Below are positions 1 to 64,000 of a stretch of 64,000 bases of DNA, piece by piece. The notes beneath the pieces were generated by a model. The model did not search any database. It was not told the origin of the DNA and saw only the letters and a program-made list of their open reading frames with translations. Origin of the DNA: Streptantibioticus cattleyicolor NRRL 8057 = DSM 46488 (lineage in GTDB: Bacteria > Actinomycetota > Actinomycetes > Streptomycetales > Streptomycetaceae); assembly GCF_000240165.1 (NCBI RefSeq), contig NC_017585.1, forward strand, positions 620,001-684,000, written 5' to 3'. The translations under genes and the position numbers were made by a program. How positions within the stretch are numbered: the stretch's first letter is position 1; every line of letters starts with the position of its first letter.

Positions 1-470
1 CCGGGCGGGGCGCCGAGGTTGGGGGTGAAGACGCAGTAGCCGTGCCGCTTGAGGACGGGCGAGAGGTAGTTCCAGTTGTCGAAGGCGTTCTCGTAGGTGC
101 CGTGGATGAGGATCACCGGGCGCGGGTGGCGCGGGGTGGGGCGGCAGTGCCAGTCGTCGGCGCCGGGCGGCGGGGCGTCGGGGTGCGGGACGGAGGCGAC
201 AACGGCCAGCGGGAAGGTGGTGATCCCCGGGCCTGAGGTGACCGGGCCGGTGGGCGGCAACAGCGCGCGGCGCGCGTCCGGCGTGGCCCGGTGACCGGCC
301 GACGGTTCCGGCGCGGCCGGCTGGGCGGCGGCGGACGGCACCGTGGCGCAGGTCAGCGCGGTCGCCGCGGCGACGCAGACCGCCGAGACGAGCGAACGCA
401 CCGAGCGCCGGCGGGGCGTACGTCCGGCGGTGGGGCGACGGTGGGATGTCAGGGCACGCTGCCTTTCCAT
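1..470 (-). CDS. Secreted lipase/esterase of the alpha/beta hydrolase fold, 3' end cut by window edge
   Basis: The minus strand is open from an ATG at 470 to base 1, giving about 156 residues of an N-terminus. It begins with an Arg-rich stretch followed by a hydrophobic Ala/Val segment ending near PSAAAQPAA, a typical Sec signal peptide. The motif PVILIHGTYENAFDNWNYL is the oxyanion/HG region of class 2 secreted lipases (EstA/LipB-like triacylglycerol lipases); the nucleophile elbow would lie beyond the edge. The product should be exported and hydrolyse acyl esters. A GGAAAGG ribosome site sits about ten bases before the ATG and is itself part of a tandem duplication. The gene is divergent from the secreted protease at 747. 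The family call is fairly sure; the substrate is unknown. Confidence 0.8.
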   Translation of the reverse strand, partial: MERQRALTSHRRPTAGRTPRRRSVRSLVSAVCVAAATALTCATVPSAAAQPAAPEPSAGHRATPDARRALLPPTGPVTSGPGITTFPLAVVASVPHPDAPPPGADDWHCRPTPRHPRPVILIHGTYENAFDNWNYLSPVLKRHGYCVFTPNLGAPP

Positions 471-489
471 GGGCACGCTGCCTTTCCGT
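452..489. repeat. 19-bp tandem duplication over the lipase start
   Basis: Bases 452-470 and 471-489 are direct repeats that differ at one position (ccat versus ccgt). On the minus strand one copy supplies the ATG and the first codons of the lipase, and the other supplies its GGAAAGG ribosome-binding site. The duplication therefore created or doubled the translation start region. Confidence 0.8.
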
Positions 490-746
490 GAGGTGGGCGA
501 CACAACGGCCTTGCGGCGACGGCCATTTGACCGCCTCGCCTTCCTCGATCTTCATAACATCGCCCGTTTTAACCTCATTTCACCTTCTTTATTGCACTCA
601 TTCGGAGTAGGCAGCCAGTTCCCGGATCGTCCCCCGTGCGCCTCCAATGGGTGAGCCGTCGGCTGATTCCACTATTGCGCTCCGATCCCGTCGCATAAGA
701 GCATGATCGGGCCAATCCATGGATCAGCAGGGAGAAGTCCAGTCCT
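471..746. promoter_or_regulatory. Divergent promoter region, lipase versus protease
   Basis: This 276-base non-coding stretch separates two outward-facing genes for exported hydrolases. It holds a relatively AT-rich block around 548-605 that contrasts with the surrounding GC, as expected for divergent promoters. A GGGAGAAG ribosome site at about 730-737 precedes the protease ATG. I could not assign a specific -35/-10 pair or operator. Confidence 0.45.
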
Positions 747-2156
747 ATGCGGGACACCATCAGACGCCGCAGGTGGGTACGGGCGGTACTGCCCGCCGCG
801 GCGCTCAGCGCCGCGCTGCCGTTCGTCGTGTCGCCCACGGCGACGGCATCGGTTCCGGCCGCCTCACACGGGGCGGCCGACACCCGCTCCGCCGACGCCC
901 GGCAGATACACGCGTTGCAGAACCAGGAAGTGCTCGACCGGATCGCCGGTCAGATCACCGAGGGCCTCCCGGAGGCCGAACGGGCCCGGATCCCCGGGTT
1001 CTCCGAACTCCAGGTGGACCCCGACGCCAACAAGCTGCGGCTGTACTGGAAGGGCGCCCTGCCTCAGCGGGTCCGCGCCCTCCTCGCCCACCTGCCGCAC
1101 GGGGTCACCGTCGAGGTGCACCAGGCCCGTTACTCCAAGGCCGAACTCCACGCGGCCCGGCAGAAGTTGCTGCCGGACGGCAAGCCGCAGCCGCTGCGGC
1201 TCGCCGCGGTCTCCGCGCCACTGCGCATCACCAGCATCGGGCTCGCCCCCGACGGCAGCGGTCTGCAGATCGGCTACGACCATGCGCCCGGCTCGGGGAT
1301 GCAGGACTTCGCGGCCCCGCTCACCGAGTCGGCCCGGCCGGACCGTCCGAACGCCGTCAAGGCGCTCACCGACGTGCTCACCGGGGTGCACACCATCCCG
1401 GTCCGCCAGCCGATCAGCATCGACCTGGCCGGCTCCCGGCCGCACGACAAGTCGCCGTGGACCGGCGGCGCCGCGCTCAACATCCCCGGTGGCGGCATTT
1501 GCTCGGCCGGGTTCAGCGTCAAGGACCGCAAGGGGTCCTACCTGCTCGCCGCCGCCTACCACTGCGGCAGCGGCAGCAAGTCGCAGTGGCGGACCTGGTG
1601 GGGCAACCAGCTCATCGGCACCACCGACCGGACGCAGATGAGCGCCACCGACGACGTGCTCGCCATCCGGCCGGCGTCCAAGCGCACCCGCGGCTACCTG
1701 TACGACGGCCCGGCCAGCCGCACCGACGGCTACGCCAAGCCGATCGTCGGCTACGGCCACAACAACGTCGGTGACTACGTGTGCACCGACGGCGCCAACG
1801 GCGGCGTCCACTGCGGCGTGCGGATCGCCCAGACCGACATCGGGGTCACCGGCCCCAACGGGGTCTACCGCCCCGACGTCGACCTGGCGTACGCCACCTC
1901 CTCGACCCCCGGCGGGGTGGCGGCGGTCAACGGCGACAGCGGCGGGCCGGTCTTCGCCAGCGTCCGCAACCACACCGCGGACGAGGCCCGCGGCATGATC
2001 ACCGCGCTGGCCCGGACGGTCTCCTGCCCGGCCCAGTACAACAAGAAGACCGTCCTGGACGGCACCCGGCGCACCCCGTGGTGCCTGGCCGGGGTCTACT
2101 ACGTGCCGATCTCCAAGACGCTCAACGACATGCACTGGACCCTGGTCACCAAGTGA
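747..2156 (+). CDS. Secreted chymotrypsin-like (S1 family) serine protease
   Basis: 469 residues. The N-terminus MRDTIRRRRWVRAVLPAAAL followed by a hydrophobic run and SPTATAS is a Sec signal peptide. The first 200 or so residues form a pro-region or unassigned domain. The trypsin-like domain follows: catalytic His near residue 272 (AAYHCG), a candidate Asp at 302-303 (SATDDVLAI) and the nucleophile Ser near 398 (NGDSGGPV). Several Cys pairs fit extracellular disulfides. The length exceeds the usual 180-250 residue protease domain, consistent with a large propeptide. Start chosen at the ATG with a GGGAGAAG site ten bases upstream. Substrate specificity cannot be read; the Ser-protease call is strong. 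Confidence 0.87.
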   Translation: MRDTIRRRRWVRAVLPAAALSAALPFVVSPTATASVPAASHGAADTRSADARQIHALQNQEVLDRIAGQITEGLPEAERARIPGFSELQVDPDANKLRLYWKGALPQRVRALLAHLPHGVTVEVHQARYSKAELHAARQKLLPDGKPQPLRLAAVSAPLRITSIGLAPDGSGLQIGYDHAPGSGMQDFAAPLTESARPDRPNAVKALTDVLTGVHTIPVRQPISIDLAGSRPHDKSPWTGGAALNIPGGGICSAGFSVKDRKGSYLLAAAYHCGSGSKSQWRTWWGNQLIGTTDRTQMSATDDVLAIRPASKRTRGYLYDGPASRTDGYAKPIVGYGHNNVGDYVCTDGANGGVHCGVRIAQTDIGVTGPNGVYRPDVDLAYATSSTPGGVAAVNGDSGGPVFASVRNHTADEARGMITALARTVSCPAQYNKKTVLDGTRRTPWCLAGVYYVPISKTLNDMHWTLVTK

Positions 2157-2173
2157 CCCCGGGCGAGCCGGGG
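2157..2173 (+). terminator. Short hairpin after the serine protease
   Basis: Directly after the stop codon, CCCCGG pairs with CCGGGG across a five-base loop. It is a short GC stem without a T-run, plausible as a weak actinobacterial terminator. Confidence 0.4.
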
Positions 2174-2219
2174 TTCCGGTGAGCCGACGGCCCGGCGGGC
2201 CGACGTTCCTGACGGGGCG

Positions 2220-3146
2220 TCAGCTCGCCGGGCCGTCGTCCGAGACGGGCCCGGCGGCCTGGCGCAACGCGTCCAGCAGCGGCCGGATCAGCGGATGCTC
2301 CTCGGCACCGCGGCGTACCGCGGCGAAGACCCGGCGGGTGGCCACCACCCCGTCCACCGGACGCACCACCACCCCGTCCAGCAGCACCCCGCGCAGCGCG
2401 GAGCGGGGCACCAGCGCGACGCCGGCGCCGCTGCCGGCCAGCGCCGCCACGGCCCGGAAGTCGTCCGAGGAGTGCTCCAGACGCGGCTGGAACCCCGCGT
2501 ACTCGCAGGCCAGCATCACCACGTCGTGGCAGGGGTTGCCCGGGTAGGGGCCGATCCACGACTCGTCGGCGAGGTCGGCGACGGCCACCCGTTCCGCGCC
2601 GGCCAGCCGGTGGCCGACCGGGAGGACCGCGTCGAACGGTTCGGCGTACAGCGGGATGCGGGTCAGCCGCTGGTCGTCCTCGCGGGGGCCGCCGCGGTAT
2701 TCGACGGCCACCGCCAGATCGGCCTGGCCGTCGAGGACCATCGGCAGGCTCTCGTCGCCCTCCACGTCACGTACCCGCACGCTGATGCCGGGCGAGGTGC
2801 GGGCCAGCCGGGTCAGCGCGGGGGCGAGCACCAGCACGATGCCGGTGGCGAAGCAGGCCACGGTCAGCTCGCCGGCGTCCCCGAAGGCGTAGGCGGCCAG
2901 CTCGGCCTCGGCGCGTTCCAGCTGGGCGAGGACGGCGTTGGCGTGCTTGAGCAGTATCTCGCCGGCCTGGGTGAGCCGGATGCCCCGGCTGTGGCGTTCC
3001 AGCAGCCGGTGGCGGGTCTCCGCCTCCAGCGCGGCGAGCTGCTGGGAGACCGCGGAGGGGGTCAGGTAGAGCGCGGCGGCTGCGGCGGTCACCGTCCGGT
3101 GGTCCGCCACCGCCCGCAGTATTCGCAGCCGTCGCGCATCGATCAC
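2220..3146 (-). CDS. LysR-family transcriptional regulator, third gene of tdh-kbl operon
   Basis: 308 residues from a GTG start at 3146. Residues about 4-60 are a winged helix-turn-helix (TPSAVSQQLAALE), followed by the LysR substrate-binding domain. The GTG lies four bases after the kbl stop, with AGGA inside the kbl end as ribosome site, so it is translated with kbl and tdh. A regulator placed last in the operon suggests autoregulated control of threonine breakdown, with threonine, glycine or an intermediate as possible effector; that is inference. A longer upstream start would run into kbl and gives a non-family N-terminus, so it was rejected. The family call is solid. Confidence 0.88.
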   Translation of the reverse strand: MIDARRLRILRAVADHRTVTAAAAALYLTPSAVSQQLAALEAETRHRLLERHSRGIRLTQAGEILLKHANAVLAQLERAEAELAAYAFGDAGELTVACFATGIVLVLAPALTRLARTSPGISVRVRDVEGDESLPMVLDGQADLAVAVEYRGGPREDDQRLTRIPLYAEPFDAVLPVGHRLAGAERVAVADLADESWIGPYPGNPCHDVVMLACEYAGFQPRLEHSSDDFRAVAALAGSGAGVALVPRSALRGVLLDGVVVRPVDGVVATRRVFAAVRRGAEEHPLIRPLLDALRQAAGPVSDDGPAS

Positions 3147-3150
3147 CCGG

Positions 3151-4344
<1,194 letters not shown>

Positions 4345-4397
4345 CTGGGGGTTCTCCCGGGGTACGTGGGCGGTCGGGGCGGTGGTGCGCGGCGGGG

Positions 4398-5426
4398 TCA
4401 GGCGGTCCAGTCGAGGATGACCTTGCCGCAGCGTCCGCCGGCGGCGTCGTCGAAGGCGGCGTCGAAGTCGCGGTACGAGTAGCGGCCGGTGATCACCGGG
4501 CTGAGGTCGAGGCCCCCTTCGAGCAGCACGGACATCGCGTACCAGGTCTCGAACATCTCCCGGCCGTAGATGCCCTTGAGGGTGATCATGGAGGTGACGA
4601 TCCGGGCCATGTCGACCGGGAACTCCTCGGAGGGCAGGCCCAGCATGGCGATCCGGCCGCCGTGCGTCATGTTGGCGATCATGTCGCGCAACGCCTCGGG
4701 GCGGCCGGACATCTCCAGGCCGATGTCGAACCCCTCGCGCAGTCCGAGGCGGCGCTTGCCGTCCTCGATGGATTCCCGGGCGACGTTGACGGCGAGGCTC
4801 ACCCCGACCTTTTCGGCGAGTTCCAGCCGGTAGTCGCTGACGTCGGTGATGGCGACGTTGCGGGCGCCGGCGTGCCGGGCGACGGCGGCGGCCATGATGC
4901 CGATCGGGCCCGCCCCGGTGATCAGCACGTCCTCGCCGACCAGCGGGAAGGAGAGCGCGGTGTGCACCGCGTTGCCGAACGGGTCGAAGATGGCCGCGGT
5001 GTCCAGGTCGACCGGGCCCCGGTGCACCCACACGTTGGAGGCGGGCAGCACCACGTACTCGGCGAAGGCACCGTCGCGTCCCACGCCCAGCCCGATGGTG
5101 TTGCGGCACAGGTGGCGGCGGCCGGCCAGGCAGTTGCGGCACTTGCCGCACACCAGGTGGCCCTCGCCGCTGACCAGGTCGCCCACCGCGATGTCGGCCA
5201 CGTCGGCGCCGGTCGCGGCGACCTCGCCGACGAACTCGTGGCCGACCACCAGCGGTGTGGTCACCGTCTGCCGGGCCCAGCCGTCGTAGGCGCGGATGTG
5301 CAGATCGGTGCCGCATATCCCCGTGCGCAGCACCTTGATCAGTACGTCGCCGGGGCCGGGGGACGGCTCGGGGACGTCCGTCAGCCACAGTCCCGGTTCT
5401 GCCTTCGCCTTGACGAGCGCCTTCAC
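4398..5426 (-). CDS. tdh: L-threonine 3-dehydrogenase
   Basis: 342 residues, a zinc-dependent medium-chain dehydrogenase that oxidises L-threonine to 2-amino-3-ketobutyrate with NAD. Visible are the catalytic zinc site ([18 protein letters not shown]), the structural zinc cluster ([15 protein letters not shown]) and the nucleotide fold ([15 protein letters not shown]). Translation starts at GTG 5426, preceded by a strong AGGAGG. First gene of the tdh-kbl-lysR operon. Its tight linkage with kbl separates it from other MDR alcohol dehydrogenases. Confidence 0.95.
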
Positions 5427-5658
5427 GGCTGCGCCTCCTGGGGTGCGGTGGGCGGGCCGTGCCGGGCCGCGTGGTCGACGCGACGCGGGCAGGCCGGGGA
5501 AGCCCCGCACGGCGCACCGGGCGGGCGCCTGGTGATCACCGCACCGGGACAACAGCAATGTGCCCACTGCCGGGCGCCACGTCCATCGAGGTTTTCTTAA
5601 CCGCGGCCACAGACCGGCTTCACGCGGGTCACGTGCCTGGTCCGGGCCGGGCCGTCGG

Positions 5659-6228
5659 TCAACCGGCGACCAGCGGCCGGTAGCCGTGGTCCGGCGGCGC
5701 GGACCACCGGGTCCAGGAAGTGTTCCGGGCGCCGCCGGCAGGCGGTCCGGAGACCGTCGGTGAAGTCGTGCGGAACGGGGAACGGCAGCACGGTGTGGGC
5801 GCCCAGCGCCTCGACCAGCCACAGCCGGGGCAGGTGCTCCGGGTCCCAGGTGAAGACGCCCCGCCGACGGGCGACGCGGCGCGGTTCACGCGGGCCCCGC
5901 CGCGGGTCCGTCCGGTGGTGGACGGTGAGGACGGCCATCGCGGCGTCGAACGTGCCGTCCGCGAACGGCAGTTGCTCGGCGCGCGCCTCGACCTTGCGGT
6001 CCCCGGGGTGCTGCTGGAGCAGCACGGCGGACGGGTCGACGGCGGTGACCTCGGCGTCCGCCGGTTCGTACGAGCCCGCGCCGGCGCCGACGCTCACCAC
6101 GGTGCCGCCCCGGCCGGCGCGCGGCCGATCAGCGCGGCCGACCAGGGGCCGGGACGGCGTACCCGGTGGTAGCCGATCCCGACGCGGTCGTGGACGGCGG
6201 GGGCTTCCCCGGCGGAGGCGGAGTTCAT
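5659..6228 (-). pseudogene. Decayed SAM-dependent methyltransferase
   Basis: The gene begins at ATG 6228 (MNSASAGEAPAVHDRVGIGYH), typical of small Streptomyces class I methyltransferases. The frame is lost near 6094-6110, where the glycine-rich motif appears in another frame (TVVSVGAGAGSYEP). That frame runs through AVDPSAVLLQQ, LPFADGTFDAAMAVLTVHH and [13 protein letters not shown] but then lacks the expected middle and C-terminal part. The true C-terminus ([10 protein letters not shown], stop at 5659) is in a third frame. At least two frameshifts plus an internal deletion are needed to explain this. It lies beyond the tdh promoter side and is unlikely to make a working enzyme. Confidence 0.82.
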
Positions 6229-6487
6229 GGACCGCGTTCCGGCGGAGCCGGGCGGCGGGCCGGAAGGGCGGCGCCGGCTCAACCGGCCGGCGCCGAGCGG
6301 CAGTCGGGGGTGTGACCGGTGGGGCCGGTGGGGCCGCCGTGAGGCGGTGAACACCGGGCGGCCCGCTCGCGTACCGGGGTGCGTAGGATCGGAGAAGACT
6401 GTCCAGAACCGTCCAGACCGGACGTGCCGGTTCCCGGCGGTCGGTCGGCGCCGTTCGGGGAGGGCCGGTACGGGAAGTGAGGTCCCG

Positions 6488-7039
6488 ATGCGCATCCTCA
6501 CCGAGCGTCTACGCGCTTCCCCCGAGGCCCGCGCCGCCCCGTCCGGGCGGGGGCGGCCCACCGCGGCCGACTGCGGTCTGCTGCTGATCCGGCTCGTGTT
6601 CGGCCTGCTGATGGCGGGGCACGGCGCCCAGAAGCTCTTCGGCCTCTTCGGCGGCCAGGGGCTCTCCGCCGTCGCCAAGGGATTCGCCGCGCTGGGCTAC
6701 CGCCCGGGCATGGTGTACGCGGTGCTCGGCGGCGCCTCGGAGTTCCTCGGCGGCCTCGGCCTGGCGCTGGGGCTGCTCACCCCGCTCGCGGCGGCGGCGC
6801 TGATCGGGGTGATGATCAACGCCATGGTCACCGTGACCGCGGCGCACGGGCTGTGGGATTTCCAGGGCGGCGTGGAGTACAACGTGTGCATCGCCGCGGT
6901 GGCGCTGGCGGTCGCCGCGATCGGGCCGGGCGGGCTCGCGGTGGACCGGTGGTTCCGCTGGGGGCGCGGCGGTTGGCCGCAGGCCGCGGTGGCGTTGCTG
7001 CTGGGCGGGGTGGGGGCGGCGGTGGTGCTGGCGCTGTAG
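6488..7039 (+). CDS. DoxX-family integral membrane protein
   Basis: 183 residues. About four hydrophobic segments are visible, starting with LLLIRLVFGLLMAGHGAQKLFGLFGG, the conserved first-helix and HGxQK/LFG signature of DoxX proteins. Members of this family are small membrane proteins sometimes tied to redox or thiol stress; the role here is unknown. The ATG at 6488 follows GGAAGTGAGG. The C-terminal run of Ala/Leu/Gly is the last membrane helix. No clear operon partner: the decayed methyltransferase is divergent and the next gene is about 350 bases on. Confidence 0.85.
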   Translation: MRILTERLRASPEARAAPSGRGRPTAADCGLLLIRLVFGLLMAGHGAQKLFGLFGGQGLSAVAKGFAALGYRPGMVYAVLGGASEFLGGLGLALGLLTPLAAAALIGVMINAMVTVTAAHGLWDFQGGVEYNVCIAAVALAVAAIGPGGLAVDRWFRWGRGGWPQAAVALLLGGVGAAVVLAL

Positions 7040-7391
7040 GAGGGCGTCCGCCGCTGCACCGAACTCGTCGCCGGCTTGAACTCGCCGCCGAGGAGGGCCG
7101 TCCGGCGCCGGACGCGGCGACGGTGCGCGACGCGGTGGCCGAGGCGTTCGGGGCGGTCCCGGCCGGGTGAACGAAAAACGATTCGGCAGATGAAGAAAAA
7201 CGGTTCGGCATCCCGGAATTCACCCGAACCAGTTTCCCTCGGCACGGTTGAGAACCGGATTTCCGGTAACGCGGCTCGTTCGTCCCGTGCCGTGCCGCAC
7301 AATGTCCCTGCCGAGCCGGGCCCCGGCCCGGTCGGTGAAATCGGCGGCGGTCACCGGGGATTCGGTCACCGAAGGGGGACGGTCGGTCGCG
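7040..7391 (+). promoter_or_regulatory. Intergenic region before the sigma factor, with a 16-bp direct repeat
   Basis: No complete gene is seen. Bases 7173-7188 and 7195-7210 are direct repeats (GAAAAACGATTCGGCA and the same with one change), offset by 22 bases. They sit about 180-220 bases before the proposed start of an ECF sigma gene and are much more AT-rich than the flanks. They could be promoter elements or operator half-sites. The first 130 bases carry a short open stretch ending VRDAVAEAFGAVPAG with protein-like composition but no start, perhaps a gene remnant. Confidence 0.4.
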
Positions 7392-7910
7392 GTGCATCCG
7401 AACGACGGCGTGCGCGTGTCCGCGGAACACCCCGGACGCGACGGGTTCGACGAGGTCTTCTGCGAACTGCTGCCCCGGCTCTACCGGCGGGCCGCGATGC
7501 TCGCCGGGGAGAGCGCGCAGGACGTGGTGCACGAGACCTACCTGCGGCTCGCCGCTCGCCCGGAACGCCTCACCGCCCACCCGGTGCCGTACGCGTACGC
7601 GTTCCGGGCGCTGGTGAGCACCATCCGCGACGACGCGCGCCGGCGCCGCCGGCAGGTGCTCACCGGGCAGCCGCCGGAGGTGCCGAGCGGCGGCGGGGTG
7701 CTGGAATTGCGCGAAGCGGAATGGCAGGTCCGCTGGCTGTTGCGGCAATTGACGCTGAAACAGGCCGCCGCGGTGGTGCTGGTCGATCTGGACGCGCATA
7801 CGATCGACGAGGCCGCCGAAATTCTCGGCGTCCACCGCGGCACCATTTCCCGGGCCCGCGCCCGTGCGCTGGACGCCCTCCGTACCCTCACCAAGGACCC
7901 GACCGCATGA
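7392..7910 (+). CDS. ECF-type RNA polymerase sigma factor
   Basis: 172 residues from GTG 7392. It contains a short sigma region 2 (FDEVFCELLPRLYRRAAMLAGES, then QDVVHETYLRLAARP) and a region 4 helix-turn-helix (LKQAAAVVLVDLDAHTIDEAAEILGVHRGTISRARARALDAL). GAAGGGGGA lies 12 bases upstream of the chosen start; longer in-frame starts back to 7248 are possible but give non-family sequence. The stop overlaps the next gene's ATG (ATGA), so sigma factor and membrane partner are coupled. It should direct transcription of an unknown regulon, perhaps its own operon. Confidence 0.75.
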   Translation: MHPNDGVRVSAEHPGRDGFDEVFCELLPRLYRRAAMLAGESAQDVVHETYLRLAARPERLTAHPVPYAYAFRALVSTIRDDARRRRRQVLTGQPPEVPSGGGVLELREAEWQVRWLLRQLTLKQAAAVVLVDLDAHTIDEAAEILGVHRGTISRARARALDALRTLTKDPTA

Positions 7911-8521
7911 GGCAGGACGCTGCGCATCCGGACGGCGACCCCGCCGCGCCGTTGAGGTCGCTGCTGCGACGCGCCGAGGAGTCCATCGAGGTGCCGGACG
8001 GGCTGTGGGAGCGGATCGCCGCGCCCGCCGCCCGTCCGGCCCCGGCGCCCGGCGCGCGACGGACGGCCCGCCGGTGGCCGCGGCTGCCGGTCGTCGTGGC
8101 GGCCTGCGTCGCCGCGCTCGTCGTCACGGGTGCCGCGCTGCTGACCACGATCGTCCTGCGCCCCTCCGCCCGGCACGCGCTGCCCGCCGAGGGGCACCAC
8201 GCGGTGGCGCTCACCGTGTACAACGCGGAGCCGGCGTGCCGCCCGCTGCGCACCCTGGAGTGCTCGCTGGCCGTGCTCCCCGATCCGTACGCCCCCTGGG
8301 GCGGCCGGCGTACGGTGGGCCGGGTGTGGCACGGGGACCGCGTCACCGCCGACTGCGTGGTGGCCGACGCCACCTTGGTCACCGACGAGGCGGGGGTCAC
8401 CTCGCAGCGCTGGTACCACGTCACGCTCTCCGACGGCACCGTGGGCTGGCTGCCGGGAGTACGCACCCGCAACACCACCGAGGTGCCGCAGTGCCCGGCC
8501 GCCTCCGGTTCCCCCGGCTGA
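7907..8521 (+). CDS. Single-pass membrane protein with SH3-like external domain, possible anti-sigma partner
   Basis: 204 residues. A short cytoplasmic N-terminus (about 1-60, including ESIEVPDGLWERIAAP) is followed by one membrane helix (about 62-88, LPVVVAACVAALVVTGAALL) and an external domain with four Cys and the motif WYHVTLSDGTVGWLPG, which resembles bacterial SH3 domains. The ATGA overlap with the sigma gene and the topology fit a membrane anti-sigma or sensor protein. No HxxxCxxC zinc motif is present, so classical ZAS binding is not supported. Family not firmly recognised. Confidence 0.6.
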   Translation: MRQDAAHPDGDPAAPLRSLLRRAEESIEVPDGLWERIAAPAARPAPAPGARRTARRWPRLPVVVAACVAALVVTGAALLTTIVLRPSARHALPAEGHHAVALTVYNAEPACRPLRTLECSLAVLPDPYAPWGGRRTVGRVWHGDRVTADCVVADATLVTDEAGVTSQRWYHVTLSDGTVGWLPGVRTRNTTEVPQCPAASGSPG

Positions 8522-8542
8522 GGCGGCCGGGCGCCTCCGTGC

Positions 8543-8866
8543 TCAGGCGCAGCCGCGTTCGCCGGTGGTCTTCTTGAGCTGGTTGATCGCGGTCATGGCG
8601 TTGGGCCAGCCCGCGTAGAAGGCCAGGTGGGTGATGGCCTCGGACAGCTCCGCCACGCTCAGCCCGTTGTCCAGGGCGACGCCGAGGTGGTGGCCGAGCT
8701 GCTCGCCGCGGTAGAGCGCGGTCAGCGCGCTCACCGTGACCAGGCTCCGGTCACGCGGTGAAAGGCCGGGACGCTCCCAGACGTCGCCGAAGAGCACGTC
8801 GTCGGTGAGGTCGACGAGCTTGGGGGCGATCGTCCTCAGTTCCCCGGGGGCGGACTGCTTGGGCAT
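8543..8866 (-). CDS. Carboxymuconolactone decarboxylase / AhpD-like protein
   Basis: 107 residues. It matches the CMD fold: RTIAPKLVDLTDDVLFGDVW, then SPRDRSLVTVSALTALYRGEQLGHHLGVALDNGLS and ITHLAFYAGWPNAMTAI. This subgroup lacks the AhpD CxxC pair, so a peroxidase role is not implied. ATG 8866 is preceded by GAAGGAGT. It lies 41 bases after a broken zinc alcohol dehydrogenase gene on the same strand, the usual pairing in Streptomyces with a divergent XRE regulator; here both partners are broken. Confidence 0.85.
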   Translation of the reverse strand: MPKQSAPGELRTIAPKLVDLTDDVLFGDVWERPGLSPRDRSLVTVSALTALYRGEQLGHHLGVALDNGLSVAELSEAITHLAFYAGWPNAMTAINQLKKTTGERGCA

Positions 8867-8907
8867 GGGGTGACTCCTTCGCGGTGCGGGGGTGGTCGGT
8901 GCCGGGG

Positions 8908-9802
8908 TCAGGGCTTGAGCAGCGCCTTGACGGCACGGCGTTCGTCCATGGCCCGGTAGCCGTCGGCGACCTGGTCCAGGGGGAGGGTGAGGTCGAAGAC
9001 CTTGCCCGGGTCGATCCGGCCGGCCAGCACGCGGTCGATGAGGCCGGGTCGAGCGCAGGGCCTGCCGCACGGCCTGGGCGGTGCCGACGCACTCCAGCAC
9101 GCTGTCGGCGCCGATGCCGCCGGTCAGGTCCTTGATCCTGGCGACGCCCTCGTCGCCGCGCTCGGTGACGATGTCGGTGGCGCCGAACTCCCGGGCCAGT
9201 TCCTGGCGGGGTTCGTGGCGGCTCATGGCGATGATCCGCTCCGCGCCCATCTCCTTGGCGGCGATCACCGCGCACAGGCCGACCGCGCCGTCGCCGACCA
9301 CCACGACGGTCGAGCCGGGCCGCACCTCGGCGGCGTCGGCGGCCCACCAGCCGGTGCCCATCACGTCGGAGACGGCCAGCAGGCCCGGCCAGAACCCCTC
9401 GTCCGGCACCTCGTCGGTGGCGACCAGGGTGCCCTGGGCGTTGGGGATGCGGACGTGGTCGGCCTGGCAGGTGCTCATGAAGTCGCGGTGCAGGCAGTTG
9501 GACGGGAAGCCGTTGCGGCAGTTGGCGCACGTGTTGTCGGAGGTGGCGAACGAGCCCACGACGAACTGCTCGGGCTTGACGGTGGTGACCTCCGAGCCGA
9601 CCTCCTCGACGAAGCCGACGTACTCGTGCCCCATCGGATGCGGATCGCCGATCGGCTCCAGGCCGCGCCAGGGCCACAGGTCGGAGCCGCACACACAGGT
9701 GACGGCGGTGCGTATGACGGCGTCGGTGGGGTGGAGGATCTTCGGGTCGTCCAGCGTCTCGAAGCGGACATCGCCGGGGGCGTGGATGACTGCGCCGCGC
9801 AT
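8908..9802 (-). pseudogene. Zinc alcohol dehydrogenase with internal deletion and frameshift
   Basis: The gene starts at ATG 9802 and reads as a medium-chain dehydrogenase: TCVCGSDLWPW and MGHEYVGFVEEVG at the catalytic zinc site, CANCRNGFPSNC at the structural zinc site, VVVVGDGAVGLCAVIAAKEMG for NAD(P). After AVRQALRSTRP (near 9050) the frame is lost. The correct C-terminus (VLAGRIDPGKVFDLTLPLDQ to ALLKP, stop 8908-8910) follows almost at once in another frame. The segment that normally joins these, roughly 40-50 codons, is missing. Total length 895 is not a multiple of three. Broken, unless sequencing error plus true deletion combine. Confidence 0.85.
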
Positions 9803-10038
9803 GAGAGGGGTTCCTTCGCGTGCCGAGGCGCCCGGCAAGAGGTGCCGTCGCCGAGTGCGGGGGGCGGACCGGTCGCGGAGGACCGGGGGCGGGCCGTCCG
9901 CCCGGTCCGCGTGCACGGTCGGGCGGGGAACGCCACGTCGTCCAGGCAACCCGCTCCCGGCGCGCGCAGCGAGTCACCGGCGAGAGGTGTACCGGCAGTA
10001 CATCCCTCCGGGCGGGCACGGGACGTACCGTCGGAGGT

Positions 10039-10933
10039 GTGGACAACCGAGCCGAGGTCCGCGAGTTCCTCACCTCGCGGCGAGCCAAGATCACCCCGGA
10101 GCGGGCGGGCCTGCCCTCGGGCACCTGCCGCCGCGTGCCCGGCCTGCGCCGCAGCGAGGTCGCCGCCCTCGCCGACATGAGCGTGGAGTACTACGCCAAG
10201 CTGGAGCGCGGCAGCCTCGCGGGCGTCTCCCCGGCCGTCCTGGAAGCCCTCGCCCACGCCCTCCAGCTCGACGACGCCGAGCGCGCCCACCTGCTCAACC
10301 TGGCGCAGGCCGCCGACGGCTCCCAGGCCCTCACCCGTCCCCGCCGCCGCGCCACCCGGCAGTGGACGCCCCACCGCAGCCTGCAGTGGACCCTGGACGC
10401 CATCACCGCCGGGCCCGCCTTCGTCCGCGACGGCCACATGGACATCCTCGCCACCAACCAGCTCGCCCGTGCCTTCTTCGCCGACGTCTACGCCACCCGC
10501 GGCAACGAGGCCAACCTCGCCCGGTTCCAGTTCCCTCGACCCCGCCTCCCGCCGCTTCTACCCCGACTGGGACCAGGCCGCCGACGTCACCGTCGCCATC
10601 CTGCGCACCGAGGCCGGCCGCAACCCCCACGACAAGGACCTCCACGACCTCGTCGGCGAGTTGTCCACCCGCAGCGACGACTTCCGCACCCGCTGGGGCG
10701 CCCACAACGTCCGCCGTCACCGCACCGGCACCAAGCGCTTCCACCACCAGGCCGTCGGCGACCTCACCCTCGCCTACGAAGGGCTGGAGATGGCCGCCGA
10801 ACCCGGGCTCACCCTCACCGTCTACACCGCCGAGCCCGGCTCCCCCTCCGAGGAGGGCCTGCGCCTGCTGGCCTCCTGTGCCGCGACGCGGGAAGCCGCC
10901 GCCTGCGTCCCCGGTACGTCCCCGGCCGGCTGA
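10039..10933 (+). pseudogene. XRE regulator with MmyB-like domain, broken by one inserted base
   Basis: GTG 10039 opens a helix-turn-helix domain (GLRRSEVAALADMSVEYYAKLERG) and the start of the MmyB-type ligand domain (SLQWTLDAITAGPAFVRDGHMDILATNQ). At 10531-10540 the reading frame changes: frame 1 gives RFQFPRPR, while the family sequence RFQF-LDPASRRFYPDWD continues one frame over to the stop at 10933. One extra C in the CCC at 10533-10535 explains everything, and the total 895 bases is 3n+1. It is either a fresh pseudogene or a sequencing error. It is divergent from the broken dehydrogenase and the CMD gene it would normally control. Confidence 0.87.
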
Positions 10934-11029
10934 CCGTTCCCGCGCGGACGCGGCCGGCGCCGTTCACCCCGGCGCCGGCCGCGTCCTCCCCCGTTCCCCC
11001 GTATCCCCCGTATCCCCCCGGTCAGTGGC

Positions 11030-11278
11030 TCATCGGTTGGTCCACAGCACCCAGAACACCCTGCCGTTGGCGCACTGGTACTGGTCCCACGCGCCGCGGC
11101 CGATGCCCTGCTGGCCGGCGCTGTTGCAGCCGTCGAACGTCCAGTACTTGTCGCGCAGCACCCAGCCGGCCGGCGGGTCCTGCGGTGCCGCGTGAGCGGG
11201 CGTGGCCAGGACGGCGAGCCCGGCGGTGAGCGCGCCCGCGGTCACCACGGCGACCCTGGAGACGAGTGCTCGTGTCAT
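11030..11278 (-). CDS. Small secreted protein, about 50 residues mature
   Basis: 82 residues from ATG 11278, preceded by GGGAGGAAACCG. Residues 1-30 are a clear signal peptide (TRALVSRVAVVTAG, then LAVLATPAHAA). The mature part has two cysteines that could form one disulfide (FDGCNSAGQQ and YQCANG) and is rich in Trp/Gly/Gln. The start upstream at 11317 adds residues that would precede the basic n-region and is less likely. The family is not recognised; it looks like the small exported proteins common in Streptomyces. Confidence 0.7.
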   Translation of the reverse strand: MTRALVSRVAVVTAGALTAGLAVLATPAHAAPQDPPAGWVLRDKYWTFDGCNSAGQQGIGRGAWDQYQCANGRVFWVLWTNR

Positions 11279-11414
11279 CGGTTTCCTCCCGTTGATGGCG
11301 GCACGGCCCCGATCCACGTCCCGCGGCGGCGCCCTGTGCCGTTGTCGCCCCCTACACGCACCGGACGGGGTCGCCGTATGACACGGGCGGCAAGATTTTT
11401 TCCCGACGCCGTGG

Positions 11415-12899
11415 TCAGTCCCGGCAGACCGTTCCGGCGGCCGGGGCGTCGGTGGTGACGAGGTAGTCGGCTTCGAGCTCGCGGGCGCAGGAGGAGTGGT
11501 AGAGGGCGGTGTGGCCGTCGCCGTCGTAGGTGAGGAGGCGGCTGCCGTCGATGTGGGCGGCGAGGGAGCGGGCCCAGGCGTAGGGGGTGGACGGGTCGTA
11601 GGTGTTGCCGACCACGAGGATGGTGGGGACGCCGCTGATGTGTTGCGGGCGTGGCGGGTTGGCCGCCTTGCCGGGCCAGCCGGCGCACCCGGTGGTCCAG
11701 CTCCAGAACTCCGAGTAGCGCCACATGTGCGGGGCCGCCCGCTCGACGGCCGCCATCCGGTCGCGCAGGTCGGCGTAGCCGCGCAGGGCGGGCGGGAAGT
11801 CCTGGCAGCCGATCGCCCGGTACGCGGTGTAGCCGGGGTCCGTGGCGGGGAGCGCCTGGTCGAGGAGGGCGGGGTCGGAGGGGGTGCGTTCGGCGGCGGC
11901 GAGGGCGGTGGCGAGGTGGGGCCACAGGAAGCGCAGCGCGAGGTGGTTGTAGGCGGCCGAGGTGACCTCGGCGGCGGAGACCCGGCGGCCGAGGGTGTGG
12001 TCGGTCACCTCGCCGCGGTCGGCCCGGGCGAGCAGGGCGTCGAAGTCACCGGCGATGTCGCGGTCGTGCAGCGGGCAGTCGGCGGTACCCCGGCACCAGG
12101 CGGCGAACCGGCCGAACTCCCGCTCGATCGCGGCCGATTCCTCCACCGCCTGCCGCGCCATCGAACGGCTGTGGTCGACGGCCCCGTCCAGCACCATCGC
12201 CCGCACCCGGCCCGGGAACAACTCCGCGTAGGCGGCGCCCAGTTCCGTTCCGTAGGAGACCCCGAGCCAGGAGATTTCAGGGGCGCCGAGGGCGGCGCGG
12301 ACGGCGTCGATGTCGCGGGCGGCGCTGACGGTGTCCACGTGGCCGATGAGGGGGCCGGTGGCCTTGGCGCAGTCGAGGCCGTGGGCGCGGCTGTCGGCCA
12401 CCATGCGCCGGTACTGCGCCGGGTCGGCCGGGAGGGTGGGCGTGGCGGGGTCGTAGACCGGGGTGGAGCAGCGGACCGGGGTGCTCTCCCCGACGCCGCG
12501 CGGGTCGAGTCCGATGATGTCGAAGTGCTCACGCAGTGGCTTCAGGTCCGGGATGCCGAGGAGCATCCCGCCCTGGGCGACGACCGCGGTGCCGGAGCCG
12601 CCCGGGCCGCCGGGGTTGACCAGCAGCGGACCGACCCGGTGCGCCGGATCGGTGGCCGGCAGCCGGTCGAGGGCGAGCTTGATCTTCGGCCCGTCCGGAC
12701 GCGACCGGTCCAGCGGCACGTCGAGCGTGGCGCACTCCAGGGACGCCGGGGTCTGCGCGGTGTGGCAGTCGTGCCAGGCGAGTGCGGGCGGGGTGCCGGC
12801 GGCGGCAGCGGGCGCGACGGCTACGGCGGCCCCCGTCGCGGCGGCGGAGAGCACGGCGTTCGCGGCCAGGGCCAGGGAGATCGACGGTCGGCGTTTCAA
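11415..12899 (-). CDS. Secreted TAP-type peptidase (alpha/beta hydrolase)
   Basis: 494 residues from a TTG at 12899, with GGAGG four bases before it. A signal peptide (MKRRPSISLALAANAVLSAA onward) precedes the hydrolase: LLVNPGGPGGSG oxyanion region, DIIGLDPRGVGES, nucleophile WLGVSYGTELG, Asp in GNTYDPSTPY and His in GDGHTALYH. The C-terminal part (IGCQDFPP, then PTILVVGNTYDP) is the TAP-like domain of tripeptidyl aminopeptidases. It should cleave N-terminal tri- or dipeptides outside the cell. The alternative ATG further upstream belongs to the SDR remnant. Confident as a family member. Confidence 0.87.
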   Translation of the reverse strand: MKRRPSISLALAANAVLSAAATGAAVAVAPAAAAGTPPALAWHDCHTAQTPASLECATLDVPLDRSRPDGPKIKLALDRLPATDPAHRVGPLLVNPGGPGGSGTAVVAQGGMLLGIPDLKPLREHFDIIGLDPRGVGESTPVRCSTPVYDPATPTLPADPAQYRRMVADSRAHGLDCAKATGPLIGHVDTVSAARDIDAVRAALGAPEISWLGVSYGTELGAAYAELFPGRVRAMVLDGAVDHSRSMARQAVEESAAIEREFGRFAAWCRGTADCPLHDRDIAGDFDALLARADRGEVTDHTLGRRVSAAEVTSAAYNHLALRFLWPHLATALAAAERTPSDPALLDQALPATDPGYTAYRAIGCQDFPPALRGYADLRDRMAAVERAAPHMWRYSEFWSWTTGCAGWPGKAANPPRPQHISGVPTILVVGNTYDPSTPYAWARSLAAHIDGSRLLTYDGDGHTALYHSSCARELEADYLVTTDAPAAGTVCRD

Positions 12900-13036
12900 A
12901 GGGCCTCCAGGGCACGGCACTTCGCGGAGGTGTCCGCGTGGCCACCATCGTGCCGGTCGGCCGGTGGCGACACGTCGTCCCGCGGAGGGAGCCGTCCCGG
13001 AGATCACCCTGTGGTCTCCCGTAGGGGACGCGCCGG

Positions 13037-13366
13037 TCAGAGGATGGGGCGCCCCCCGGTGACGGCGACGCGCGCCCCGGAGACGTAACTCGCCTCCGAC
13101 GAGGCGAGTTACGTCTCCGGGGCGCGCGTCGGCGGGCTGGCCGGGGCGGCCCAGCGGGACGCCCTTGCCGAACTCGGCCACCTGTTCCGGCGGCATGGTG
13201 GCCGGGATCAGCGGGGTCCAGATGGGGCCGGGTGCGACGCTGTTGGCCTGGATGCCGCGGTCGGCGAGGAGCTGGGCGAGGGCGGCGGTCGTGTTGGCGA
13301 CGCCGGCCTTGGTCACGTCGTAGGGCAGCAGCGTCGGCACCGGGCGGAAACGGATCACCGCGCCCG
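13037..13366 (-). pseudogene. 3' remnant of a short-chain dehydrogenase gene
   Basis: Only the C-terminal third of an SDR survives: LLPYDVTKAGVANTTAAL (the YxxxK active-site helix), GIQANSVAPGPIWTPLIPAT and KGVPLGRPGQPA. Then, where the family reads on to a conserved LASDE segment, the frame runs into a 30-bp inverted duplication. The true C-terminus (SSEASYVSGARVAVTGG, RPIL, stop at 13037) follows. There is no Rossmann N-terminus: upstream on the minus strand lies the PhyH gene, whose stop is at 13378. Two lesions are therefore visible: loss of the 5' part and an internal deletion with inverted copy. Confidence 0.85.
13067..13130. repeat. Perfect 30-bp inverted repeat with 4-base loop inside the SDR remnant
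   Basis: Bases 13067-13096 are exactly the reverse complement of 13101-13130, with cgac between. The arm at 13067-13096 encodes (minus strand) part of the normal SDR C-terminus, so the other arm is the new copy. It replaced the preceding conserved codons. This is a mutation scar, not a terminator, although it would also form a strong hairpin in RNA. Confidence 0.95.
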
Positions 13367-13377
13367 GCGCGGCCGGG

Positions 13378-14154
13378 TCAGCCGGAGGCCGCCAGGGCGA
13401 GGGCCGTCCGGATCGCGGCCTCCACCGGGGAGAGCGGGCCGTCGGTGCGGTACGGGTCGCAGGGGACGGCCGGGTGCAGCGGCGGCTGGGCCATGAAACG
13501 GGGGCGGGTGCCGTGGTGCGGCTGCGCGGCGTGGACGAGGAAGGGGTGGCACAGGTAGACGTCCCCGGGGCGGCCGGTGGCCCGGACCACCGGGCGGTGC
13601 GCGCTGACGCGTTCGACCTCCGCGGCGATCTCGAAGATCGACACCCCGGCCTCGCCGTACCGGTTCAGCACCGGCGGCACGTCGAGGTGGGAGCCGACCC
13701 GGATTCGGGTGGGCGCGTCCGCCTCGCCGGTCTCGGTGAACAGCAGGAGCATCAGCAGCGCCCGGTCGCGCGAGCGGACGTTGGCGTGGAACCCCCGGGC
13801 GCCGTCCGGCAGGTAGCTCCCCTCGATGTGCCACCCCGCGTCGTCCGGTTCCTCGGGGTGCGGGAACCGCAACGGGAACGTGCCGAGCGAGCCGCGCGCC
13901 ACCCAGCGTCCCGGGCCCACCAGCCGGTCGAACGCGGCGTGCAGCACCGGGGTGTTGGCGGCCCGGACGAAGGGTTCCTGGGCCATGTCGTGCACCCGGA
14001 CCACCGGCCGCGTCCAGGTGGCCGGGTCGTCCGGGTCGTACCCGGTCTCGGCCCACAGCAGGGCGGCGCATTCGCGCGCGGTGGCCTCGTCGAAGGCACC
14101 GGTCAGCTTCACGAAGCCGTCCCGCAGGAACCGTTCGGTCGTCTCGTCGTCCAC
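13378..14154 (-). CDS. Phytanoyl-CoA dioxygenase (PhyH)-family protein
   Basis: 258 residues from a GTG at 14154. PhyH-type Fe(II)/2-oxoglutarate enzyme: N-terminal FLRDGFVKLTGAFDEATA, iron-ligand candidate GWHIEGSY (HxE in place of the more common HxD), and distal HPFLVHAAQPHHGTRPRF carrying the second His and an Arg for 2-oxoglutarate. It should hydroxylate a small molecule; substrate unknown. It stands alone between the SDR remnant and a divergent small gene. An HxE carboxylate is tolerated in some members, so activity is possible. Confidence 0.8.
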   Translation of the reverse strand: MDDETTERFLRDGFVKLTGAFDEATARECAALLWAETGYDPDDPATWTRPVVRVHDMAQEPFVRAANTPVLHAAFDRLVGPGRWVARGSLGTFPLRFPHPEEPDDAGWHIEGSYLPDGARGFHANVRSRDRALLMLLLFTETGEADAPTRIRVGSHLDVPPVLNRYGEAGVSIFEIAAEVERVSAHRPVVRATGRPGDVYLCHPFLVHAAQPHHGTRPRFMAQPPLHPAVPCDPYRTDGPLSPVEAAIRTALALAASG

Positions 14155-14359
14155 CCCGGCATTGTCTCCGGGGCGCGCGCGGGGCGCCGGTGGTTTTCCG
14201 TGTCACACCCCGTCAGCGGGCCTTCGTGCAACCTGTTCCGATGTGGCGTCCCGCACCGCGGAACCGGACGGTGGCCGGTGTCCGGGACCCGTAGACTCGG
14301 CCACCGACCCGAGCCCCGGCGCCGCGCGGGGGCAGCCGTCTGGAAGGACAGCGTTCACC

Positions 14360-14521
14360 GTGAGTGGTACAGAACGATCCGACGCGCCGATCTACGCCCG
14401 GCTGGTGCAGGAGCGCGGCGACGTCCCCGCCGAGGTACGTCGGACCGCCGAGCAGACCCTGCGGGAGCTGGGGCGGGCGATGGACTTCCGCACCGGGCGC
14501 GGCCCGCTCGGTTACCGGTAG
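14360..14521 (+). CDS. Small conserved hypothetical protein
   Basis: 53 residues from GTG 14360, with GGAAGGAC about ten bases upstream. It is soluble, charged and probably helical (VPAEVRRTAEQTLRELGRAMDF). No known domain is recognised. It lies 142 bases before icd on the same strand. Strong codon bias and a good ribosome site support a real gene; its function is unknown. Confidence 0.6.
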   Translation: MSGTERSDAPIYARLVQERGDVPAEVRRTAEQTLRELGRAMDFRTGRGPLGYR

Positions 14522-14622
14522 CCGCGCCGCCGTCGGGCCCCGAGGGGTTCCGGCGGCCCGGGCGGGCGGTGGCCGGTGGTGCCCGGGGGCCCCTTGTCGC
14601 GTCGGGGACGCCCACGGGATAT

Positions 14623-16883
<2,261 letters not shown>

Positions 16884-16906
16884 CGCATCGCCACCTTTTC
16901 CAGCAC

Positions 16907-16938
16907 GCCGCCCCGGCCGGACCCCCGGCCGGGGCGGC
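16907..16938 (+). terminator. 14-bp GC hairpin after icd
   Basis: GCCGCCCCGGCCGG pairs perfectly with its complement across a four-base loop, 24 bases after the icd stop. It fits an intrinsic terminator of the actinobacterial kind with no U-tract. Confidence 0.75.
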
Positions 16939-16980
16939 GCCGTTCGCCCGGCCCGACGGCCCGAGTTAAGGAGCATCGCC

Positions 16981-17556
16981 TTGGCGGAGGAGACGGCCTA
17001 CGGGCCGATGACGGTACCGGTCACCACCGAACGGCTCGTGCTGCGGCCGTTCACCCGTGACGACGTGGACGACATGTACGCCTACCAGGGGCTGCCGGGC
17101 GTGGCCAAGTACCTCTACCGGCCGCCGCGCACCCGGGAGCGGTGCGCCGAGGTCGTCGCCGAGCTGGCGGACGGCCCGGTGCGCTGGCAGGAGGTGGACG
17201 ACTCCGTGGTGCTCGCGGTCTGCCGGCGCGGCGAGCCCGGGGTCGTCGGCGAGGTGATGGTCAAGCTGGCCAACGTACGCGCCGGGCAGACCGAGATCGG
17301 CTGGGTCTTCAACCCGGCCCACGGCGGCCGGGGTTACGCCACCGAAGCGGCCCGCGCGCTCGCCGCGCTCGCCTTCGACCGGCTCGGCACCCACCGCCTC
17401 TTCGCCCGCCTCGACGCGGAGAACACCGCGTCGGCCCGGGTGTGCGAACGGCTGGGGATGCGCAAGGAGGCCCATCTGGTCGAGAGCGACCTGCGTGGCG
17501 ACGAGTGGGGCAGCGAGCTGGTGTACGCGGCGCTCGCGCACGAGCTGATCCGCTGA
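16981..17556 (+). CDS. GNAT N-acetyltransferase, RimJ/RimL type
   Basis: 191 residues from TTG 16981, with AAGGAG upstream. The fold is clear: TERLVLRPFTRDDVDDMYAYQ, EIGWVFNPAHGGRGYATEAARAL (the acetyl-CoA pyrophosphate loop, here HGGRGYA), then RLFARLDAENTASARVCERLGM. These acetylate N-terminal or small-molecule amines; substrate unknown. It lies after the icd terminator and 55 bases before a methyltransferase gene, possibly in the same transcript. Confidence 0.87.
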   Translation: MAEETAYGPMTVPVTTERLVLRPFTRDDVDDMYAYQGLPGVAKYLYRPPRTRERCAEVVAELADGPVRWQEVDDSVVLAVCRRGEPGVVGEVMVKLANVRAGQTEIGWVFNPAHGGRGYATEAARALAALAFDRLGTHRLFARLDAENTASARVCERLGMRKEAHLVESDLRGDEWGSELVYAALAHELIR

Positions 17557-17611
17557 CCCTCCCCGGTCCGGCACCGCGTTTCGGCACGCGTGCGCCGGGT
17601 ACCCGGGGCCG

Positions 17612-18268
17612 GTGCTGCTGCGACTGCCCGGGGTCTACCCCCCGCAACGCGATACCTGGCTGCTGGTCAGGGCGCTGCGCGCCGCCGCGCCGCCGCCCGG
17701 GGCCCGGGTGCTGGACGTGTGTTCCGGCACCGGAGCGCTGGCGCTGGCCGCCGCCGCGGCCGGGGCGGGCCCGGTCACCGCGGTGGACGTCTCGCGGCGG
17801 GCGGTGTGGGCCGCCCGGGCCAACGCGGCGCTGCGGGGCAGACGGGTACGGGTGCTCCGGGGCGATCTGCTCACCCCGGTCGGCGGTGAGCTGTTCGACG
17901 TGATCGTGGCCAACCCGCCGTACGTGGCGGCGGGCGCCCCCTTTCCGGCCCGGGGCGCCGCCCGTGGCTGGGACGCGGGCGCCGACGGCCGCGCCGTGCT
18001 CGACCGCATCTGCCGCCGCGCCCCGGCCCTGCTCGCCCCGGACGGCACCCTGCTGCTGGTGCACTCGGCGCTTAGCGGCACCGGACGCACCCTGGCGATG
18101 CTGCGGTGCCGTGGGCTGAAGGCGGCGGTGGTGGACCGGGCGACGGTGCCGTTCGGCCCGGTGATGCGTTCCCGGGCGCCCTGGCTGCGGGAACGCGGCC
18201 TGATCGACGCCGGGACGCGGACGGAGGAACTGGTGGTGATCCGTGCCGACCGGCCCGCACGACGCTGA
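17612..18268 (+). CDS. HemK-like class I methyltransferase with NPPY motif
   Basis: 218 residues from GTG 17612. SAM motif VLDVCSGTGALALAAA, acidic strand VTAVDVSRRAV, and the amide/base methyltransferase motif DVIVANPPYVAAG. The length and the near absence of an N-terminal helical domain resemble the HemK2/Mtq2-like group of protein glutamine methyltransferases rather than PrmC. The target is unknown. It overlaps the downstream CDGSH gene by 26 bases, so the two are probably co-translated. Confidence 0.8.
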   Translation: MLLRLPGVYPPQRDTWLLVRALRAAAPPPGARVLDVCSGTGALALAAAAAGAGPVTAVDVSRRAVWAARANAALRGRRVRVLRGDLLTPVGGELFDVIVANPPYVAAGAPFPARGAARGWDAGADGRAVLDRICRRAPALLAPDGTLLLVHSALSGTGRTLAMLRCRGLKAAVVDRATVPFGPVMRSRAPWLRERGLIDAGTRTEELVVIRADRPARR

Positions 18269-18482
18269 CGACCACACCGGCGAGGAGCGCCCGGACGGCC
18301 GGGAACCGCGCCGGATCACCGTGGTCCGCGACGGCCCCCTCCTGGTGGAAGGCCCGGTCGAGGTCGTCCTGCCGGACGGCACCACGGCGTCCTCCGACCG
18401 CTTCCTCGTCGCCATCTGCACCTGCCGCCGCAGCCGCGCCTACCCCTGGTGCGACACCAGCCACCGCCGCCGCGCCCGCTGA
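18243..18482 (+). CDS. CDGSH-type iron-sulfur protein
   Basis: 79 residues from GTG 18243, inside the end of the methyltransferase gene. The C-terminus carries CTCRRSRAYPWCDTSH, the C-x-C...C-x3-H ligand set of the CDGSH 2Fe-2S cluster. The N-terminal half is a short beta-rich lead (RRITVVRDGPLLVEGPVEVV). Such small proteins are thought to act in redox or cluster handling. Frame shift relative to its neighbour and the intact ligand set support a real gene. Confidence 0.85.
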   Translation: MPTGPHDADDHTGEERPDGREPRRITVVRDGPLLVEGPVEVVLPDGTTASSDRFLVAICTCRRSRAYPWCDTSHRRRAR

Positions 18483-18519
18483 GCCCGCCGGGGTTACGCG
18501 GGCGGCCCGGCCGCACCCC

Positions 18520-19545
18520 TCAACTCGCCCCCGGCAAGGGCTCCCGCAGCGACGTCACCCCTCGGCGCCAGTGGTCCAACAGGTGCCCGCCCAGCCGTTC
18601 CTCCAGCACGTTGGTGGCCTGGATGCCGAAGACGACGTCGGCGGCGAGGTCGGGCTCGTCGGTGAGGAGGCCGCCGATGACTTCGTGGCGCATGACCTGT
18701 TCGTGGACGGCGTCCGCCTCGATGTGTTCGCGGTAGAAGCGGCGGCACGGTTCGGGCGCGGCGAGCCGGTCGAGGGCGCGGACGAGTCGCCGGGCGCTGG
18801 GGGCCGTGGTGATCTCGGCGGCCGTGAAGTGGCCGACGAGGGCGCCGCGGAGCGCGCGGTGCAGTCCGAGGCAGGACATCAGGTTGACCGGGGCCAGCGC
18901 GACCGCCGGGGCCACGGGGACGTACCCGCCGTAGCCGGGGTCGAGGCCGGCGGCGGCCAGCAGGTCGGCGAAGAGCGTGGCGTGCACCCGTTCCGCGCGT
19001 CCGCCGCCGTACTCGTCGAACTCCACGGCCACCAGCGCCGCCTTGGCCCGGCCGCGCAGCCGCGGGATGACCCAGGCGTGCGGGTCGGCCTCCTTGAGGT
19101 GGTAGACGGAGCGGTGCGCGAAGAACTCCCGCAGGTGTTCCCAGGTCCCCTCGCCGACGAGGTGGTGGCTGACGCCGGTGCCCTCCACGGGTTCGGTCAG
19201 CAGCGCGGACAGCTCGCCGTCCAGGTCGGTGCCGCCCGCCACCTCGTCGCGCAGCGCGCGCAGGAAGACGTCCTCCAACGCGCCGCGCAGGCGCAGCAGT
19301 TCGGGGTCCCACTCCCAGGCCGGGTCGGTGCCGGCGAACCCCCGGTAGTGGAGTTCGTAGCACAGGTGCAGGGCAAGCTGGAGGTCGTCGCCGTACGGGT
19401 CGGCGCGGGCGGCCTCGTCGCAGGGGAGCGGGCCGGCCGGGGGCGGCCGGCGCAGCGCCGCGGTGATCGCCGCCGACACCGGTCCGCGCGGGGCCGGCGG
19501 TGCCGGGACGGCGCGCGGGGTGGCGGGGGCGGCGGTGGTGGTCAT
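18520..19545 (-). CDS. Iron-containing redox enzyme, haem-oxygenase-like fold
   Basis: 341 residues from ATG 19545, with GGGAGGGACC upstream. It matches the haem-oxygenase-like diiron superfamily: FRGFAGTDPAWEWDP-like entry (LHYRGFAGTDPAWEWDPELL), ALVAVEFDEYGGGRAERVHA and YREHIEADAVHEQVMRHEV, which hold the Glu/His residues expected to bind iron. The N-terminal 35 residues are Pro/Ala-rich linker. Relatives perform oxidative cleavage or desaturation in natural-product and fatty-acid metabolism; the substrate is unknown. It converges on the CDGSH gene, with an unusual KASIII homologue nearby on the same strand. Confidence 0.75.
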   Translation of the reverse strand: MTTTAAPATPRAVPAPPAPRGPVSAAITAALRRPPPAGPLPCDEAARADPYGDDLQLALHLCYELHYRGFAGTDPAWEWDPELLRLRGALEDVFLRALRDEVAGGTDLDGELSALLTEPVEGTGVSHHLVGEGTWEHLREFFAHRSVYHLKEADPHAWVIPRLRGRAKAALVAVEFDEYGGGRAERVHATLFADLLAAAGLDPGYGGYVPVAPAVALAPVNLMSCLGLHRALRGALVGHFTAAEITTAPSARRLVRALDRLAAPEPCRRFYREHIEADAVHEQVMRHEVIGGLLTDEPDLAADVVFGIQATNVLEERLGGHLLDHWRRGVTSLREPLPGAS

Positions 19546-19713
19546 GGTCCCTCCCGGGTCCGTCGGGTGCGGTGCCGGTACGGGTGCGTTCCGGCGGCCC
19601 GTCCGGCACGTCCTCCGTTGCGGGTACCCGGTTCCGCGCGGTTCTCCCGTCCGCCCGCACCATGGGCTTACCGTGGGTAACATCCATCACCGCGAGCCCG
19701 GGAGGAACGTCCG

Positions 19714-19881
19714 ATGCCCGAACCGTCCGCCGCACCGCCGAGGATTGCGCCGCTGCTGCCCGACCTGTGGGAGCCGGGGTTGCGCGACCGGTTCACCGAG
19801 GGCGTCGGCGAACCGCCCGTACCGGTCACCGCTCGACCGCTGGGCGACCGCGCATCCGCTGCCCGGCGACCCGGGCTGAAC
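19714..19881 (+). other. Possible gene remnant with a good start but lost frame
   Basis: An ATG at 19714 follows a strong GGGAGGAACGTCC ribosome site and opens MPEPSAAPPRIAPLLPDLWE. By 19879 a protein-like C-terminus, LDRWATAHPLPGDPG with a stop, is readable in a different frame. This suggests a gene that lost its middle and its frame. The family is not recognised. The rest of the 338-base space between the iron enzyme (19545) and the KASIII end (19884) holds only the iron-enzyme promoter side. Confidence 0.35.
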
Positions 19882-19883
19882 CG

Positions 19884-20993
19884 TCACGCCGGACGCGCCG
19901 CGCGAAGGCCGGCCGCCGGGACCGCCGGCCCGTGCCGGTCGGGCGCGGCGGGGGCCGGCAGACGGTGGCGCAGGAAGGACGCCAGGCCGCCGGAGGCCGA
20001 GCGGGCGTACCGCGTGGCGGTCCAGCGCAGCAGCACCGACCCGGCCGGCCCGCCGCCCCCGAGGCCGCACAGCAGCACCAGGTCGTCCTCGGACAGCAGC
20101 CCCTCGCGGTGGACCTTGTCCAGGGTGAGCGGGATGGACGCCGAACCGGTGTTGCCGTGCCGGCTCAGGGCGAGGTGCAGATAACCGGCGTCCAGGCCCA
20201 GCCGCGGCCACACCGCGTCCAGCAGCGCGCCGTCGCACTGCTGCGGGACGAAGTGGCGCACCTCGTGGGGGCGGCGCCCGGACGTGCGCAGCGCCCGCTC
20301 CACCGCCTGCCGCAGCCGCCGGACGGCCACCGCGCGTCCGCCCGGCCCGGCCGTGGTCAGGTAACCGGCGTTCTCGTGCGGCGCGCGGTCCTCCGGCGCC
20401 GGCTCGGCCACCGCGCCGGATCCGTCCGCGCACCCCGACAGCACGGTGGCGAGGGTGCCCTGGCCCGCGGGGACCCGGCCGAGCACCACCGCTCCGGCGC
20501 CGTCGCCGAGGAGCGCCGCGCCGCGCGGATCGGCCGGGCCGGCCAGGCGGGAGCAGACGTCGGCGCCGACCACGAGCGCGTAGGACCCGGCCGGTTCGCC
20601 GCGCAGCATCCGTTCGGCGGCGGCGTAACCGCACAGGAATCCGCCGCCGGTGGCGTTGACGTCGAAGGCGACGGCCCGCCGGGCGCCGATCAGCCGGCCC
20701 ACCACGGCGGCGGTGGCCGGCTGCGGGTGGTCGGAGGTGCAGGTCGCCACCACCAGGCAGGACAGCTGGCCGGCGGCGAGTCCGGCCTGCTCGATCGCGC
20801 GCTCGGCGGCGACCGCGGCCAGGTCCGACGTCGCTTCGTAGGGCGCCGCCCGGCGCCGTTCGCGGACGCCGGTCGTCCGCTCGATCCACTCGGCCGTCAC
20901 CCCGGTGCGGGCGGCGATCTCGTCGTTGCCCACGACGGCGTCGGGCAGATGGGAACCGGTGCTGACGATGCCGATGGGGAGCCGGGTGTCCAT
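19884..20993 (-). CDS. KASIII (FabH)-like protein lacking the catalytic Cys and His
   Basis: 369 residues with full KASIII sequence: GIVSTGSHLPDAVVGNDEIA, IERTTGVRERR, VVATCTSDHPQP, LLGDGAGAVVLG and GNTGSASIPLTL. At the nucleophile position, where FabH reads DVxAACAGF, this protein reads DVNATGGGF, with Gly near residue 116. The His of the triad (VPHQAN in FabH) is Gln near residue 251 (VPQQCDG). Only the Asn in HGNTGSAS remains. Normal Claisen condensation should be impossible; it may bind an acyl group without condensing, act as an acyltransferase-like protein, or be inactive. An extra 35-residue basic/Pro tail follows. The gene is divergent from a two-component system. Confidence 0.8.
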   Translation of the reverse strand: MDTRLPIGIVSTGSHLPDAVVGNDEIAARTGVTAEWIERTTGVRERRRAAPYEATSDLAAVAAERAIEQAGLAAGQLSCLVVATCTSDHPQPATAAVVGRLIGARRAVAFDVNATGGGFLCGYAAAERMLRGEPAGSYALVVGADVCSRLAGPADPRGAALLGDGAGAVVLGRVPAGQGTLATVLSGCADGSGAVAEPAPEDRAPHENAGYLTTAGPGGRAVAVRRLRQAVERALRTSGRRPHEVRHFVPQQCDGALLDAVWPRLGLDAGYLHLALSRHGNTGSASIPLTLDKVHREGLLSEDDLVLLCGLGGGGPAGSVLLRWTATRYARSASGGLASFLRHRLPAPAAPDRHGPAVPAAGLRAARPA

Positions 20994-21148
20994 GGTGTTA
21001 CCTCCAGGCTGCGGGACGGCTCGGACGACGGGGAACCTCCCTCGTGCCGGACTGGCGCTTCCAGACCTCCACCCTGGCGCACCGACGCTGAGGCCCCGCT
21101 GAACGTCCCTGAAGGCGGCTTCAGAAAACCTGTGCCAGGCTGTTGTCC

Positions 21149-21826
21149 ATGCGGCTGCTGATCGTCGAGGACGAGCGGCGCCTGGCCGTGACGCTGGCCA
21201 GGGGCCTGGTGGCGGACGGTTTCGCGGTGGACGTCGCGCACGACGGGGTGCAGGGGCTGCACATGGCGGCGACCGGCACGTACGACCTGGTGGTCCTGGA
21301 CCTGATGCTGCCCGGCATGAGCGGCTACCGGGTCTGCGCCCGGCTGCGGGTCGACGGCGACACCACGCCGATCCTGATGCTCACCGCCAAGGACGGCGAG
21401 TACGACGAGGCGGAGGGGCTGGACACCGGCGCCGACGACTACCTGACGAAGCCGTTCTCCTACGTGGTGCTGCTGGCCAGGATCCGGGCGCTGCTGCGGC
21501 GCCGTACCCGGGGCGGCACCCCGGTGCTGCGGCTGGGCACGCTGACCGTGGACCCGGCGGCCCGGCGCTGCTTCCGGGAGGACCGCGAGGTGCCGCTGAC
21601 CGCCAAGGAGTTCGCGGTGCTGGAGCATCTGGCGGTCCACGCCGGCCAGGTGGTCTCCAAGGCCGAGATCCTCGACCACGTGTGGGACTTCGCCTACGAC
21701 GGCGACCCCAACATCGTCGAGGTGTACATCAGCGCGCTGCGCCGGAAGATCGACGCGCCGTTCGGCCGCCGGTCGATCACCACGGCGCGCGGCGCCGGGT
21801 ACCGGCTGGCGGCCGACGGTGGCTGA
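21149..21826 (+). CDS. OmpR/PhoB-family response regulator
   Basis: 225 residues. The receiver domain (1-115) has the acidic pocket LLIVEDERRL, phospho-Asp in YDLVVLDLMLPGMSGY, and the Lys in DDYLTKPFSY. A winged-helix DNA-binding domain follows (LTAKEFAVLEHLAVHAGQVVSK, then ISALRRKI and TARGAGYRL). The ATG at 21149 is preferred; a TTG two codons earlier is also possible. It overlaps its kinase gene by eight bases. Target genes and signal are unknown. Confidence 0.92.
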   Translation: MRLLIVEDERRLAVTLARGLVADGFAVDVAHDGVQGLHMAATGTYDLVVLDLMLPGMSGYRVCARLRVDGDTTPILMLTAKDGEYDEAEGLDTGADDYLTKPFSYVVLLARIRALLRRRTRGGTPVLRLGTLTVDPAARRCFREDREVPLTAKEFAVLEHLAVHAGQVVSKAEILDHVWDFAYDGDPNIVEVYISALRRKIDAPFGRRSITTARGAGYRLAADGG

Positions 21827-23270
21827 CCGCCGCGCCGGGCGGGAGCGGCGGCGCGCGCCGCGCTGGCGGGGCTCGGTACGGGCCCGTACCACCGCGGCTT
21901 CCACGCTGGTGGTGGCGGTGGCGCTGGTGGGCGCCGGCGGCGCGGTGCTGGCGGTGCTCCACCGCAACCTGGTGGACGCCACCAGCCTCCAGGCGGAGGT
22001 GACCGCCCGCGAGGTGGCCACCCAGATCACCAACGGCGCGGAGTTCTCCTCGCTCGCGCTGCCCAACGCCGAGAACCAGCCGGTGCAGGTGGTCAAGTCG
22101 GACGGCACGGTGCTGGCGGCCGGGCCCCGGCTGCGCGGGGCGCCGCCGTTCGCCGGCTTCGCGCCCGCGCCGCGCCAGCCGCGCCGCCCCGCCGACCCGG
22201 ACGACCGGGTGTACGTGCCCGGTTCGGCCGCCACCACGGTGCGCTTCGACACGGTGCGGTTCCGGTTGCCGGGGGTCGCCGACGCCCGCCCGTACCGGGT
22301 GGCGGCGGTGTACGCGGCCACCGCGCGCGACCACATCGTCACCGTGTACGCCGGTGCCTCGCTCAACACCGAGCGGCAGGCGATCACCAGTGCGCGCAAC
22401 GTGATGATGCTGGGGCTGCTGCCGCTGATCGCGGTGATCGCGCTGGCGAGCTGGCTGGTGACGCGGCGCGCGCTGCGTCCGGTGGAGGCGATCCGGGCGG
22501 AGCTGGCGGAGATCATGAAGGGTGACCTGTCGCGCCGGGTGCCGCAGCCGGACGCCCGGGACGAGGTGGCCCGGCTGGCGGCCACCACCAACGCCACGCT
22601 GGCCGCGCTGGAGGAGTCCGCCGGGCGGCAGCGGCGCTTCATCGCCGACGCCTCGCACGAACTGCGCAGCCCCATCACCAGCCTGCGCACCCAGCTGGAG
22701 GTGGCCCGCGCCCATCCGGAACTGCTGGAGATCGGCGGTCTGATCGACGACACGCTGCGGCTCGAACGCCTCGCCTCCGACCTGCTGTTGCTGGCCCGGC
22801 TCGACGCCGGTGAGCCGCCCCGGACGGAACGGGTGGACCTGGCCGCGCTCGTCCGCGAGGAGCTGGCGCACCGGGCCGCCGACCGCGTCCCGGTGACCGC
22901 CGCGCTGCCCGGCCGGCCCACCGCGGTCACCGGCAACCGGGCCCAACTCGCCCACGTTCTCGGCAACTTGGTCGACAACGCCCAGCGCCACGCCGTCTCC
23001 GCGGTCACCGTCACCGTGCGCCGCGCCGACGACCGGGTGACCCTGGAGGTCGCCGACGACGGTCCCGGCGTGCCCGCCGCCGACCGGGAACGCATCTTCG
23101 AGCGCTTCGTCCGCCTCGACGACGCCCGCAGCCGCGACGACGGCGGCTCCGGACTGGGCCTGGCCATCGTCCGCAACCTGACACACCGTCACCTCGGCAC
23201 CATCGAGGTGACCGAAGCCCCCGGCGGCGGCGCCCGCTTCGTGACGACGCTCCCGGCGGCCCCCGGCTGA
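21819..23270 (+). CDS. Membrane sensor histidine kinase
   Basis: 483 residues from GTG 21819. First membrane helix about 26-50 (STLVVAVALVGAGGAVLAVL), external sensor region about 50-195, second helix about 200-222 (MMLGLLPLIAVIALASWLV), HAMP linker, then the kinase core: H-box IADASHELRSPITSL, N-box LGNLVDNAQRHAV, G1 EVADDGPGVP and G2 GSGLGLAIV. All catalytic motifs are intact. It should phosphorylate the response regulator encoded just before it. Confidence 0.93.
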   Translation: MADRRAGRERRRAPRWRGSVRARTTAASTLVVAVALVGAGGAVLAVLHRNLVDATSLQAEVTAREVATQITNGAEFSSLALPNAENQPVQVVKSDGTVLAAGPRLRGAPPFAGFAPAPRQPRRPADPDDRVYVPGSAATTVRFDTVRFRLPGVADARPYRVAAVYAATARDHIVTVYAGASLNTERQAITSARNVMMLGLLPLIAVIALASWLVTRRALRPVEAIRAELAEIMKGDLSRRVPQPDARDEVARLAATTNATLAALEESAGRQRRFIADASHELRSPITSLRTQLEVARAHPELLEIGGLIDDTLRLERLASDLLLLARLDAGEPPRTERVDLAALVREELAHRAADRVPVTAALPGRPTAVTGNRAQLAHVLGNLVDNAQRHAVSAVTVTVRRADDRVTLEVADDGPGVPAADRERIFERFVRLDDARSRDDGGSGLGLAIVRNLTHRHLGTIEVTEAPGGGARFVTTLPAAPG

Positions 23271-23420
23271 CGGCGCCGCGACGCGGGGCGGCCCCGGCCC
23301 AGCGCACCGGGGCGCTCCCGCCCGCCCAGGCCACGGTGCGGGCGATCAGCGCTCGCCCGGGAAGACCAGCCGGGCGAGGCCGCGGCGGCGGGGCACCGAA
23401 GTCGATCAGCGCGGCGGTGA

Positions 23421-25586
<2,166 letters not shown>

Positions 25587-26172
25587 CCCGGCCGTCACGC
25601 GGCGGCCCGGTGCCGCCGCGTGATCCAGCACGCACCATGTCGTCCTGGACACACCGTCATCGCCACGCGGGACCGGGCGGTCCAGGGCTCGGCAGTCCTC
25701 ACCGTCGCCGGCCACCCGCCACACCGACGTGGGCAAGCCCGACAAGAAGGAACTGCGCCGTCGCGCCATGGCCGAGGTCTGAGTAGCGCTCCTCGTTGAG
25801 GAACGCGTACGCGACGCGTCCGGGACGCGGCCCGGTCCGGCGTTCATGCCGTCACGGTGACGGGGTGCGGCGGGCGGCGAGGACTCCTGCGTACCGTTCG
25901 GCCGTACGGTGCGAAGGCCGCCGCGTCGGAGCAGTTCGAGCAGCGTGTCGGTGAACTGCGCGGTGGTGGCGGTGCCGCCAAGGGCCACGGCCGGGCGAGG
26001 GCCTGTCCCGGCACCCCGCTGCCAAGGCGCAGCGCCCCCGCGCCCTCCAAGCCCATCGCCATGATCCACACCGGGCGTTGCCGTCGAGTCGTCCGACCGC
26101 CCTGGCACGCGACGGGGGCGCCGCCTCCGGGCGGGCGGCGGCCGTCCGGCGGCACGACCTAGGATGCGCACC
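25587..26172. other. 586-base gap with no intact gene, probable remnants
   Basis: No complete gene with a start and family motif is visible. Short protein-like fragments occur in mixed frames: on the plus strand a C-terminus near 25732-25782 reading VGKPDKKELRRRAMAEV with a stop, and on the minus strand near 25890-25990 a stretch reading VALGGTATTAQFTDTLLELL. These look like debris of two different genes; neither family is recognised. The last part should hold the promoter of the PadR gene. Confidence 0.4.
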
Positions 26173-26706
26173 ATGTCACTCCCGCACGCGATCCTCACCG
26201 CCCTGCTGGAAAAGCCGTCGTCGGGGCTGGAGCTGACGCGCAGGTTCGACAAGTCGATCGGCTACTTCTGGTCGGCCACGCACCAGCAGATCTACCGGGA
26301 GCTGGGACGCCTGGAGCAGGCGGGGCTCATCCGGGCCCTGCCCACCGCGCAGCCGGCCCGCGGGCAGAAGAAGGAGTACGAGGTCCTGCCCGCGGGCCGC
26401 GCCGAACTCACCGCCTGGGCCACCGCCGGCCAGGACCCCAAACCCATGCGCGACGCCCTGCTGCTGCGCATCCGCGCCGCCGCCGTCGTCGGCACCGAGG
26501 GCCTCGACGCCGAACTCCACCGCCACCTCGACCTCCACCGCCGCCAGCTGGGCCACTACCGCGAGATCGAGCAACGCGACTTCCCGCCGGAACGCCAGGC
26601 ACCCGAGGACCGCCTGCGCCACCTCGTCCTGCGCGGCGGCATCGAACTCGAACGCTTCTGGATCGGCTGGCTGCAAGAGGCGATCAGCACCCTGCGGGAG
26701 AACTGA
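26173..26706 (+). CDS. PadR-family transcriptional regulator
   Basis: 177 residues. Winged helix (SLPHAILTALLEKPSSGLELTRRFDKSIGYFWSATHQQIYRELGRLE) followed by the C-terminal dimer helices (ELERFWIGWLQEAISTL), the full PadR-s1 plus Vir_act_alpha_C layout. The ATG at 26173 matches the family N-terminus better than the ATG nine bases upstream. It would repress a phenolic-stress, efflux or fatty-acid target; none adjoins it clearly. Confidence 0.88.
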   Translation: MSLPHAILTALLEKPSSGLELTRRFDKSIGYFWSATHQQIYRELGRLEQAGLIRALPTAQPARGQKKEYEVLPAGRAELTAWATAGQDPKPMRDALLLRIRAAAVVGTEGLDAELHRHLDLHRRQLGHYREIEQRDFPPERQAPEDRLRHLVLRGGIELERFWIGWLQEAISTLREN

Positions 26707-26818
26707 CCGACCGGGGAAATCCGCGTTTTCTGTTATCCGCACCGGTCCCGCGGGGTCTCCCTGAACGACGAACGTACGCACCGCACCCACGGGTTGCGAC
26801 CGGGAGCGAGGAGACCCC

Positions 26819-28468
26819 ATGACGCCGGAACACGAAGCCACGGTCATCGCGACCGCGCGGGCGGGGGACGAGCGGGCGCGCGACGAACTGGTCGCCGCCT
26901 ACCTGCCGCTCGTCTACAACATCGTCGGACGCGCGCTGCACGGCCACGCCGACGTCGACGACGTGGTCCAGGAGACCATGCTCCGCGCCCTGGACGGGCT
27001 GGCCGGACTGCGCGACCCGCGGCGCTTCCGGGCCTGGCTGGTGGCGGTGACCATGAACCAGATACGCCGGCACCATCGCGGCAAACAGGCCGCCGCCGCC
27101 CGCACCGGGATCGAGGAACTGGCCGAACTGCCCGATCCCGGCGCCGACTTCGCCGACCTCACCATCATGCGGCTGGGGCTGGCCGGACAGCGCCGGGAGG
27201 TCGCCGAGGCGACCCGGTGGCTGGACGACGACGACCGGGCGCTGCTGTCGCTGTGGTGGCTGGAGGCGGCCGGGGAGCTGACCCGCGCGGAGGTGGCCGC
27301 CGCGCTGAAGCTGCCCGCGCCGTGCGTCGCGGTACGGGTGCAGCGGATGAAGGCGCAACTGGAGACCGCCCGGCTGGTGGTGCGCGCGCTCTCCGCCTCC
27401 GCCCGCTGCCGGCGGCTGGAGCCGGTGGTGGCCCGGTGGGACGGTGTGCCCTCCGCCCTGTGGCGCAAGCGCATAGCCCGGCACGTACGGGACTGCCGCA
27501 CCTGCTCGGGCCGGCGCCGCGGCCTGATACCCGCGCAGAGTCTGCTCGCCGGCCTCGCCCTGGTGCCGCCGCTGCTCGCCGCCGCGGGCCGGCCGGACCC
27601 GGACGCGGCGACGGTGGCGGCGTCGTTCCGGACGGACGGGGCCGGCGCCCCGGCGGGGTCCCGGCACGCGGCGCGCGGACCCCGGACGGGCGGCAGGCGG
27701 CCCGGTGGCCACCGCCGTCCCGCCGTCCGGCCGCGCGCCGCCCAACTGCTGGCCGGCGGCGCCGCGGTGACGGCCGCGGCCACCGTGATGTCCGTGGCCA
27801 TCAGCTCCTCCGACGCCGCCCGGCCCACCACCACCGCCGCCCCGGCCGCCGCCCAGCCGCTCCAGGCCAGGTCGGCGCCGCTGCCGGTGCCGGCCACCGC
27901 CACGCCGTCCCACCCGGCCGCCCACCGTTCCGTACCCGCGCCCGCGACGCACCGGCCGGCCCCGTCCCGTACCGTCGTACGCCCCGTGCCCCGGCCCGCC
28001 GCCACCGCGTCGGCGGCACCGGTGCCCACCGCGTCGCCGACGCAGGGCTCCGGCCCGGTCGAGCAGGTGCTCGCGCTGATGAACCGGGCCCGCGCCGAGC
28101 AGGGGCTGCCGCCCTACACCCTCTCCCCCGGCCTCAACCGCAGCGCGGCGGCGCACAACACCGTGATGGGAAGCGGCTGCGGGCTGTCCCACCAGTGCCC
28201 CGGCGAACCGCCGCTGGGCGACCGGGAGACGGCCCAGGGCGTCCACTGGGGCGCCGCGGGCGAGAACATCGGACGGGCCACGGCCGGCCCGGACGACCAG
28301 CAGATCGCCACCGCCGCCGTCGGCCTCACCCAGGACATGCTCGACGAGCGCCCGCCGGACGACGGCCACCGCCGCAACATCCTGAGCGCCACCTTCACCC
28401 ACGTCGGCATCGCCGTGCACCGCGACCCCGACGGCACCGTGTGGCTCACCCAGGACTTCTCGGACTGA
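26819..28468 (+). CDS. ECF-like sigma factor fused to zinc anti-sigma motif, membrane helix and external CAP domain
   Basis: 549 residues. Sigma region 2 is at about 20-90 (LVYNIVGRALHGHADVDDVVQETMLRAL) and region 4 at about 150-200 (LTRAEVAAALKLPAPCVAVRVQRMKAQ). Next comes RHVRDCRTCSG, an H-x3-C-x2-C (H222, C226, C229) as in ZAS anti-sigma domains. A membrane segment lies near 305-330 (AAVTAAATVMSVAIS), then a Pro/Ala/Thr wall-spanning linker, and a CAP/SCP domain from about 414 to the end (VEQVLALMNRARAEQGLPPY, WGAAGENIGRA, DDGHRRNILSATFTHVGIA). This is a one-protein signalling device: the external CAP domain could sense a ligand while the tethered sigma stays held until release. GAGCGAGGAGACC precedes the ATG. 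The next gene converges ten bases on. Confidence 0.85.
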   Translation: MTPEHEATVIATARAGDERARDELVAAYLPLVYNIVGRALHGHADVDDVVQETMLRALDGLAGLRDPRRFRAWLVAVTMNQIRRHHRGKQAAAARTGIEELAELPDPGADFADLTIMRLGLAGQRREVAEATRWLDDDDRALLSLWWLEAAGELTRAEVAAALKLPAPCVAVRVQRMKAQLETARLVVRALSASARCRRLEPVVARWDGVPSALWRKRIARHVRDCRTCSGRRRGLIPAQSLLAGLALVPPLLAAAGRPDPDAATVAASFRTDGAGAPAGSRHAARGPRTGGRRPGGHRRPAVRPRAAQLLAGGAAVTAAATVMSVAISSSDAARPTTTAAPAAAQPLQARSAPLPVPATATPSHPAAHRSVPAPATHRPAPSRTVVRPVPRPAATASAAPVPTASPTQGSGPVEQVLALMNRARAEQGLPPYTLSPGLNRSAAAHNTVMGSGCGLSHQCPGEPPLGDRETAQGVHWGAAGENIGRATAGPDDQQIATAAVGLTQDMLDERPPDDGHRRNILSATFTHVGIAVHRDPDGTVWLTQDFSD

Positions 28469-28478
28469 ACCGGACCGG

Positions 28479-29321
28479 TCACCGGCCGGACGGCAGCACC
28501 CGTTCCAGCGCCTGCCAGCCGCTGTCGCGGTCGCGTTCGGCCTGCTCGGCCCGGCCGCCGCCGCGCAGCCCGAACAGGCGCTTGGCGATCAGCAGATAGA
28601 CCACCACGGCGATGTTGATCACCAGGGTGAGGATCTTGGTGGCGCTGACCCGTCCGGTCAGCTCGTAGACCTCCGGGACCAGCAGGATCACGGTGGCCAC
28701 GAACGTCAGGTACTCCGCCCAGCGCTGGGCGAACCACAGCCCGACGGCCTCCACGCCCTCCAGCACGGCGTACCCGGCGAAGACCGCGCCGATCACCCAC
28801 AGCGTCGAGGCGTGCGCGGCGAACGCCTTGTCCAGGTCGCCCAGGAAGCCGTGCCCGGAGGTGCCGCCGGTGCCGCCGACGCCGTGCTGGACGGCGTCCA
28901 GGATCCGGTAGTAGGGCCCCCGCAACCGGGCCCGGTCGTCGACGAAGAGCAGCACGGAGCCGGCGAGCACGCCCAGCACGAGGAAGTGCACCAGCCGGTC
29001 GAGGGCGATGAGCCGCAGCACGTACCGGTCGCGCAGCGGTTTGCCGCGCAGGGGCACGGTGACCTCGTCCCGGCCGGGCGGGAATTCCCGCTCCGGGTGC
29101 TCCGGCGGGCGCAGCGGCAGCCAGGCGTCGCAACGCAGACAGCGGTGCCAGCGCAGCCCGTCGCCCTCGCGGACCAGCGGCGCGTCCTCGGGGCGCACCC
29201 GGGCCGCGCCGGTGCCCGCCAGGTGGTGGCCGTGCAGGCCGCAACCGATCAGTTCGTAAGCGATCCGGCGATGGCGCGGCGGGGCGCCGGGCGGGTTGCG
29301 CGGTTCGCTGTCGGACGCCAT
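28479..29321 (-). CDS. DUF2127-type integral membrane protein
   Basis: 280 residues from ATG 29321, with GGAGG upstream. The N-terminal third carries Cys/His residues (LIGCGLHGHHL, HRCLRCDAW) that may bind metal. Four hydrophobic segments follow (LDRLVHFLVLGVLAGSVLLF, STLWVIGAVFAGYAVLEGVE, YLTFVATVILLVPEV, ILTLVINIAVVVYLLI), matching DUF2127. Function unknown. Its promoter lies in the 342-base region with three lac-like operator palindromes shared with the divergent SDR/TetR operon. Confidence 0.75.
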   Translation of the reverse strand: MASDSEPRNPPGAPPRHRRIAYELIGCGLHGHHLAGTGAARVRPEDAPLVREGDGLRWHRCLRCDAWLPLRPPEHPEREFPPGRDEVTVPLRGKPLRDRYVLRLIALDRLVHFLVLGVLAGSVLLFVDDRARLRGPYYRILDAVQHGVGGTGGTSGHGFLGDLDKAFAAHASTLWVIGAVFAGYAVLEGVEAVGLWFAQRWAEYLTFVATVILLVPEVYELTGRVSATKILTLVINIAVVVYLLIAKRLFGLRGGGRAEQAERDRDSGWQALERVLPSGR

Positions 29322-29449
29322 TGCTGCCTCCGGTGAGGGTGGGTGTACGGTCCCGCGTCCTTGCGTGTGCCCAGTGTGCGCCGAAGCGTGCGTCCTCGGA
29401 GGACGAGTCGGGGGTGAGCTGGGGGTGAGCCGGGGGGGGTGAGCTGGGG

Positions 29450-29595
29450 TGTGAGCGCTCACAACGTTGTGGCGCGTGCCCGGCGTGCCCGACGAAGCGG
29501 GCGTTCGGGGGTGCGAGGCGCGATGTGAGCGCTCACAAGGTTCGTTTGCGTGCCCGGTGCACTGTGCAGCGCGCTCCCGACTGTGAGCGCTCACA
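29450..29595. promoter_or_regulatory. Three perfect TGTGAGCGCTCACA palindromes
   Basis: Identical 14-bp palindromes at 29450-29463, 29524-29537 and 29582-29595, with centres 74 and 58 bases apart. The half-site is that of the ideal symmetric lac operator and is close to the CebR-type TGGGAGCGCTCCCA, so a LacI-family regulator is expected. The sites fill most of the divergent space between the DUF2127 gene and the SDR gene. No LacI gene adjoins them. The rest of the 342-base gap contains G-rich repeats of gggtgagc (29411-29451). Confidence 0.8.
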
Positions 29596-29607
29596 ACCGG
29601 ACCGCTT

Positions 29608-29636
29608 TTGAACGGAGCGCTCCGCTCCGATAAGCT
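29608..29636 (+). promoter_or_regulatory. Candidate promoter with GGAGCGCTCC operator
   Basis: TTGAAC (29608-29613) and TAAGCT (29631-29636) are 17 bases apart and could be -35 and -10 boxes. The palindrome GGAGCGCTCC (29614-29623), followed by another CTCC, lies in the spacer. A repressor there, perhaps the TetR protein encoded at 30428, would block the SDR-TetR operon. Confidence 0.45.
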
Positions 29637-29663
29637 CCGGCCACCACGAACTCCGGAGGGGAC

Positions 29664-30419
29664 ATGACCGACACTCCCACCGCCCTGGTCACCGGCGGCA
29701 GCCGCGGCATCGGTGCCGCCACCGCCCGTCACCTCGCCGCCCGCGGCTACCGGGTGGCCGTCAACTACTTCAGCAACCGCGCCGCCGCCGACCAGGTGGT
29801 CAAGGAGATAACGGCCGACGGCGGCAGCGCCTTCGCCGTCCGCGGTGACGTACGAGACGACGACGAGGCCGCCGAACTCGTCCGCCGGGCCGCCGAGGGC
29901 GGACGGCTGGACGTGCTGGTGTGCAACGCCGCCGCCGCGCACTTCACCCCGACCCCGCTGCGCGACCTGCCGTGGGAGGACTTCCGCGGCAAGGTCACCG
30001 ACGAACTGGCCGCCGTCTACCCGCTCACCCAGCACGCCCTCGCCGTCATGTCCGGACAGGGGTACGGGCAGATCGTCTACGTCTCCAGCCTGCTCGCCGA
30101 GGGGCCGTCCGCGCCCGGGATGATCGCGCACGGCACCGCCAAGGCGGCCCTGAACACCTTCGCCCAGTTCGTCGCCTGCGAGGCCGGCCCGCTGGGCGTC
30201 AACGTCAACGTGGTCTCCCCCGGCTACGTCCGCACCGAGGCCAGCGCCGGCATCCCGGCCGAGGTCCAGCGGCGGATCGCGGAACGCACCCCCTTGGGCC
30301 GGGTCGCCGAACCGGACGACGTGGCCCGGGCCATCGGGCTGCTCGTCGGCTCCGACGCCGGCTTCGTCACCGGCACCGTGCTCCGGGTCGACGGCGGCGC
30401 CGGCGCCTCCCGGATGTGA
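29664..30419 (+). CDS. Short-chain dehydrogenase/reductase with His at the catalytic Tyr position
   Basis: 251 residues. NAD(P) motif VTGGSRGIGAATARHL, VCNAAAAH in place of NNAG, the Ser in YVSSLLAEG, and PGYVRTEASAGIP. The YxxxK helix reads AHGTAKAAL, so the Lys is kept but the usual catalytic Tyr is His. The enzyme may use another proton donor or have lost reductase activity. It starts with GGAGGGG before the ATG and is followed directly by a TetR gene. The C-terminus GTVLRVDGGAGASRM is full length. Confidence 0.85.
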   Translation: MTDTPTALVTGGSRGIGAATARHLAARGYRVAVNYFSNRAAADQVVKEITADGGSAFAVRGDVRDDDEAAELVRRAAEGGRLDVLVCNAAAAHFTPTPLRDLPWEDFRGKVTDELAAVYPLTQHALAVMSGQGYGQIVYVSSLLAEGPSAPGMIAHGTAKAALNTFAQFVACEAGPLGVNVNVVSPGYVRTEASAGIPAEVQRRIAERTPLGRVAEPDDVARAIGLLVGSDAGFVTGTVLRVDGGAGASRM

Positions 30420-30428
30420 GCGCTCCCA
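30415..30428. promoter_or_regulatory. Degenerate fourth copy of the lac-like operator at the SDR stop
   Basis: TGTGAGCGCTCCCA matches the upstream palindromes except for one base in the right arm, which is exactly the CebR-type half-site GCTCCCA. It spans the SDR stop and ends at the first base of the TetR start codon, so it could act as an auxiliary operator. Confidence 0.5.
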
Positions 30429-31084
30429 TGGACGACGGCGCGCGCGGCGGCGCCCCCCGGGGACGACGCCGGGAGGCGGACCGCAACGACGTACGGCTGA
30501 TGCGGGCGGCCCGCGCCGCCTTCGCCGAACTCGGCTGGGACGCACCGGTGTCGGAGATCGCCCGGCGGGCCGGCATCGGCATGGGCAGCCTCTACCGCCG
30601 CTACCCCAGCAAGGAGGCGCTCGCGCAACGCATGCGCGTCCTGGCCATGGACCGCCTCACCGAGCAGGCCACCGCCGCGAGCGCCCGCCATCCGGACCCG
30701 TGGACGGCGTTCACCGCGTTCCTGCGGGACGCGGTGTCGGACCAGGAGCCCGGCGGTCCGCTGTTGCGGCTGCTCGGCGGCCGGCTGCCGTCCACCGGTG
30801 AAGTGGCCGCCGCCGCGGCCCGGTTGCGGTCGGCGCTGGACGCGCTGGTGGCCGCGGCGCACGAGGCGGACGCGCTCCGCCGCGACGTTGGCCCGGCCGA
30901 CGTCCCGCTGCTGCTGGAACTGCTCTCGCTGCGGATCCCGGCCGGTGCGGAACGTTCGGCGGAGCTGCGCTCCCGTTACCTGGAACTCGTCCTCGACGGC
31001 CTGCGCGCCCCCGCCTCCGGCGACCCGCTGACCGGGCCGGCCCCCGAGTGGCGTGAACTCCACGCGATGTGGAACGCGTTGTGA
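30428..31084 (+). CDS. TetR-family transcriptional regulator
   Basis: 218 residues. The N-terminal helix-turn-helix is clear (VRLMRAARAAFAELGWDAPVSEIARRAGIGMGSLYRRYPSKEALA); the rest is the variable ligand and dimer domain. ATG 30428 lies eight bases after the SDR stop, so the two genes form an operon. It probably represses its own operon at the GGAGCGCTCC site and responds to a substrate of the SDR. The stop is followed by a hairpin. Confidence 0.9.
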   Translation: MDDGARGGAPRGRRREADRNDVRLMRAARAAFAELGWDAPVSEIARRAGIGMGSLYRRYPSKEALAQRMRVLAMDRLTEQATAASARHPDPWTAFTAFLRDAVSDQEPGGPLLRLLGGRLPSTGEVAAAAARLRSALDALVAAAHEADALRRDVGPADVPLLLELLSLRIPAGAERSAELRSRYLELVLDGLRAPASGDPLTGPAPEWRELHAMWNAL

Positions 31085-31085
31085 G

Positions 31086-31114
31086 CCAACTCAGGCTCCG
31101 CGGCGCCGAGTTGG
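31086..31114 (+). terminator. Hairpin after the TetR gene
   Basis: CCAACTC pairs with GAGTTGG, with an inner GGC/GCC pairing, one base after the TetR stop. It separates this operon from the secreted-protein gene at 31280. Confidence 0.55.
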
Positions 31115-31279
31115 GGCCGTCAGCACCAACAGGGCGTCATGCCACTGAATCGTTTCCGCTCGTTGCCTTCCCATGACGGAATCACAACATTCGGCGTGCA
31201 GTGTGGTCGTCGACCGGATGTCGTCGCGTGCCCCGGAACGTTGCGTACGACCGGGGCGCGAACGAAAGGACTTGATCAC

Positions 31280-31813
31280 ATGCGTCGTCTGCTGACTGCC
31301 GCCGCCGTCGCCAGTGCCGTCGCCGCCACCGGCCTCCTCGGCGCGGGAGCAGCCACCGCGGCCGTTACCGCACCGCACACCGGTGCCGCCGCGTGCCAGC
31401 CCGGGACGCTCAAGGCCGCCGTGGACCCGAGCGGCCCCGAGCAGGCGGGCATGAACCACCAGGGCACGCTGCTGCGCCTGACCAACACCGGCACGACCAC
31501 CTGTGCCTTCAGCGGTTACGCCGGCCTGGCGCTGGAGGGCGCCGGACACTCCGCGATACCGACCACCGTCCGGCACGGCAGCACCTACTTCGCCCAGGAC
31601 CCGGGCGTGCGCCAGGTCACCTTGCGGCCCGGCGCCTCGGCCTGGGCCGACCTGGTGTGGACCCACGTCGGCCAGGACACCGTCCACGCCAAGTACCTGC
31701 AGATCTCCCCGACCGGCAGCAACGCGCACAGCACCGTCGCCTTCGCCCAGGACCTCGACGGCGGCCGGCTGTCCGTGACCGCCTGGTCGGCCAGTAAGCC
31801 CGCCATCGGCTGA
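31280..31813 (+). CDS. Secreted DUF4232-type protein
   Basis: 177 residues from ATG 31280, with GAAAGGA upstream. Signal peptide MRRLLTAAAVASAVAATGLL to about residue 28, then a beta-rich domain beginning CQPGTLKAA and containing LRLTNTGTTTCAFSGYAGLAL and TLRPGASAWADLVW, the DUF4232 pattern. Two Cys could form a disulfide. The function of these exported actinobacterial proteins is unknown. Confidence 0.82.
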   Translation: MRRLLTAAAVASAVAATGLLGAGAATAAVTAPHTGAAACQPGTLKAAVDPSGPEQAGMNHQGTLLRLTNTGTTTCAFSGYAGLALEGAGHSAIPTTVRHGSTYFAQDPGVRQVTLRPGASAWADLVWTHVGQDTVHAKYLQISPTGSNAHSTVAFAQDLDGGRLSVTAWSASKPAIG

Positions 31814-31853
31814 CCCGCGACTCGCCTGGTCCGTCCCGGCGGCCCGGGGCGGA

Positions 31854-32675
31854 TCAGGCCAGCGTCTCTCCGCCGTCCACGGTGATCACCTGGCCGGTGA
31901 CGTAGTTGTTGGCCATGAGGAACAGGGCCGCTGCGGCGGCTTCCTCGGCGGTGCCGAACCGGCCGAGGGGGGCGCCGGATCCGGCGGCGGCGACCGCCTC
32001 GTCCGAGTCCAGCCCCGGCAGCGACCGCAGCAGCGGGGTGTCGATCCGCCCGAAGCGGACAGCGTTCACCCGCAGCCGCGACGGGGCCAGTTCCACCGCG
32101 AGCGCCTTTGTGAGCGTTTCCACGGCGCCGACGACCGACAGCGGGACGGCCATCCCGGGTATCGGACGGACCACGAGGATCCCCGAGCTGAACGTGAGCG
32201 AGCCGCCCGCGGGGAGCCGCTTCGCCGCCGCGCGGGCGACGGCGAAGGCCGCCCACAGTCGGGAGTCCACGTTCGTGCGGACGTCCTCGGCGGTCAGCTC
32301 GGTCAGCGCGCCGGCACCGCTGATGCCGCCCGCGGTGACGAACACATGGTCGACCTCGCCGACCCGCTCGAAGACCTCGGCGAGCACCCGCTCGTCTCCC
32401 CCGTCGCCGCGGACGCCCACCACGGCGTCCTCGCCGCCCTCGGATCCCGCGCCGCGCACCCGCGAGACGGCGGCCTCCAGCCGGTCGGCGTCCCGCCCGA
32501 CCAGTACGACCCGGGCGCCCACCGACCGCAGCAGGACACCGGCGGCCAGCCCGATGCCCGAGCTGCCGCCGATGAGTACGGCGGTCCTGCCGGACAGCCC
32601 GCTCGGCAGCGGCGAACGAACGGGGACGGGGACGGGGGCAGGGACGGGTACGGGGGCAGGGGTCGCGGCGCTCAT
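31854..32675 (-). CDS. SDR-fold protein without the YxxxK active site
   Basis: 273 residues from ATG 32675. The nucleotide motif LIGGSSGIGLAAGVLL and C-terminal NNYVTGQVITVDGG are SDR-like. After the Ser region (LTFSSGILVV) the sequence reads VPLSVVGAVETLTKAL where YxxxK is expected, so the catalytic Tyr is missing. The first 25 residues are an odd Pro/Val repeat (PVPVPAPVPVPV), coded by short GC repeats. The gene is divergent from a TetR gene with two shared operators, which makes it that regulator's likely target. Confidence 0.8.
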   Translation of the reverse strand: MSAATPAPVPVPAPVPVPVRSPLPSGLSGRTAVLIGGSSGIGLAAGVLLRSVGARVVLVGRDADRLEAAVSRVRGAGSEGGEDAVVGVRGDGGDERVLAEVFERVGEVDHVFVTAGGISGAGALTELTAEDVRTNVDSRLWAAFAVARAAAKRLPAGGSLTFSSGILVVRPIPGMAVPLSVVGAVETLTKALAVELAPSRLRVNAVRFGRIDTPLLRSLPGLDSDEAVAAAGSGAPLGRFGTAEEAAAAALFLMANNYVTGQVITVDGGETLA

Positions 32676-32736
32676 GGGCGGGCCTTTCGACAAGGTGAGC
32701 CGGACGACGGCATGGAGCGGCCCGTCGGCTCAAATA

Positions 32737-32804
32737 AACCAGATGGTTGATTTATTGCTCCCTCGATACTGCCCCTCGCCCGGCAGCGTGTCAACCGGGT
32801 GGTT
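32737..32804. promoter_or_regulatory. Two AACC(N4)GGTT operators between SDR and TetR genes
   Basis: AACCAGATGGTT at 32737-32748 and AACCGGGTGGTT at 32793-32804 share the AACC...TGGTT frame and have centres 56 bases apart. One lies before each divergent gene; the second is 12 bases before the TetR ATG. They are embedded in AT-rich DNA. This is the classical TetR autoregulation layout. Confidence 0.7.
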
Positions 32805-32815
32805 TAATTCATGCC

Positions 32816-33415
32816 ATGGCCTACGACGCGGAAGACACCAGGCGGCGGATCTTCGAGGCCGCCGCCGCCGAGTTCGCCGAGCACGGCCTCGCCGGGGCCA
32901 GGGTCGACCGGATCGCCACCGCCGCCGACGCCAACAAGCAGGCGATCTACCTGTACTACGGCAACAAGGAGAAGCTGTTCGCCGCCGTCCTGCGGGCCAA
33001 GCTGGAGGAGATCCGCGTCTCCGTCCGCCTCGACCCCGACGCCGTGGCCGAGTCCGCCGGGCAGATCTTCGACTGGTACCAGCAACACCCCGAGTTGATC
33101 CGGCTGTTGCTGTGGGAGTCGCTGGAGGGGGGCGGCGGACTCGACGAGATCGAACGGGAACGCCGCGTGGGCTTCCGCGAGAAGGTGGACCACCTCCTCG
33201 ACGGCGGCGTGGCCCGCCACCTCCCCGCCGACGCGCGCGTCCACGCCACCCAGGACCTGCTCTTCACCATCATGGGGCTGATCGCCTGGAACTTCGCCGT
33301 CCCCAGGATGTGCCGCGTCGTCCTGGACGAGGAGTCCGACCACGCCGCCCTGGCCCGCCGCCGCCGCACGGTGGTCGAAGCCGTCCGCACCCTCGCCGCC
33401 GCCCCGCCCCCGTAG
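32816..33415 (+). CDS. TetR-family transcriptional regulator
   Basis: 199 residues from ATG 32816. Helix-turn-helix RRRIFEAAAAEFAEHGLAGARVDRIATAADANKQAIYLYYGNKEKLF, then a long C-terminal domain of the TetR_C type (LLLWESLEGGG, LLFTIMGLIAWNFAVP). It probably represses itself and the divergent SDR-like gene through the paired operators. An ATG five bases earlier is out of frame. Confidence 0.92.
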   Translation: MAYDAEDTRRRIFEAAAAEFAEHGLAGARVDRIATAADANKQAIYLYYGNKEKLFAAVLRAKLEEIRVSVRLDPDAVAESAGQIFDWYQQHPELIRLLLWESLEGGGGLDEIERERRVGFREKVDHLLDGGVARHLPADARVHATQDLLFTIMGLIAWNFAVPRMCRVVLDEESDHAALARRRRTVVEAVRTLAAAPPP

Positions 33416-33454
33416 CCTTGCCGACGCGTCCACGCACCACATACAACTGGCCGC

Positions 33455-33907
33455 ATGCCACTGCACTGGAAGCTCGTCGTCGACAGCGCCGACGCCCCCT
33501 CCCTCGCCGACTTCTGGGCCGCCGCCCTCGGTTACGAGGTCGAGGACCCGAGCCCCCTCATCGAGCGCCTGCTCGCCGCCGGCCACCTCGCACCGGACGT
33601 GGTCGCCGAACACCACGGCCGCAGGATCTTCCGCGGCTACGCCGCCGTCCGCCACCCCGACGACCCCTACGACGAGATCAGCGGCACCGGCCACGGCCGA
33701 CGCCTGCTCTTCCAGAACGTGCCCGAGGGCAAATCCGGCAAGAACCGCCTCCACCTCGACATCCACAGCGAACCCGGCACCCGCGACGCACTCGTGGCCC
33801 GGCTGGAGACCCTCGGCGCCACCCGCGACCGCGAGGTCGACCAGGGCCCCGCCGGCCACTGGTGGATCATGCGGGACCCGGAGGGCAACGAATTCTGCGT
33901 GGCGTAA
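33455..33907 (+). CDS. Glyoxalase/VOC-family protein
   Basis: 150 residues. Two beta-alpha-beta-beta-beta units are visible: LVVDSADAPSLADFWAAALGYEVE and NRLHLDIHSEPGTRDALVARLETLGAT, ending in MRDPEGNEFCVA, the Glu-containing end typical of VOC proteins. No fixed reaction can be assigned. It lies 39 bases after the TetR gene and is closed by a hairpin. Confidence 0.85.
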   Translation: MPLHWKLVVDSADAPSLADFWAAALGYEVEDPSPLIERLLAAGHLAPDVVAEHHGRRIFRGYAAVRHPDDPYDEISGTGHGRRLLFQNVPEGKSGKNRLHLDIHSEPGTRDALVARLETLGATRDREVDQGPAGHWWIMRDPEGNEFCVA

Positions 33908-33911
33908 CGGT

Positions 33912-33940
33912 CCGGCTCCACGCCGTCCGCGTGGAGCCGG
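33912..33940 (+). terminator. 11-bp hairpin after the VOC gene
   Basis: CCGGCTCCACG pairs perfectly with CGTGGAGCCGG over a seven-base loop, five bases after the stop. It probably ends the TetR-VOC transcript. Confidence 0.65.
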
Positions 33941-34024
33941 TCGAGGATGCGTTCCAGCGCGTCCCCGACCGTCGCGTCCCGGCGCGGGGATCGCGCGCCA
34001 CCGGCGCGGGGTCGCCTCGCGGGG

Positions 34025-34471
34025 TCAGGCGAGGGCGGCGACCAGCAGGGCGAAGGCGGCGATGATGACGGCGACGCGGACGTAGTGGAAGCGGTCCCAG
34101 CGGTTCATCTGCTCCTTCCAGTCGGCGGGCCGGTTCTCGGGGGTCCACGTCTTGCCGCGGTTGTTGATCGGGACGAGCAGCAGGACCGACATGATCACGC
34201 TGAGGAGCAGCAGCGCGCCGGCGGTGACGATGAGGCCGGTGCCGTGGTGGGTACGTCCGGCGATGGCCCAGACCGCGACGAGGACGAGCGAGGTGATGTA
34301 CCAGACCGGCATCACGGCTCCGAGCATCCGGCCCCCGTGGGCGCGGCCGAGTTGGCCGCTGTCACCGGGGAGTGCGTCGAGGATCCGGTTGATGACGAAG
34401 GCGACGGAGAACTCCACCCCCACCATCACGCCGACGACCACGGTGGTGAACACCTCAAGTGCGCTGAGCAT
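34025..34471 (-). CDS. DUF1772 (anthrone-oxygenase-like) membrane protein
   Basis: 148 residues with four hydrophobic segments: EVFTTVVVGVMVGVEFSVAF, MPVWYITSLVLVAVWAIAG, LIVTAGALLLLSVIMSVLLL and VRVAVIIAAFALLVAALA. VPINNRGKTW and WKEQMNRWDRFHYVR match DUF1772. GGAGGGG precedes the ATG. Related proteins include anthrone oxygenases, but most are uncharacterised. Divergent from a TetR gene with two shared operators, so it is probably repressed by that regulator. Confidence 0.82.
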   Translation of the reverse strand: MLSALEVFTTVVVGVMVGVEFSVAFVINRILDALPGDSGQLGRAHGGRMLGAVMPVWYITSLVLVAVWAIAGRTHHGTGLIVTAGALLLLSVIMSVLLLVPINNRGKTWTPENRPADWKEQMNRWDRFHYVRVAVIIAAFALLVAALA

Positions 34472-34489
34472 GATGACCCCTCCTGGGAC

Positions 34490-34552
34490 CTAGCATCGCT
34501 AGATGATGAGGCAAAGCTAGCCTGCCGCTGCTTGATTGTCTAGCGGTGCTAG
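34490..34552. promoter_or_regulatory. Twin CTAGC(N3)GCTAG operators, 50 bases apart
   Basis: CTAGCATCGCTAG (34490-34502) and CTAGCGGTGCTAG (34540-34552) have centres exactly 50 bases apart; a single GCTAG half-site lies between them at 34516-34520. The second ends nine bases before the TetR ATG. CTAG is rare in such GC-rich DNA, which makes the pair stand out. They are the likely sites of the TetR protein at 34562. Confidence 0.8.
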
Positions 34553-34561
34553 GATCAAGCC

Positions 34562-35140
34562 ATGTCGGTACAGGAACGCAAGCGACGCGAACGGGCGGAG
34601 CGCGAACGCCTCATCGTGGCGACAGCCCGCGAACTCGCCGAGCAGCAGGGCTGGGACGCGGTCACCACCCGCCGGCTCGCCGAGCGCATCGAATACAGCC
34701 AGCCCGTCCTCTACAGCCACTTCCGCGGCAAACGCGAGATCATCGGCGCCGTCGCCCTCGAAGGCGCCACCGAGATGGCCGTGGCGCTCCGGGTCGCCAC
34801 CTCCGCCGCGGACGGCCCCCGCGCCCGGGTCACCGCCCTCGCCCGCACCTACCTCGACTTCGCCACTCGCAACCCGGCGGTCTACGACGCCCTGTTCCAA
34901 CTCGACGGCGGCCTGCCCTTCGCGAACGAGGACACCCCCGAACCCCTGAAGGACGCCTTCGCCGCCCTGCTGGAAAGCCTCTCCGAGGTCGCCGGCGACG
35001 GCGTCCACCCCGGACTCTTCACCGAGGTGTTCTGGGCGGCCCTCCACGGCCTGGCCACCCTGACCCGAGCAGGACGGCTCCCCCCGGAGGACGCCGAGCG
35101 CCGACTGGAACTACTGGTGGACCGGCTCGCCATCGTCTGA
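34562..35140 (+). CDS. TetR-family transcriptional regulator
   Basis: 192 residues. Helix-turn-helix LIVATARELAEQQGWDAVTTRRLAERIEYSQPVLYSHFRGKREIIGAV, followed by a TetR_C domain (FATRNPAVYDALFQLDGGLPF, FTEVFWAALHGLATLTRAGRL). It should repress the divergent DUF1772 gene and itself through the CTAGC...GCTAG sites. Start fixed by the ATG right after the second operator. Confidence 0.92.
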   Translation: MSVQERKRRERAERERLIVATARELAEQQGWDAVTTRRLAERIEYSQPVLYSHFRGKREIIGAVALEGATEMAVALRVATSAADGPRARVTALARTYLDFATRNPAVYDALFQLDGGLPFANEDTPEPLKDAFAALLESLSEVAGDGVHPGLFTEVFWAALHGLATLTRAGRLPPEDAERRLELLVDRLAIV

Positions 35141-35186
35141 CACACCACCCCACCGCCGGGCACGCGGCCGGGGCCCCGGACCCCGG

Positions 35187-35245
35187 TCTACCGCGCCCCC
35201 ATGGACGCCCGCCGCTTTCCGCGGGAGAGGCGGACACCCCGTCGG
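35187..35245. repeat. Direct repeat copy A, relic of a methyltransferase 3' end
   Basis: Bases 35187-35213 are identical over 27 bp to 37573-37599, and the similarity continues to 35245/37632 with a few changes and one indel. In copy B this sequence is the 3' end of the PIMT-like methyltransferase gene; here it encodes (minus strand) only SRGKRRASMGAR and a stop, with no gene body. The two copies bracket the kinase-peptide-radical SAM cassette. The other 90 bases between the TetR stop and the kinase gene hold no gene. Confidence 0.8.
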
Positions 35246-35290
35246 ACATGACTCGTTGAGCGCGCACACGAGCGGAGTCGGCACCGGGGC

Positions 35291-36097
35291 TCAGCCGGCC
35301 TTCCGGTACTCCGCCCAGCGCCGGGACGCGTCGAAGACCGTGGCCGTCCATGGGTCCGGGTCCACCCCGGCGATTTCCTCCCACAGATTCGCGGTCGCCA
35401 GCGCGAAGGCCGTGACGGCTTCCGGCGCTGCTGTCCTCCATGCCGGAACACGTGCCGCCCACTCCTCCGCCGACCGGGGCTCTTGCTTGCCCGCCGCCAT
35501 GAGCCACACGACCCAATGGGCGGCGTCCAGCCATGCCGCGCCCTTGGATGCCCACGCCCAGTCAACGAGATAGGCGGGACCGTTCACGAGGACGTTCTCG
35601 TTGTTGAGGTCCGTGTGAAGCAGGGAGTCACCCGCGAAGTGCGCAACGTCCGTGGGCTTGGCCGCGTACGCCGCGAGGCGCTGTTCCGCGTGCCGCAACT
35701 CGATGGGCGGGCAAGGGACTTCCCCCAGTCGGCAGAGCAGATCAGCCACCTTCGGCAGATCCGGTGAACCTGCCGAGTAGTCGGCGTGATGGCCGTCCAG
35801 GGCTTCGAAGCCCAGGAGGACCCATCCGGCGTCTTCCACCTGCCACAAAAGCGCGGGCGCGATACCGCGAAGGTACGGGTTGACTTCGGCTTCCCGGTGC
35901 TGGGTCCACACCCGCCCGTGGTCGGCTCTCAGACCTTTGATGAAGAAGGACCCGTCAGCGGTCGAGATCCGCGCCGCGATCTGACTGTTGTAGCCCTGGA
36001 TTACCATCTCGGTCCTGAGAATCTCCCCGGCGTGAGATTGGACGCCGACGAGCACGGCGGGCGGTAGATCATCGAACGACATTCGCTCAGTTGCCAC
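35291..36097 (-). CDS. Aminoglycoside-phosphotransferase-like kinase
   Basis: 268 residues from GTG 36097 (an ATG at 36082 is also possible). Protein-kinase-like fold of the APH/choline kinase group: SFFIKGLRAD contains the ATP-binding Lys, LLHTDLNNENVLV is the HxDxxxxN catalytic loop and VDWAWAS the metal-binding Asp. It phosphorylates a small molecule or possibly a peptide; antibiotic resistance is not implied. It follows the small peptide gene on the minus strand in a lower-GC cassette and is the last gene of the set. Confidence 0.78.
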   Translation of the reverse strand: MATERMSFDDLPPAVLVGVQSHAGEILRTEMVIQGYNSQIAARISTADGSFFIKGLRADHGRVWTQHREAEVNPYLRGIAPALLWQVEDAGWVLLGFEALDGHHADYSAGSPDLPKVADLLCRLGEVPCPPIELRHAEQRLAAYAAKPTDVAHFAGDSLLHTDLNNENVLVNGPAYLVDWAWASKGAAWLDAAHWVVWLMAAGKQEPRSAEEWAARVPAWRTAAPEAVTAFALATANLWEEIAGVDPDPWTATVFDASRRWAEYRKAG

Positions 36098-36190
36098 GGC
36101 GCCCAGACTCTCATACAGCGGCCCGTGCGGGTCCCGCGGCGCAATCGCGCCACGGAGCCCGCACGGAGCCCCACAGGTGTACCGACGCGG

Positions 36191-36364
36191 TTACCGGTAC
36201 GGGTTGTCGTCGTTGCACCCCGGCGTGGTGCCCTCGGTCAGCGACTCGACGTCGTCCACGATGACCAGTCCGGCGGGCTCCGCGAGCTTCGGCCGTTCGG
36301 CCGGGGCCGGAACCAGACTCAGCGCGGGACGGGAGTGGGTGATCACCACTGCTGCAGCGCTCAT
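36191..36364 (-). CDS. Small peptide, candidate RiPP precursor
   Basis: 57 residues. Its ATG overlaps the radical SAM stop (ATGA at 36364-36361), so it is translationally coupled to that gene. The N-terminal two thirds (VVITHSRPALSLVPAPAER, AGLVIVDDVESLTEG) look like an acidic leader, and the last residues TTPGCNDDNPYR form a short core with one Cys, two Asp, two Asn and a C-terminal Tyr-Arg. No signal peptide. Position beside a SPASM radical SAM enzyme and a kinase supports a precursor role; modification is inferred, not shown. Confidence 0.65.
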   Translation of the reverse strand: MSAAAVVITHSRPALSLVPAPAERPKLAEPAGLVIVDDVESLTEGTTPGCNDDNPYR

Positions 36365-37317
36365 GTGATGTGGTCTCCGTTTCCGTGTTGGCAGTAAGTG
36401 TTCAATGGTGCCTTCGCTTCCTGGTACGCCTTGGCGAGTGGACGGCATACCCGGCACGTTGCCGAGAGCCGACAGCCGCTACAGCCACCGGAGCGAAGCA
36501 TTTCGGCATCTGCGATCGCGGGCAGACGCAGGAGGCCGTCAAGTCCCTCAGCCATGAGGTTGACGGGGTTCTCTCGACCTACCTTGCACATGGTGGCGAA
36601 CCCGTGGGGGTCCACGTGAAAGAAGGCATGACCCGCCGGACAGCCTTTGAAGACTGTGGACTTGTCCAGGAATCCCGGAGCCTGGGCAGCCAGTGGTTCA
36701 GGTTTACCGTCGTATGTCGGGGAAATGTTCGCGTACTCGGTGTACGTGTACGCGTACTCCTCGGCAAGGTCCCGCATGGCTTCCACTTCGTGCGCGTTGT
36801 GCTTGGTGACGATCAACGCCAGTTCGAGCGGCACTCCGGCCTCTTTGGCGGCCTTGATGAGCATTCCCAGCCCGTAGGCCGTCCGATAAGAATGTGCGAA
36901 GTCCCGGTCGATGGTGGGCTCACCCCCCGTGAACTGGAGCCACAGGACTCCGGCGTCACGAAGCATGAAGAGCAGCCGATCCTTTTCTTCCCGCGACAGG
37001 CCTTCAAACTTCCGTTCGGCAAGGTAGCGGTGCTCACAGTTGAAGTTGCAGCCCTTGTTGATCTCCCACGTCGCCCGACTGTAATTCAATGAGGTGAGCG
37101 GACGAACCAGAACGGTCCTCTCTGTCGGGCACCCGGCGAGGTCGATCCCCCATGCCTGCCGTGCCGCGTCGACCAGCCACCCCGGCACCGTCTGCCTGTC
37201 GGCCACGGCATCGGAGAGTTCTTTGTACATGATGTGCGGAATGTGCATCCCTTTACGTGCACCGGGACGCGCGACGATGAACTTGTCACCCTGCGGGCTG
37301 GCGATTGCCTGGTACAC
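36361..37317 (-). CDS. Radical SAM/SPASM peptide-modifying-type protein with one cluster Cys replaced
   Basis: 318 residues from GTG 37317. The SAM-cluster motif reads CNFNCEHRYL: Cys90 and Cys94 are present but the third Cys position is Arg97 (codon CGC, one transition from TGC). FTGGEPTID follows normally. Between YRTAYGLGMLI and KAAKEAGVPLELALIVTKHN the family usually has some 50-60 more residues, so part of the barrel appears to be deleted in frame. The C-terminal SPASM-type cysteines are intact (GCPAGHAFF, MCKVGRE, CSGCRLSATCRVC, YCQHG). Both lesions argue for an inactive or altered enzyme although the frame is open. Base composition is lower in GC than the flanks. It is the first gene of the cassette. 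Confidence 0.78.
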   Translation of the reverse strand: MYQAIASPQGDKFIVARPGARKGMHIPHIMYKELSDAVADRQTVPGWLVDAARQAWGIDLAGCPTERTVLVRPLTSLNYSRATWEINKGCNFNCEHRYLAERKFEGLSREEKDRLLFMLRDAGVLWLQFTGGEPTIDRDFAHSYRTAYGLGMLIKAAKEAGVPLELALIVTKHNAHEVEAMRDLAEEYAYTYTEYANISPTYDGKPEPLAAQAPGFLDKSTVFKGCPAGHAFFHVDPHGFATMCKVGRENPVNLMAEGLDGLLRLPAIADAEMLRSGGCSGCRLSATCRVCRPLAKAYQEAKAPLNTYCQHGNGDHIT

Positions 37318-37572
37318 AAGGCGGCCTCCGACGCGTGTGGCTCCTGGCCCTGCAACAGCGGCGGGACTTGCGAGCTTTAAGCAGCTTCAGAATGCGGGAA
37401 GTTGATGTCCAGTGGCCTGTCCGGAACCGAACGCAGGGCTTGCGCGGTTGCACCGGGAGACCGGGTGGCCATATCTCAAGAACAGTGCGGCCCGAGACCT
37501 CTTCGAGCGATGGAGTCTGGTAACCCCGGCCAGGCTGATTCCCCGTTGAACACGCGGATGTCCGTACCAGGA

Positions 37573-37632
37573 TCTACCGCGCCCCCATGGACGCCCGCCA
37601 CCTCCCTCGGGAGAGGTGGACAACCCCGTCGG
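37573..37632. repeat. Direct repeat copy B, at the 3' end of the PIMT-like methyltransferase
   Basis: The partner of 35187-35245, with 27 identical bases and then a diverged 30-base tail. It contains the methyltransferase stop codon and its last 18 or so codons (HLSRGRWRASMGAR). The offset between copies is 2386 bases. Confidence 0.8.
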
Positions 37633-38719
37633 GCGTCAACCGGACCCGCGCGCCGAGCAACGGCAGCGCGCCTTCCGCGTTGAGTCGGTTGCGGATGCGT
37701 TCCAGGGCGTCCCAGAGTCGTTGCGGGCCGCTTTGGTGCACTTCGGGCGGGTCGGTGCGCTCGGCGGAGGCGCGTGCCCATGAGCCGTCGGGGTGGGCCA
37801 GGTAGGCGGTGCGTTGGTGTCCGTTGGTCTCGTAGTCCAACTCGACGCCGGGGAGGGTGACTTCAAGCATGGAGCGGAGTTCCCACGCGTTGCCCACGTC
37901 CACCACGGGGTAGCGGCCGGTGCTGGTGTGTTCTCCGTGGGCTTGGCGGGCGAGGGTGAGCAGGTCGGTGAGGGCGGGCGGGTGGTCGGCGCCGGACCGG
38001 GTGGGCATGAAGCCGGCCATGTCCCGTTCCACCTGGCCGATCACGTCCCCGTGGCGGTCCTTCCAACCGGTGATGATCAGGGACGTGCGCGCGAGGGTCG
38101 TCGCGATCCGGCCTCCGTAGGCCAGCGCGCCGACCACTGGCCGGAGCCCCGGGCCGGGGGTGAGCGCGACCGTGGACACGATGCGGTCGTACGTTCCGGG
38201 GACCTCCCTGGTGGCGTCCGCGGTGATCAGTGTCGGGTAGCAGTGCATGTCGGCGAGGCGTTCCCCGGCCGCGCGGACGAGGTACGGGTCCACGTCCAGG
38301 CTGGTCACGCACGCGTCGCCGAGCCGGTAACAGGCGTACGCGGCGAGCCCGCCGGCCCCCGTGCCCAGGTCGAGGAGGGAGAGTCCGTCGCCGAGTCGGC
38401 CGTGCCGCAGCATGCGCACGACCAGGCTCGGCAGCGTGGCGGACGACGTGGGCCGTCCCTCGGGACGGTCGTCGGGTTCGGCCTGGTCGGCGTGGAGCGG
38501 GCCCACCCTGGTGACCAACGAGCGGTCCGCGTAGGCCGCTTCCGCCCACGCCTCCGGGTCGCTCGGCCCGTCACGGAGTTCCCACGCCCCGGAGCCGTCC
38601 CGTTCCCACCAGCGCGGGACCAGCTCGTGACGGGGAACGTCGGCGACGGGGACGAGCCACCGGGAATCGGGGTCGGTCACCTGGTCCGCGAGCGCGTTCG
38701 CTCGGCTGTGCCAATCCAT
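37574..38719 (-). CDS. PIMT-like (protein-isoaspartate-type) methyltransferase
   Basis: 381 residues from ATG 38719. The N-terminus WLVPVADVPRHELVPRWWER and the SAM motif SLLDLGTGAGGLAAYACYRLG, followed by VTSLDVDPYLVRAAGERLADM and YDRIVSTVAL, match the O-methyltransferase family related to PCMT and found beside Streptomyces XRE/DUF397 and RiPP loci. The C-terminal 150 residues form an extra domain with LWDALERIRNRLNAEG. The substrate may be a peptide; this is inferred from relatives. It lies 257 bases upstream of the radical SAM gene on the same strand. Confidence 0.78.
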   Translation of the reverse strand: MDWHSRANALADQVTDPDSRWLVPVADVPRHELVPRWWERDGSGAWELRDGPSDPEAWAEAAYADRSLVTRVGPLHADQAEPDDRPEGRPTSSATLPSLVVRMLRHGRLGDGLSLLDLGTGAGGLAAYACYRLGDACVTSLDVDPYLVRAAGERLADMHCYPTLITADATREVPGTYDRIVSTVALTPGPGLRPVVGALAYGGRIATTLARTSLIITGWKDRHGDVIGQVERDMAGFMPTRSGADHPPALTDLLTLARQAHGEHTSTGRYPVVDVGNAWELRSMLEVTLPGVELDYETNGHQRTAYLAHPDGSWARASAERTDPPEVHQSGPQRLWDALERIRNRLNAEGALPLLGARVRLTPDGVVHLSRGRWRASMGAR

Positions 38720-38824
38720 GATGCCTTGCTTTCTTCGTAAGTCTTCGTAAGTGGGGTCACACGCTTCGGTGTTGGCGGGAGCGCACGTTGCGCCGACGCC
38801 GCGAAAGGCACAACCGTGCGCGGC

Positions 38825-39079
38825 TCACAGGCACTCGCCCCGGCTGCGGGCGTTGGCGCGTCGGGTCTCGGCGCGCATCCGTTGTTCGGGGCTGGCCGGG
38901 CGCACGTCCTCGGGGGCGACGGTCCACTCGATCCCGCCCGTGACGGGGCGCAGGGACCACAGCCCGCACCACTCGCCACGGAACTCGCCGACACGGTTGT
39001 GAGCGTCCACCAGGAGTATGCCGACGGGCGGCAGGCTCCGGGGTTCCTGGCGCTCCACGGGGTCGTTCTCACCGGACAC
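38825..39079 (-). CDS. Small hypothetical protein next to the methyltransferase
   Basis: 84 residues from GTG 39079, with AGGAG five bases upstream; a GTG at 39085 is the alternative. A beta-rich N-terminal half (PVGILLVDAHNRVGEFRGEWCGLWSLRPV) is followed by GGIEWTVAPEDVRPASPEQRMRAE. Similar small proteins occur in Streptomyces beside PIMT-like genes and XRE/DUF397 pairs. Function unknown. It is transcribed towards the methyltransferase gene, 105 bases away. Confidence 0.65.
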   Translation of the reverse strand: MSGENDPVERQEPRSLPPVGILLVDAHNRVGEFRGEWCGLWSLRPVTGGIEWTVAPEDVRPASPEQRMRAETRRANARSRGECL

Positions 39080-39187
39080 GGCCACTCCTCTCCGTAGCGG
39101 TTCGACTACCGGGGTGGTTCAGCGTGACCGATACGTGGGCATCCTTCAAATTGTCAGGGGAGAACGAAAGAACGGGGGGAACGCCCT

Positions 39188-40024
39188 GTGAACCGCAAGG
39201 AGTTGAACCCGGAGGCTTCGCCACAGGCGGCCTACGGCGCGCGTCTGCGCAGCTTGCGCGAGGCGCGCGGCTGGACCCAGGAAGAGCTGGCCTCCCGGTT
39301 GGAATATTCCAGCGTGCATATTTCGGCGGTGGAAACTGGTCGGAAGCCTCCGACTCTCCGATTCTCGCGTAGTGCGGACCAGGCCTTCGGCCTGACGGGT
39401 TCAGCAGACGCGTTCGAACGCTACTACCGCGAGCTCAAGCACGGTGCGTTGCTGGAGGGGTTCCCGGAGTACGTCAAGTGCGAGGGCCGGGCGGTGGAGA
39501 TCCGGGTCTTCGAGATCGGGATCATCCCGGGACTGTTGCAAACCCCGGAGTACGCACGGGTGCTGGCCGACAGTGCCATGCGCCGGGGAGCCATCACCCC
39601 CGAACAGGCGGAGGAACGGGTCTCGCTCCTGACCGAGCGGCAGGCAGCACTGGTACGGGACCGGCCGCCGATGGTCTTCGTGACCATGGACGAAAGCTGC
39701 ATCCGCCGCCCCGTCGGCGGACCCGCTGTCATGGACGCCCAACTCGCTCGCCTGGTGGAGTTCGCTCAACTGCCCAACACACTGCTCCAGGTGGCACCGT
39801 ACGAGATGGGCGAGCGCCGCACGTTCAACCTGCCCGTCTACCTGCTGACGCTGCCGGACCGATCGGTGATCTGCTACGCCGAATCGCAGGCACAGGGAAA
39901 CCTGGACCGAGAAACTACATCCGTGGTGCCCATGTTGACGGCCTATCATCAACTACAGGCCGAAGCGCTGTCGCAGGCGGCGTCCGTGGCGATGATCGAG
40001 CAGGTACGAAAGGGCATCTCGTGA
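39188..40024 (+). CDS. XRE-family regulator with DUF5753 domain
   Basis: 278 residues from GTG 39188, with GGGGGGAAC upstream. The helix-turn-helix is RLRSLREARGWTQEELASRLEYSSVHISAVETGRKPP; the long C-terminal part (IGIIPGLLQTPEYARVLAD, then RPVGGPAVMDAQLARLVEFAQLPNTLLQVAPY) is the DUF5753 ligand-type domain. It overlaps the DUF397 gene by GTGA. Such pairs are abundant in Streptomyces, partly linked to development and antibiotic control (bldB/whiJ-like systems). It is divergent from the cassette and could regulate it. Confidence 0.92.
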   Translation: MNRKELNPEASPQAAYGARLRSLREARGWTQEELASRLEYSSVHISAVETGRKPPTLRFSRSADQAFGLTGSADAFERYYRELKHGALLEGFPEYVKCEGRAVEIRVFEIGIIPGLLQTPEYARVLADSAMRRGAITPEQAEERVSLLTERQAALVRDRPPMVFVTMDESCIRRPVGGPAVMDAQLARLVEFAQLPNTLLQVAPYEMGERRTFNLPVYLLTLPDRSVICYAESQAQGNLDRETTSVVPMLTAYHQLQAEALSQAASVAMIEQVRKGIS

Positions 40025-40230
40025 CGACCGAATCCCCCCGCTGGTTCAAGTCCTCCCACAGCGACAACGGCGGCGACTGCGTCGAGGTCGCCACCAACCT
40101 CGTCGCCTCGCGCGGCGTGGTCCCCGTCCGTGACTCCAAGGACCCGAGCGGAGCGGTGCTGCGCTTCCCGGCCGACGCGTTCGCCTCCTTCGTGGCGGGC
40201 GTGAAGGACGGCGAGTTCGGCACCATCTGA
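40021..40230 (+). CDS. DUF397-domain small protein
   Basis: 69 residues from GTG 40021, overlapping the regulator stop. The signature is complete: RWFKSSHSDNGGDCVEVA, VPVRDSKDPSGAVLRFPADAFASFVAGVK. DUF397 proteins act with their XRE neighbour, probably as a partner or antagonist as in WhiJ-like systems. A strong hairpin follows. Confidence 0.95.
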   Translation: MTTESPRWFKSSHSDNGGDCVEVATNLVASRGVVPVRDSKDPSGAVLRFPADAFASFVAGVKDGEFGTI

Positions 40231-40255
40231 CCCGTCCGGTACCTCGTCGGCGGCG

Positions 40256-40300
40256 AAGGCCCCGCCACGTTCCCGTACCCGGGAAGCACGGCGGGGCCTT
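40256..40300 (+). terminator. Strong nested hairpin after DUF397
   Basis: AAGGCCCCGCC pairs with GGCGGGGCCTT, and inside it TTCCCG pairs with CGGGAA. It lies between convergent genes and probably serves both strands. Confidence 0.8.
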
Positions 40301-40331
40301 GGGCCGCCTCGCGGGCCGTAGGCGAACGCGT

Positions 40332-40787
40332 TCAGTGCACGCAGAACTCGTTGCCCTCGGGGTCCCGCATCAGGACGGAGAAGGAACCGGAGTCCTCCGC
40401 GTCCGCCAGGCAGGAGCGGGTGGCGCCCGCGGACTCCAGGCGGGCCACCTCGGCGAGCACGCGCTCCTTGCGGGTGGCGAACGGGACGCCGCGTCCTCCG
40501 CTCACGCCGAGGTCGAGGTGGAGCCGGTTCTTGACGGCCTTCGCCTCGGGCGCCTGCTGGAACCAGATGCGCGGGCCGGCGCCGTCCGGATCGACGACGG
40601 AGTCGCTGCAGTCGCCGACGCCCAGTTCCTCCTCCGGGGCGCCCTGGTCGAGCCAGTACGCGCGCCAGGTGGCGAACGGGGCGGGCGGTGGCTCGACGTG
40701 GTATCCCAGCGCGGTGGCCCAGAACGCCGCGAGCCGTTCGGGCTCGGCGCAGTCAACGGTCAGTTGGAGCGTGGGACGGGTGGTCAC
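40332..40787 (-). CDS. Glyoxalase/VOC-family protein
   Basis: 151 residues from GTG 40787. LQLTVDCAEPERLAAFWATALGYHVE opens the first module; VKNRLHLDLGVSGG and VARLESAGATRSCL the second, ending MRDPEGNEFCVH. It resembles the VOC gene at 33455 in its C-terminal module. Function unknown; it could be a lyase, dioxygenase or resistance protein. Confidence 0.85.
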   Translation of the reverse strand: MTTRPTLQLTVDCAEPERLAAFWATALGYHVEPPPAPFATWRAYWLDQGAPEEELGVGDCSDSVVDPDGAGPRIWFQQAPEAKAVKNRLHLDLGVSGGRGVPFATRKERVLAEVARLESAGATRSCLADAEDSGSFSVLMRDPEGNEFCVH

Positions 40788-40827
40788 CGGCCAACCGTAC
40801 TGTCCGTGTGGGCGCCGGGCCGGGGCG

Positions 40828-41541
40828 TCAGACGGCCACCTCGCCACGGAGCGTCCGCAGGGCCGCGCCGCCTCCGTCCAGTACCGGGTCGCCATGCCCG
40901 AAGCACAGGACGTCGGCGCCGAGGTCGGCGAGGGAACGGACCGAGTCGACCAGGCGGTCGCGGTCGGTGTTGAAGACCCCGAGCATCGGACGTCCCTCGG
41001 CGCCGGCCAGGGTGTCGCCGGTGAACAGCACGTCGGCGCGCGGTAGATGGAGAGCGATGCTGCCGTCGGTGTGACCGGGGACGGGCACCACGCGGGCGCC
41101 GCCGCCGAAGTCGAGTACGTCGCCCGCGTCCACCTCCTCGTCCACCGGAACGGGGTATTTCAGGCGCTGCGGCGGCACGTCCGGCATGCCCCGGGTGACC
41201 TGGTCGAACAACGGCCGTTCCCAGTCAGTGAGTACGGGACGCTGCTGGGGTGACGCGCCGCGCAGCACGGGTGCCTCCAGCCGGTGGGCGATCACGGTGG
41301 CGCCCCACGCGCGGATCTCGGCCGCCGAGCCGCTGTGGTCGGCGTGGCAGTGGGTCAGGACGAGACTGCGGACGGCCTCGGGCTCGTGGCCCCGTTCCCG
41401 CAGGGCCGCCGCGATGGCCGGGGCGGAACCGGGCGGTCCGCAGTCGACGAGGGTGAGGGAGCCGGCGTCGTCCCACAGATACGCCTGACCCACCGTGAAA
41501 CGGAACATGTGCAGACATGGCAGCAACTCAACGGTTTCCAC
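40828..41541 (-). CDS. Metallo-beta-lactamase-fold hydrolase
   Basis: 237 residues from GTG 41541. The zinc signature LTHCHADHSGSAAEI is present, with later ligands in VVPVPGHTDGSIALHLP, VLFTGDTL and CFGHGDPV. This fold covers lactonases, glyoxalase II and similar hydrolases; substrate unknown. An ATG at 41682 would add 47 residues of atypical sequence, so the shorter form (VETVELLPCLHMFRFTVGQAYLW) is preferred. It follows the methyltransferase gene on the same strand. Confidence 0.8.
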   Translation of the reverse strand: METVELLPCLHMFRFTVGQAYLWDDAGSLTLVDCGPPGSAPAIAAALRERGHEPEAVRSLVLTHCHADHSGSAAEIRAWGATVIAHRLEAPVLRGASPQQRPVLTDWERPLFDQVTRGMPDVPPQRLKYPVPVDEEVDAGDVLDFGGGARVVPVPGHTDGSIALHLPRADVLFTGDTLAGAEGRPMLGVFNTDRDRLVDSVRSLADLGADVLCFGHGDPVLDGGGAALRTLRGEVAV

Positions 41542-41688
41542 CGGAAAACCGTAGGTAGGCGCACGGATGCGAAACGCCCGGAACGCCCCGGGTGTCACGC
41601 GGGCGGCGAACGGATCACCCGTGGGCGTCAGCCACCCGTTCGACGCGGGAACAGGGGTGCCCGGCCGCCGCACACCGGCCATGGACTC

Positions 41689-42561
41689 TCACCGCTTGGT
41701 CGCCACGTAGATGTGGTAGCGCCAGGTCTCCTGGTGGCGGTACATCTCGACCCCGCTCATCGCGTTGACCAGCGCGTCGCCGTGGCCGACCGCGCGGGCC
41801 AGCCCGTAGGGGACGCTGCCGAGCACGCTGAAGGCACGCAGCATCGGCAGGACGTTGGGGGTGGCGTCCTGCACCGACTCCACGGCGAAGCCGGCGTCGT
41901 CCAGCAGTTGTTCCAGCCGGCCATGGGTGAGCATGAGCATGGCCGGCATGGCGGAGAGTTCGCAGACCCGGCGCAGCACCGTGTAGGCGGCGGGCGTCAA
42001 CCGCCCTTCCGGCGTGCTCGAATACTCCAGCATGCCGAGCCTGCCGCGCGGTCGCAGCACCCGGTGGAACTCCGCCAGCGCCCGCTTGGGGTCGGCGGAG
42101 TGGACGAAGGACTCCATGGTGTAGAGGCCGTCGAAGGAGGCGTCCGGGAAGGGCAGCTCGTGGTAGTCGGCGGAGAGGAACCGGGTGCGTCCGCCCCCGC
42201 CGGGCGCGTCGGCCGAACGGCGCCGGGCGATGGCGATGTCGGAGGCGATGCCGTCGACCCCGGTGACCTCGGCGCCGGTGACCCGCGCCACGGTACGTGC
42301 CACGTCGCCCACGCCGCACCCCGCGTCCAGCACCCGGGACCCCGGCGGCAGCGCCAGCTTCCGCGCCGCGATCACCTCCATCCGCCGCATGGCCAGGGTG
42401 AACCGCCACGGCGACTCGCCCGGTTCGTACCAGCCGAAGTGGCGCGTCCGGCTCAGCAGCATCGCGTACCCCAGCCGCGAGCCGAGCCTCGCGTAGTAGG
42501 GCGCGACGCATCGCCGGTAGTGCCCGTCGCTCGACTCGCTCATGGCCGCCGCCTCACTCAT
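41689..42561 (-). CDS. Class I SAM methyltransferase (UbiE/sterol-type)
   Basis: 290 residues from ATG 42561 (an ATG at 42543 is also possible). SAM motif I SRVLDAGCGVGDVARTVARV, VTGVDGIASDIAIARR and LPFPDASFDGLYTMESFVHS show the UbiE/COQ5-like group with the sterol methyltransferase style of motif spacing. The N-terminus HYRRCVAPYYARLGSRLGYAM fits small-molecule C- or O-methyltransferases. The target is unknown. Its upstream space carries a repeated TGACATCTGTC element. Confidence 0.82.
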   Translation of the reverse strand: MSEAAAMSESSDGHYRRCVAPYYARLGSRLGYAMLLSRTRHFGWYEPGESPWRFTLAMRRMEVIAARKLALPPGSRVLDAGCGVGDVARTVARVTGAEVTGVDGIASDIAIARRRSADAPGGGGRTRFLSADYHELPFPDASFDGLYTMESFVHSADPKRALAEFHRVLRPRGRLGMLEYSSTPEGRLTPAAYTVLRRVCELSAMPAMLMLTHGRLEQLLDDAGFAVESVQDATPNVLPMLRAFSVLGSVPYGLARAVGHGDALVNAMSGVEMYRHQETWRYHIYVATKR

Positions 42562-42720
42562 CGTTGGGCCGGGGGTTCTTACGACGGGAACGAACGAACC
42601 TTCGTCCGCGTAACGCCCGGCGCGCGGCGGCGTCGGGCGGGGCCGGGGTGCCGAGTGGTACGGGGCCGTGGCGTGCCCCGTACGGGACCGCCGGTGATCC
42701 CCGCCGGGACCAGCGGCTTA

Positions 42721-42777
42721 TGACATCTGTCAACTCCTGGGGTGCCAGCGGCTCCACCGCGTGGTGTGACATCTGTC
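42721..42777. promoter_or_regulatory. Two TGACATCTGTC elements in a 477-base gap
   Basis: TGACATCTGTC occurs at 42721-42731, where a following A makes it the palindrome TGACA-TC-TGTCA, and again at 42767-42777, 46 bases on. Both lie upstream of the methyltransferase gene (start 42561), in the wide gap 42562-43038 that otherwise holds only the terminator at 42904. They look like paired operator or activator sites. Confidence 0.55.
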
Positions 42778-42903
42778 CCGGGAAATCGATGACGGACGGC
42801 TCTGCCACCCCGGGGGTCGGGTGCGGCAGGCTGATCACATCGGCGGAGGACGGGCACGGCGGGGCCGGGCCGTGATCGTCGTCTCGCCGAGCCGGCGAGG
42901 CGG

Positions 42904-42942
42904 CCCCTCTCCGGACCGGTCGGGGGACGGTCCGGAGAGGGG
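42904..42942 (-). terminator. 14-bp hairpin downstream of the old yellow enzyme gene
   Basis: CCCCTCTCCGGACC pairs perfectly with GGTCCGGAGAGGGG over an 11-base loop. It lies 97 bases past the stop of the minus-strand flavin reductase gene. Confidence 0.75.
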
Positions 42943-43038
42943 GCGCCGCCGGGGCGGGCCGTGGTGTGGGGGCCCTGGGGCGTGCGGGGTCCCGGGCGGC
43001 GGCCCGTGATGTGGACGGACCTGAAAACGGACCTGGAA

Positions 43039-44163
43039 TCAGTGAAGGGTGGTGAACGCCTGTGTGTCGAAGGGCCGCAGTTCGTCGATGCGGCCGGTGA
43101 GGACCTTCGCGGCCCACTCCGGGTCGGCGAGCAGGGCGCGTCCGATGGCGATCACGTCGAACTCGTCCCGCTCCATGCGGTCCAGGAGTTCGTCGATCCC
43201 GGCGACCCCGGCCCGCTCGCCCTGGAACGCCTTGATGAACTCGTTGTCCAGGCCGACGGAGCCGACGCTGATCGTCGCCTTGCCGGTGAGCTTCCTGGCC
43301 CAGCCGGCGAGGTTGAGGTCGGAGCCGTCGAACTCGGGCAGCCAGTAGCGCCGGGTGGAGCAGTGGAAGGCGTCGACGCCCGCCTCGGCGAGCGGGGTGA
43401 GAACGGCTTCCAGCTCCTGCGGCGTCGTGGCGAGCCGGGCCTGGTAGTCACCGCTCTTCCACTGGGACATGCGGAAGACGATCGGGAACTCCGGCGAGAC
43501 GGCCCGGCGGCACGCGGCCACGATCTCGGCGGCGAAGCGGGTACGGGAGAGGAGGTCGCCACCGTAGGCGTCGTCACGGCGGTTGGTGTGGGCCCAGAGG
43601 AACTGGTCGATGAGGTAACCGTGGGCACCGTGCAGTTCGATGCCGTCGAAGCCCCGTTCCTCGGCCGCCGCGGCGGCGGAGGCGAAGGCCGCGATGACGT
43701 CGTCCACGTCCTCCAGGGTCATCGCGTGGCCGGGCTCGGAGTCGTCCAGCGGTATCCCGGAGGGGCCGACGCGCGGGGCCTCCGGCACCGGCGGGGCACC
43801 GGCGGTGCGGGCCATGCCGACGTGCCACAGCTGCGGGAAGATCCGTCCGCCGGCGCGATGGACGGCCTCGGCCACCGCGGCCCAGCCGGCCAGGGCGTCG
43901 TCACCGTGGAACCGCGGCACCCGGTCGCTGGTTCCGGCCGACGCGTGGTCGACGTAGGTGCCCTCGGTGATGATCAGCCCGACGTCGCCCGCGGCCCGTC
44001 GCGCGTAGTACTCGGCCACGTCGGCGCCCGGTACGCCGCCGGGTGAGAACTGGCGGGTCATCGGGGCCATCGCCAACCGGTTGGGGAGTGTGAGCTTCCC
44101 CACGGCGACCGGACGGCTCAGCACGTCGTGGGCACGCGTCGCCGCACTGCTGGAATTCACCAT
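43039..44163 (-). CDS. NADH:flavin oxidoreductase, old yellow enzyme family
   Basis: 374 residues from ATG 44163, with AGAAGGTG upstream. The FMN barrel is complete: KLTLPNRLAMAPMTRQFSP, IFPQLWHVGMART, GFDGIELHGAHGYLIDQFLWAHTNRRDDAYGG (proton and FMN-site region) and AIGRALLADPEWAAKV. It reduces activated C=C bonds of enones or nitro compounds with NAD(P)H. Unlike fadH in this window it has no Fe-S or second flavin domain. Monocistronic. Confidence 0.92.
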   Translation of the reverse strand: MVNSSSAATRAHDVLSRPVAVGKLTLPNRLAMAPMTRQFSPGGVPGADVAEYYARRAAGDVGLIITEGTYVDHASAGTSDRVPRFHGDDALAGWAAVAEAVHRAGGRIFPQLWHVGMARTAGAPPVPEAPRVGPSGIPLDDSEPGHAMTLEDVDDVIAAFASAAAAAEERGFDGIELHGAHGYLIDQFLWAHTNRRDDAYGGDLLSRTRFAAEIVAACRRAVSPEFPIVFRMSQWKSGDYQARLATTPQELEAVLTPLAEAGVDAFHCSTRRYWLPEFDGSDLNLAGWARKLTGKATISVGSVGLDNEFIKAFQGERAGVAGIDELLDRMERDEFDVIAIGRALLADPEWAAKVLTGRIDELRPFDTQAFTTLH

Positions 44164-44293
44164 GTTCACCTTCTCTTGACAACGGCCGCACCGTCGGATG
44201 CGGCTGTCGCGTGCCAACCACCGGGCACCGTGTGCGATTCCCGGTGCGCGCGGAGACAAGGGTCACCCCGCCGGGTCCGGCCCGGCCCGGCGC

Positions 44294-44725
44294 TCACCGG
44301 TCGCCGAGTGACATCCACTGTTCGGGCCGGGGCAGCGGTACGAAGCCCGCCTTGGCGTAGACACCGTGCGCGTCCTGGGTGGCCAGCAGGAGGCGGCGGA
44401 TGCCGTGGGGCGCGAGGTGGTCGCGGACGGCGGTGGCGAGGGCGGTGCCCAGTCCCTTGCCGCGGGCGTCGGGCGCGATGTAGACGTCGCACAGCCAGCC
44501 GAAGGTGGCCTCGTCGGTGATCACCCGGGCGTAGCCGACCTGGGCGCCCGAAACGCTGTCGTAGACGCCGAAGTTGAGCGAGCCGGCGATGGCCCGGTCC
44601 TGCTTCTCGCGGCTGCGTCCGCGGGCCCAGTAGGCGTCCTCGGAGAGCCAGCGGTGGACCAGGGCGACGTCGAGGCGGGCGGGGTCGGTGGATATCTCGT
44701 AGCCGTCAGGCAGTTGTCCGTCCAT
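44294..44725 (-). CDS. GNAT-family N-acetyltransferase
   Basis: 143 residues from ATG 44725. It shows EISTDPARLDVALVHRWLSEDAYWARGR, the acetyl-CoA loop DVYIAPDARGKGLGTALATAV and VYAKAGFVPL at the end, a small single-domain GNAT. Substrate unknown. Longer in-frame starts give Pro-rich non-family sequence. A terminator on its upstream side separates it from the amidase gene. Confidence 0.85.
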   Translation of the reverse strand: MDGQLPDGYEISTDPARLDVALVHRWLSEDAYWARGRSREKQDRAIAGSLNFGVYDSVSGAQVGYARVITDEATFGWLCDVYIAPDARGKGLGTALATAVRDHLAPHGIRRLLLATQDAHGVYAKAGFVPLPRPEQWMSLGDR

Positions 44726-44807
44726 GGCGACATCCAAGCAGAGGCGGACGGCGGCCCACCGGCCGTGGGACTCCGGGGGGGCGCCGGGGGGAATCCGTGG
44801 GAAAGGC

Positions 44808-44839
44808 AACGGGCCGGAGGCGGCAGCCCCCGGCCCGTT
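44808..44839 (-). terminator. Hairpin after the amidase gene
   Basis: AACGGGCCGG pairs with CCGGCCCGTT over a 12-base loop, about 35 bases past the stop of the minus-strand amidase gene. Confidence 0.7.
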
Positions 44840-44872
44840 CCCTCCCGCCCGGGCGTCCCGGCCCGGCGGGTT

Positions 44873-46969
44873 TCAGCGGCTCGACGCGGCGCGCGGCGAG
44901 ACCGCCGGGACCGTCTGGACGTCGGCCGCCTTCACGTAGGCGATGCGGTGGTCGTAGCGGATCGAGTAGTAGGTGGTGGTCCCGGTGACCAGGGTGCGGT
45001 CGCCGGGCGCGCTGCCGTCGATGTTGATCGCGTTGTAGAAGTCACCGGTCACCGGGGTGGCGTCGGCGACATACACCTGGCCGGCCGGGATGGAGTACTT
45101 CGTCAGCGCGGTGACCGGCTGCGGCTGGATGGTGCTCGGGTAGGCGGAGGCGTCGGGGTACGCCCGTCCGTACACCGGGATCGAGGTCGCCCCGGCGCGG
45201 GGGGTGATCAGTTGTTGGCCGCCGCCGCTCACCGGCACGGTGTACGCGCCGCCCGGGTTGGCGAACCACGCCTTCCGGCCGCCGTACCAGATGGCCGTCC
45301 AGTCGCCCTGCTGGTCGGCGACGACGAAGGAGGTGCCGGTGACGGCCTTGTCGGACCAGTCGGCGGCGTCCGTGGTGCCGGCCGAGCCGTCGGGGTGCAG
45401 GTACGCGTCGGTGAGCAGCGGGGCGGTGTCCGACGGGGCGGTGCGCAGGTAGACGAAGTTCGCGGGCTGCGCGGGCACCTGGGTGCAGGACTTGGTGCAG
45501 TCGGTGACCACCGGCTCGTTGGCCGTGGTGAACGGCACGTCGAGCCGGACGCGTTCGCCCGCGGTGAGCGGGGCGCCGGCCGGGTCGTCCGCCCCCGGTG
45601 CGCCGAGCAGCGCCATGTAGTGGTTCCAGTCCCAGAACGGACCGGGGTCCCAGTGCATGCCGGCCACGTAGGCGTCGAGCGGGCCGGGGACGTCGTCGTG
45701 GCCGATGACGTGCTCGCGGTCGAGCGGGACGCCGAAGCGGGCGGCGAGGTACTTCACCAGCGCCGCGGAGGACTGGTACTCGGACTCGGTGTACCAGCTC
45801 GCGCCGGAGATGGCGTACCCCTCGTGCTCGACGCCGATCGAGTGCATGTTGAGGTACTTGTTGCCGGCGTGCCACGGCATGTCGGCGGTGGGCACCATCT
45901 GGGTGACCAGGCCGTCGTTGGACCGGATCAGGTAGTGCGTGCTGGACGCGGCCGTCGGGTCCTGGAACTGCTGGACCGACCCGTCGTAGCCGCCCTCGGT
46001 GTCGTGGATGACGATGTAGCGGATGGCGTCGCCGTCGGCGGGGCGGTTGGCGATGTCGTAGTCGCCGTACTTCGACTTGTCGTTGGGGTCGGTCTGCGCG
46101 TACGCGGCGGGCACGAAGTCGCAGGCCAGGCCGGACGGGCATTCGGGGGTCGGGGTGGGGTCGGCGGGGGCCTTCGCCGCCATGGCGCGCTTGGCCGTGT
46201 GGCCGGAGCCGGCCGCCGGGGGCGTGGTGCGTTCGACGGTGAGGTGCGGCCGGGCGGGCAGGGTCAGGGTCTGGCCGTCGTCGGTGGTGCGGGCACGGCC
46301 CTGGCGTATGGAGTCGTAGACGCGGTCGGCGAACTGCCGGGCGCCGGCGGTGTCGGGCGACTGGCTGTAGCGGGCGATCGCGGCGTACCAGCGGCCGGGG
46401 TCGGCGGGCAGCGCGCCGGCCGCCTGCCGTTCGTACCGCGCGAGCAGGGCGGCGCCGCCCCGGACGGACTGCCGTGTGTCGGTGCGCAGTTCGGCGGCGG
46501 GCCGGCCGATGAGCCGGGCGGCCTCGTCGAGGGTGTGCAGCGCCGGGTCGGTGGTGCGTACCGCGTCCACCGCCGCCAGCGCCGCCTTGGACGGGTGCGC
46601 CGGGCGCTGTCCGCCGTCGCCGCGTCCGTCGAGGTCACGCGTCTTCTCGGCGGCCGACGGCCGGGCGAGGTCGCCGGGGTCGACGTGGGTCAGCCCCATC
46701 ACGTTGTAGTTTCCGGTGGTCGACGGCCGCCCCTGGTGCGCGTCCCAGCGGCTCTCCTGGTAGGAGACCGCCAGCAGGACGTCGAGCGGTACGTGGAACT
46801 CCTCGGCCGCGGCGGCGAATTGGTCGCGCAACGCCGTCGGCACCGCCCCGGGACGTCCCTGGGACGCGGTGCCCGACGCGACACCGACCGACCCCGCCAC
46901 CGCCGCCACCACCAGCGCCGCCACCGCACTCCACGTGACCGGCGGCCTCCGCCGTGCTTTTCGTGTCAA
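44873..46969 (-). CDS. Secreted N-acetylmuramoyl-L-alanine amidase with transglycosylase-like N-terminal domain
   Basis: 698 residues from TTG 46969. A signal peptide (VTWSAVAALVVAAVAGSVG) leads to a helical domain at about 40-200 with FHVPLDVLLAVSYQESRWDA and NYNVMGLTHV, which resembles lytic-transglycosylase/SLT domains. After a Thr/Pro linker comes an Amidase_2 domain with the zinc His residues in YIVIHDTEGG, MHSIGVEHEG and HVIGHDDVPG. The C-terminal 250 residues form beta-rich repeats with GDWTAIWYGGRKAWFANP, probably SH3-like wall binding. It should cut peptidoglycan outside the cell. The 242-base upstream gap contains a small hairpin at 47197-47211. Confidence 0.85.
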   Translation of the reverse strand: MTRKARRRPPVTWSAVAALVVAAVAGSVGVASGTASQGRPGAVPTALRDQFAAAAEEFHVPLDVLLAVSYQESRWDAHQGRPSTTGNYNVMGLTHVDPGDLARPSAAEKTRDLDGRGDGGQRPAHPSKAALAAVDAVRTTDPALHTLDEAARLIGRPAAELRTDTRQSVRGGAALLARYERQAAGALPADPGRWYAAIARYSQSPDTAGARQFADRVYDSIRQGRARTTDDGQTLTLPARPHLTVERTTPPAAGSGHTAKRAMAAKAPADPTPTPECPSGLACDFVPAAYAQTDPNDKSKYGDYDIANRPADGDAIRYIVIHDTEGGYDGSVQQFQDPTAASSTHYLIRSNDGLVTQMVPTADMPWHAGNKYLNMHSIGVEHEGYAISGASWYTESEYQSSAALVKYLAARFGVPLDREHVIGHDDVPGPLDAYVAGMHWDPGPFWDWNHYMALLGAPGADDPAGAPLTAGERVRLDVPFTTANEPVVTDCTKSCTQVPAQPANFVYLRTAPSDTAPLLTDAYLHPDGSAGTTDAADWSDKAVTGTSFVVADQQGDWTAIWYGGRKAWFANPGGAYTVPVSGGGQQLITPRAGATSIPVYGRAYPDASAYPSTIQPQPVTALTKYSIPAGQVYVADATPVTGDFYNAINIDGSAPGDRTLVTGTTTYYSIRYDHRIAYVKAADVQTVPAVSPRAASSR

Positions 46970-47211
46970 TGCCTTGCCTCAGCCCTTCCCGGCGCGCCGC
47001 GCCCGCTGGGCGCGGAGTCCGACGGATGCGAAGCGGCCCGGCGGTAGCCCGGCACCGCGTGGAATCCACCGACCCTAGCAGCACCCCGGCCGCCGGAACG
47101 GGGCCGGTGACCACGGGGGTCCGGCGGAACGCCACGGGAACGCACCACGCGGAGGCCGGCATCACCGCGGGCATCGGCGGCGCATTCCAGAGGTTGCTGA
47201 CGCAACGTCAG

Positions 47212-48321
47212 TTAGCTGGACTCCTCGTACCGCAGCCGGCGCACCCTCGACGGGGCCGGGCCGACCGATTCGCGGGCGACGAAGGTGGTGCGCAGGGTGT
47301 GGCGGCGTGGTGGGGTGTCGGCGCCCTCGATGCGGCGCAGCAGGGTGCGGGCGGCGAGTCCGCCGAGTTCCTGCGCGGGCTGGCTGACCACGCTGAGCCG
47401 GGGGCGGATCAGCGTGGTCCACTCGGCGTCGTCGAACCCGATGACCGAGACGTCGCCGGGGATCCGCGCGGCGAGGTCGCGCAGCGCGTCCAGGGCGCCC
47501 AGGGTGGCGACGTTGTCGGTGGTGAACAGGGCGGTCGGCCGGGCGGGTCCGGTCATCAGGTCGAGCACCGCGGCGCGGGCGCCGCAGCGGCGGTAGCCGG
47601 CGTGCCGGATGAGTTCGCCGGAGCGCGGGACGCCCGCGGCGCGCAGCGCCTGCTGGTAGCCGGTGACGCGTTCGGTGGTGGTCCACACGTCGCCGCCGGT
47701 GGCGGGCTGGTCGGGGTCGCCGGTGTCGGGCGCGGAGGTGATGGTGGCGATGCGGGTGTGTCCGTGGCCGGTGAGGCGGGTGACGGCGGCGCGGGCGGCG
47801 CCGCGGTTGTCGGCCACCACGCTGTCCAGGGCGGCCCCGCGGAGCGCGCGGTCGAGCAGCACCACGGGGACCCCGGTGGCGACGGCCCGGTCGAGGTGGT
47901 CGTGGCGGGCGGTGGAGGGGGTGACGACCAGCCCGTCCACCCGCCGTTCGATGAAGAGCTGGACGGCCGCCCGCTCCTTCTCACCGTCCTCGTCGCTGTT
48001 GGCGAGGATCACCTGGAGGCCGGCTTCCACGGCCACGTCGGTGATGCCGCGTACGGCGCGGGCGAAGTAGGCGTTCTCCACGTCGGCGACGACCACGCCG
48101 AGGGTGTTGGTGCGTCCGCTGATCATGCTGCGGGCCACCGCGTTGGTGCTGTACCCCAGTTCGGCGGCGGCGGCCAGCACGCGCTCCCGGGTGGCCGGGC
48201 TCGCCGAGCCGTAACCGCCCAGCACCCGGGCGGCGGTGGCCTGGCCGACCCCGGCGTGACGTGCGACGTCGGGGATGGTGACGCGGCGCGGCGACCGTGC
48301 GGAGGGGGGCATGACGGCCAT
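47212..48321 (-). CDS. LacI-family repressor of the adjacent transport/catabolism operon
   Basis: 369 residues from ATG 48321 (or ATG 48312). The helix-turn-helix is VTIPDVARHAGVGQATAARVLGGYGSASPATRERVLAAAAELGY; the rest is the periplasmic-binding-protein-like effector domain (TNTLGVVVADVENAYFARAVRGI, DGLVVTPS, ALFTTDNVATLGALDAL, VSVIGFDD). It is divergent from the ABC operon, with one perfect LacI-type palindrome between them, so it most likely represses that operon and itself until an imported sugar-amine compound binds. Confidence 0.9.
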   Translation of the reverse strand: MAVMPPSARSPRRVTIPDVARHAGVGQATAARVLGGYGSASPATRERVLAAAAELGYSTNAVARSMISGRTNTLGVVVADVENAYFARAVRGITDVAVEAGLQVILANSDEDGEKERAAVQLFIERRVDGLVVTPSTARHDHLDRAVATGVPVVLLDRALRGAALDSVVADNRGAARAAVTRLTGHGHTRIATITSAPDTGDPDQPATGGDVWTTTERVTGYQQALRAAGVPRSGELIRHAGYRRCGARAAVLDLMTGPARPTALFTTDNVATLGALDALRDLAARIPGDVSVIGFDDAEWTTLIRPRLSVVSQPAQELGGLAARTLLRRIEGADTPPRRHTLRTTFVARESVGPAPSRVRRLRYEESS

Positions 48322-48398
48322 TGAACCACCCTGCGGCCCGGCTCGTCGTCTCCGGACCATTGACGTACGCCACGGGGGCGGGGGTAGGGTGCGGCGCG

Positions 48399-48416
48399 AT
48401 TGGTAACGTTACCAAT
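48399..48416. promoter_or_regulatory. 18-bp LacI operator ATTGGTAACGTTACCAAT
   Basis: A perfect palindrome with central ACGT, in the form expected for LacI-family sites, lies between the divergent LacI gene and the ABC operon, 32 bases before the first operon ATG. It is the only such site seen in this gap. Confidence 0.9.
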
Positions 48417-48448
48417 CTCCGCCGCCCGAACCCTCGGAGGTAGCACGG

Positions 48449-49609
48449 ATGGCAGAGAGCAGACCGCCGTCGGGGCCGGAGCCGGTCCCGGCCATCGCGC
48501 TCGTCGACGTCGTCAAGGAGTACGCCACCGGGCGTGCCGCGCCGGCCGTGCGCGGGGTGAACCTGTCGATCGGCGAGGGGGAGTTCTTCTCGCTGCTGGG
48601 CCCCTCCGGCTGCGGCAAGACCACCACGCTGCGCATGATCGCCGGGTTCGAGGAACCCACCGGCGGACGCATCGAGCTGTACGGCGAGAACATGGTCGGC
48701 GTCCCCGCCAACAAGCGGGACGTGAACATGGTCTTCCAGTCCTACGCCCTCTTCCCGCACCTGTCGGTCGCCGACAACGTCGCCTTCGGGCTGCGCAGGC
48801 GGCGCGTGCCCAAGGAGGAGATCCGGCAGCGCGTCGGACGGATGCTGGAGACCGTCGAACTCGCCGACAAGGCCGACCGCCGGCCCCGGCAGCTCTCCGG
48901 CGGCCAGCAGCAGCGGGTGGCGCTCGCCCGGGCACTGGTCAACCGTCCGCGCGCCCTGCTCCTCGACGAACCGCTCGGCGCCCTCGACCTCAAACTGCGC
49001 CAGTCCATGCAGCTCGAACTCAAGCGCATCCAGCGCGAGGTCGGCATCACCTTCATCTACGTCACCCACGACCAGGCCGAGGCGCTGACCATGTCGGACC
49101 GCATCGCGGTGATGAACGACGGACGGGTGGAGCAGGTCGGCCCGCCCCGCGAGGTCTACGAGCGTCCCGCCAGCGCCTTCGTGGCCGGCTTCATCGGCAC
49201 CTCCAACGTGCTGCGCGGACGCCTCACCGCCGTCGAGGCCGGCACCGGGGTCCTCGACCTCGGCGGCGGCGAGGTGGTCACCGTCGCGGTCCCCGGCGGT
49301 CTGCGACCGGGCGGCGAGGCGGAGGTCACGGTACGCCCGGAGAAGATCACGCTGACCACCGCACCGCAGGGGTCCGGCAGCCGGCTGCGCGGCACCGTGA
49401 CGGAGGTCGTCTACCTCGGCACCTCCACCAGCTACACGGTACGCACCGGATCCGGCGCCGAGCTGACCGTCTTCCGCCCCAACGACGACCGGTCCGCGCT
49501 CGCCCCGGACCGCGGCGACGAGGTCTGGCTCGGCTGGCCCACCGCCCACTCCTACCTGCTCACCGGGGCCGCACACCCCGCCACCGACCCCCTCACCCCG
49601 CTGACGTGA
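48449..49609 (+). CDS. ABC transporter ATPase, PotA-like
   Basis: 386 residues. Walker [20 protein letters not shown]-loop [13 protein letters not shown], signature [16 protein letters not shown], Walker [17 protein letters not shown] and H-loop [13 protein letters not shown] are all intact. A C-terminal TOBE domain follows ([27 protein letters not shown]). The closest architecture is the spermidine/putrescine-type PotA. GGAGGTAGC precedes the ATG. It powers the two permeases encoded downstream; the context suggests a cationic sugar-amine substrate rather than polyamines. Confidence 0.9.
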
Positions 49610-49620
49610 GGTCGCAGACC

Positions 49621-50862
49621 ATGGCCGACCCCTCCGCCGTCCCGCGTCCCGCCCGGCGTGCCCTGCTGCGTACCGCGTTCGGCGGTGCCTCGGCGCTCGC
49701 CCTGGCCGCCTGCGGGGTGCCCGGCGCCCGCAAGCCCGTGCCCTCCACCCCGGCGCAGATCGCCTCGGCGGTCCGCTCCTACTGGTCGGGCAGGCGTAGG
49801 GCCGGGCTGCTGGACATCGCCAACTACACCCAGTACATCGACGTCTCCCCCACCAACCAGGACGACCACCCGACGCTCGACGCCTTCACCCGGGAGACCG
49901 GCATCAAGGTCGTCTACAACGAACTGATCGACGACGACGCCTCCTGGTTCGGCAAGGTGGTGCCGGAACTCGCCTCCGGGCAGGGCATCGGCCACGACCT
50001 GATGGTGGTCGGCGGCGACACCTACCTCACCAAGTACATCGAGCTGGGCTACCTGGTGCCGCTGGACCACCGCAGGCTGCCCAACTTCGCCGCGCACGGC
50101 GGCGCCGTCTTCAAGAACTCGCCGTTCGACCCCGGCAACGTCTACACCGTGCCGTGGCAGTCCGGGATGACCGGCATCGGGTACGACCCGGCCAAGGTCG
50201 GCCGGCGGATCACCAGTTGGCAGGACCTGCTCGACCCCAGGCTGCACGGCAAGGTCGGGATGTGGAACGACGCGGTGCAGCTCGGCAACGTCGCCCTGCT
50301 CGCGGTGGGCGTCGACCCGGAGACCTCCACCCCGGCCGACTGGCGCAAGGCGGCCGGCTGGCTGCGCGGGCAGCGCGAGTCCGGTGTGGTGCGCTCCTAC
50401 AGCACCGCCACCTACCAGTCCTCGCTGCAACGCGGCGACCTGTGGGCGTCGCTGGTGTATTCCGGCGATGTCTTCCAGGCCAACCGCGGCGGCTCCCACC
50501 TGGAGTTCGTCATCCCCGAGGAGGGCGGCCTGATCTGGACGGACAACCTGTGCATCCCGTCCTCGGCGGCACACCCGGTGGACGCCCTCACGTACATGGA
50601 CTACGTCTACCGGCCCGAGGTCGCCGCCCGCATCACCGAGACCGTGCAGTTCGTCTGCCCGGTACCGGCCGCGCAGCGGGTCATCGCCGACCGGGCGGCG
50701 GCGGCCACCGGCACCGAACGCACGCTGCTGACCGCGCTGAGCACCAGTGCGCTGGTCTTCCCCACCCAGGCCGACAAGGCGAAACTGCGCCGCCTGCGGG
50801 TGCTCGACGAATCGGAGGAGAAGCGGTGGAACGCCCTGTTCGAACCGATCTACCAGGCGTGA
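49621..50862 (+). CDS. Lipoprotein solute-binding component, PotD/PotF-like
   Basis: 413 residues. A twin-Arg-like N-terminus (RPARRALLRTAFGGAS) leads to the lipobox LALAACG, so it is an anchored lipoprotein. The body is a spermidine/putrescine-type binding protein: IANYTQYIDVSPTNQ, FTRETGIKVVYNELI, DLMVVGGDTYLTKYIELGYL, VPWQSGMTGIGYDP and PEEGGLIWTDNLCIP. It captures the substrate for the two following permeases. It lies eleven bases after the ATPase gene and overlaps the first permease by GTGA. Confidence 0.9.
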   Translation: MADPSAVPRPARRALLRTAFGGASALALAACGVPGARKPVPSTPAQIASAVRSYWSGRRRAGLLDIANYTQYIDVSPTNQDDHPTLDAFTRETGIKVVYNELIDDDASWFGKVVPELASGQGIGHDLMVVGGDTYLTKYIELGYLVPLDHRRLPNFAAHGGAVFKNSPFDPGNVYTVPWQSGMTGIGYDPAKVGRRITSWQDLLDPRLHGKVGMWNDAVQLGNVALLAVGVDPETSTPADWRKAAGWLRGQRESGVVRSYSTATYQSSLQRGDLWASLVYSGDVFQANRGGSHLEFVIPEEGGLIWTDNLCIPSSAAHPVDALTYMDYVYRPEVAARITETVQFVCPVPAAQRVIADRAAAATGTERTLLTALSTSALVFPTQADKAKLRRLRVLDESEEKRWNALFEPIYQA

Positions 50863-51731
50863 GACGCCGCCGGTGGCCCGGGGCCGCGCTCGCCCCCTAT
50901 CTGCTGGTGCTCCCCGGCTGGCTGTGGCTGGCCGCCTTCTTCGTCGCGCCGGTGCTGGTGATGGTCTCGCTGTCGTTGCAGACCGGTGACTTCATCGAGG
51001 GCTTCCGGCAGACGTTCCACTTCGGCACCTACGCCGACGTGGTCCGCGCCTACCACGTCCAGTTGCTGCGTTCGCTGCTGTACGGGGCGGTGGCCACGGT
51101 GTGCTGTGCGGTGATCGCCTATCCGGTGGCGTACTGGATCGCGTTCCGGGGCGGCCGGCACAAGTCGGCGTACCTGTTCGCGGTGTTGCTGCCGTTCTTC
51201 GTGTCGTTCGTGATCCGCACCCAGTCGTGGAACGTGGTGCTGGCCGACAACGGGGTGCTGCTCGGGCCGCTGAAGCGCCTCGGGGTGCTGCCGGGCGACT
51301 TCCACGTCCTCGCCACGCCGTACGCGGTGATCGGCGGGCTGGCCTACAACTTCCTGCCGTTCATGGTGCTGCCGGTGTACGTGGCGCTGGAGCGGCTCGA
51401 TCCCCGGCTGACCGAGGCGGCGGCCGATCTGTACGCCGGGCGGGTGCAGGGTTTCCTGCGGGTGGTGCTGCCGTTGTCGCTGCCGGGGGTCTTCGCCGGG
51501 GTGCTGCTCACCTTCGTGCCGGCCTCCGCCGACTACGTCAACGCCAGCATCCTGGGCGGCCCGTCGGCCACGATGGTCGGCAACGTCATCCAGACCGAGT
51601 ACTTCACCAACCTCGACTACCCGGGCGCCGCGGCGCTGTCGTTCGTGCTGATGGCGGCGTTGCTGCTGGCGGTGTTCGGGTACGCCCGGGCGCTGGGCAC
51701 CCGGGACGTGCTGGAGGCGGCGGCGCGATGA
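50859..51731 (+). CDS. ABC permease, PotB-like
   Basis: 290 residues from GTG 50859, overlapping the binding-protein stop. Six hydrophobic segments are visible, starting LAPYLLVLPGWLWLAAFFVA, with the permease loop RLDPRLTEAAADLYAGRVQGFLRVVLPLSLPGV (EAA motif). It overlaps the next permease by ATGA. First membrane subunit of the transporter. Confidence 0.9.
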   Translation: MRRRRWPGAALAPYLLVLPGWLWLAAFFVAPVLVMVSLSLQTGDFIEGFRQTFHFGTYADVVRAYHVQLLRSLLYGAVATVCCAVIAYPVAYWIAFRGGRHKSAYLFAVLLPFFVSFVIRTQSWNVVLADNGVLLGPLKRLGVLPGDFHVLATPYAVIGGLAYNFLPFMVLPVYVALERLDPRLTEAAADLYAGRVQGFLRVVLPLSLPGVFAGVLLTFVPASADYVNASILGGPSATMVGNVIQTEYFTNLDYPGAAALSFVLMAALLLAVFGYARALGTRDVLEAAAR

Positions 51732-52525
51732 CCACGTACCCCGTACGACGGCGGCGGGCACCGGGCTTGCGGGTCTACACCTGGCTGGTGCTGGCCTGGC
51801 TGCTGCTGCCGATCGCCGTGATGATCCTGTTCGGCTTCAACCACACCCGCGGCAAGGTGAACTTCACCTGGCAGGGGTTCACCCTCACCTGGTACCGGCA
51901 TCTGTTCGCCATCCCGGATCTGACCGGGGCCCTGGTCAACAGCGTGACCATCGCGCTGATCACCGCGGTGGTCGCCACCGCGCTGGGCACCCCGCTCGGT
52001 TACGCGCTGGGCCGCCACCGGTTCCGCGGCCGGGGCTCGGTGGACTTCCTGCTGTTCGCCGCGATCGCGGCGCCGGAGATCGCGCTGGGCGCGGCGCTGC
52101 TGTCGTTGTTCATCACGCTGGGCGTGCCGCGCGGCTACTGGACGGTGGTCGTCGCCCACGTGGCGTTCTGCGTGCCGTACGTGAGCATCACGGTGCGGGC
52201 GCGGATGGCGGGGCACGATCCGTCGCTGGAGGAGGCCGCGCGTGACCTGGGGGCGGGTCCGTGGACGGCGTTCCGGCTGGTGACGCTGCCGGCGCTGCTG
52301 CCGGGGGTGGTCTCCGGGGCGCTGTTGTGTTTCGCGCTGTCCATCGACGACTACGTGGTCACCAGCTTCAACGCCGGCCGCACGGTGACGTTCCCGCTGT
52401 GGGTGTACAGCGCCGGGCGCACCGGGGTGCCGCCGCAGGTGAACGTCATGGGCACGCTGATCTTCCTCGGCGGGCTGCTGGTCGCCGGGGTCAACGTGCT
52501 GCTCTCCCGGCGCCGTCCGGTCTGA
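51728..52525 (+). CDS. ABC permease, PotC-like
   Basis: 265 residues from ATG 51728. Six membrane segments beginning YTWLVLAWLLLPIAVMILFGF; the EAA loop reads DPSLEEAARDLGAGPWTAFRLVTLPALLPGV and is followed by FALSIDDYVVTSFNAG, a PotC-family signature. Second membrane subunit; translation is coupled to the first. Confidence 0.9.
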   Translation: MTTYPVRRRRAPGLRVYTWLVLAWLLLPIAVMILFGFNHTRGKVNFTWQGFTLTWYRHLFAIPDLTGALVNSVTIALITAVVATALGTPLGYALGRHRFRGRGSVDFLLFAAIAAPEIALGAALLSLFITLGVPRGYWTVVVAHVAFCVPYVSITVRARMAGHDPSLEEAARDLGAGPWTAFRLVTLPALLPGVVSGALLCFALSIDDYVVTSFNAGRTVTFPLWVYSAGRTGVPPQVNVMGTLIFLGGLLVAGVNVLLSRRRPV

Positions 52526-52565
52526 CTTCTCCCGTTCCAACCACCCATACCTGTAAGGGAATTCG

Positions 52566-53567
52566 ATGCTGAAGTTCGACGAGTCCGAGTTCGTCCGCCA
52601 GATCGCGAGCGCGGTGGCGCTGCGTCCGCGGATCGAGGAGCTGGTCGACCGCCTGGTGGACCAGGGGTTCGACAACCTCTTCCTGGTCGGCGCGGGCGGC
52701 ACCTACGCCCAGATGTGGCCGTACGAGCACCTGGCCCGGCGCACCTCGACGCTGCCGGTGCGCTCCGCGATCGCGGCGGAGCTGGTGGCCGCGGGTGACG
52801 CGGGGCTCGGCGAGCGTTCGGTCGCCGTCTTCACCTCGGTGTCGGGCACCACCGAGGACAGCGTGCGGGCGATCGAGTTCTGCCGGGCCAAGGGCGCGTA
52901 CACCGTCGGCTTCACCGGCGTGGCCGACTCGCCGGTGGCCCGGGGGGTCGACACCGTGCTGCTCACCGAGCCGAAGACGTGGCCGTTCGACATGCAGTTG
53001 CTGCTGTTCATGGGCCGGCTGCTGGCGCGGCGCGGGGAGTTCGAGGGGTACGAGGAGTTCGCCGACGAGTTCGCCGCGATCCCGCGGATCCTGGTGCGGG
53101 TGGCGGAGCGGGCGGAGCCGGTGGCGTCCGCGTTCGCCGAGGCCCACAAGGACACCGACTACCACTTCCTGATCGGCGCCGGGAACCTGTGGGGTCTCAC
53201 CTACCTGTACTCGATGTGCATCCTGGAGGAGATGCAGTGGCTGCGCACCACCCGGGTGCACAGCGCCGAGTTCTTCCACGGCTCGCTGGAGCTGCTGGAG
53301 CGTGACACCAGCGTGCTGGTCCTCCAGGGGGAGGACGAGAGCCGTCCGCTCACCGACCGGGCGATCGCCTTCGCCCGCCGGGTCAGCGACGACGTCACCG
53401 TCTTCGACACCCGCGACTACCCGCTGGAGGGCATCAGCGAGCGGTTCCGCCCGCTGCTGGCGCCGCTGGTGCTCGACACCGTGCTCGACCGGGTCAGCAA
53501 GCACCTCGAACGCGTCCGCGACCACTCGCTCGACCTGCGCCGCTACTACCGGGTCATGGACTACTGA
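52566..53567 (+). CDS. SIS-domain fructosamine-phosphate deglycase, FrlB-like
   Basis: 333 residues. Two SIS domains: FDNLFLVGAGGTYAQMWPYEH with SVAVFTSVSGTTEDSVRAIEF, then YHFLIGAGNLWGLTYLYSMCILEEMQWL, HSAEFFHGSLELL and TSVLVLQGEDESRPLTDRAI. The length and the HSAEFFHG region match FrlB/AgaS-type enzymes that split phosphorylated fructosamines into glucose 6-phosphate and the free amine. There is no N-terminal glutaminase domain, so it is not GlmS. It lies 40 bases after the permeases and 41 before a FrlD-like kinase, which supports an Amadori-compound pathway. Confidence 0.8.
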   Translation: MLKFDESEFVRQIASAVALRPRIEELVDRLVDQGFDNLFLVGAGGTYAQMWPYEHLARRTSTLPVRSAIAAELVAAGDAGLGERSVAVFTSVSGTTEDSVRAIEFCRAKGAYTVGFTGVADSPVARGVDTVLLTEPKTWPFDMQLLLFMGRLLARRGEFEGYEEFADEFAAIPRILVRVAERAEPVASAFAEAHKDTDYHFLIGAGNLWGLTYLYSMCILEEMQWLRTTRVHSAEFFHGSLELLERDTSVLVLQGEDESRPLTDRAIAFARRVSDDVTVFDTRDYPLEGISERFRPLLAPLVLDTVLDRVSKHLERVRDHSLDLRRYYRVMDY

Positions 53568-53608
53568 GCGCGTCCGCCGGTGCGCCGGGTCAGCCACAGG
53601 AGCAGCCA

Positions 53609-54496
53609 ATGAGAGTCCTCGGCTTCGGTGACAACACCGTCGACCGGTTCGTCGACCGCGGTATCGACTACCCCGGCGGCAACAGCGTCAACGTGGCGGT
53701 GTACGCGCGCCGGCTCGGGGCGGACGCGGCCTACCTCGGGGTCTTCGGTGACGACGCCCTCGGCGGCTTCCTGCGCACCGCGATCGCCGCCCAGGGGGTC
53801 GCCCTCGACCACTGTGTGGTCCGGCCCGGCGAGACGGGGGTGTCGACGCTGCACGTCCGCGACGGCGACCGGGTCTTCCTCGGCTGGAACGGCGGCGGGG
53901 TGACCGTGCGCGAACCGTTCGTGCTGGACGGGGCGGCGCTGTCGTACGCGGCCTCCTTCGACCTGGTGCACTGCGGGGTGTACGCGGGCACCGAGGACGA
54001 GTTGCCCAAGCTGGCCGGGGCCGGTCCGCTGGTCACCTTGGACCTGTCCAGCGAGGAGGAGTTCCGTACCCCGGGATACCTCGACCGCGTCTGCCCGTAC
54101 GCGGATCTGGTGCTGCTGTCGTGTTCGCATCTGGACGAGGCGGCGACCCGGGTGGTGCTGGCCGACGCGGTGGGCCGGGGGGCCGGGCTGGCGCTGGCGA
54201 CCCGGGGGGTGGAGGGCGCGGTGGTGTACGACGGCCGGGTCACGGTGTCGATGCCCGCCCGCCGGGTGGCCGCGCCGGAACGCGTGGTGGACACCATGGG
54301 GTGCGGTGACGCCTTCCTCGCCGGGTTCGCGGTGTCGTTGCTGCGGCGCGGCTGGTCGGCCGGGGGGCGGCCGGATCCGGGCGCGCTCCAGGACGCGTTG
54401 CGGGCCGGGACGCGGGAGGCGTACCGGCAGTGTTTCGTGGCGGGTGCGTTCGGGTGCGGCCGGCCGGCCGGGGAGCCGGTGGTGGACGGCGGTTGA
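53609..54496 (+). CDS. PfkB-family kinase, FrlD-like
   Basis: 295 residues. Ribokinase fold: GFGDNTVDRFVDRG at the start, PGGNSVNVAVYARRLG (substrate site) and VVDTMGCGDAFLAGFAVSLL (anion hole and catalytic Asp; the classical GAGD is GCGD here). FrlD proteins begin with the same GDNxxD pattern and phosphorylate fructoselysine or similar Amadori compounds at C6 of the sugar. GCAGC/AGGAG precedes the ATG. Last gene of the operon before a strong hairpin. Confidence 0.8.
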   Translation: MRVLGFGDNTVDRFVDRGIDYPGGNSVNVAVYARRLGADAAYLGVFGDDALGGFLRTAIAAQGVALDHCVVRPGETGVSTLHVRDGDRVFLGWNGGGVTVREPFVLDGAALSYAASFDLVHCGVYAGTEDELPKLAGAGPLVTLDLSSEEEFRTPGYLDRVCPYADLVLLSCSHLDEAATRVVLADAVGRGAGLALATRGVEGAVVYDGRVTVSMPARRVAAPERVVDTMGCGDAFLAGFAVSLLRRGWSAGGRPDPGALQDALRAGTREAYRQCFVAGAFGCGRPAGEPVVDGG

Positions 54497-54504
54497 GCGG
54501 CCGG

Positions 54505-54539
54505 CACCGTGCCGGGGGCGAGCCGGCCCCGGCACGGTG
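54505..54539 (+). terminator. 13-bp hairpin ending the ABC/SIS/kinase operon
   Basis: CACCGTGCCGGGG pairs perfectly with CCCCGGCACGGTG across a nine-base loop, eight bases after the kinase stop. It lies between convergent genes. Confidence 0.85.
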
Positions 54540-54561
54540 TCCGCCGTCGTTCCCGGCCGGT

Positions 54562-54933
54562 TCAGATCTCCAGTTCCTTCTCGATCCTGCGGAGTTGGAG
54601 CCGGGCCATCGCCAGGTTGGCGCGGACCTTGTCCAGCGCCAGGTAGAGGAAGAGGCCGGCGCCGGAGCGGTTCCGCAGCAGTCGTATGAGGTGGTACTGG
54701 CTGCCGAGGGTGATCAGGATGTCCTCGATCTCGTCCTGGAGACCCAGCATCTCCATGGTGCGCATCTTGGCGCGTACCACGTCGGTGTTGCCCGCGGCGG
54801 CCACGGTGAGGTCGAACTGCTTGTCGCCGCCGATCGTGCCGAGCGCCATGCCGCTGGTGTAGTCGACGAGGGCGGCGCCGACGGCCCCCTCGATGGCGGT
54901 GACGGCTTCCTTCAGCGCGGCTTCGGTGTTCAT
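54562..54933 (-). CDS. Roadblock/LC7-domain protein
   Basis: 123 residues. The roadblock fold is clear: EAVTAIEGAVGAALVDYTSGMALG, FDLTVAAAGNTDVVRAKM and YHLIRLLRNRSGAGLFLYLALDKVRANLAMARLQLRRIE. Bacterial members usually regulate small Ras-like GTPases. It is the last gene of a four-gene minus-strand group with two more roadblock proteins and a DUF4388-like protein; no GTPase or histidine kinase gene is present. Confidence 0.88.
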   Translation of the reverse strand: MNTEAALKEAVTAIEGAVGAALVDYTSGMALGTIGGDKQFDLTVAAAGNTDVVRAKMRTMEMLGLQDEIEDILITLGSQYHLIRLLRNRSGAGLFLYLALDKVRANLAMARLQLRRIEKELEI

Positions 54934-54984
54934 GGTGGTGCGCGTCCTTCCGGTCGGTCGGTGGTGCGGTCGGGTACGGATGCG

Positions 54985-55386
54985 TCAGGCGCCGGTGGGC
55001 GGGGGCGGGGTGCGCGGGCCGTCCACCAGCTCGCCGATCCGGGTGCCGGCGCGGCGTCCTTCCAGGTGCATGCGGGCGACGTTGGCACGTGGCCCGGCCA
55101 GCACGGTGAGTACGGCGGTGGTGCCCGCGGCGTAGGTGGCGGCGTAGCCCTCCGTGCCGTGGACGAGCAGTTCGCGGAAGGCGCCCGCCCCGGTGGTGCC
55201 GGTGAGCCTGCGCCCCACTTCCAGGGCGACCGCGGTGAGCGCGGCCAGGCTCTCCGCCTCGGCGGGGGCGGTGGTGTCGTGGGCGATGAGGAGCCCGTCG
55301 GAGCTGGCCGCCAGCGATCCGGTCAGGCCCGGCAGTCGGGCGCGCAGCCGGCGCAGTTCGTCGTGCACGTCGGGTCGGGCGGCCAT
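54985..55386 (-). CDS. Roadblock/LC7-domain protein, MglB-like
   Basis: 133 residues from ATG 55386. DVHDELRRLRARLPGLTGSLAASSDGLLIAHD, ESLAALTAVALEVGRRLTGTTGAGAFRELLVHGTEGYAATYAAG and AVLTVLAGPRANVARMHLEGRR match the MglB-like roadblock proteins of Streptomyces conservons. The C-terminus is a Pro-rich tail. Same strand and group as the flanking genes. Confidence 0.87.
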   Translation of the reverse strand: MAARPDVHDELRRLRARLPGLTGSLAASSDGLLIAHDTTAPAEAESLAALTAVALEVGRRLTGTTGAGAFRELLVHGTEGYAATYAAGTTAVLTVLAGPRANVARMHLEGRRAGTRIGELVDGPRTPPPPTGA

Positions 55387-55465
55387 GAGCTGTCTCCTTC
55401 CGGCACGCTGTCTCAGGGCACGCCTCATGACGGCGCGGGGGGCGTGGGGTGGGCGGTCCGGGACG

Positions 55466-56230
55466 TCACAGTCTCGTCTCCAAAGCGTCACGTAGCCTGC
55501 GCAGCAGCGCGGTGTCCGGGTCGCCGGCAACCGCACCGGCCCAGGCGGGGAACGGCGGTGGGGCGGTCGGGTACGGACCGCGGGGGGTGTCGAGGTGTCC
55601 CGCGGCGGTGAGCCGGCGCACGTCCACCAGGGTGTGGAACGCCGGGCGGCCCAGCAGCCGGGCGATGGCGGCGGGGGTGCGTACGCCGTCGGCGAGGTCG
55701 AGCACCGCGCGCTGGCGTCGGGTGACCGGTGGTGCCTGCGGCAGGGTGCGGCGTACCACGGGCGCGGTGTCGGTCTGCGGCACCGGCCACAGCGCGTCCA
55801 GCAGATCACGGCGGCGGCGGGTCTCGCGTTCCAGCGATCCGGCGTCCACCGGGCGTACGGTGCCGAACCAGTGGGCCGCGCCCCGCCGGAAACGGGTGGG
55901 CCCGTCCGCCGGGTCGAGCACGAAGTAGGCCGCGTCGTAGATCGCCGCCAGGTGGATCAACTCGGCCTCGCCCAGGGTGAGTTGGCCGGTTTCCACCAGG
56001 AAGGGCCCGACCCGGCGGGCGGCGCCGGCCCGGTCGACGGCCCGCCGCCAGTCGTCGGGGGTGAGGCGTCCGCACGCGGTGAGCAGGACGTCCACGCCGG
56101 GGGCGGCCGGGCTCTCGGCGTGCACCACGCGACCGCCGTGGAGGTAGAGGGTGCCGGTGTCGCACAGCAGCGCGCCGGTCGCCTCCTCGGCGGCCAGCCG
56201 GCGGAGCATCGGGGTGGTGGTGGCGCTCAT
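55466..56230 (-). CDS. DUF4388-like (PatA N-terminal type) protein
   Basis: 254 residues from ATG 56230. The first 130 residues (MLRRLAAEEATGALLCDTGTLYLHGGRVVHAESPAAPGVDVLLTA, then GQLTLGEAELIHLAAIYDAAYFVL) match DUF4388, a domain that often joins signalling proteins and roadblock partners. The C-terminal part has a winged-helix look (TRRQRAVLDLADGVRTPAAIARLLGRPAFHTLVDVRRLTAAGHL). It may be a DNA-binding or scaffold output. Its start overlaps the stop of the upstream roadblock gene (ATGA). Confidence 0.72.
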   Translation of the reverse strand: MSATTTPMLRRLAAEEATGALLCDTGTLYLHGGRVVHAESPAAPGVDVLLTACGRLTPDDWRRAVDRAGAARRVGPFLVETGQLTLGEAELIHLAAIYDAAYFVLDPADGPTRFRRGAAHWFGTVRPVDAGSLERETRRRRDLLDALWPVPQTDTAPVVRRTLPQAPPVTRRQRAVLDLADGVRTPAAIARLLGRPAFHTLVDVRRLTAAGHLDTPRGPYPTAPPPFPAWAGAVAGDPDTALLRRLRDALETRL

Positions 56231-56625
56231 GCCAGGACCAGGCGTCCGGCGAGTTCCCGCAGCCGGATGCGGGCGAGGGCCAGGTTGCCGGCGCCCCGGT
56301 CGAGCCACAGGTAGAGGAAGACACTGCTGTCGAAGCCGGTGTCGACGAAGCGCACCAGGTGGTAGCCGTCGCCGGTGGTCACCACGAGGTCCTCGACGGG
56401 CACCTGGTGGGGTGGCGTGGTGGTGGCGGGGGGCGGCGCGAAGACGGTGTTCTCGGCGGCCAGCCGCGCCAGTTCGGCGATCTCGGCGCACCCGGTCTCG
56501 TGGTCGGCGCCGGGCGGGTCGCCGTCGGCGCCGAGCGCGAGGCCGCTGGTCCAGTCGATCACCGCGGCACTGCGCGCCCCGGGCACACCCATAGCTTCCC
56601 TGACGCACTCGTCGATTCCGGGCAC
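56227..56625 (-). CDS. Roadblock/LC7-domain protein
   Basis: 132 residues from GTG 56625, with AGAGGGG upstream. CVREAMGVPGARSAAVIDWTSGLALGAD, CAEIAELARLAAEN and YHLVRFVDTGFDSSVFLYLWLDRGAGNLALARIRLRELAGRL parallel the 54562 protein, so the two are paralogues. First gene of the four-gene group, coupled to the DUF4388-like gene by ATGA. Confidence 0.85.
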   Translation of the reverse strand: MPGIDECVREAMGVPGARSAAVIDWTSGLALGADGDPPGADHETGCAEIAELARLAAENTVFAPPPATTTPPHQVPVEDLVVTTGDGYHLVRFVDTGFDSSVFLYLWLDRGAGNLALARIRLRELAGRLVLA

Positions 56626-56857
56626 GCGCGAACCCCTCTTCCCTGAAGGCCCGGCAGGGCCGCCGGTCATCCGGAGGTGACAGCGAGACTACGCAACGTC
56701 CCCGGCGCGGGGGATGTTTTCGGGCAGGTTCCGCGGGAATATGCGCGCTTCTCCCAAGGGCGTTGATCAGCACGGCAGTTGTGCCGAACGGGCCGATCGT
56801 GGGTAACACACCGGTGGAGCCGGTGCGCGGCGTGGCCCGGCTCGGCGAGGGAGGCCG

Positions 56858-57787
56858 ATGATGGGTATCTACGGGCAGGACTGGGCTTCGTACCAGTCGT
56901 CGGCGCCGGACACCTCCGGTCTGGGTTTCGTCTTCGTGAAGGTCACCGAGGGGCTGTCCTACGTCAACCCGGAATGGGTGGCGCAGCGGGACCACGCCAA
57001 GGCCGCCGGGCTGGTGTGGGGCGCGTACCACTACCCGCACATGGACAACGCGGTGGAGGCCGAGGCCGACTACTTCCTGGCTCAAGTGGCCTGGAAACCG
57101 GGGGACATGGCGTGCCTGGACTGGGAGGGGTACGACTCCGCCAACCAGGGCGTCCCGGCGTCCCGGCAACTGGCGTACAAGGAGGCGTGGCTGCGCTACG
57201 TGAAGTCGAAGCTGCCGCGGAACCCGGTCGGCATGTACTGCAACACCGACTACTGGCGGACCATCGACACCACCGGTTACTACGGCGACTTCCTGTGGAT
57301 CGCCACCGCCGGCCGGGGCGCGGGCGACCCCGGGATCCAGGCGTCGTGGCTCTTCCACCAGTACAGCGAGGAGGGCGGCCTCGACCGCGACTACTGCCGC
57401 CTCGACAGCACCCAGGCCCTGCGGGACTGGACGCTCTCCTTCCAGCCCGGTCCCACCCCACCCCCCACGGAGGACGACATGCCCCAGTGGCACTCCGGCA
57501 CCGTCACCCCCGGTGCGCAGCCCACCGTCGCGCTCGTGCCGCACGGCACCGCCTGGTCCGCCGCCGGAAACCGCCGGCTGCACCTGGGGATGGACCGGAT
57601 CGGCGACCCCGGGGCCCGCGCGACCGTCCGCGTCGCCATCCACGACGGCCGTACCTGGAGCAGCGAGCGCACCGTCGAGGTGTCCGCCGCGGGCGGCACC
57701 GTCGACGTCGACCTGTCGCCGGACGTCGTCAAGGTGAGCCTCCAGACGACGGCCGAGGGGGTGGCGTACGCCATCGAGAGCTGGTGA
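56858..57787 (+). CDS. GH25 lysozyme-like protein without signal peptide
   Basis: 309 residues. The GH25 barrel spans about 3-200: IYGQDWASYQSS (catalytic-face Asp), FVKVTEGLSYVNP, GAYHYPHM, CLDWEGYDS (the DxE catalytic pair) and YCNTDYW. The C-terminal 100 residues (MPQWHSGTVTPGAQPTVALVPHGTAWS onward) are a beta-sandwich-like domain, perhaps wall-binding. No signal peptide is seen, so export would need a holin-like or other route, as in phage endolysins. GGGAGGCCG precedes the ATG. The HNH-like gene lies 175 bases downstream. Confidence 0.83.
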   Translation: MMGIYGQDWASYQSSAPDTSGLGFVFVKVTEGLSYVNPEWVAQRDHAKAAGLVWGAYHYPHMDNAVEAEADYFLAQVAWKPGDMACLDWEGYDSANQGVPASRQLAYKEAWLRYVKSKLPRNPVGMYCNTDYWRTIDTTGYYGDFLWIATAGRGAGDPGIQASWLFHQYSEEGGLDRDYCRLDSTQALRDWTLSFQPGPTPPPTEDDMPQWHSGTVTPGAQPTVALVPHGTAWSAAGNRRLHLGMDRIGDPGARATVRVAIHDGRTWSSERTVEVSAAGGTVDVDLSPDVVKVSLQTTAEGVAYAIESW

Positions 57788-57962
57788 CCGTCGGCGTCCC
57801 GGTGATCATCGCTCGTTCGGGTGAACTCGGGCGGTGGCTCGGTAGAACGTACCGTGGGGCGAGCACAAACCCGGTATAAGCGGCCCGGTTGGAGCGGCCC
57901 CCGTCCCAGGACGGCCGCTCCACCGCATGATCCGCCGCTCCTGCACCACCGAAGGAGCGCCC

Positions 57963-58454
57963 GTGACCCGACACACCACCAAGCACCGGCAGGTCCCTCC
58001 GAGCCGCGACCCGCGATCGCCCGTCGCCGCCCACGACCACGCCATCACCCACCGGTACACCGTCCACTACCCCGAACACGCCCCGCGTGAGAGCGACCCC
58101 CACTTCAAGGACTTCGAGGCGTTCCGCCGTCGCACCGAGGCCACCGCGCAGTGCGCGATCGGCGTCCACCGCGGCGACATGAGCGAGTGCGACCTCACCC
58201 ACCCGCTCGAACTCCACCACAGCCACGTGGAGTTCAGCCTCCAGAACGGCGTCGACCTCGCCTGGCTGGAGCACGACTACCCCGGCATCTCCGACCCCGA
58301 ACAGATCGGCGCCTGGATCGAATCCGCCGACAACCTCCAGTGGCTCTGCCGCGCCCACCACCGCGGCCCCGGCGGGGTCCACACCGCGACCGCGTCCGAC
58401 TACGAGGCGCAGAAGTACGTCCGCGGCCTCATCGGTCCCCCGCCCCGGAAGTAG
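57963..58454 (+). CDS. HNH-like nuclease domain protein
   Basis: 163 residues from GTG 57963, after GAAGGAGCGCCC. TAQCAIGVHRG and MSECDLTHPLELHHSHVEFSL, followed by NLQWLCRAHHRGPGG, carry the Cys and the HH...N...H pattern of HNH endonucleases. The N-terminal 60 residues are basic and His-rich. Such genes are frequent in phages and mobile elements; the neighbouring lysozyme strengthens that link. A hairpin at 57891-57921 (GGAGCGGCC with GGCCGCTCC) precedes it. Confidence 0.68.
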   Translation: MTRHTTKHRQVPPSRDPRSPVAAHDHAITHRYTVHYPEHAPRESDPHFKDFEAFRRRTEATAQCAIGVHRGDMSECDLTHPLELHHSHVEFSLQNGVDLAWLEHDYPGISDPEQIGAWIESADNLQWLCRAHHRGPGGVHTATASDYEAQKYVRGLIGPPPRK

Positions 58455-58493
58455 CCCGGGCCGGGCCTGCCTCCGGCGGCGGTGGCGCGGCCG

Positions 58494-59630
58494 TCACCGG
58501 GTCGGCCCGTCCCCGGCGAACTCGGCGATCAAGGCGTGCACCGAGTTGTCGGCGGAGCCGGTCCCCCGGTCCTCGTCGCCGTGCAGGGCGGCGGCCTCGG
58601 CGCCGCGGGGGAACATGGCCTGCTCGTACGCGGCGAGCGCGGCCTCGACCTCGCCGGGGTGCGCGGCGAGGGCCGTGGCGAGTTCGGCCGCGTCGAGCAT
58701 GGCGAGGTTGGCGCCCTCGCCGTTGGGGGCCGCGAGGTGGGCGGCGTCGCCGAGCAGGGTGACGCCCGGCACGCGGTCCCAGCGGTGCCCGGTCGGCAGG
58801 GCGTACAGCGGGCGCAGGATCGGCGCGGTGTCGCCGTCGGTGATCAGCGCGGTCAACTCCGGCGCCCAGCCGTCGAATTCCCGCGCGATCCGTGCGGCGG
58901 CCGTGGCGCCATCGGTGAAGTCGATGGCGTCGAACCACTCCCGCGGCTCGGTCAGCCCCAGGTACGCGTGGAGCGTGTCGTCCCGCTCCCGGTGGGCGAA
59001 GATCTCCCGGCCCTCGGCGGGCACGACCATCGCCCCGCTGCCGACCGTCTTGGAGGCGACCGGGTGCCGGGCGTCGGCGTCGAACAGGTAGGTCTCGACG
59101 ACCGACTTTCCGGTGTACTCGGGCGTGGCGTCCGACAGCAGCGGGCGTACCCGTGACCAGGCGCCGTCCGCGCCGATCAGCAGGGCCGTGGCGATGGTGC
59201 TGCCGTCGGCGAACGTCACCTCGTGGCGGCCCCCGCCGAGCGGGCGGACGCCGGTGACCTTGTGCCCCCACCGGACGGTGCCGGCCGGCAACGAGTCGAG
59301 CAGGATCTCCCGCAGCTCGCCGCGCTGCACCTCGGGGCGTCCCCCCGTGCCGTCGTCGGCCTTGTCGAACAGGACGTTCCCGGCCGGGTCGAGGATGCGC
59401 ATCGCCTGGCGGCCTTCGAGGACGATGCCGCGGAACTCGTCCATCAGATCGGCCGCTTCGAGGGCGATCTGCCCGTTGTAGTCGTGGATGTCGAGCAGTC
59501 CGCCCTGCGAACGCGCCGTCGGCGAGGGCTCGGCCTCGTAGACGGTGGCCGCCATTCCGTTGACGTGCAGGACGCGGGCGAGCGTGAGGCCGCCGAGTCC
59601 GGCGCCGATGATCGTGATGTCGGTGGTCAT
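58494..59630 (-). CDS. FAD-dependent monooxygenase, TetX-like
   Basis: 378 residues. FAD motif ITIIGAGLGGLTLARVLHVNG, the second motif DGAWSRVRPLL (DG fingerprint) and GVTLLGDAAHLAAPNGEGANLAMLDA (GD motif) define a class A flavin monooxygenase. The group with QGGLLDIHDYNGQIAL includes TetX-type tetracycline hydroxylases. It may hydroxylate an aromatic or polyketide compound; antibiotic inactivation is possible but unproven. A neighbouring SDR gene is divergent. Confidence 0.87.
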   Translation of the reverse strand: MTTDITIIGAGLGGLTLARVLHVNGMAATVYEAEPSPTARSQGGLLDIHDYNGQIALEAADLMDEFRGIVLEGRQAMRILDPAGNVLFDKADDGTGGRPEVQRGELREILLDSLPAGTVRWGHKVTGVRPLGGGRHEVTFADGSTIATALLIGADGAWSRVRPLLSDATPEYTGKSVVETYLFDADARHPVASKTVGSGAMVVPAEGREIFAHRERDDTLHAYLGLTEPREWFDAIDFTDGATAAARIAREFDGWAPELTALITDGDTAPILRPLYALPTGHRWDRVPGVTLLGDAAHLAAPNGEGANLAMLDAAELATALAAHPGEVEAALAAYEQAMFPRGAEAAALHGDEDRGTGSADNSVHALIAEFAGDGPTR

Positions 59631-59964
59631 GGGGGCTTCCCATCTGATCGCGGACCGCTGGGCGGACGCCCCCGCCGGTCACTTCGCGGTGCCGGTGGCC
59701 CGCCGTGGCCGGCCGCCGACGAGATCCACCGTCCCGGCCGCCACCGACAGACCACCGACAGACCGCCGACGGCGCCGACAACCGGCCGACACCGGCCCCT
59801 CTCGGCGCGGTCAGGACACCGGCGCGGCCAGGTGACCGCCGTACCCCAGGGGGTGTCCCGCCGACCCGCAACCGTGTGCCCCCGGGCGTTGCACACCGTT
59901 CCGCCACCCGACCGTGACGCATAGTGGCCGAAAACGCCCAGCTCGAACAGACCGGAGCGATGCC
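59631..59964. promoter_or_regulatory. Divergent promoter region with short tandem repeats
   Basis: The 334-base gap between the monooxygenase and the SDR gene has no gene. ACCGACAGACC occurs twice head to tail (59743-59753 and 59754-59764), followed by more CCGAC repeats to about 59790. These may be operator or phasing repeats. A GGAGCG site precedes the SDR ATG. Confidence 0.4.
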
Positions 59965-60729
59965 ATGGCCAACATCCCGGACCGGACACTGCGCGGCAAG
60001 GCCGCCTTCGTGGGCGGTGCCTCACGCAACCTCGGCGCGCTGATCAGCCGTACGCTCGCCGCCGAGGGCGTCCGGGTCGCCGTGCACTACAACAGCGACT
60101 CCTCGGCGGCCCAGGCCCAGCAGGTGGTGGACGACATCACGGCGTCCGGCGGTGATGCCTTCGCGCTCCAGGCCGACCTGACCCGGGTCGATCAGGTGGA
60201 GCGCGCCTTCGACCAGGTGGTGGAGCGCTTCGGGCGGCTCGACCACAGCGTCAACACGGCCGGGATGGTGCTGAAGAAGCCGCTGGCCGAGGTGGACGAG
60301 GCGGAGTACGACCGGATGTTCGCGGTCAACGCCAAGGCCGCGTTCTTCACCATGCGGGCGGCGGCCCGGCGTATCGAGGACGGCGGGAAGATCGTCACCG
60401 TGGTCACCTCGCTGCTGGCCGCCTTCACCGGGCTGTACTCGGTCTACGCGGGCAGCAAGGCACCCGTCGAGCACTTCACCCGGGCGCTGGCCAAGGAGAT
60501 GTACGGCCGCAACGTCTCGGTGGTCAACATCGCCCCGGGCCCGATGGACACCTCGTTCTTCTACCCCGTGGAGTCGCCGGAGGCGATCGCCTTCCACAAG
60601 TCCTCGGCGCTCAACGGGGAGTTGACCCGGATCGAGGACATCGTGCCCTGGGTCGTCTTCCTCCTCACCGACGGCTGGTGGGCCACCGGGCAGACGTTCT
60701 TCGTCAACGGCGGTTACACCACGCGCTGA
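59965..60729 (+). CDS. Short-chain dehydrogenase/reductase
   Basis: 254 residues from ATG 59965. NAD(P) region AAFVGGASRNLGALISRTLA (a less usual GGASRNLG in place of TGxxxGIG), HSVNTAGMVLK, Ser region TVVTSLLAAFTGLYSVYAGSKAP with an intact YxxxK, and PGPMDTSFFYP. It reduces or oxidises a small molecule. It lies just before the dioxygenase gene with which it converges; a role in the nearby amino-acid pathway is not shown. Confidence 0.87.
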   Translation: MANIPDRTLRGKAAFVGGASRNLGALISRTLAAEGVRVAVHYNSDSSAAQAQQVVDDITASGGDAFALQADLTRVDQVERAFDQVVERFGRLDHSVNTAGMVLKKPLAEVDEAEYDRMFAVNAKAAFFTMRAAARRIEDGGKIVTVVTSLLAAFTGLYSVYAGSKAPVEHFTRALAKEMYGRNVSVVNIAPGPMDTSFFYPVESPEAIAFHKSSALNGELTRIEDIVPWVVFLLTDGWWATGQTFFVNGGYTTR

Positions 60730-60771
60730 CCGGCCGCACCGCCCGCGGGCCCGCCGCCGGGGACGGACCCT

Positions 60772-61578
60772 TCAGGACCAGACGACCAGTTCGCCGCCGG
60801 CCGTGACGCCGAGGAAGCAGGCGAGGGCGATCCGCCGCTGGCCCGGGGCGCCGGGATGGACGACGTGGTAGTTGTTCGCGTTGAACAGCAGGGCGTCGCC
60901 GGCGGCCGGGGCCACGGTGACGTACGGGTCGTCGGCGACCGCGGTGGGCTGGAAGCCGTATCCGTGCCGGCGGTTCTCGTCGGCGGGTTCCCAGCGGTGG
61001 CGCCACACGGTGGTGGTGCCGCCTTCGCGGGGAGCGGCGAGCCACGCGTTGAAGGCGAGTTGGGCCACGATCTTCTGGTCGAAGAGCCCGCCGCGGTATT
61101 CCCGGTTGATGTCGTCGTAGTGGATGAAGGTGCCGTCGTTGACCTCGCGGAGCATGCCGACGAAGGCGGGCCGGCCGCCGATGGTGGCGGGTGCGGGGCG
61201 TACGCCCCAGGCCCGGCCGAGGGCGTCCAGCGCCAGTTCCAGCGGGTCGGGTGTCATACCGATCCCAGCCCACTGCCGTCGGGCGGTGTCCGCGTCGTGC
61301 CAGTAGCGGTCGGCGTCCAGGGCGAGTTCGGGGGTGCGGTAGTCGTTGAGGGCGGTGCCGAACCGGGCCATCGGGTGGTGCATGCGGTCGAGGTCGAAGC
61401 TGACCACGGGCACCCGGTGCAGCGAGGTCAGCATGGTGTCGAGCGCCGGCCGGCCGAAGAACCCCGGCACCCGGACGGTGCCGAGCAGGCCGGCCGCCAG
61501 GTCGTCGAGGTGGCGTCGGGTGAAGGCCGCCGCCTCCACCGCCGGAAACGTCGCGTGGTGGTGTGTCGTGCCGGACAT
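60772..61578 (-). CDS. Fe(II)/2-oxoglutarate-dependent dioxygenase, divergent from the halogenase gene
   Basis: 268 residues from ATG 61578, with GGAGGCGAG upstream. Iron ligands are the HxD in FIHYDDINRE and the distal His in NNYHVVHPG, with an Arg in GQRRIAL for 2-oxoglutarate. The core reads as a hydroxylase-type cupin; no halogenase-like HxG is present. Its start faces the besD-like gene across 411 bases, so it probably belongs to the same cluster. In the known pathway BesE hydroxylates gamma-glutamyl-propargylglycine; this gene is a candidate for that step, but the assignment is inferred from position. Confidence 0.75.
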   Translation of the reverse strand: MSGTTHHHATFPAVEAAAFTRRHLDDLAAGLLGTVRVPGFFGRPALDTMLTSLHRVPVVSFDLDRMHHPMARFGTALNDYRTPELALDADRYWHDADTARRQWAGIGMTPDPLELALDALGRAWGVRPAPATIGGRPAFVGMLREVNDGTFIHYDDINREYRGGLFDQKIVAQLAFNAWLAAPREGGTTTVWRHRWEPADENRRHGYGFQPTAVADDPYVTVAPAAGDALLFNANNYHVVHPGAPGQRRIALACFLGVTAGGELVVWS

Positions 61579-61989
61579 CTCGCCTCCGATACCTGAAGTC
61601 GAAGTCTCAGCAAGAGGGAACAGAGTACAGCGGCATATTCCGTCGAAGTAAGGACCGGACAGGGCGGTCCGCGCCGCCCGCCGGCGCACCCGCGGGCCCG
61701 GGCCCAGCTCGGCCGCCGTGCGGCACCGGAAATCCGGCACGGCTGGGACGCGGGTGACCCGCGGAGTCGGCCGGAAACGATCGGTTTTCCGCCCGGACAG
61801 GATGGCCGGAACTTATCTCCGGCAACGCTGGACGTCTCCTGCTGACAGAATTAACACCTGACTCACCGGGGAACCCTGGAGCGGGGGTTGTAGGCGGACC
61901 GGAATGTGCCTAGTGTGGTCGCGCACCCCTCGCCAGGCCCCCCTATGATCATTTCAGCCGACCGCATACGCGAGCATCGGAGATTCATC
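61579..61989. promoter_or_regulatory. Divergent promoter region, dioxygenase versus halogenase
   Basis: 411 bases without a confident gene. It has AT-rich patches near 61607-61640 and 61811-61860 and a small inverted repeat GCCGGA/TCCGGC at 61805-61823. Two in-frame starts for the halogenase lie inside it (GTG 61906, ATG 61945) but were not chosen. The region should hold both cluster promoters. Confidence 0.45.
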
Positions 61990-62748
61990 GTGGGCAGTAA
62001 CCGGCAGGAACTCAAAGACGTGTGCGCACCCCTCGAAAAGGACGACATCCGGCGGTTGTCGCAAGCCTTCCACCGGTTCGGCATCGTCACGGTGACGGAA
62101 CTGATCGAACCCCATACCCGCAAACTCGTCCGGGCCGAGGCCGACCGCCTCCTCGACCAGTACGCGGAGCGCCGGGATCTGCGGCTGGCGACCACCGACT
62201 ACACCCGCCGCTCGATGTCGGTGGTGCCCAGCGAGACCATCGCGGCCAACAGCGAGTTGGTGACCGGGCTCTACGCGCACCGGGAACTCCTCGCGCCGCT
62301 GGAGGCCATCGCGGGCGAACGTCTGCACCCGTGCCCCAAGGCCGACGAAGAGTTTCTGATAACCCGCCAGGAACAGCGCGGGGACACCCACGGCTGGCAC
62401 TGGGGCGACTTCAGCTTCGCGCTGATCTGGGTGCTCCAGGCCCCGCCGATCGACGTCGGCGGCCTGCTCCAGTGCGTCCCGCACACCACCTGGGACAAGG
62501 CGTCCCCGCAGATCAACCGGTATCTGGTGGAGAACCCCATCGACACCTACCACTTCGAATCGGGTGACGTGTACTTTCTGCGCACCGACACCACCTTGCA
62601 CCGCACGATTCCGCTGCGCGAGGACACCACCCGCATCATCCTGAACATGACGTGGGCCGGCGAACGCGATCTCAGCAGGAAACTCGCGGCCGACGACCGC
62701 TGGTGGGACAACGCCGAAGTGTCGGCGGCACGGGCCATCAAGGACTGA
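61990..62748 (+). CDS. besD: BesD-type amino-acid radical halogenase (lysine 4-chlorinase)
   Basis: 252 residues from GTG 61990, with GGAGA six bases upstream. With this start the iron site is His137-Trp138-Gly139 and His204, the HxG arrangement that leaves room for chloride. As I recall BesD from Streptomyces cattleya, its ligands carry the same numbers, and Arg74, Glu120, His134, Asn219, Thr221 and Trp238-Trp239 also fall where BesD has substrate or pocket residues. The enzyme uses Fe(II), 2-oxoglutarate, O2 and chloride to make 4-chloro-L-lysine. Starts at 61906 or 61945 would add residues and break this numbering. It lies 68 bases before the besC-like gene. Confidence 0.88.
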
Positions 62749-62816
62749 CGGCACGAGGGAACGGCGCCAATTCACCGCACAACGTCAGGCGAGCGCGACA
62801 GGTGAGGGAAACCAGA

Positions 62817-63590
62817 ATGACCGACCTGAACACCCCGGAATCCACCTCGAAGCCGGTGTGGGAGCACTTCGACCACGTAGAGCCGGGAATTCGGCGGCGC
62901 ATCGCCGTGGCCGACCCGGAAATCAAGGAATACCTGGACGGAATGCTGGCCCGGATCGCGTCCCACCGCGGCGTCGAGCACCCGTTCCTCAACGCCTACC
63001 GCACCACGGCACTCGACCCGGAGCAGGAACGCCACCTGTTCAGCGAGTGCTACTACTTCTTCCGGTACCTCCCCTTCTACATCACGGGGATGGCCGTCAA
63101 GACGCGGGACGAGATGATCCTGCGGGAGATCATCCTCAACGTGGCGGACGAGGTCGGCAGCGACCCGACGCACTCCACGCTCTTCGCCGACTTCCTCGCC
63201 CGGATCGGCATCGACAAGGAACACCTCGACGGCTACCAGCCGCTGGAGGTCACCCGGCAGCTCAACGACGGCATCCGGCACCTGTACACCGAGACGTCGA
63301 TCAACAAGGCGCTCGGCGCGCTCTACGCCGACGAGACCATGTCCTCCATCATGGTCTCGAAGATCAACGACGGCCTGCGCAACCAGGGGTACGACGACGA
63401 CCTGCGCCACTTCTGGCAGCTCCACATCGACGTCGAGGTCGGCCACAGCAACTCCGTCTTCAACGCGATCGCACCGTACGTCGGATCGAAGGCGGCCCGG
63501 GCCGAGTTCGAGGAGGGCGTCTTCGAATTCCTCGGACTGGTCGAACGCTACTGGGACGGCGTGCGGGAACTCGTGGGCATCGGCAAGTGA
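62817..63590 (+). CDS. besC: BesC-type haem-oxygenase-like diiron oxidase
   Basis: 257 residues. It is an all-helical haem-oxygenase-like protein: SECYYFFRYLPFYITGMAVK, NVADEVGSDPTHSTLFADFLARIG and FWQLHIDVEVGHSNSVFNAI hold the Glu, His and Asp residues that would form the diiron site. In the known pathway BesC cleaves 4-chlorolysine oxidatively to 4-chloroallylglycine, releasing formaldehyde and ammonia. Its place between the halogenase and a PLP enzyme, and the length, fit this exactly. The next gene overlaps its stop by GTGA, showing one operon. Confidence 0.87.
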   Translation: MTDLNTPESTSKPVWEHFDHVEPGIRRRIAVADPEIKEYLDGMLARIASHRGVEHPFLNAYRTTALDPEQERHLFSECYYFFRYLPFYITGMAVKTRDEMILREIILNVADEVGSDPTHSTLFADFLARIGIDKEHLDGYQPLEVTRQLNDGIRHLYTETSINKALGALYADETMSSIMVSKINDGLRNQGYDDDLRHFWQLHIDVEVGHSNSVFNAIAPYVGSKAARAEFEEGVFEFLGLVERYWDGVRELVGIGK

Positions 63591-64000
63591 GCGCCGGCTC
63601 CCCGGCGGAACCCCGGCCGGTCCCCGGCTCGGTGCATTCGGTCTCCGTGTCCATCCCGGACGTGCGGTCGGTCATCGGCTTCGAATCCGGCGACCCGGCG
63701 ACGCTGCGCCGCATCGCCTGGGGGTATCCGCGGTTCCGTACCCATCCGTACGTGGCCCGGGTGGCCGCCCTGGTGGCCGGGGCGGTCGGCGGGCGGGCGC
63801 AGGACCTGGTGCTCACCCGTTCCGTCCGCGCGGCCGAGGCGGCGGCGGCCTACGCCGGGCTCGCCCCGGGCGCGGTCTTCGAGGCGTCCGGGGTGCGCGG
63901 GGTGCGCGTCGCCGAGGACGATCCGGCCCTCGCCGCGGTGCGCGGCCACGTCCAGCACACCGGCGCCCACCTGACCTCCCGCGAGGCCGAGGACGTCCTG
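63587..64000 (+). CDS. besB: BesB-like PLP enzyme, 5' part cut by window edge
   Basis: 138 residues of an N-terminus from GTG 63587, overlapping the besC stop. SVSVSIPDVRSVIGFESGDPATLRRIAWGYPRFRTHPYVARVAALVAG resembles the start of fold-type I PLP enzymes of the Cys/Met-metabolism group; the PLP Lys would lie beyond base 64000. In the known pathway BesB eliminates HCl from 4-chloroallylglycine to form the terminal alkyne L-propargylglycine. The assignment rests mainly on gene order. Confidence 0.72.
   Translation, partial: MSAGSPAEPRPVPGSVHSVSVSIPDVRSVIGFESGDPATLRRIAWGYPRFRTHPYVARVAALVAGAVGGRAQDLVLTRSVRAAEAAAAYAGLAPGAVFEASGVRGVRVAEDDPALAAVRGHVQHTGAHLTSREAEDVL

Follow-up and report, generated by a model that had tools for sequence, protein, structure and literature searches.

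In the radical SAM superfamily, the loss of a cluster cysteine abolishes SAM cleavage. Among the described systems, SkfB (PDB 6efn), the sporulation killing factor maturase, carries a PDB title that makes it a RiPP maturase, and its system is not known to have a kinase partner. BlsE (PDB 7vob) is a cytosylglucuronate decarboxylase, the substrate of which is a nucleoside sugar and not a peptide. The haloarchaeal pseudo-SAM/SPASM proteins of TIGR04347 have, by their family name, a degenerate SAM domain. Lastly, according to passages of a 2026 paper (PMC13097080), some graspetide clusters co-occur with a PIMT and with DUF397/DUF5753 pairs, and the mining of such pairs is suggested there.

The DNA analyzed here, called the window, is a stretch of 64,000 nucleotides of the megaplasmid of Streptantibioticus cattleyicolor NRRL 8057 (G000:C1:620001-684000). 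It contains what looks from the sequence like a RiPP cassette, consisting of a gene for a radical SAM/SPASM enzyme (rSAM gene), a precursor gene and a gene for an APH-like kinase (Table 1). Precursor and kinase look intact. The rSAM gene is very probably a copy, recently inactivated, of a gene for the radical SAM/SPASM modification of a small ribosomal peptide.

Table 1. Features of the cassette and its surroundings (positions in the window)
Feature	Position	Strand	Remark
Direct repeat, copy 1	35176..35240	+	Vestige of the 3' end of a methyltransferase gene, lying downstream of the kinase
APH-like kinase	35291..36097	-	K54, E69, H161, D163, N168 and D179 present, conserved in 14 of 14 aligned copies
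Precursor-like peptide	36191..36364	-	57 aa, ends GCNDDNPYR; ATG overlaps the rSAM stop (ATGA)
Radical SAM/SPASM peptide-maturase gene, apparently defective copy	36361..37317	-	Open frame; 318 aa (nearest relative: 373)
Junction of the 165-nt in-frame deletion	36852..36858	-	Ambiguous to the base owing to a short imperfect repeat (TCGAG/TCAAG in L022)
Codon 97, Arg	37027..37029	-	Third cluster Cys in 91 of 91 relatives with this region
Direct repeat, copy 2	37562..37626	+	Formed by the 3' end of the intact methyltransferase gene; lies upstream of the rSAM gene
PIMT-like methyltransferase of the neighbouring cassette	37574..38719	-	TIGR04188-like, 202.7 bits vs cut-off 380
XRE/DUF5753 regulator	39188..40024	+	Divergent from the methyltransferase
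DUF397 protein	40024..40227	+	Paired with the regulator

The nearest relative of the rSAM gene is the intact copy of S. pacificus (locus L022), which is 87% identical and was used for the comparison with the described systems. SkfB was its best structural match (Foldseek E 4.3e-13) and also had a profile match (E 8.4e-14), but the identity is 17%, and L022 reached 50.8 bits on TIGR04403, compared with a cut-off of 300. BlsE was the best sequence-profile match (E 5.2e-19), but here L022 scored 65.7 bits against a cut-off of 400; the nearest solved proteins by profile were BlsE, SkfB and PqqE. The window protein had 22.6 bits on TIGR04347 (cut-off 525) and thus no sign of membership in that family. 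The listed matches to NCBIfam radical SAM equivalogs were all under the cut-off, both for the window protein and for the relatives L022, L014, L055 and L043. The genes next to the cassette, i.e., the methyltransferase, DUF5753 and DUF397 genes, resemble those described for graspetide clusters in passages of PMC13097080, and some relatives of the rSAM gene also adjoin DUF397/DUF5753 regulator pairs. However, when the list of open reading frames was read by eye, no ATP-grasp gene was recognized beside the methyltransferase gene, and the rSAM cassette is no graspetide locus. With relatives that partly carry such pairs, it fits the mining suggestion made in those passages.

The sequence-only reading had described a radical SAM gene with the cluster motif C90-x3-C94-x2-R97 in place of CxxxCxxC, an in-frame gap of about 50-60 residues, intact SPASM cysteines and an otherwise intact remainder. 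All four observations held. Alignment to full-length relatives placed the gap between I154 and K155 and gave it a length of exactly 55 residues, or 165 nt, corresponding to residues 155-209 of the S. pacificus homologue. The edges of this stretch in L022 read TCGAG and TCAAG, and slippage or microhomology is a plausible origin of the deletion because this imperfect repeat of five bases borders it. The six C-terminal cysteines C244, C279, C282, C288, C291 and C309 were invariant in an alignment of 18 rows that included the window, and the remainder of the gene is little changed (dN/dS 0.067 to L022). No stop codon and no frameshift were found in the gene, and the length of the deletion is a multiple of three. 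The Pfam radical SAM model gave 15.8 bits for the window protein versus a cut-off of 29.5, Pfam SPASM gave no match at E up to 1, and the 28 matches listed in a search of the own genome with PF04055 included none at this locus. Complementation by a second, intact copy was also considered, but a protein search of the own genome (8,095,515 bases in two contigs) matched only the rSAM gene itself.

The structural consequences of the deletion were predicted with AF2. The model of L022 (pTM 0.73) has barrel strands at residues 81-85, 126-130, 153-158, 179-184, 219-224 and 246-250, and its N-terminus consists of three strands and two helices (residues 4-56), which on the model would form an RRE-like domain. 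The deletion covers most of the predicted beta3, alpha3, beta4 and most of alpha4, so that two of the six predicted barrel strands are lost, together with 20 columns that are invariant in 17 relatives, among them the stretches LTNGSRL and P-H-K-x-T-V-S-x-Y-G-A. The model of the window protein has four of the six barrel strands (pLDDT 64, pTM 0.62); over its residues 1-70 the confidence is fair to high (pLDDT blocks of 69-95). Foldseek with L022 yielded 105 matches at E up to 0.001, among them SkfB, BlsE and SuiB at E 4e-13 to 8e-9. With the window protein, only five matches were obtained at the same threshold, and the E-value for SkfB was 2e-5, compared with 4e-13 for L022.

Whether relatives share the two lesions was analyzed in a census of 101 distinct loci, which remained after seven duplicates had been dropped from 108 (19 from a contig search, 29 from genomes of the same family with the own copy left out, and 60 from stronger family matches). 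The family search covered 394 genomes, at least 104 of which had a match at E<=0.001, many of them weak; of these family matches the stronger ones entered the census, and weak or distant copies are under-represented in it. Loci from the viral collection and plasmid matches were left out. The viral collection held four related loci, one of them full length (L173, IMGVR_UViG_2740891882_000002), with 49% identity to the rSAM protein. The motif region is kept in 91 of the 101 loci, and the third cysteine is present in every one of them (a script found 90, and L162 was the 91st). The region is absent in the other ten; in L027, one of these, the first two motif cysteines are present and the gene breaks just ahead of the third. 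Relatives with both a replaced third cysteine and the barrel deletion would have pointed to a real subfamily, but none of the 101 loci combines the two features. On the sequence evidence, the window gene is a defective copy and does not represent a subfamily.

A full-length, unbroken rSAM gene was found in 85 of the 101 relatives, and the gene is apparently damaged in the remaining 16 (L024, L027, L031, L038, L052, L054, L111, L115, L121, L129, L141, L153, L164, L166, L168 and L169), although some of these copies, e.g., L141 and L164, resemble single frameshifts and could be draft errors. The script had flagged 17 genes, but L146 was counted as intact, since a second rSAM fragment in the vicinity had caused its flag. 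Barrel deletions of their own occur in L031 and L038, that of the latter being internal, in frame and 153 nt long. L054 (826-1989) has independently lost 75 nt in frame, i.e., 25 residues including the whole CxxxCxxC motif, and its precursor and kinase are intact.

The substitution pattern was used to estimate the age of the lesions. Between the rSAM genes of the window and of L022, dS was 0.784 and dN 0.052. When the changes were polarized with L026, L023 and L009, ten amino acid changes fell on the window lineage and five on L022, while the synonymous changes were nearly balanced (13 versus 15). The 10:5 split is small and by itself weak, and it may be a lineage effect and not damage, because the kinase gene of the window lineage has a similar excess under the same polarization (7 versus 4 amino acid changes; 2 versus 4 synonymous ones). 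Among the 126 columns without variation in the other 17 rows, three carry a substitution in the window, in addition to the 20 such columns that are deleted; when each of the other 17 rows was tested likewise over 126-132 columns, 0 to 6 substitutions were found. In simulations of neutral substitution, the frame was still open in 56% of cases at 0.02 substitutions per site, in 6% at 0.1, and in none at 0.39. From dN/dS, the invariant columns and the open-frame simulation we infer that most of the divergence from L022 accumulated under selection and that the lesions are late.

Three points favor a recent loss of function in a gene with its frame still open: the two features occur together in none of the 101 loci, the remainder of the gene is conserved, and the deleted part belongs to the core of the barrel. 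In intact relatives, the RRE-like N-terminal domain would hold the leader of the precursor, radical chemistry on the cysteine-containing core peptide would begin at the [4Fe-4S]/SAM core, and the adjacent kinase would then act on the product, perhaps on the tyrosine of the NPY end. Judged by what is known in general of the superfamily, either lesion alone, the arginine at the third cysteine position or the loss of 165 nt, should abolish SAM cleavage. Both would have arisen recently compared with the split from the S. pacificus copy, and the frame would still be open since few mutations have accumulated after them. An overlap of the rSAM stop codon with the start codon of the precursor may couple the translation of the two and thereby put additional selection on the frame.

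This overlap leads to the alternative that survives best, namely that the frame and not the protein is selected: ribosomes must reach the ATGA to start the precursor, and in-frame lesions persist preferentially. The window (36361-36364) and 81 of the 100 loci tested have a 4-nt overlap of the rSAM stop with the next start, as ATGA or GTGA, and the in-frame internal deletions of L054 and L038 point in the same direction. However, L024 and L168, in which kinase and precursor are present, keep only the C-terminal part of the rSAM gene with the ATGA overlap retained, and the broken copies L121 and L169 lack the overlap and nevertheless still have kinase and precursor. Furthermore, chance alone makes one deletion in three an in-frame deletion. 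As a separate explanation, selection on the frame is therefore possible but rather unlikely; it is compatible with recent inactivation and not exclusive of it.

It is improbable that the truncated protein has been retained as a pseudoenzyme, i.e., as a binder of the leader peptide or a scaffold that uses the RRE-like domain and the SPASM part and does not need the SAM cluster. The open frame, the retained SPASM cysteines, the N-terminal domain, modelled with at least fair confidence, and the low overall dN/dS to L022 would agree with such a role, and so would the independent in-frame loss of the motif in L054. Nevertheless, the combination of features is unique to the window among all loci compared, the deletion disrupts the predicted barrel, and selection before the lesions occurred explains the low dN/dS. 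Thus, of the two readings that had been offered from the sequence alone, early decay under an open frame is supported, while no positive evidence was found for a protein working without the SAM cluster. That the protein is still an active radical SAM enzyme with an unusual two-cysteine cluster site is extremely improbable, since nothing further than the retention of C90 and C94 speaks for it, but beta3 to beta4 with their invariant stretches are gone. The apparent exception is thereby closed: the gene is in all probability a broken copy and not a radical SAM enzyme that can dispense with its third cysteine, and it illustrates that an open frame can conceal a dead maturase.

An origin of the lesions in sequencing or assembly has a negligible probability, as revealed by a second assembly of NRRL 8057, which was the only other record of the species that was found. 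The region 35200-38800 is 100% identical at the DNA level to plasmid pSCAT (NC_016113.1) of the same strain, and the rSAM genes agree in every letter. Nearby, NC_016113.1 differs from the window by three mismatches and two gaps across 9,963 bases, and the megaplasmid sizes are 1,812,548 bases (own record, by subtraction) and 1,809,491 bases (NC_016113.1). Because the nearby sequence differs, the two records are separate assemblies, both of one strain, and their full agreement on the rSAM gene makes a sequencing error very unlikely. About 0.4 kb near 39949-40325, around the DUF397 gene, is a tandem double in NC_016113.1 and single in the window.

The cassette itself is more interesting than an ordinary recent loss of function in its rSAM gene. 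In the relatives a short precursor gene comes after the rSAM gene, and in 71 of the 101 loci the kinase gene comes next. The window precursor was aligned with 42 relatives, four of them duplicates, and the end of the precursor was readable in 98 of the 101 loci and unreadable in three. Pfam APH (PF01636) matched six of 14 kinase copies, weakly (best E 6.4e-5), and the window kinase was unmatched at E 0.01; a profile search gave no solved relative. Residues H161, D163, N168 and D179 are presumably the APH catalytic motif. A GNAT gene resembling that of L179 is present in 27 of the 30 loci that lack the kinase, and in no locus of the 101 do GNAT and kinase genes occur together. All 71 kinase loci have a precursor that ends in [NQ]PY. 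At the 25 readable GNAT loci the end is NPH in 22 cases and NPF in three, and at two loci with neither enzyme it is F and Y, respectively. In four loci (L118, L121, L130 and L133) a CSC core occurs together with NPY and the kinase, and therefore the tyrosine tracks the kinase and not the cysteine pattern.

Repeated coevolution was considered as the reason for the link between tyrosine and kinase, but this was weakened by the rSAM tree (96 rows, the window included), which requires a single change between kinase and acetyltransferase, although the support of the split is only 25. The association of the kinase with [NQ]PY may thus go back to one historical event. That the rSAM gene is lost more readily than the kinase gene was also considered, but this was weakened, since the cases are too few for a difference to be claimed: among the 71 kinase loci, the rSAM gene is damaged in eight and the kinase is split in three (L140, L143 and L160), one more kinase being cut by a contig end. 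Some of these cases are single frameshifts in draft genomes, for which assembly errors may be responsible. A kinase flag at L016 was a spurious second match, and this kinase was counted as intact.

Literature searches yielded no description of the cassette, and passages of PMC8939145, PMC13097080 and PMC7159879 contain none. It is a speculative and quite unlikely proposal, taken as a whole, that the cassettes represent an undescribed RiPP family in which one maturase is combined either with a kinase that phosphorylates the tyrosine of [NQ]PY or with an acetyltransferase at NPH/NPF ends, and in which strains repeatedly lose the radical step and keep precursor and kinase as non-producers with a resistance or tolerance function, the dead frame coupling the translation of the precursor. 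The maturase family lies outside the named NCBIfam equivalogs, and a kinase or an acetyltransferase stands in the same slot with a matching last core residue. The pairing of enzyme and last residue offers a concrete guess about the target of the second enzyme.

The methyltransferase gene upstream of the rSAM gene was rejected as a member of the cassette, because no matching open reading frame was present in 48 loci of rSAM relatives (flanks of 4 kb in most of 19 loci and of about 1.5 kb in 29), and because it has its own conserved neighbours elsewhere. The set of methyltransferase, DUF5753 and DUF397 genes is found again on the other contig, and genome G271 also has it; the methyltransferase gene at G000:C2:5645163-5646305 is 88% identical to that of the window and has the same neighbours. 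On this side, the DNA similarity to L022 ends at the start codon of the rSAM gene. Five close relatives (L009, L012, L022, L023 and L026) have a conserved open reading frame upstream of the rSAM gene, which in L022 lies at 3450-3845 and has no Pfam match. It was not found in the genome of the window (best E 0.14 with the L022 version), where the methyltransferase gene stands in its place.

The two copies of the direct repeat are 85% identical over 65 bases and bracket the cassette of rSAM gene, precursor and kinase. Similarly, the cassette of L022 has a complete copy of an alcohol-dehydrogenase-like gene on one side and a partial copy on the other. Flanking direct repeats were found in three of 17 relative loci tested, i.e., in L022, in L023 (61 bases, 80%) and in L026 (22 bases, perhaps by chance). 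Because repeated pieces of neighbouring genes flank the cassette in the window and in some relatives, the cassette may move with such pieces or recombine via them.
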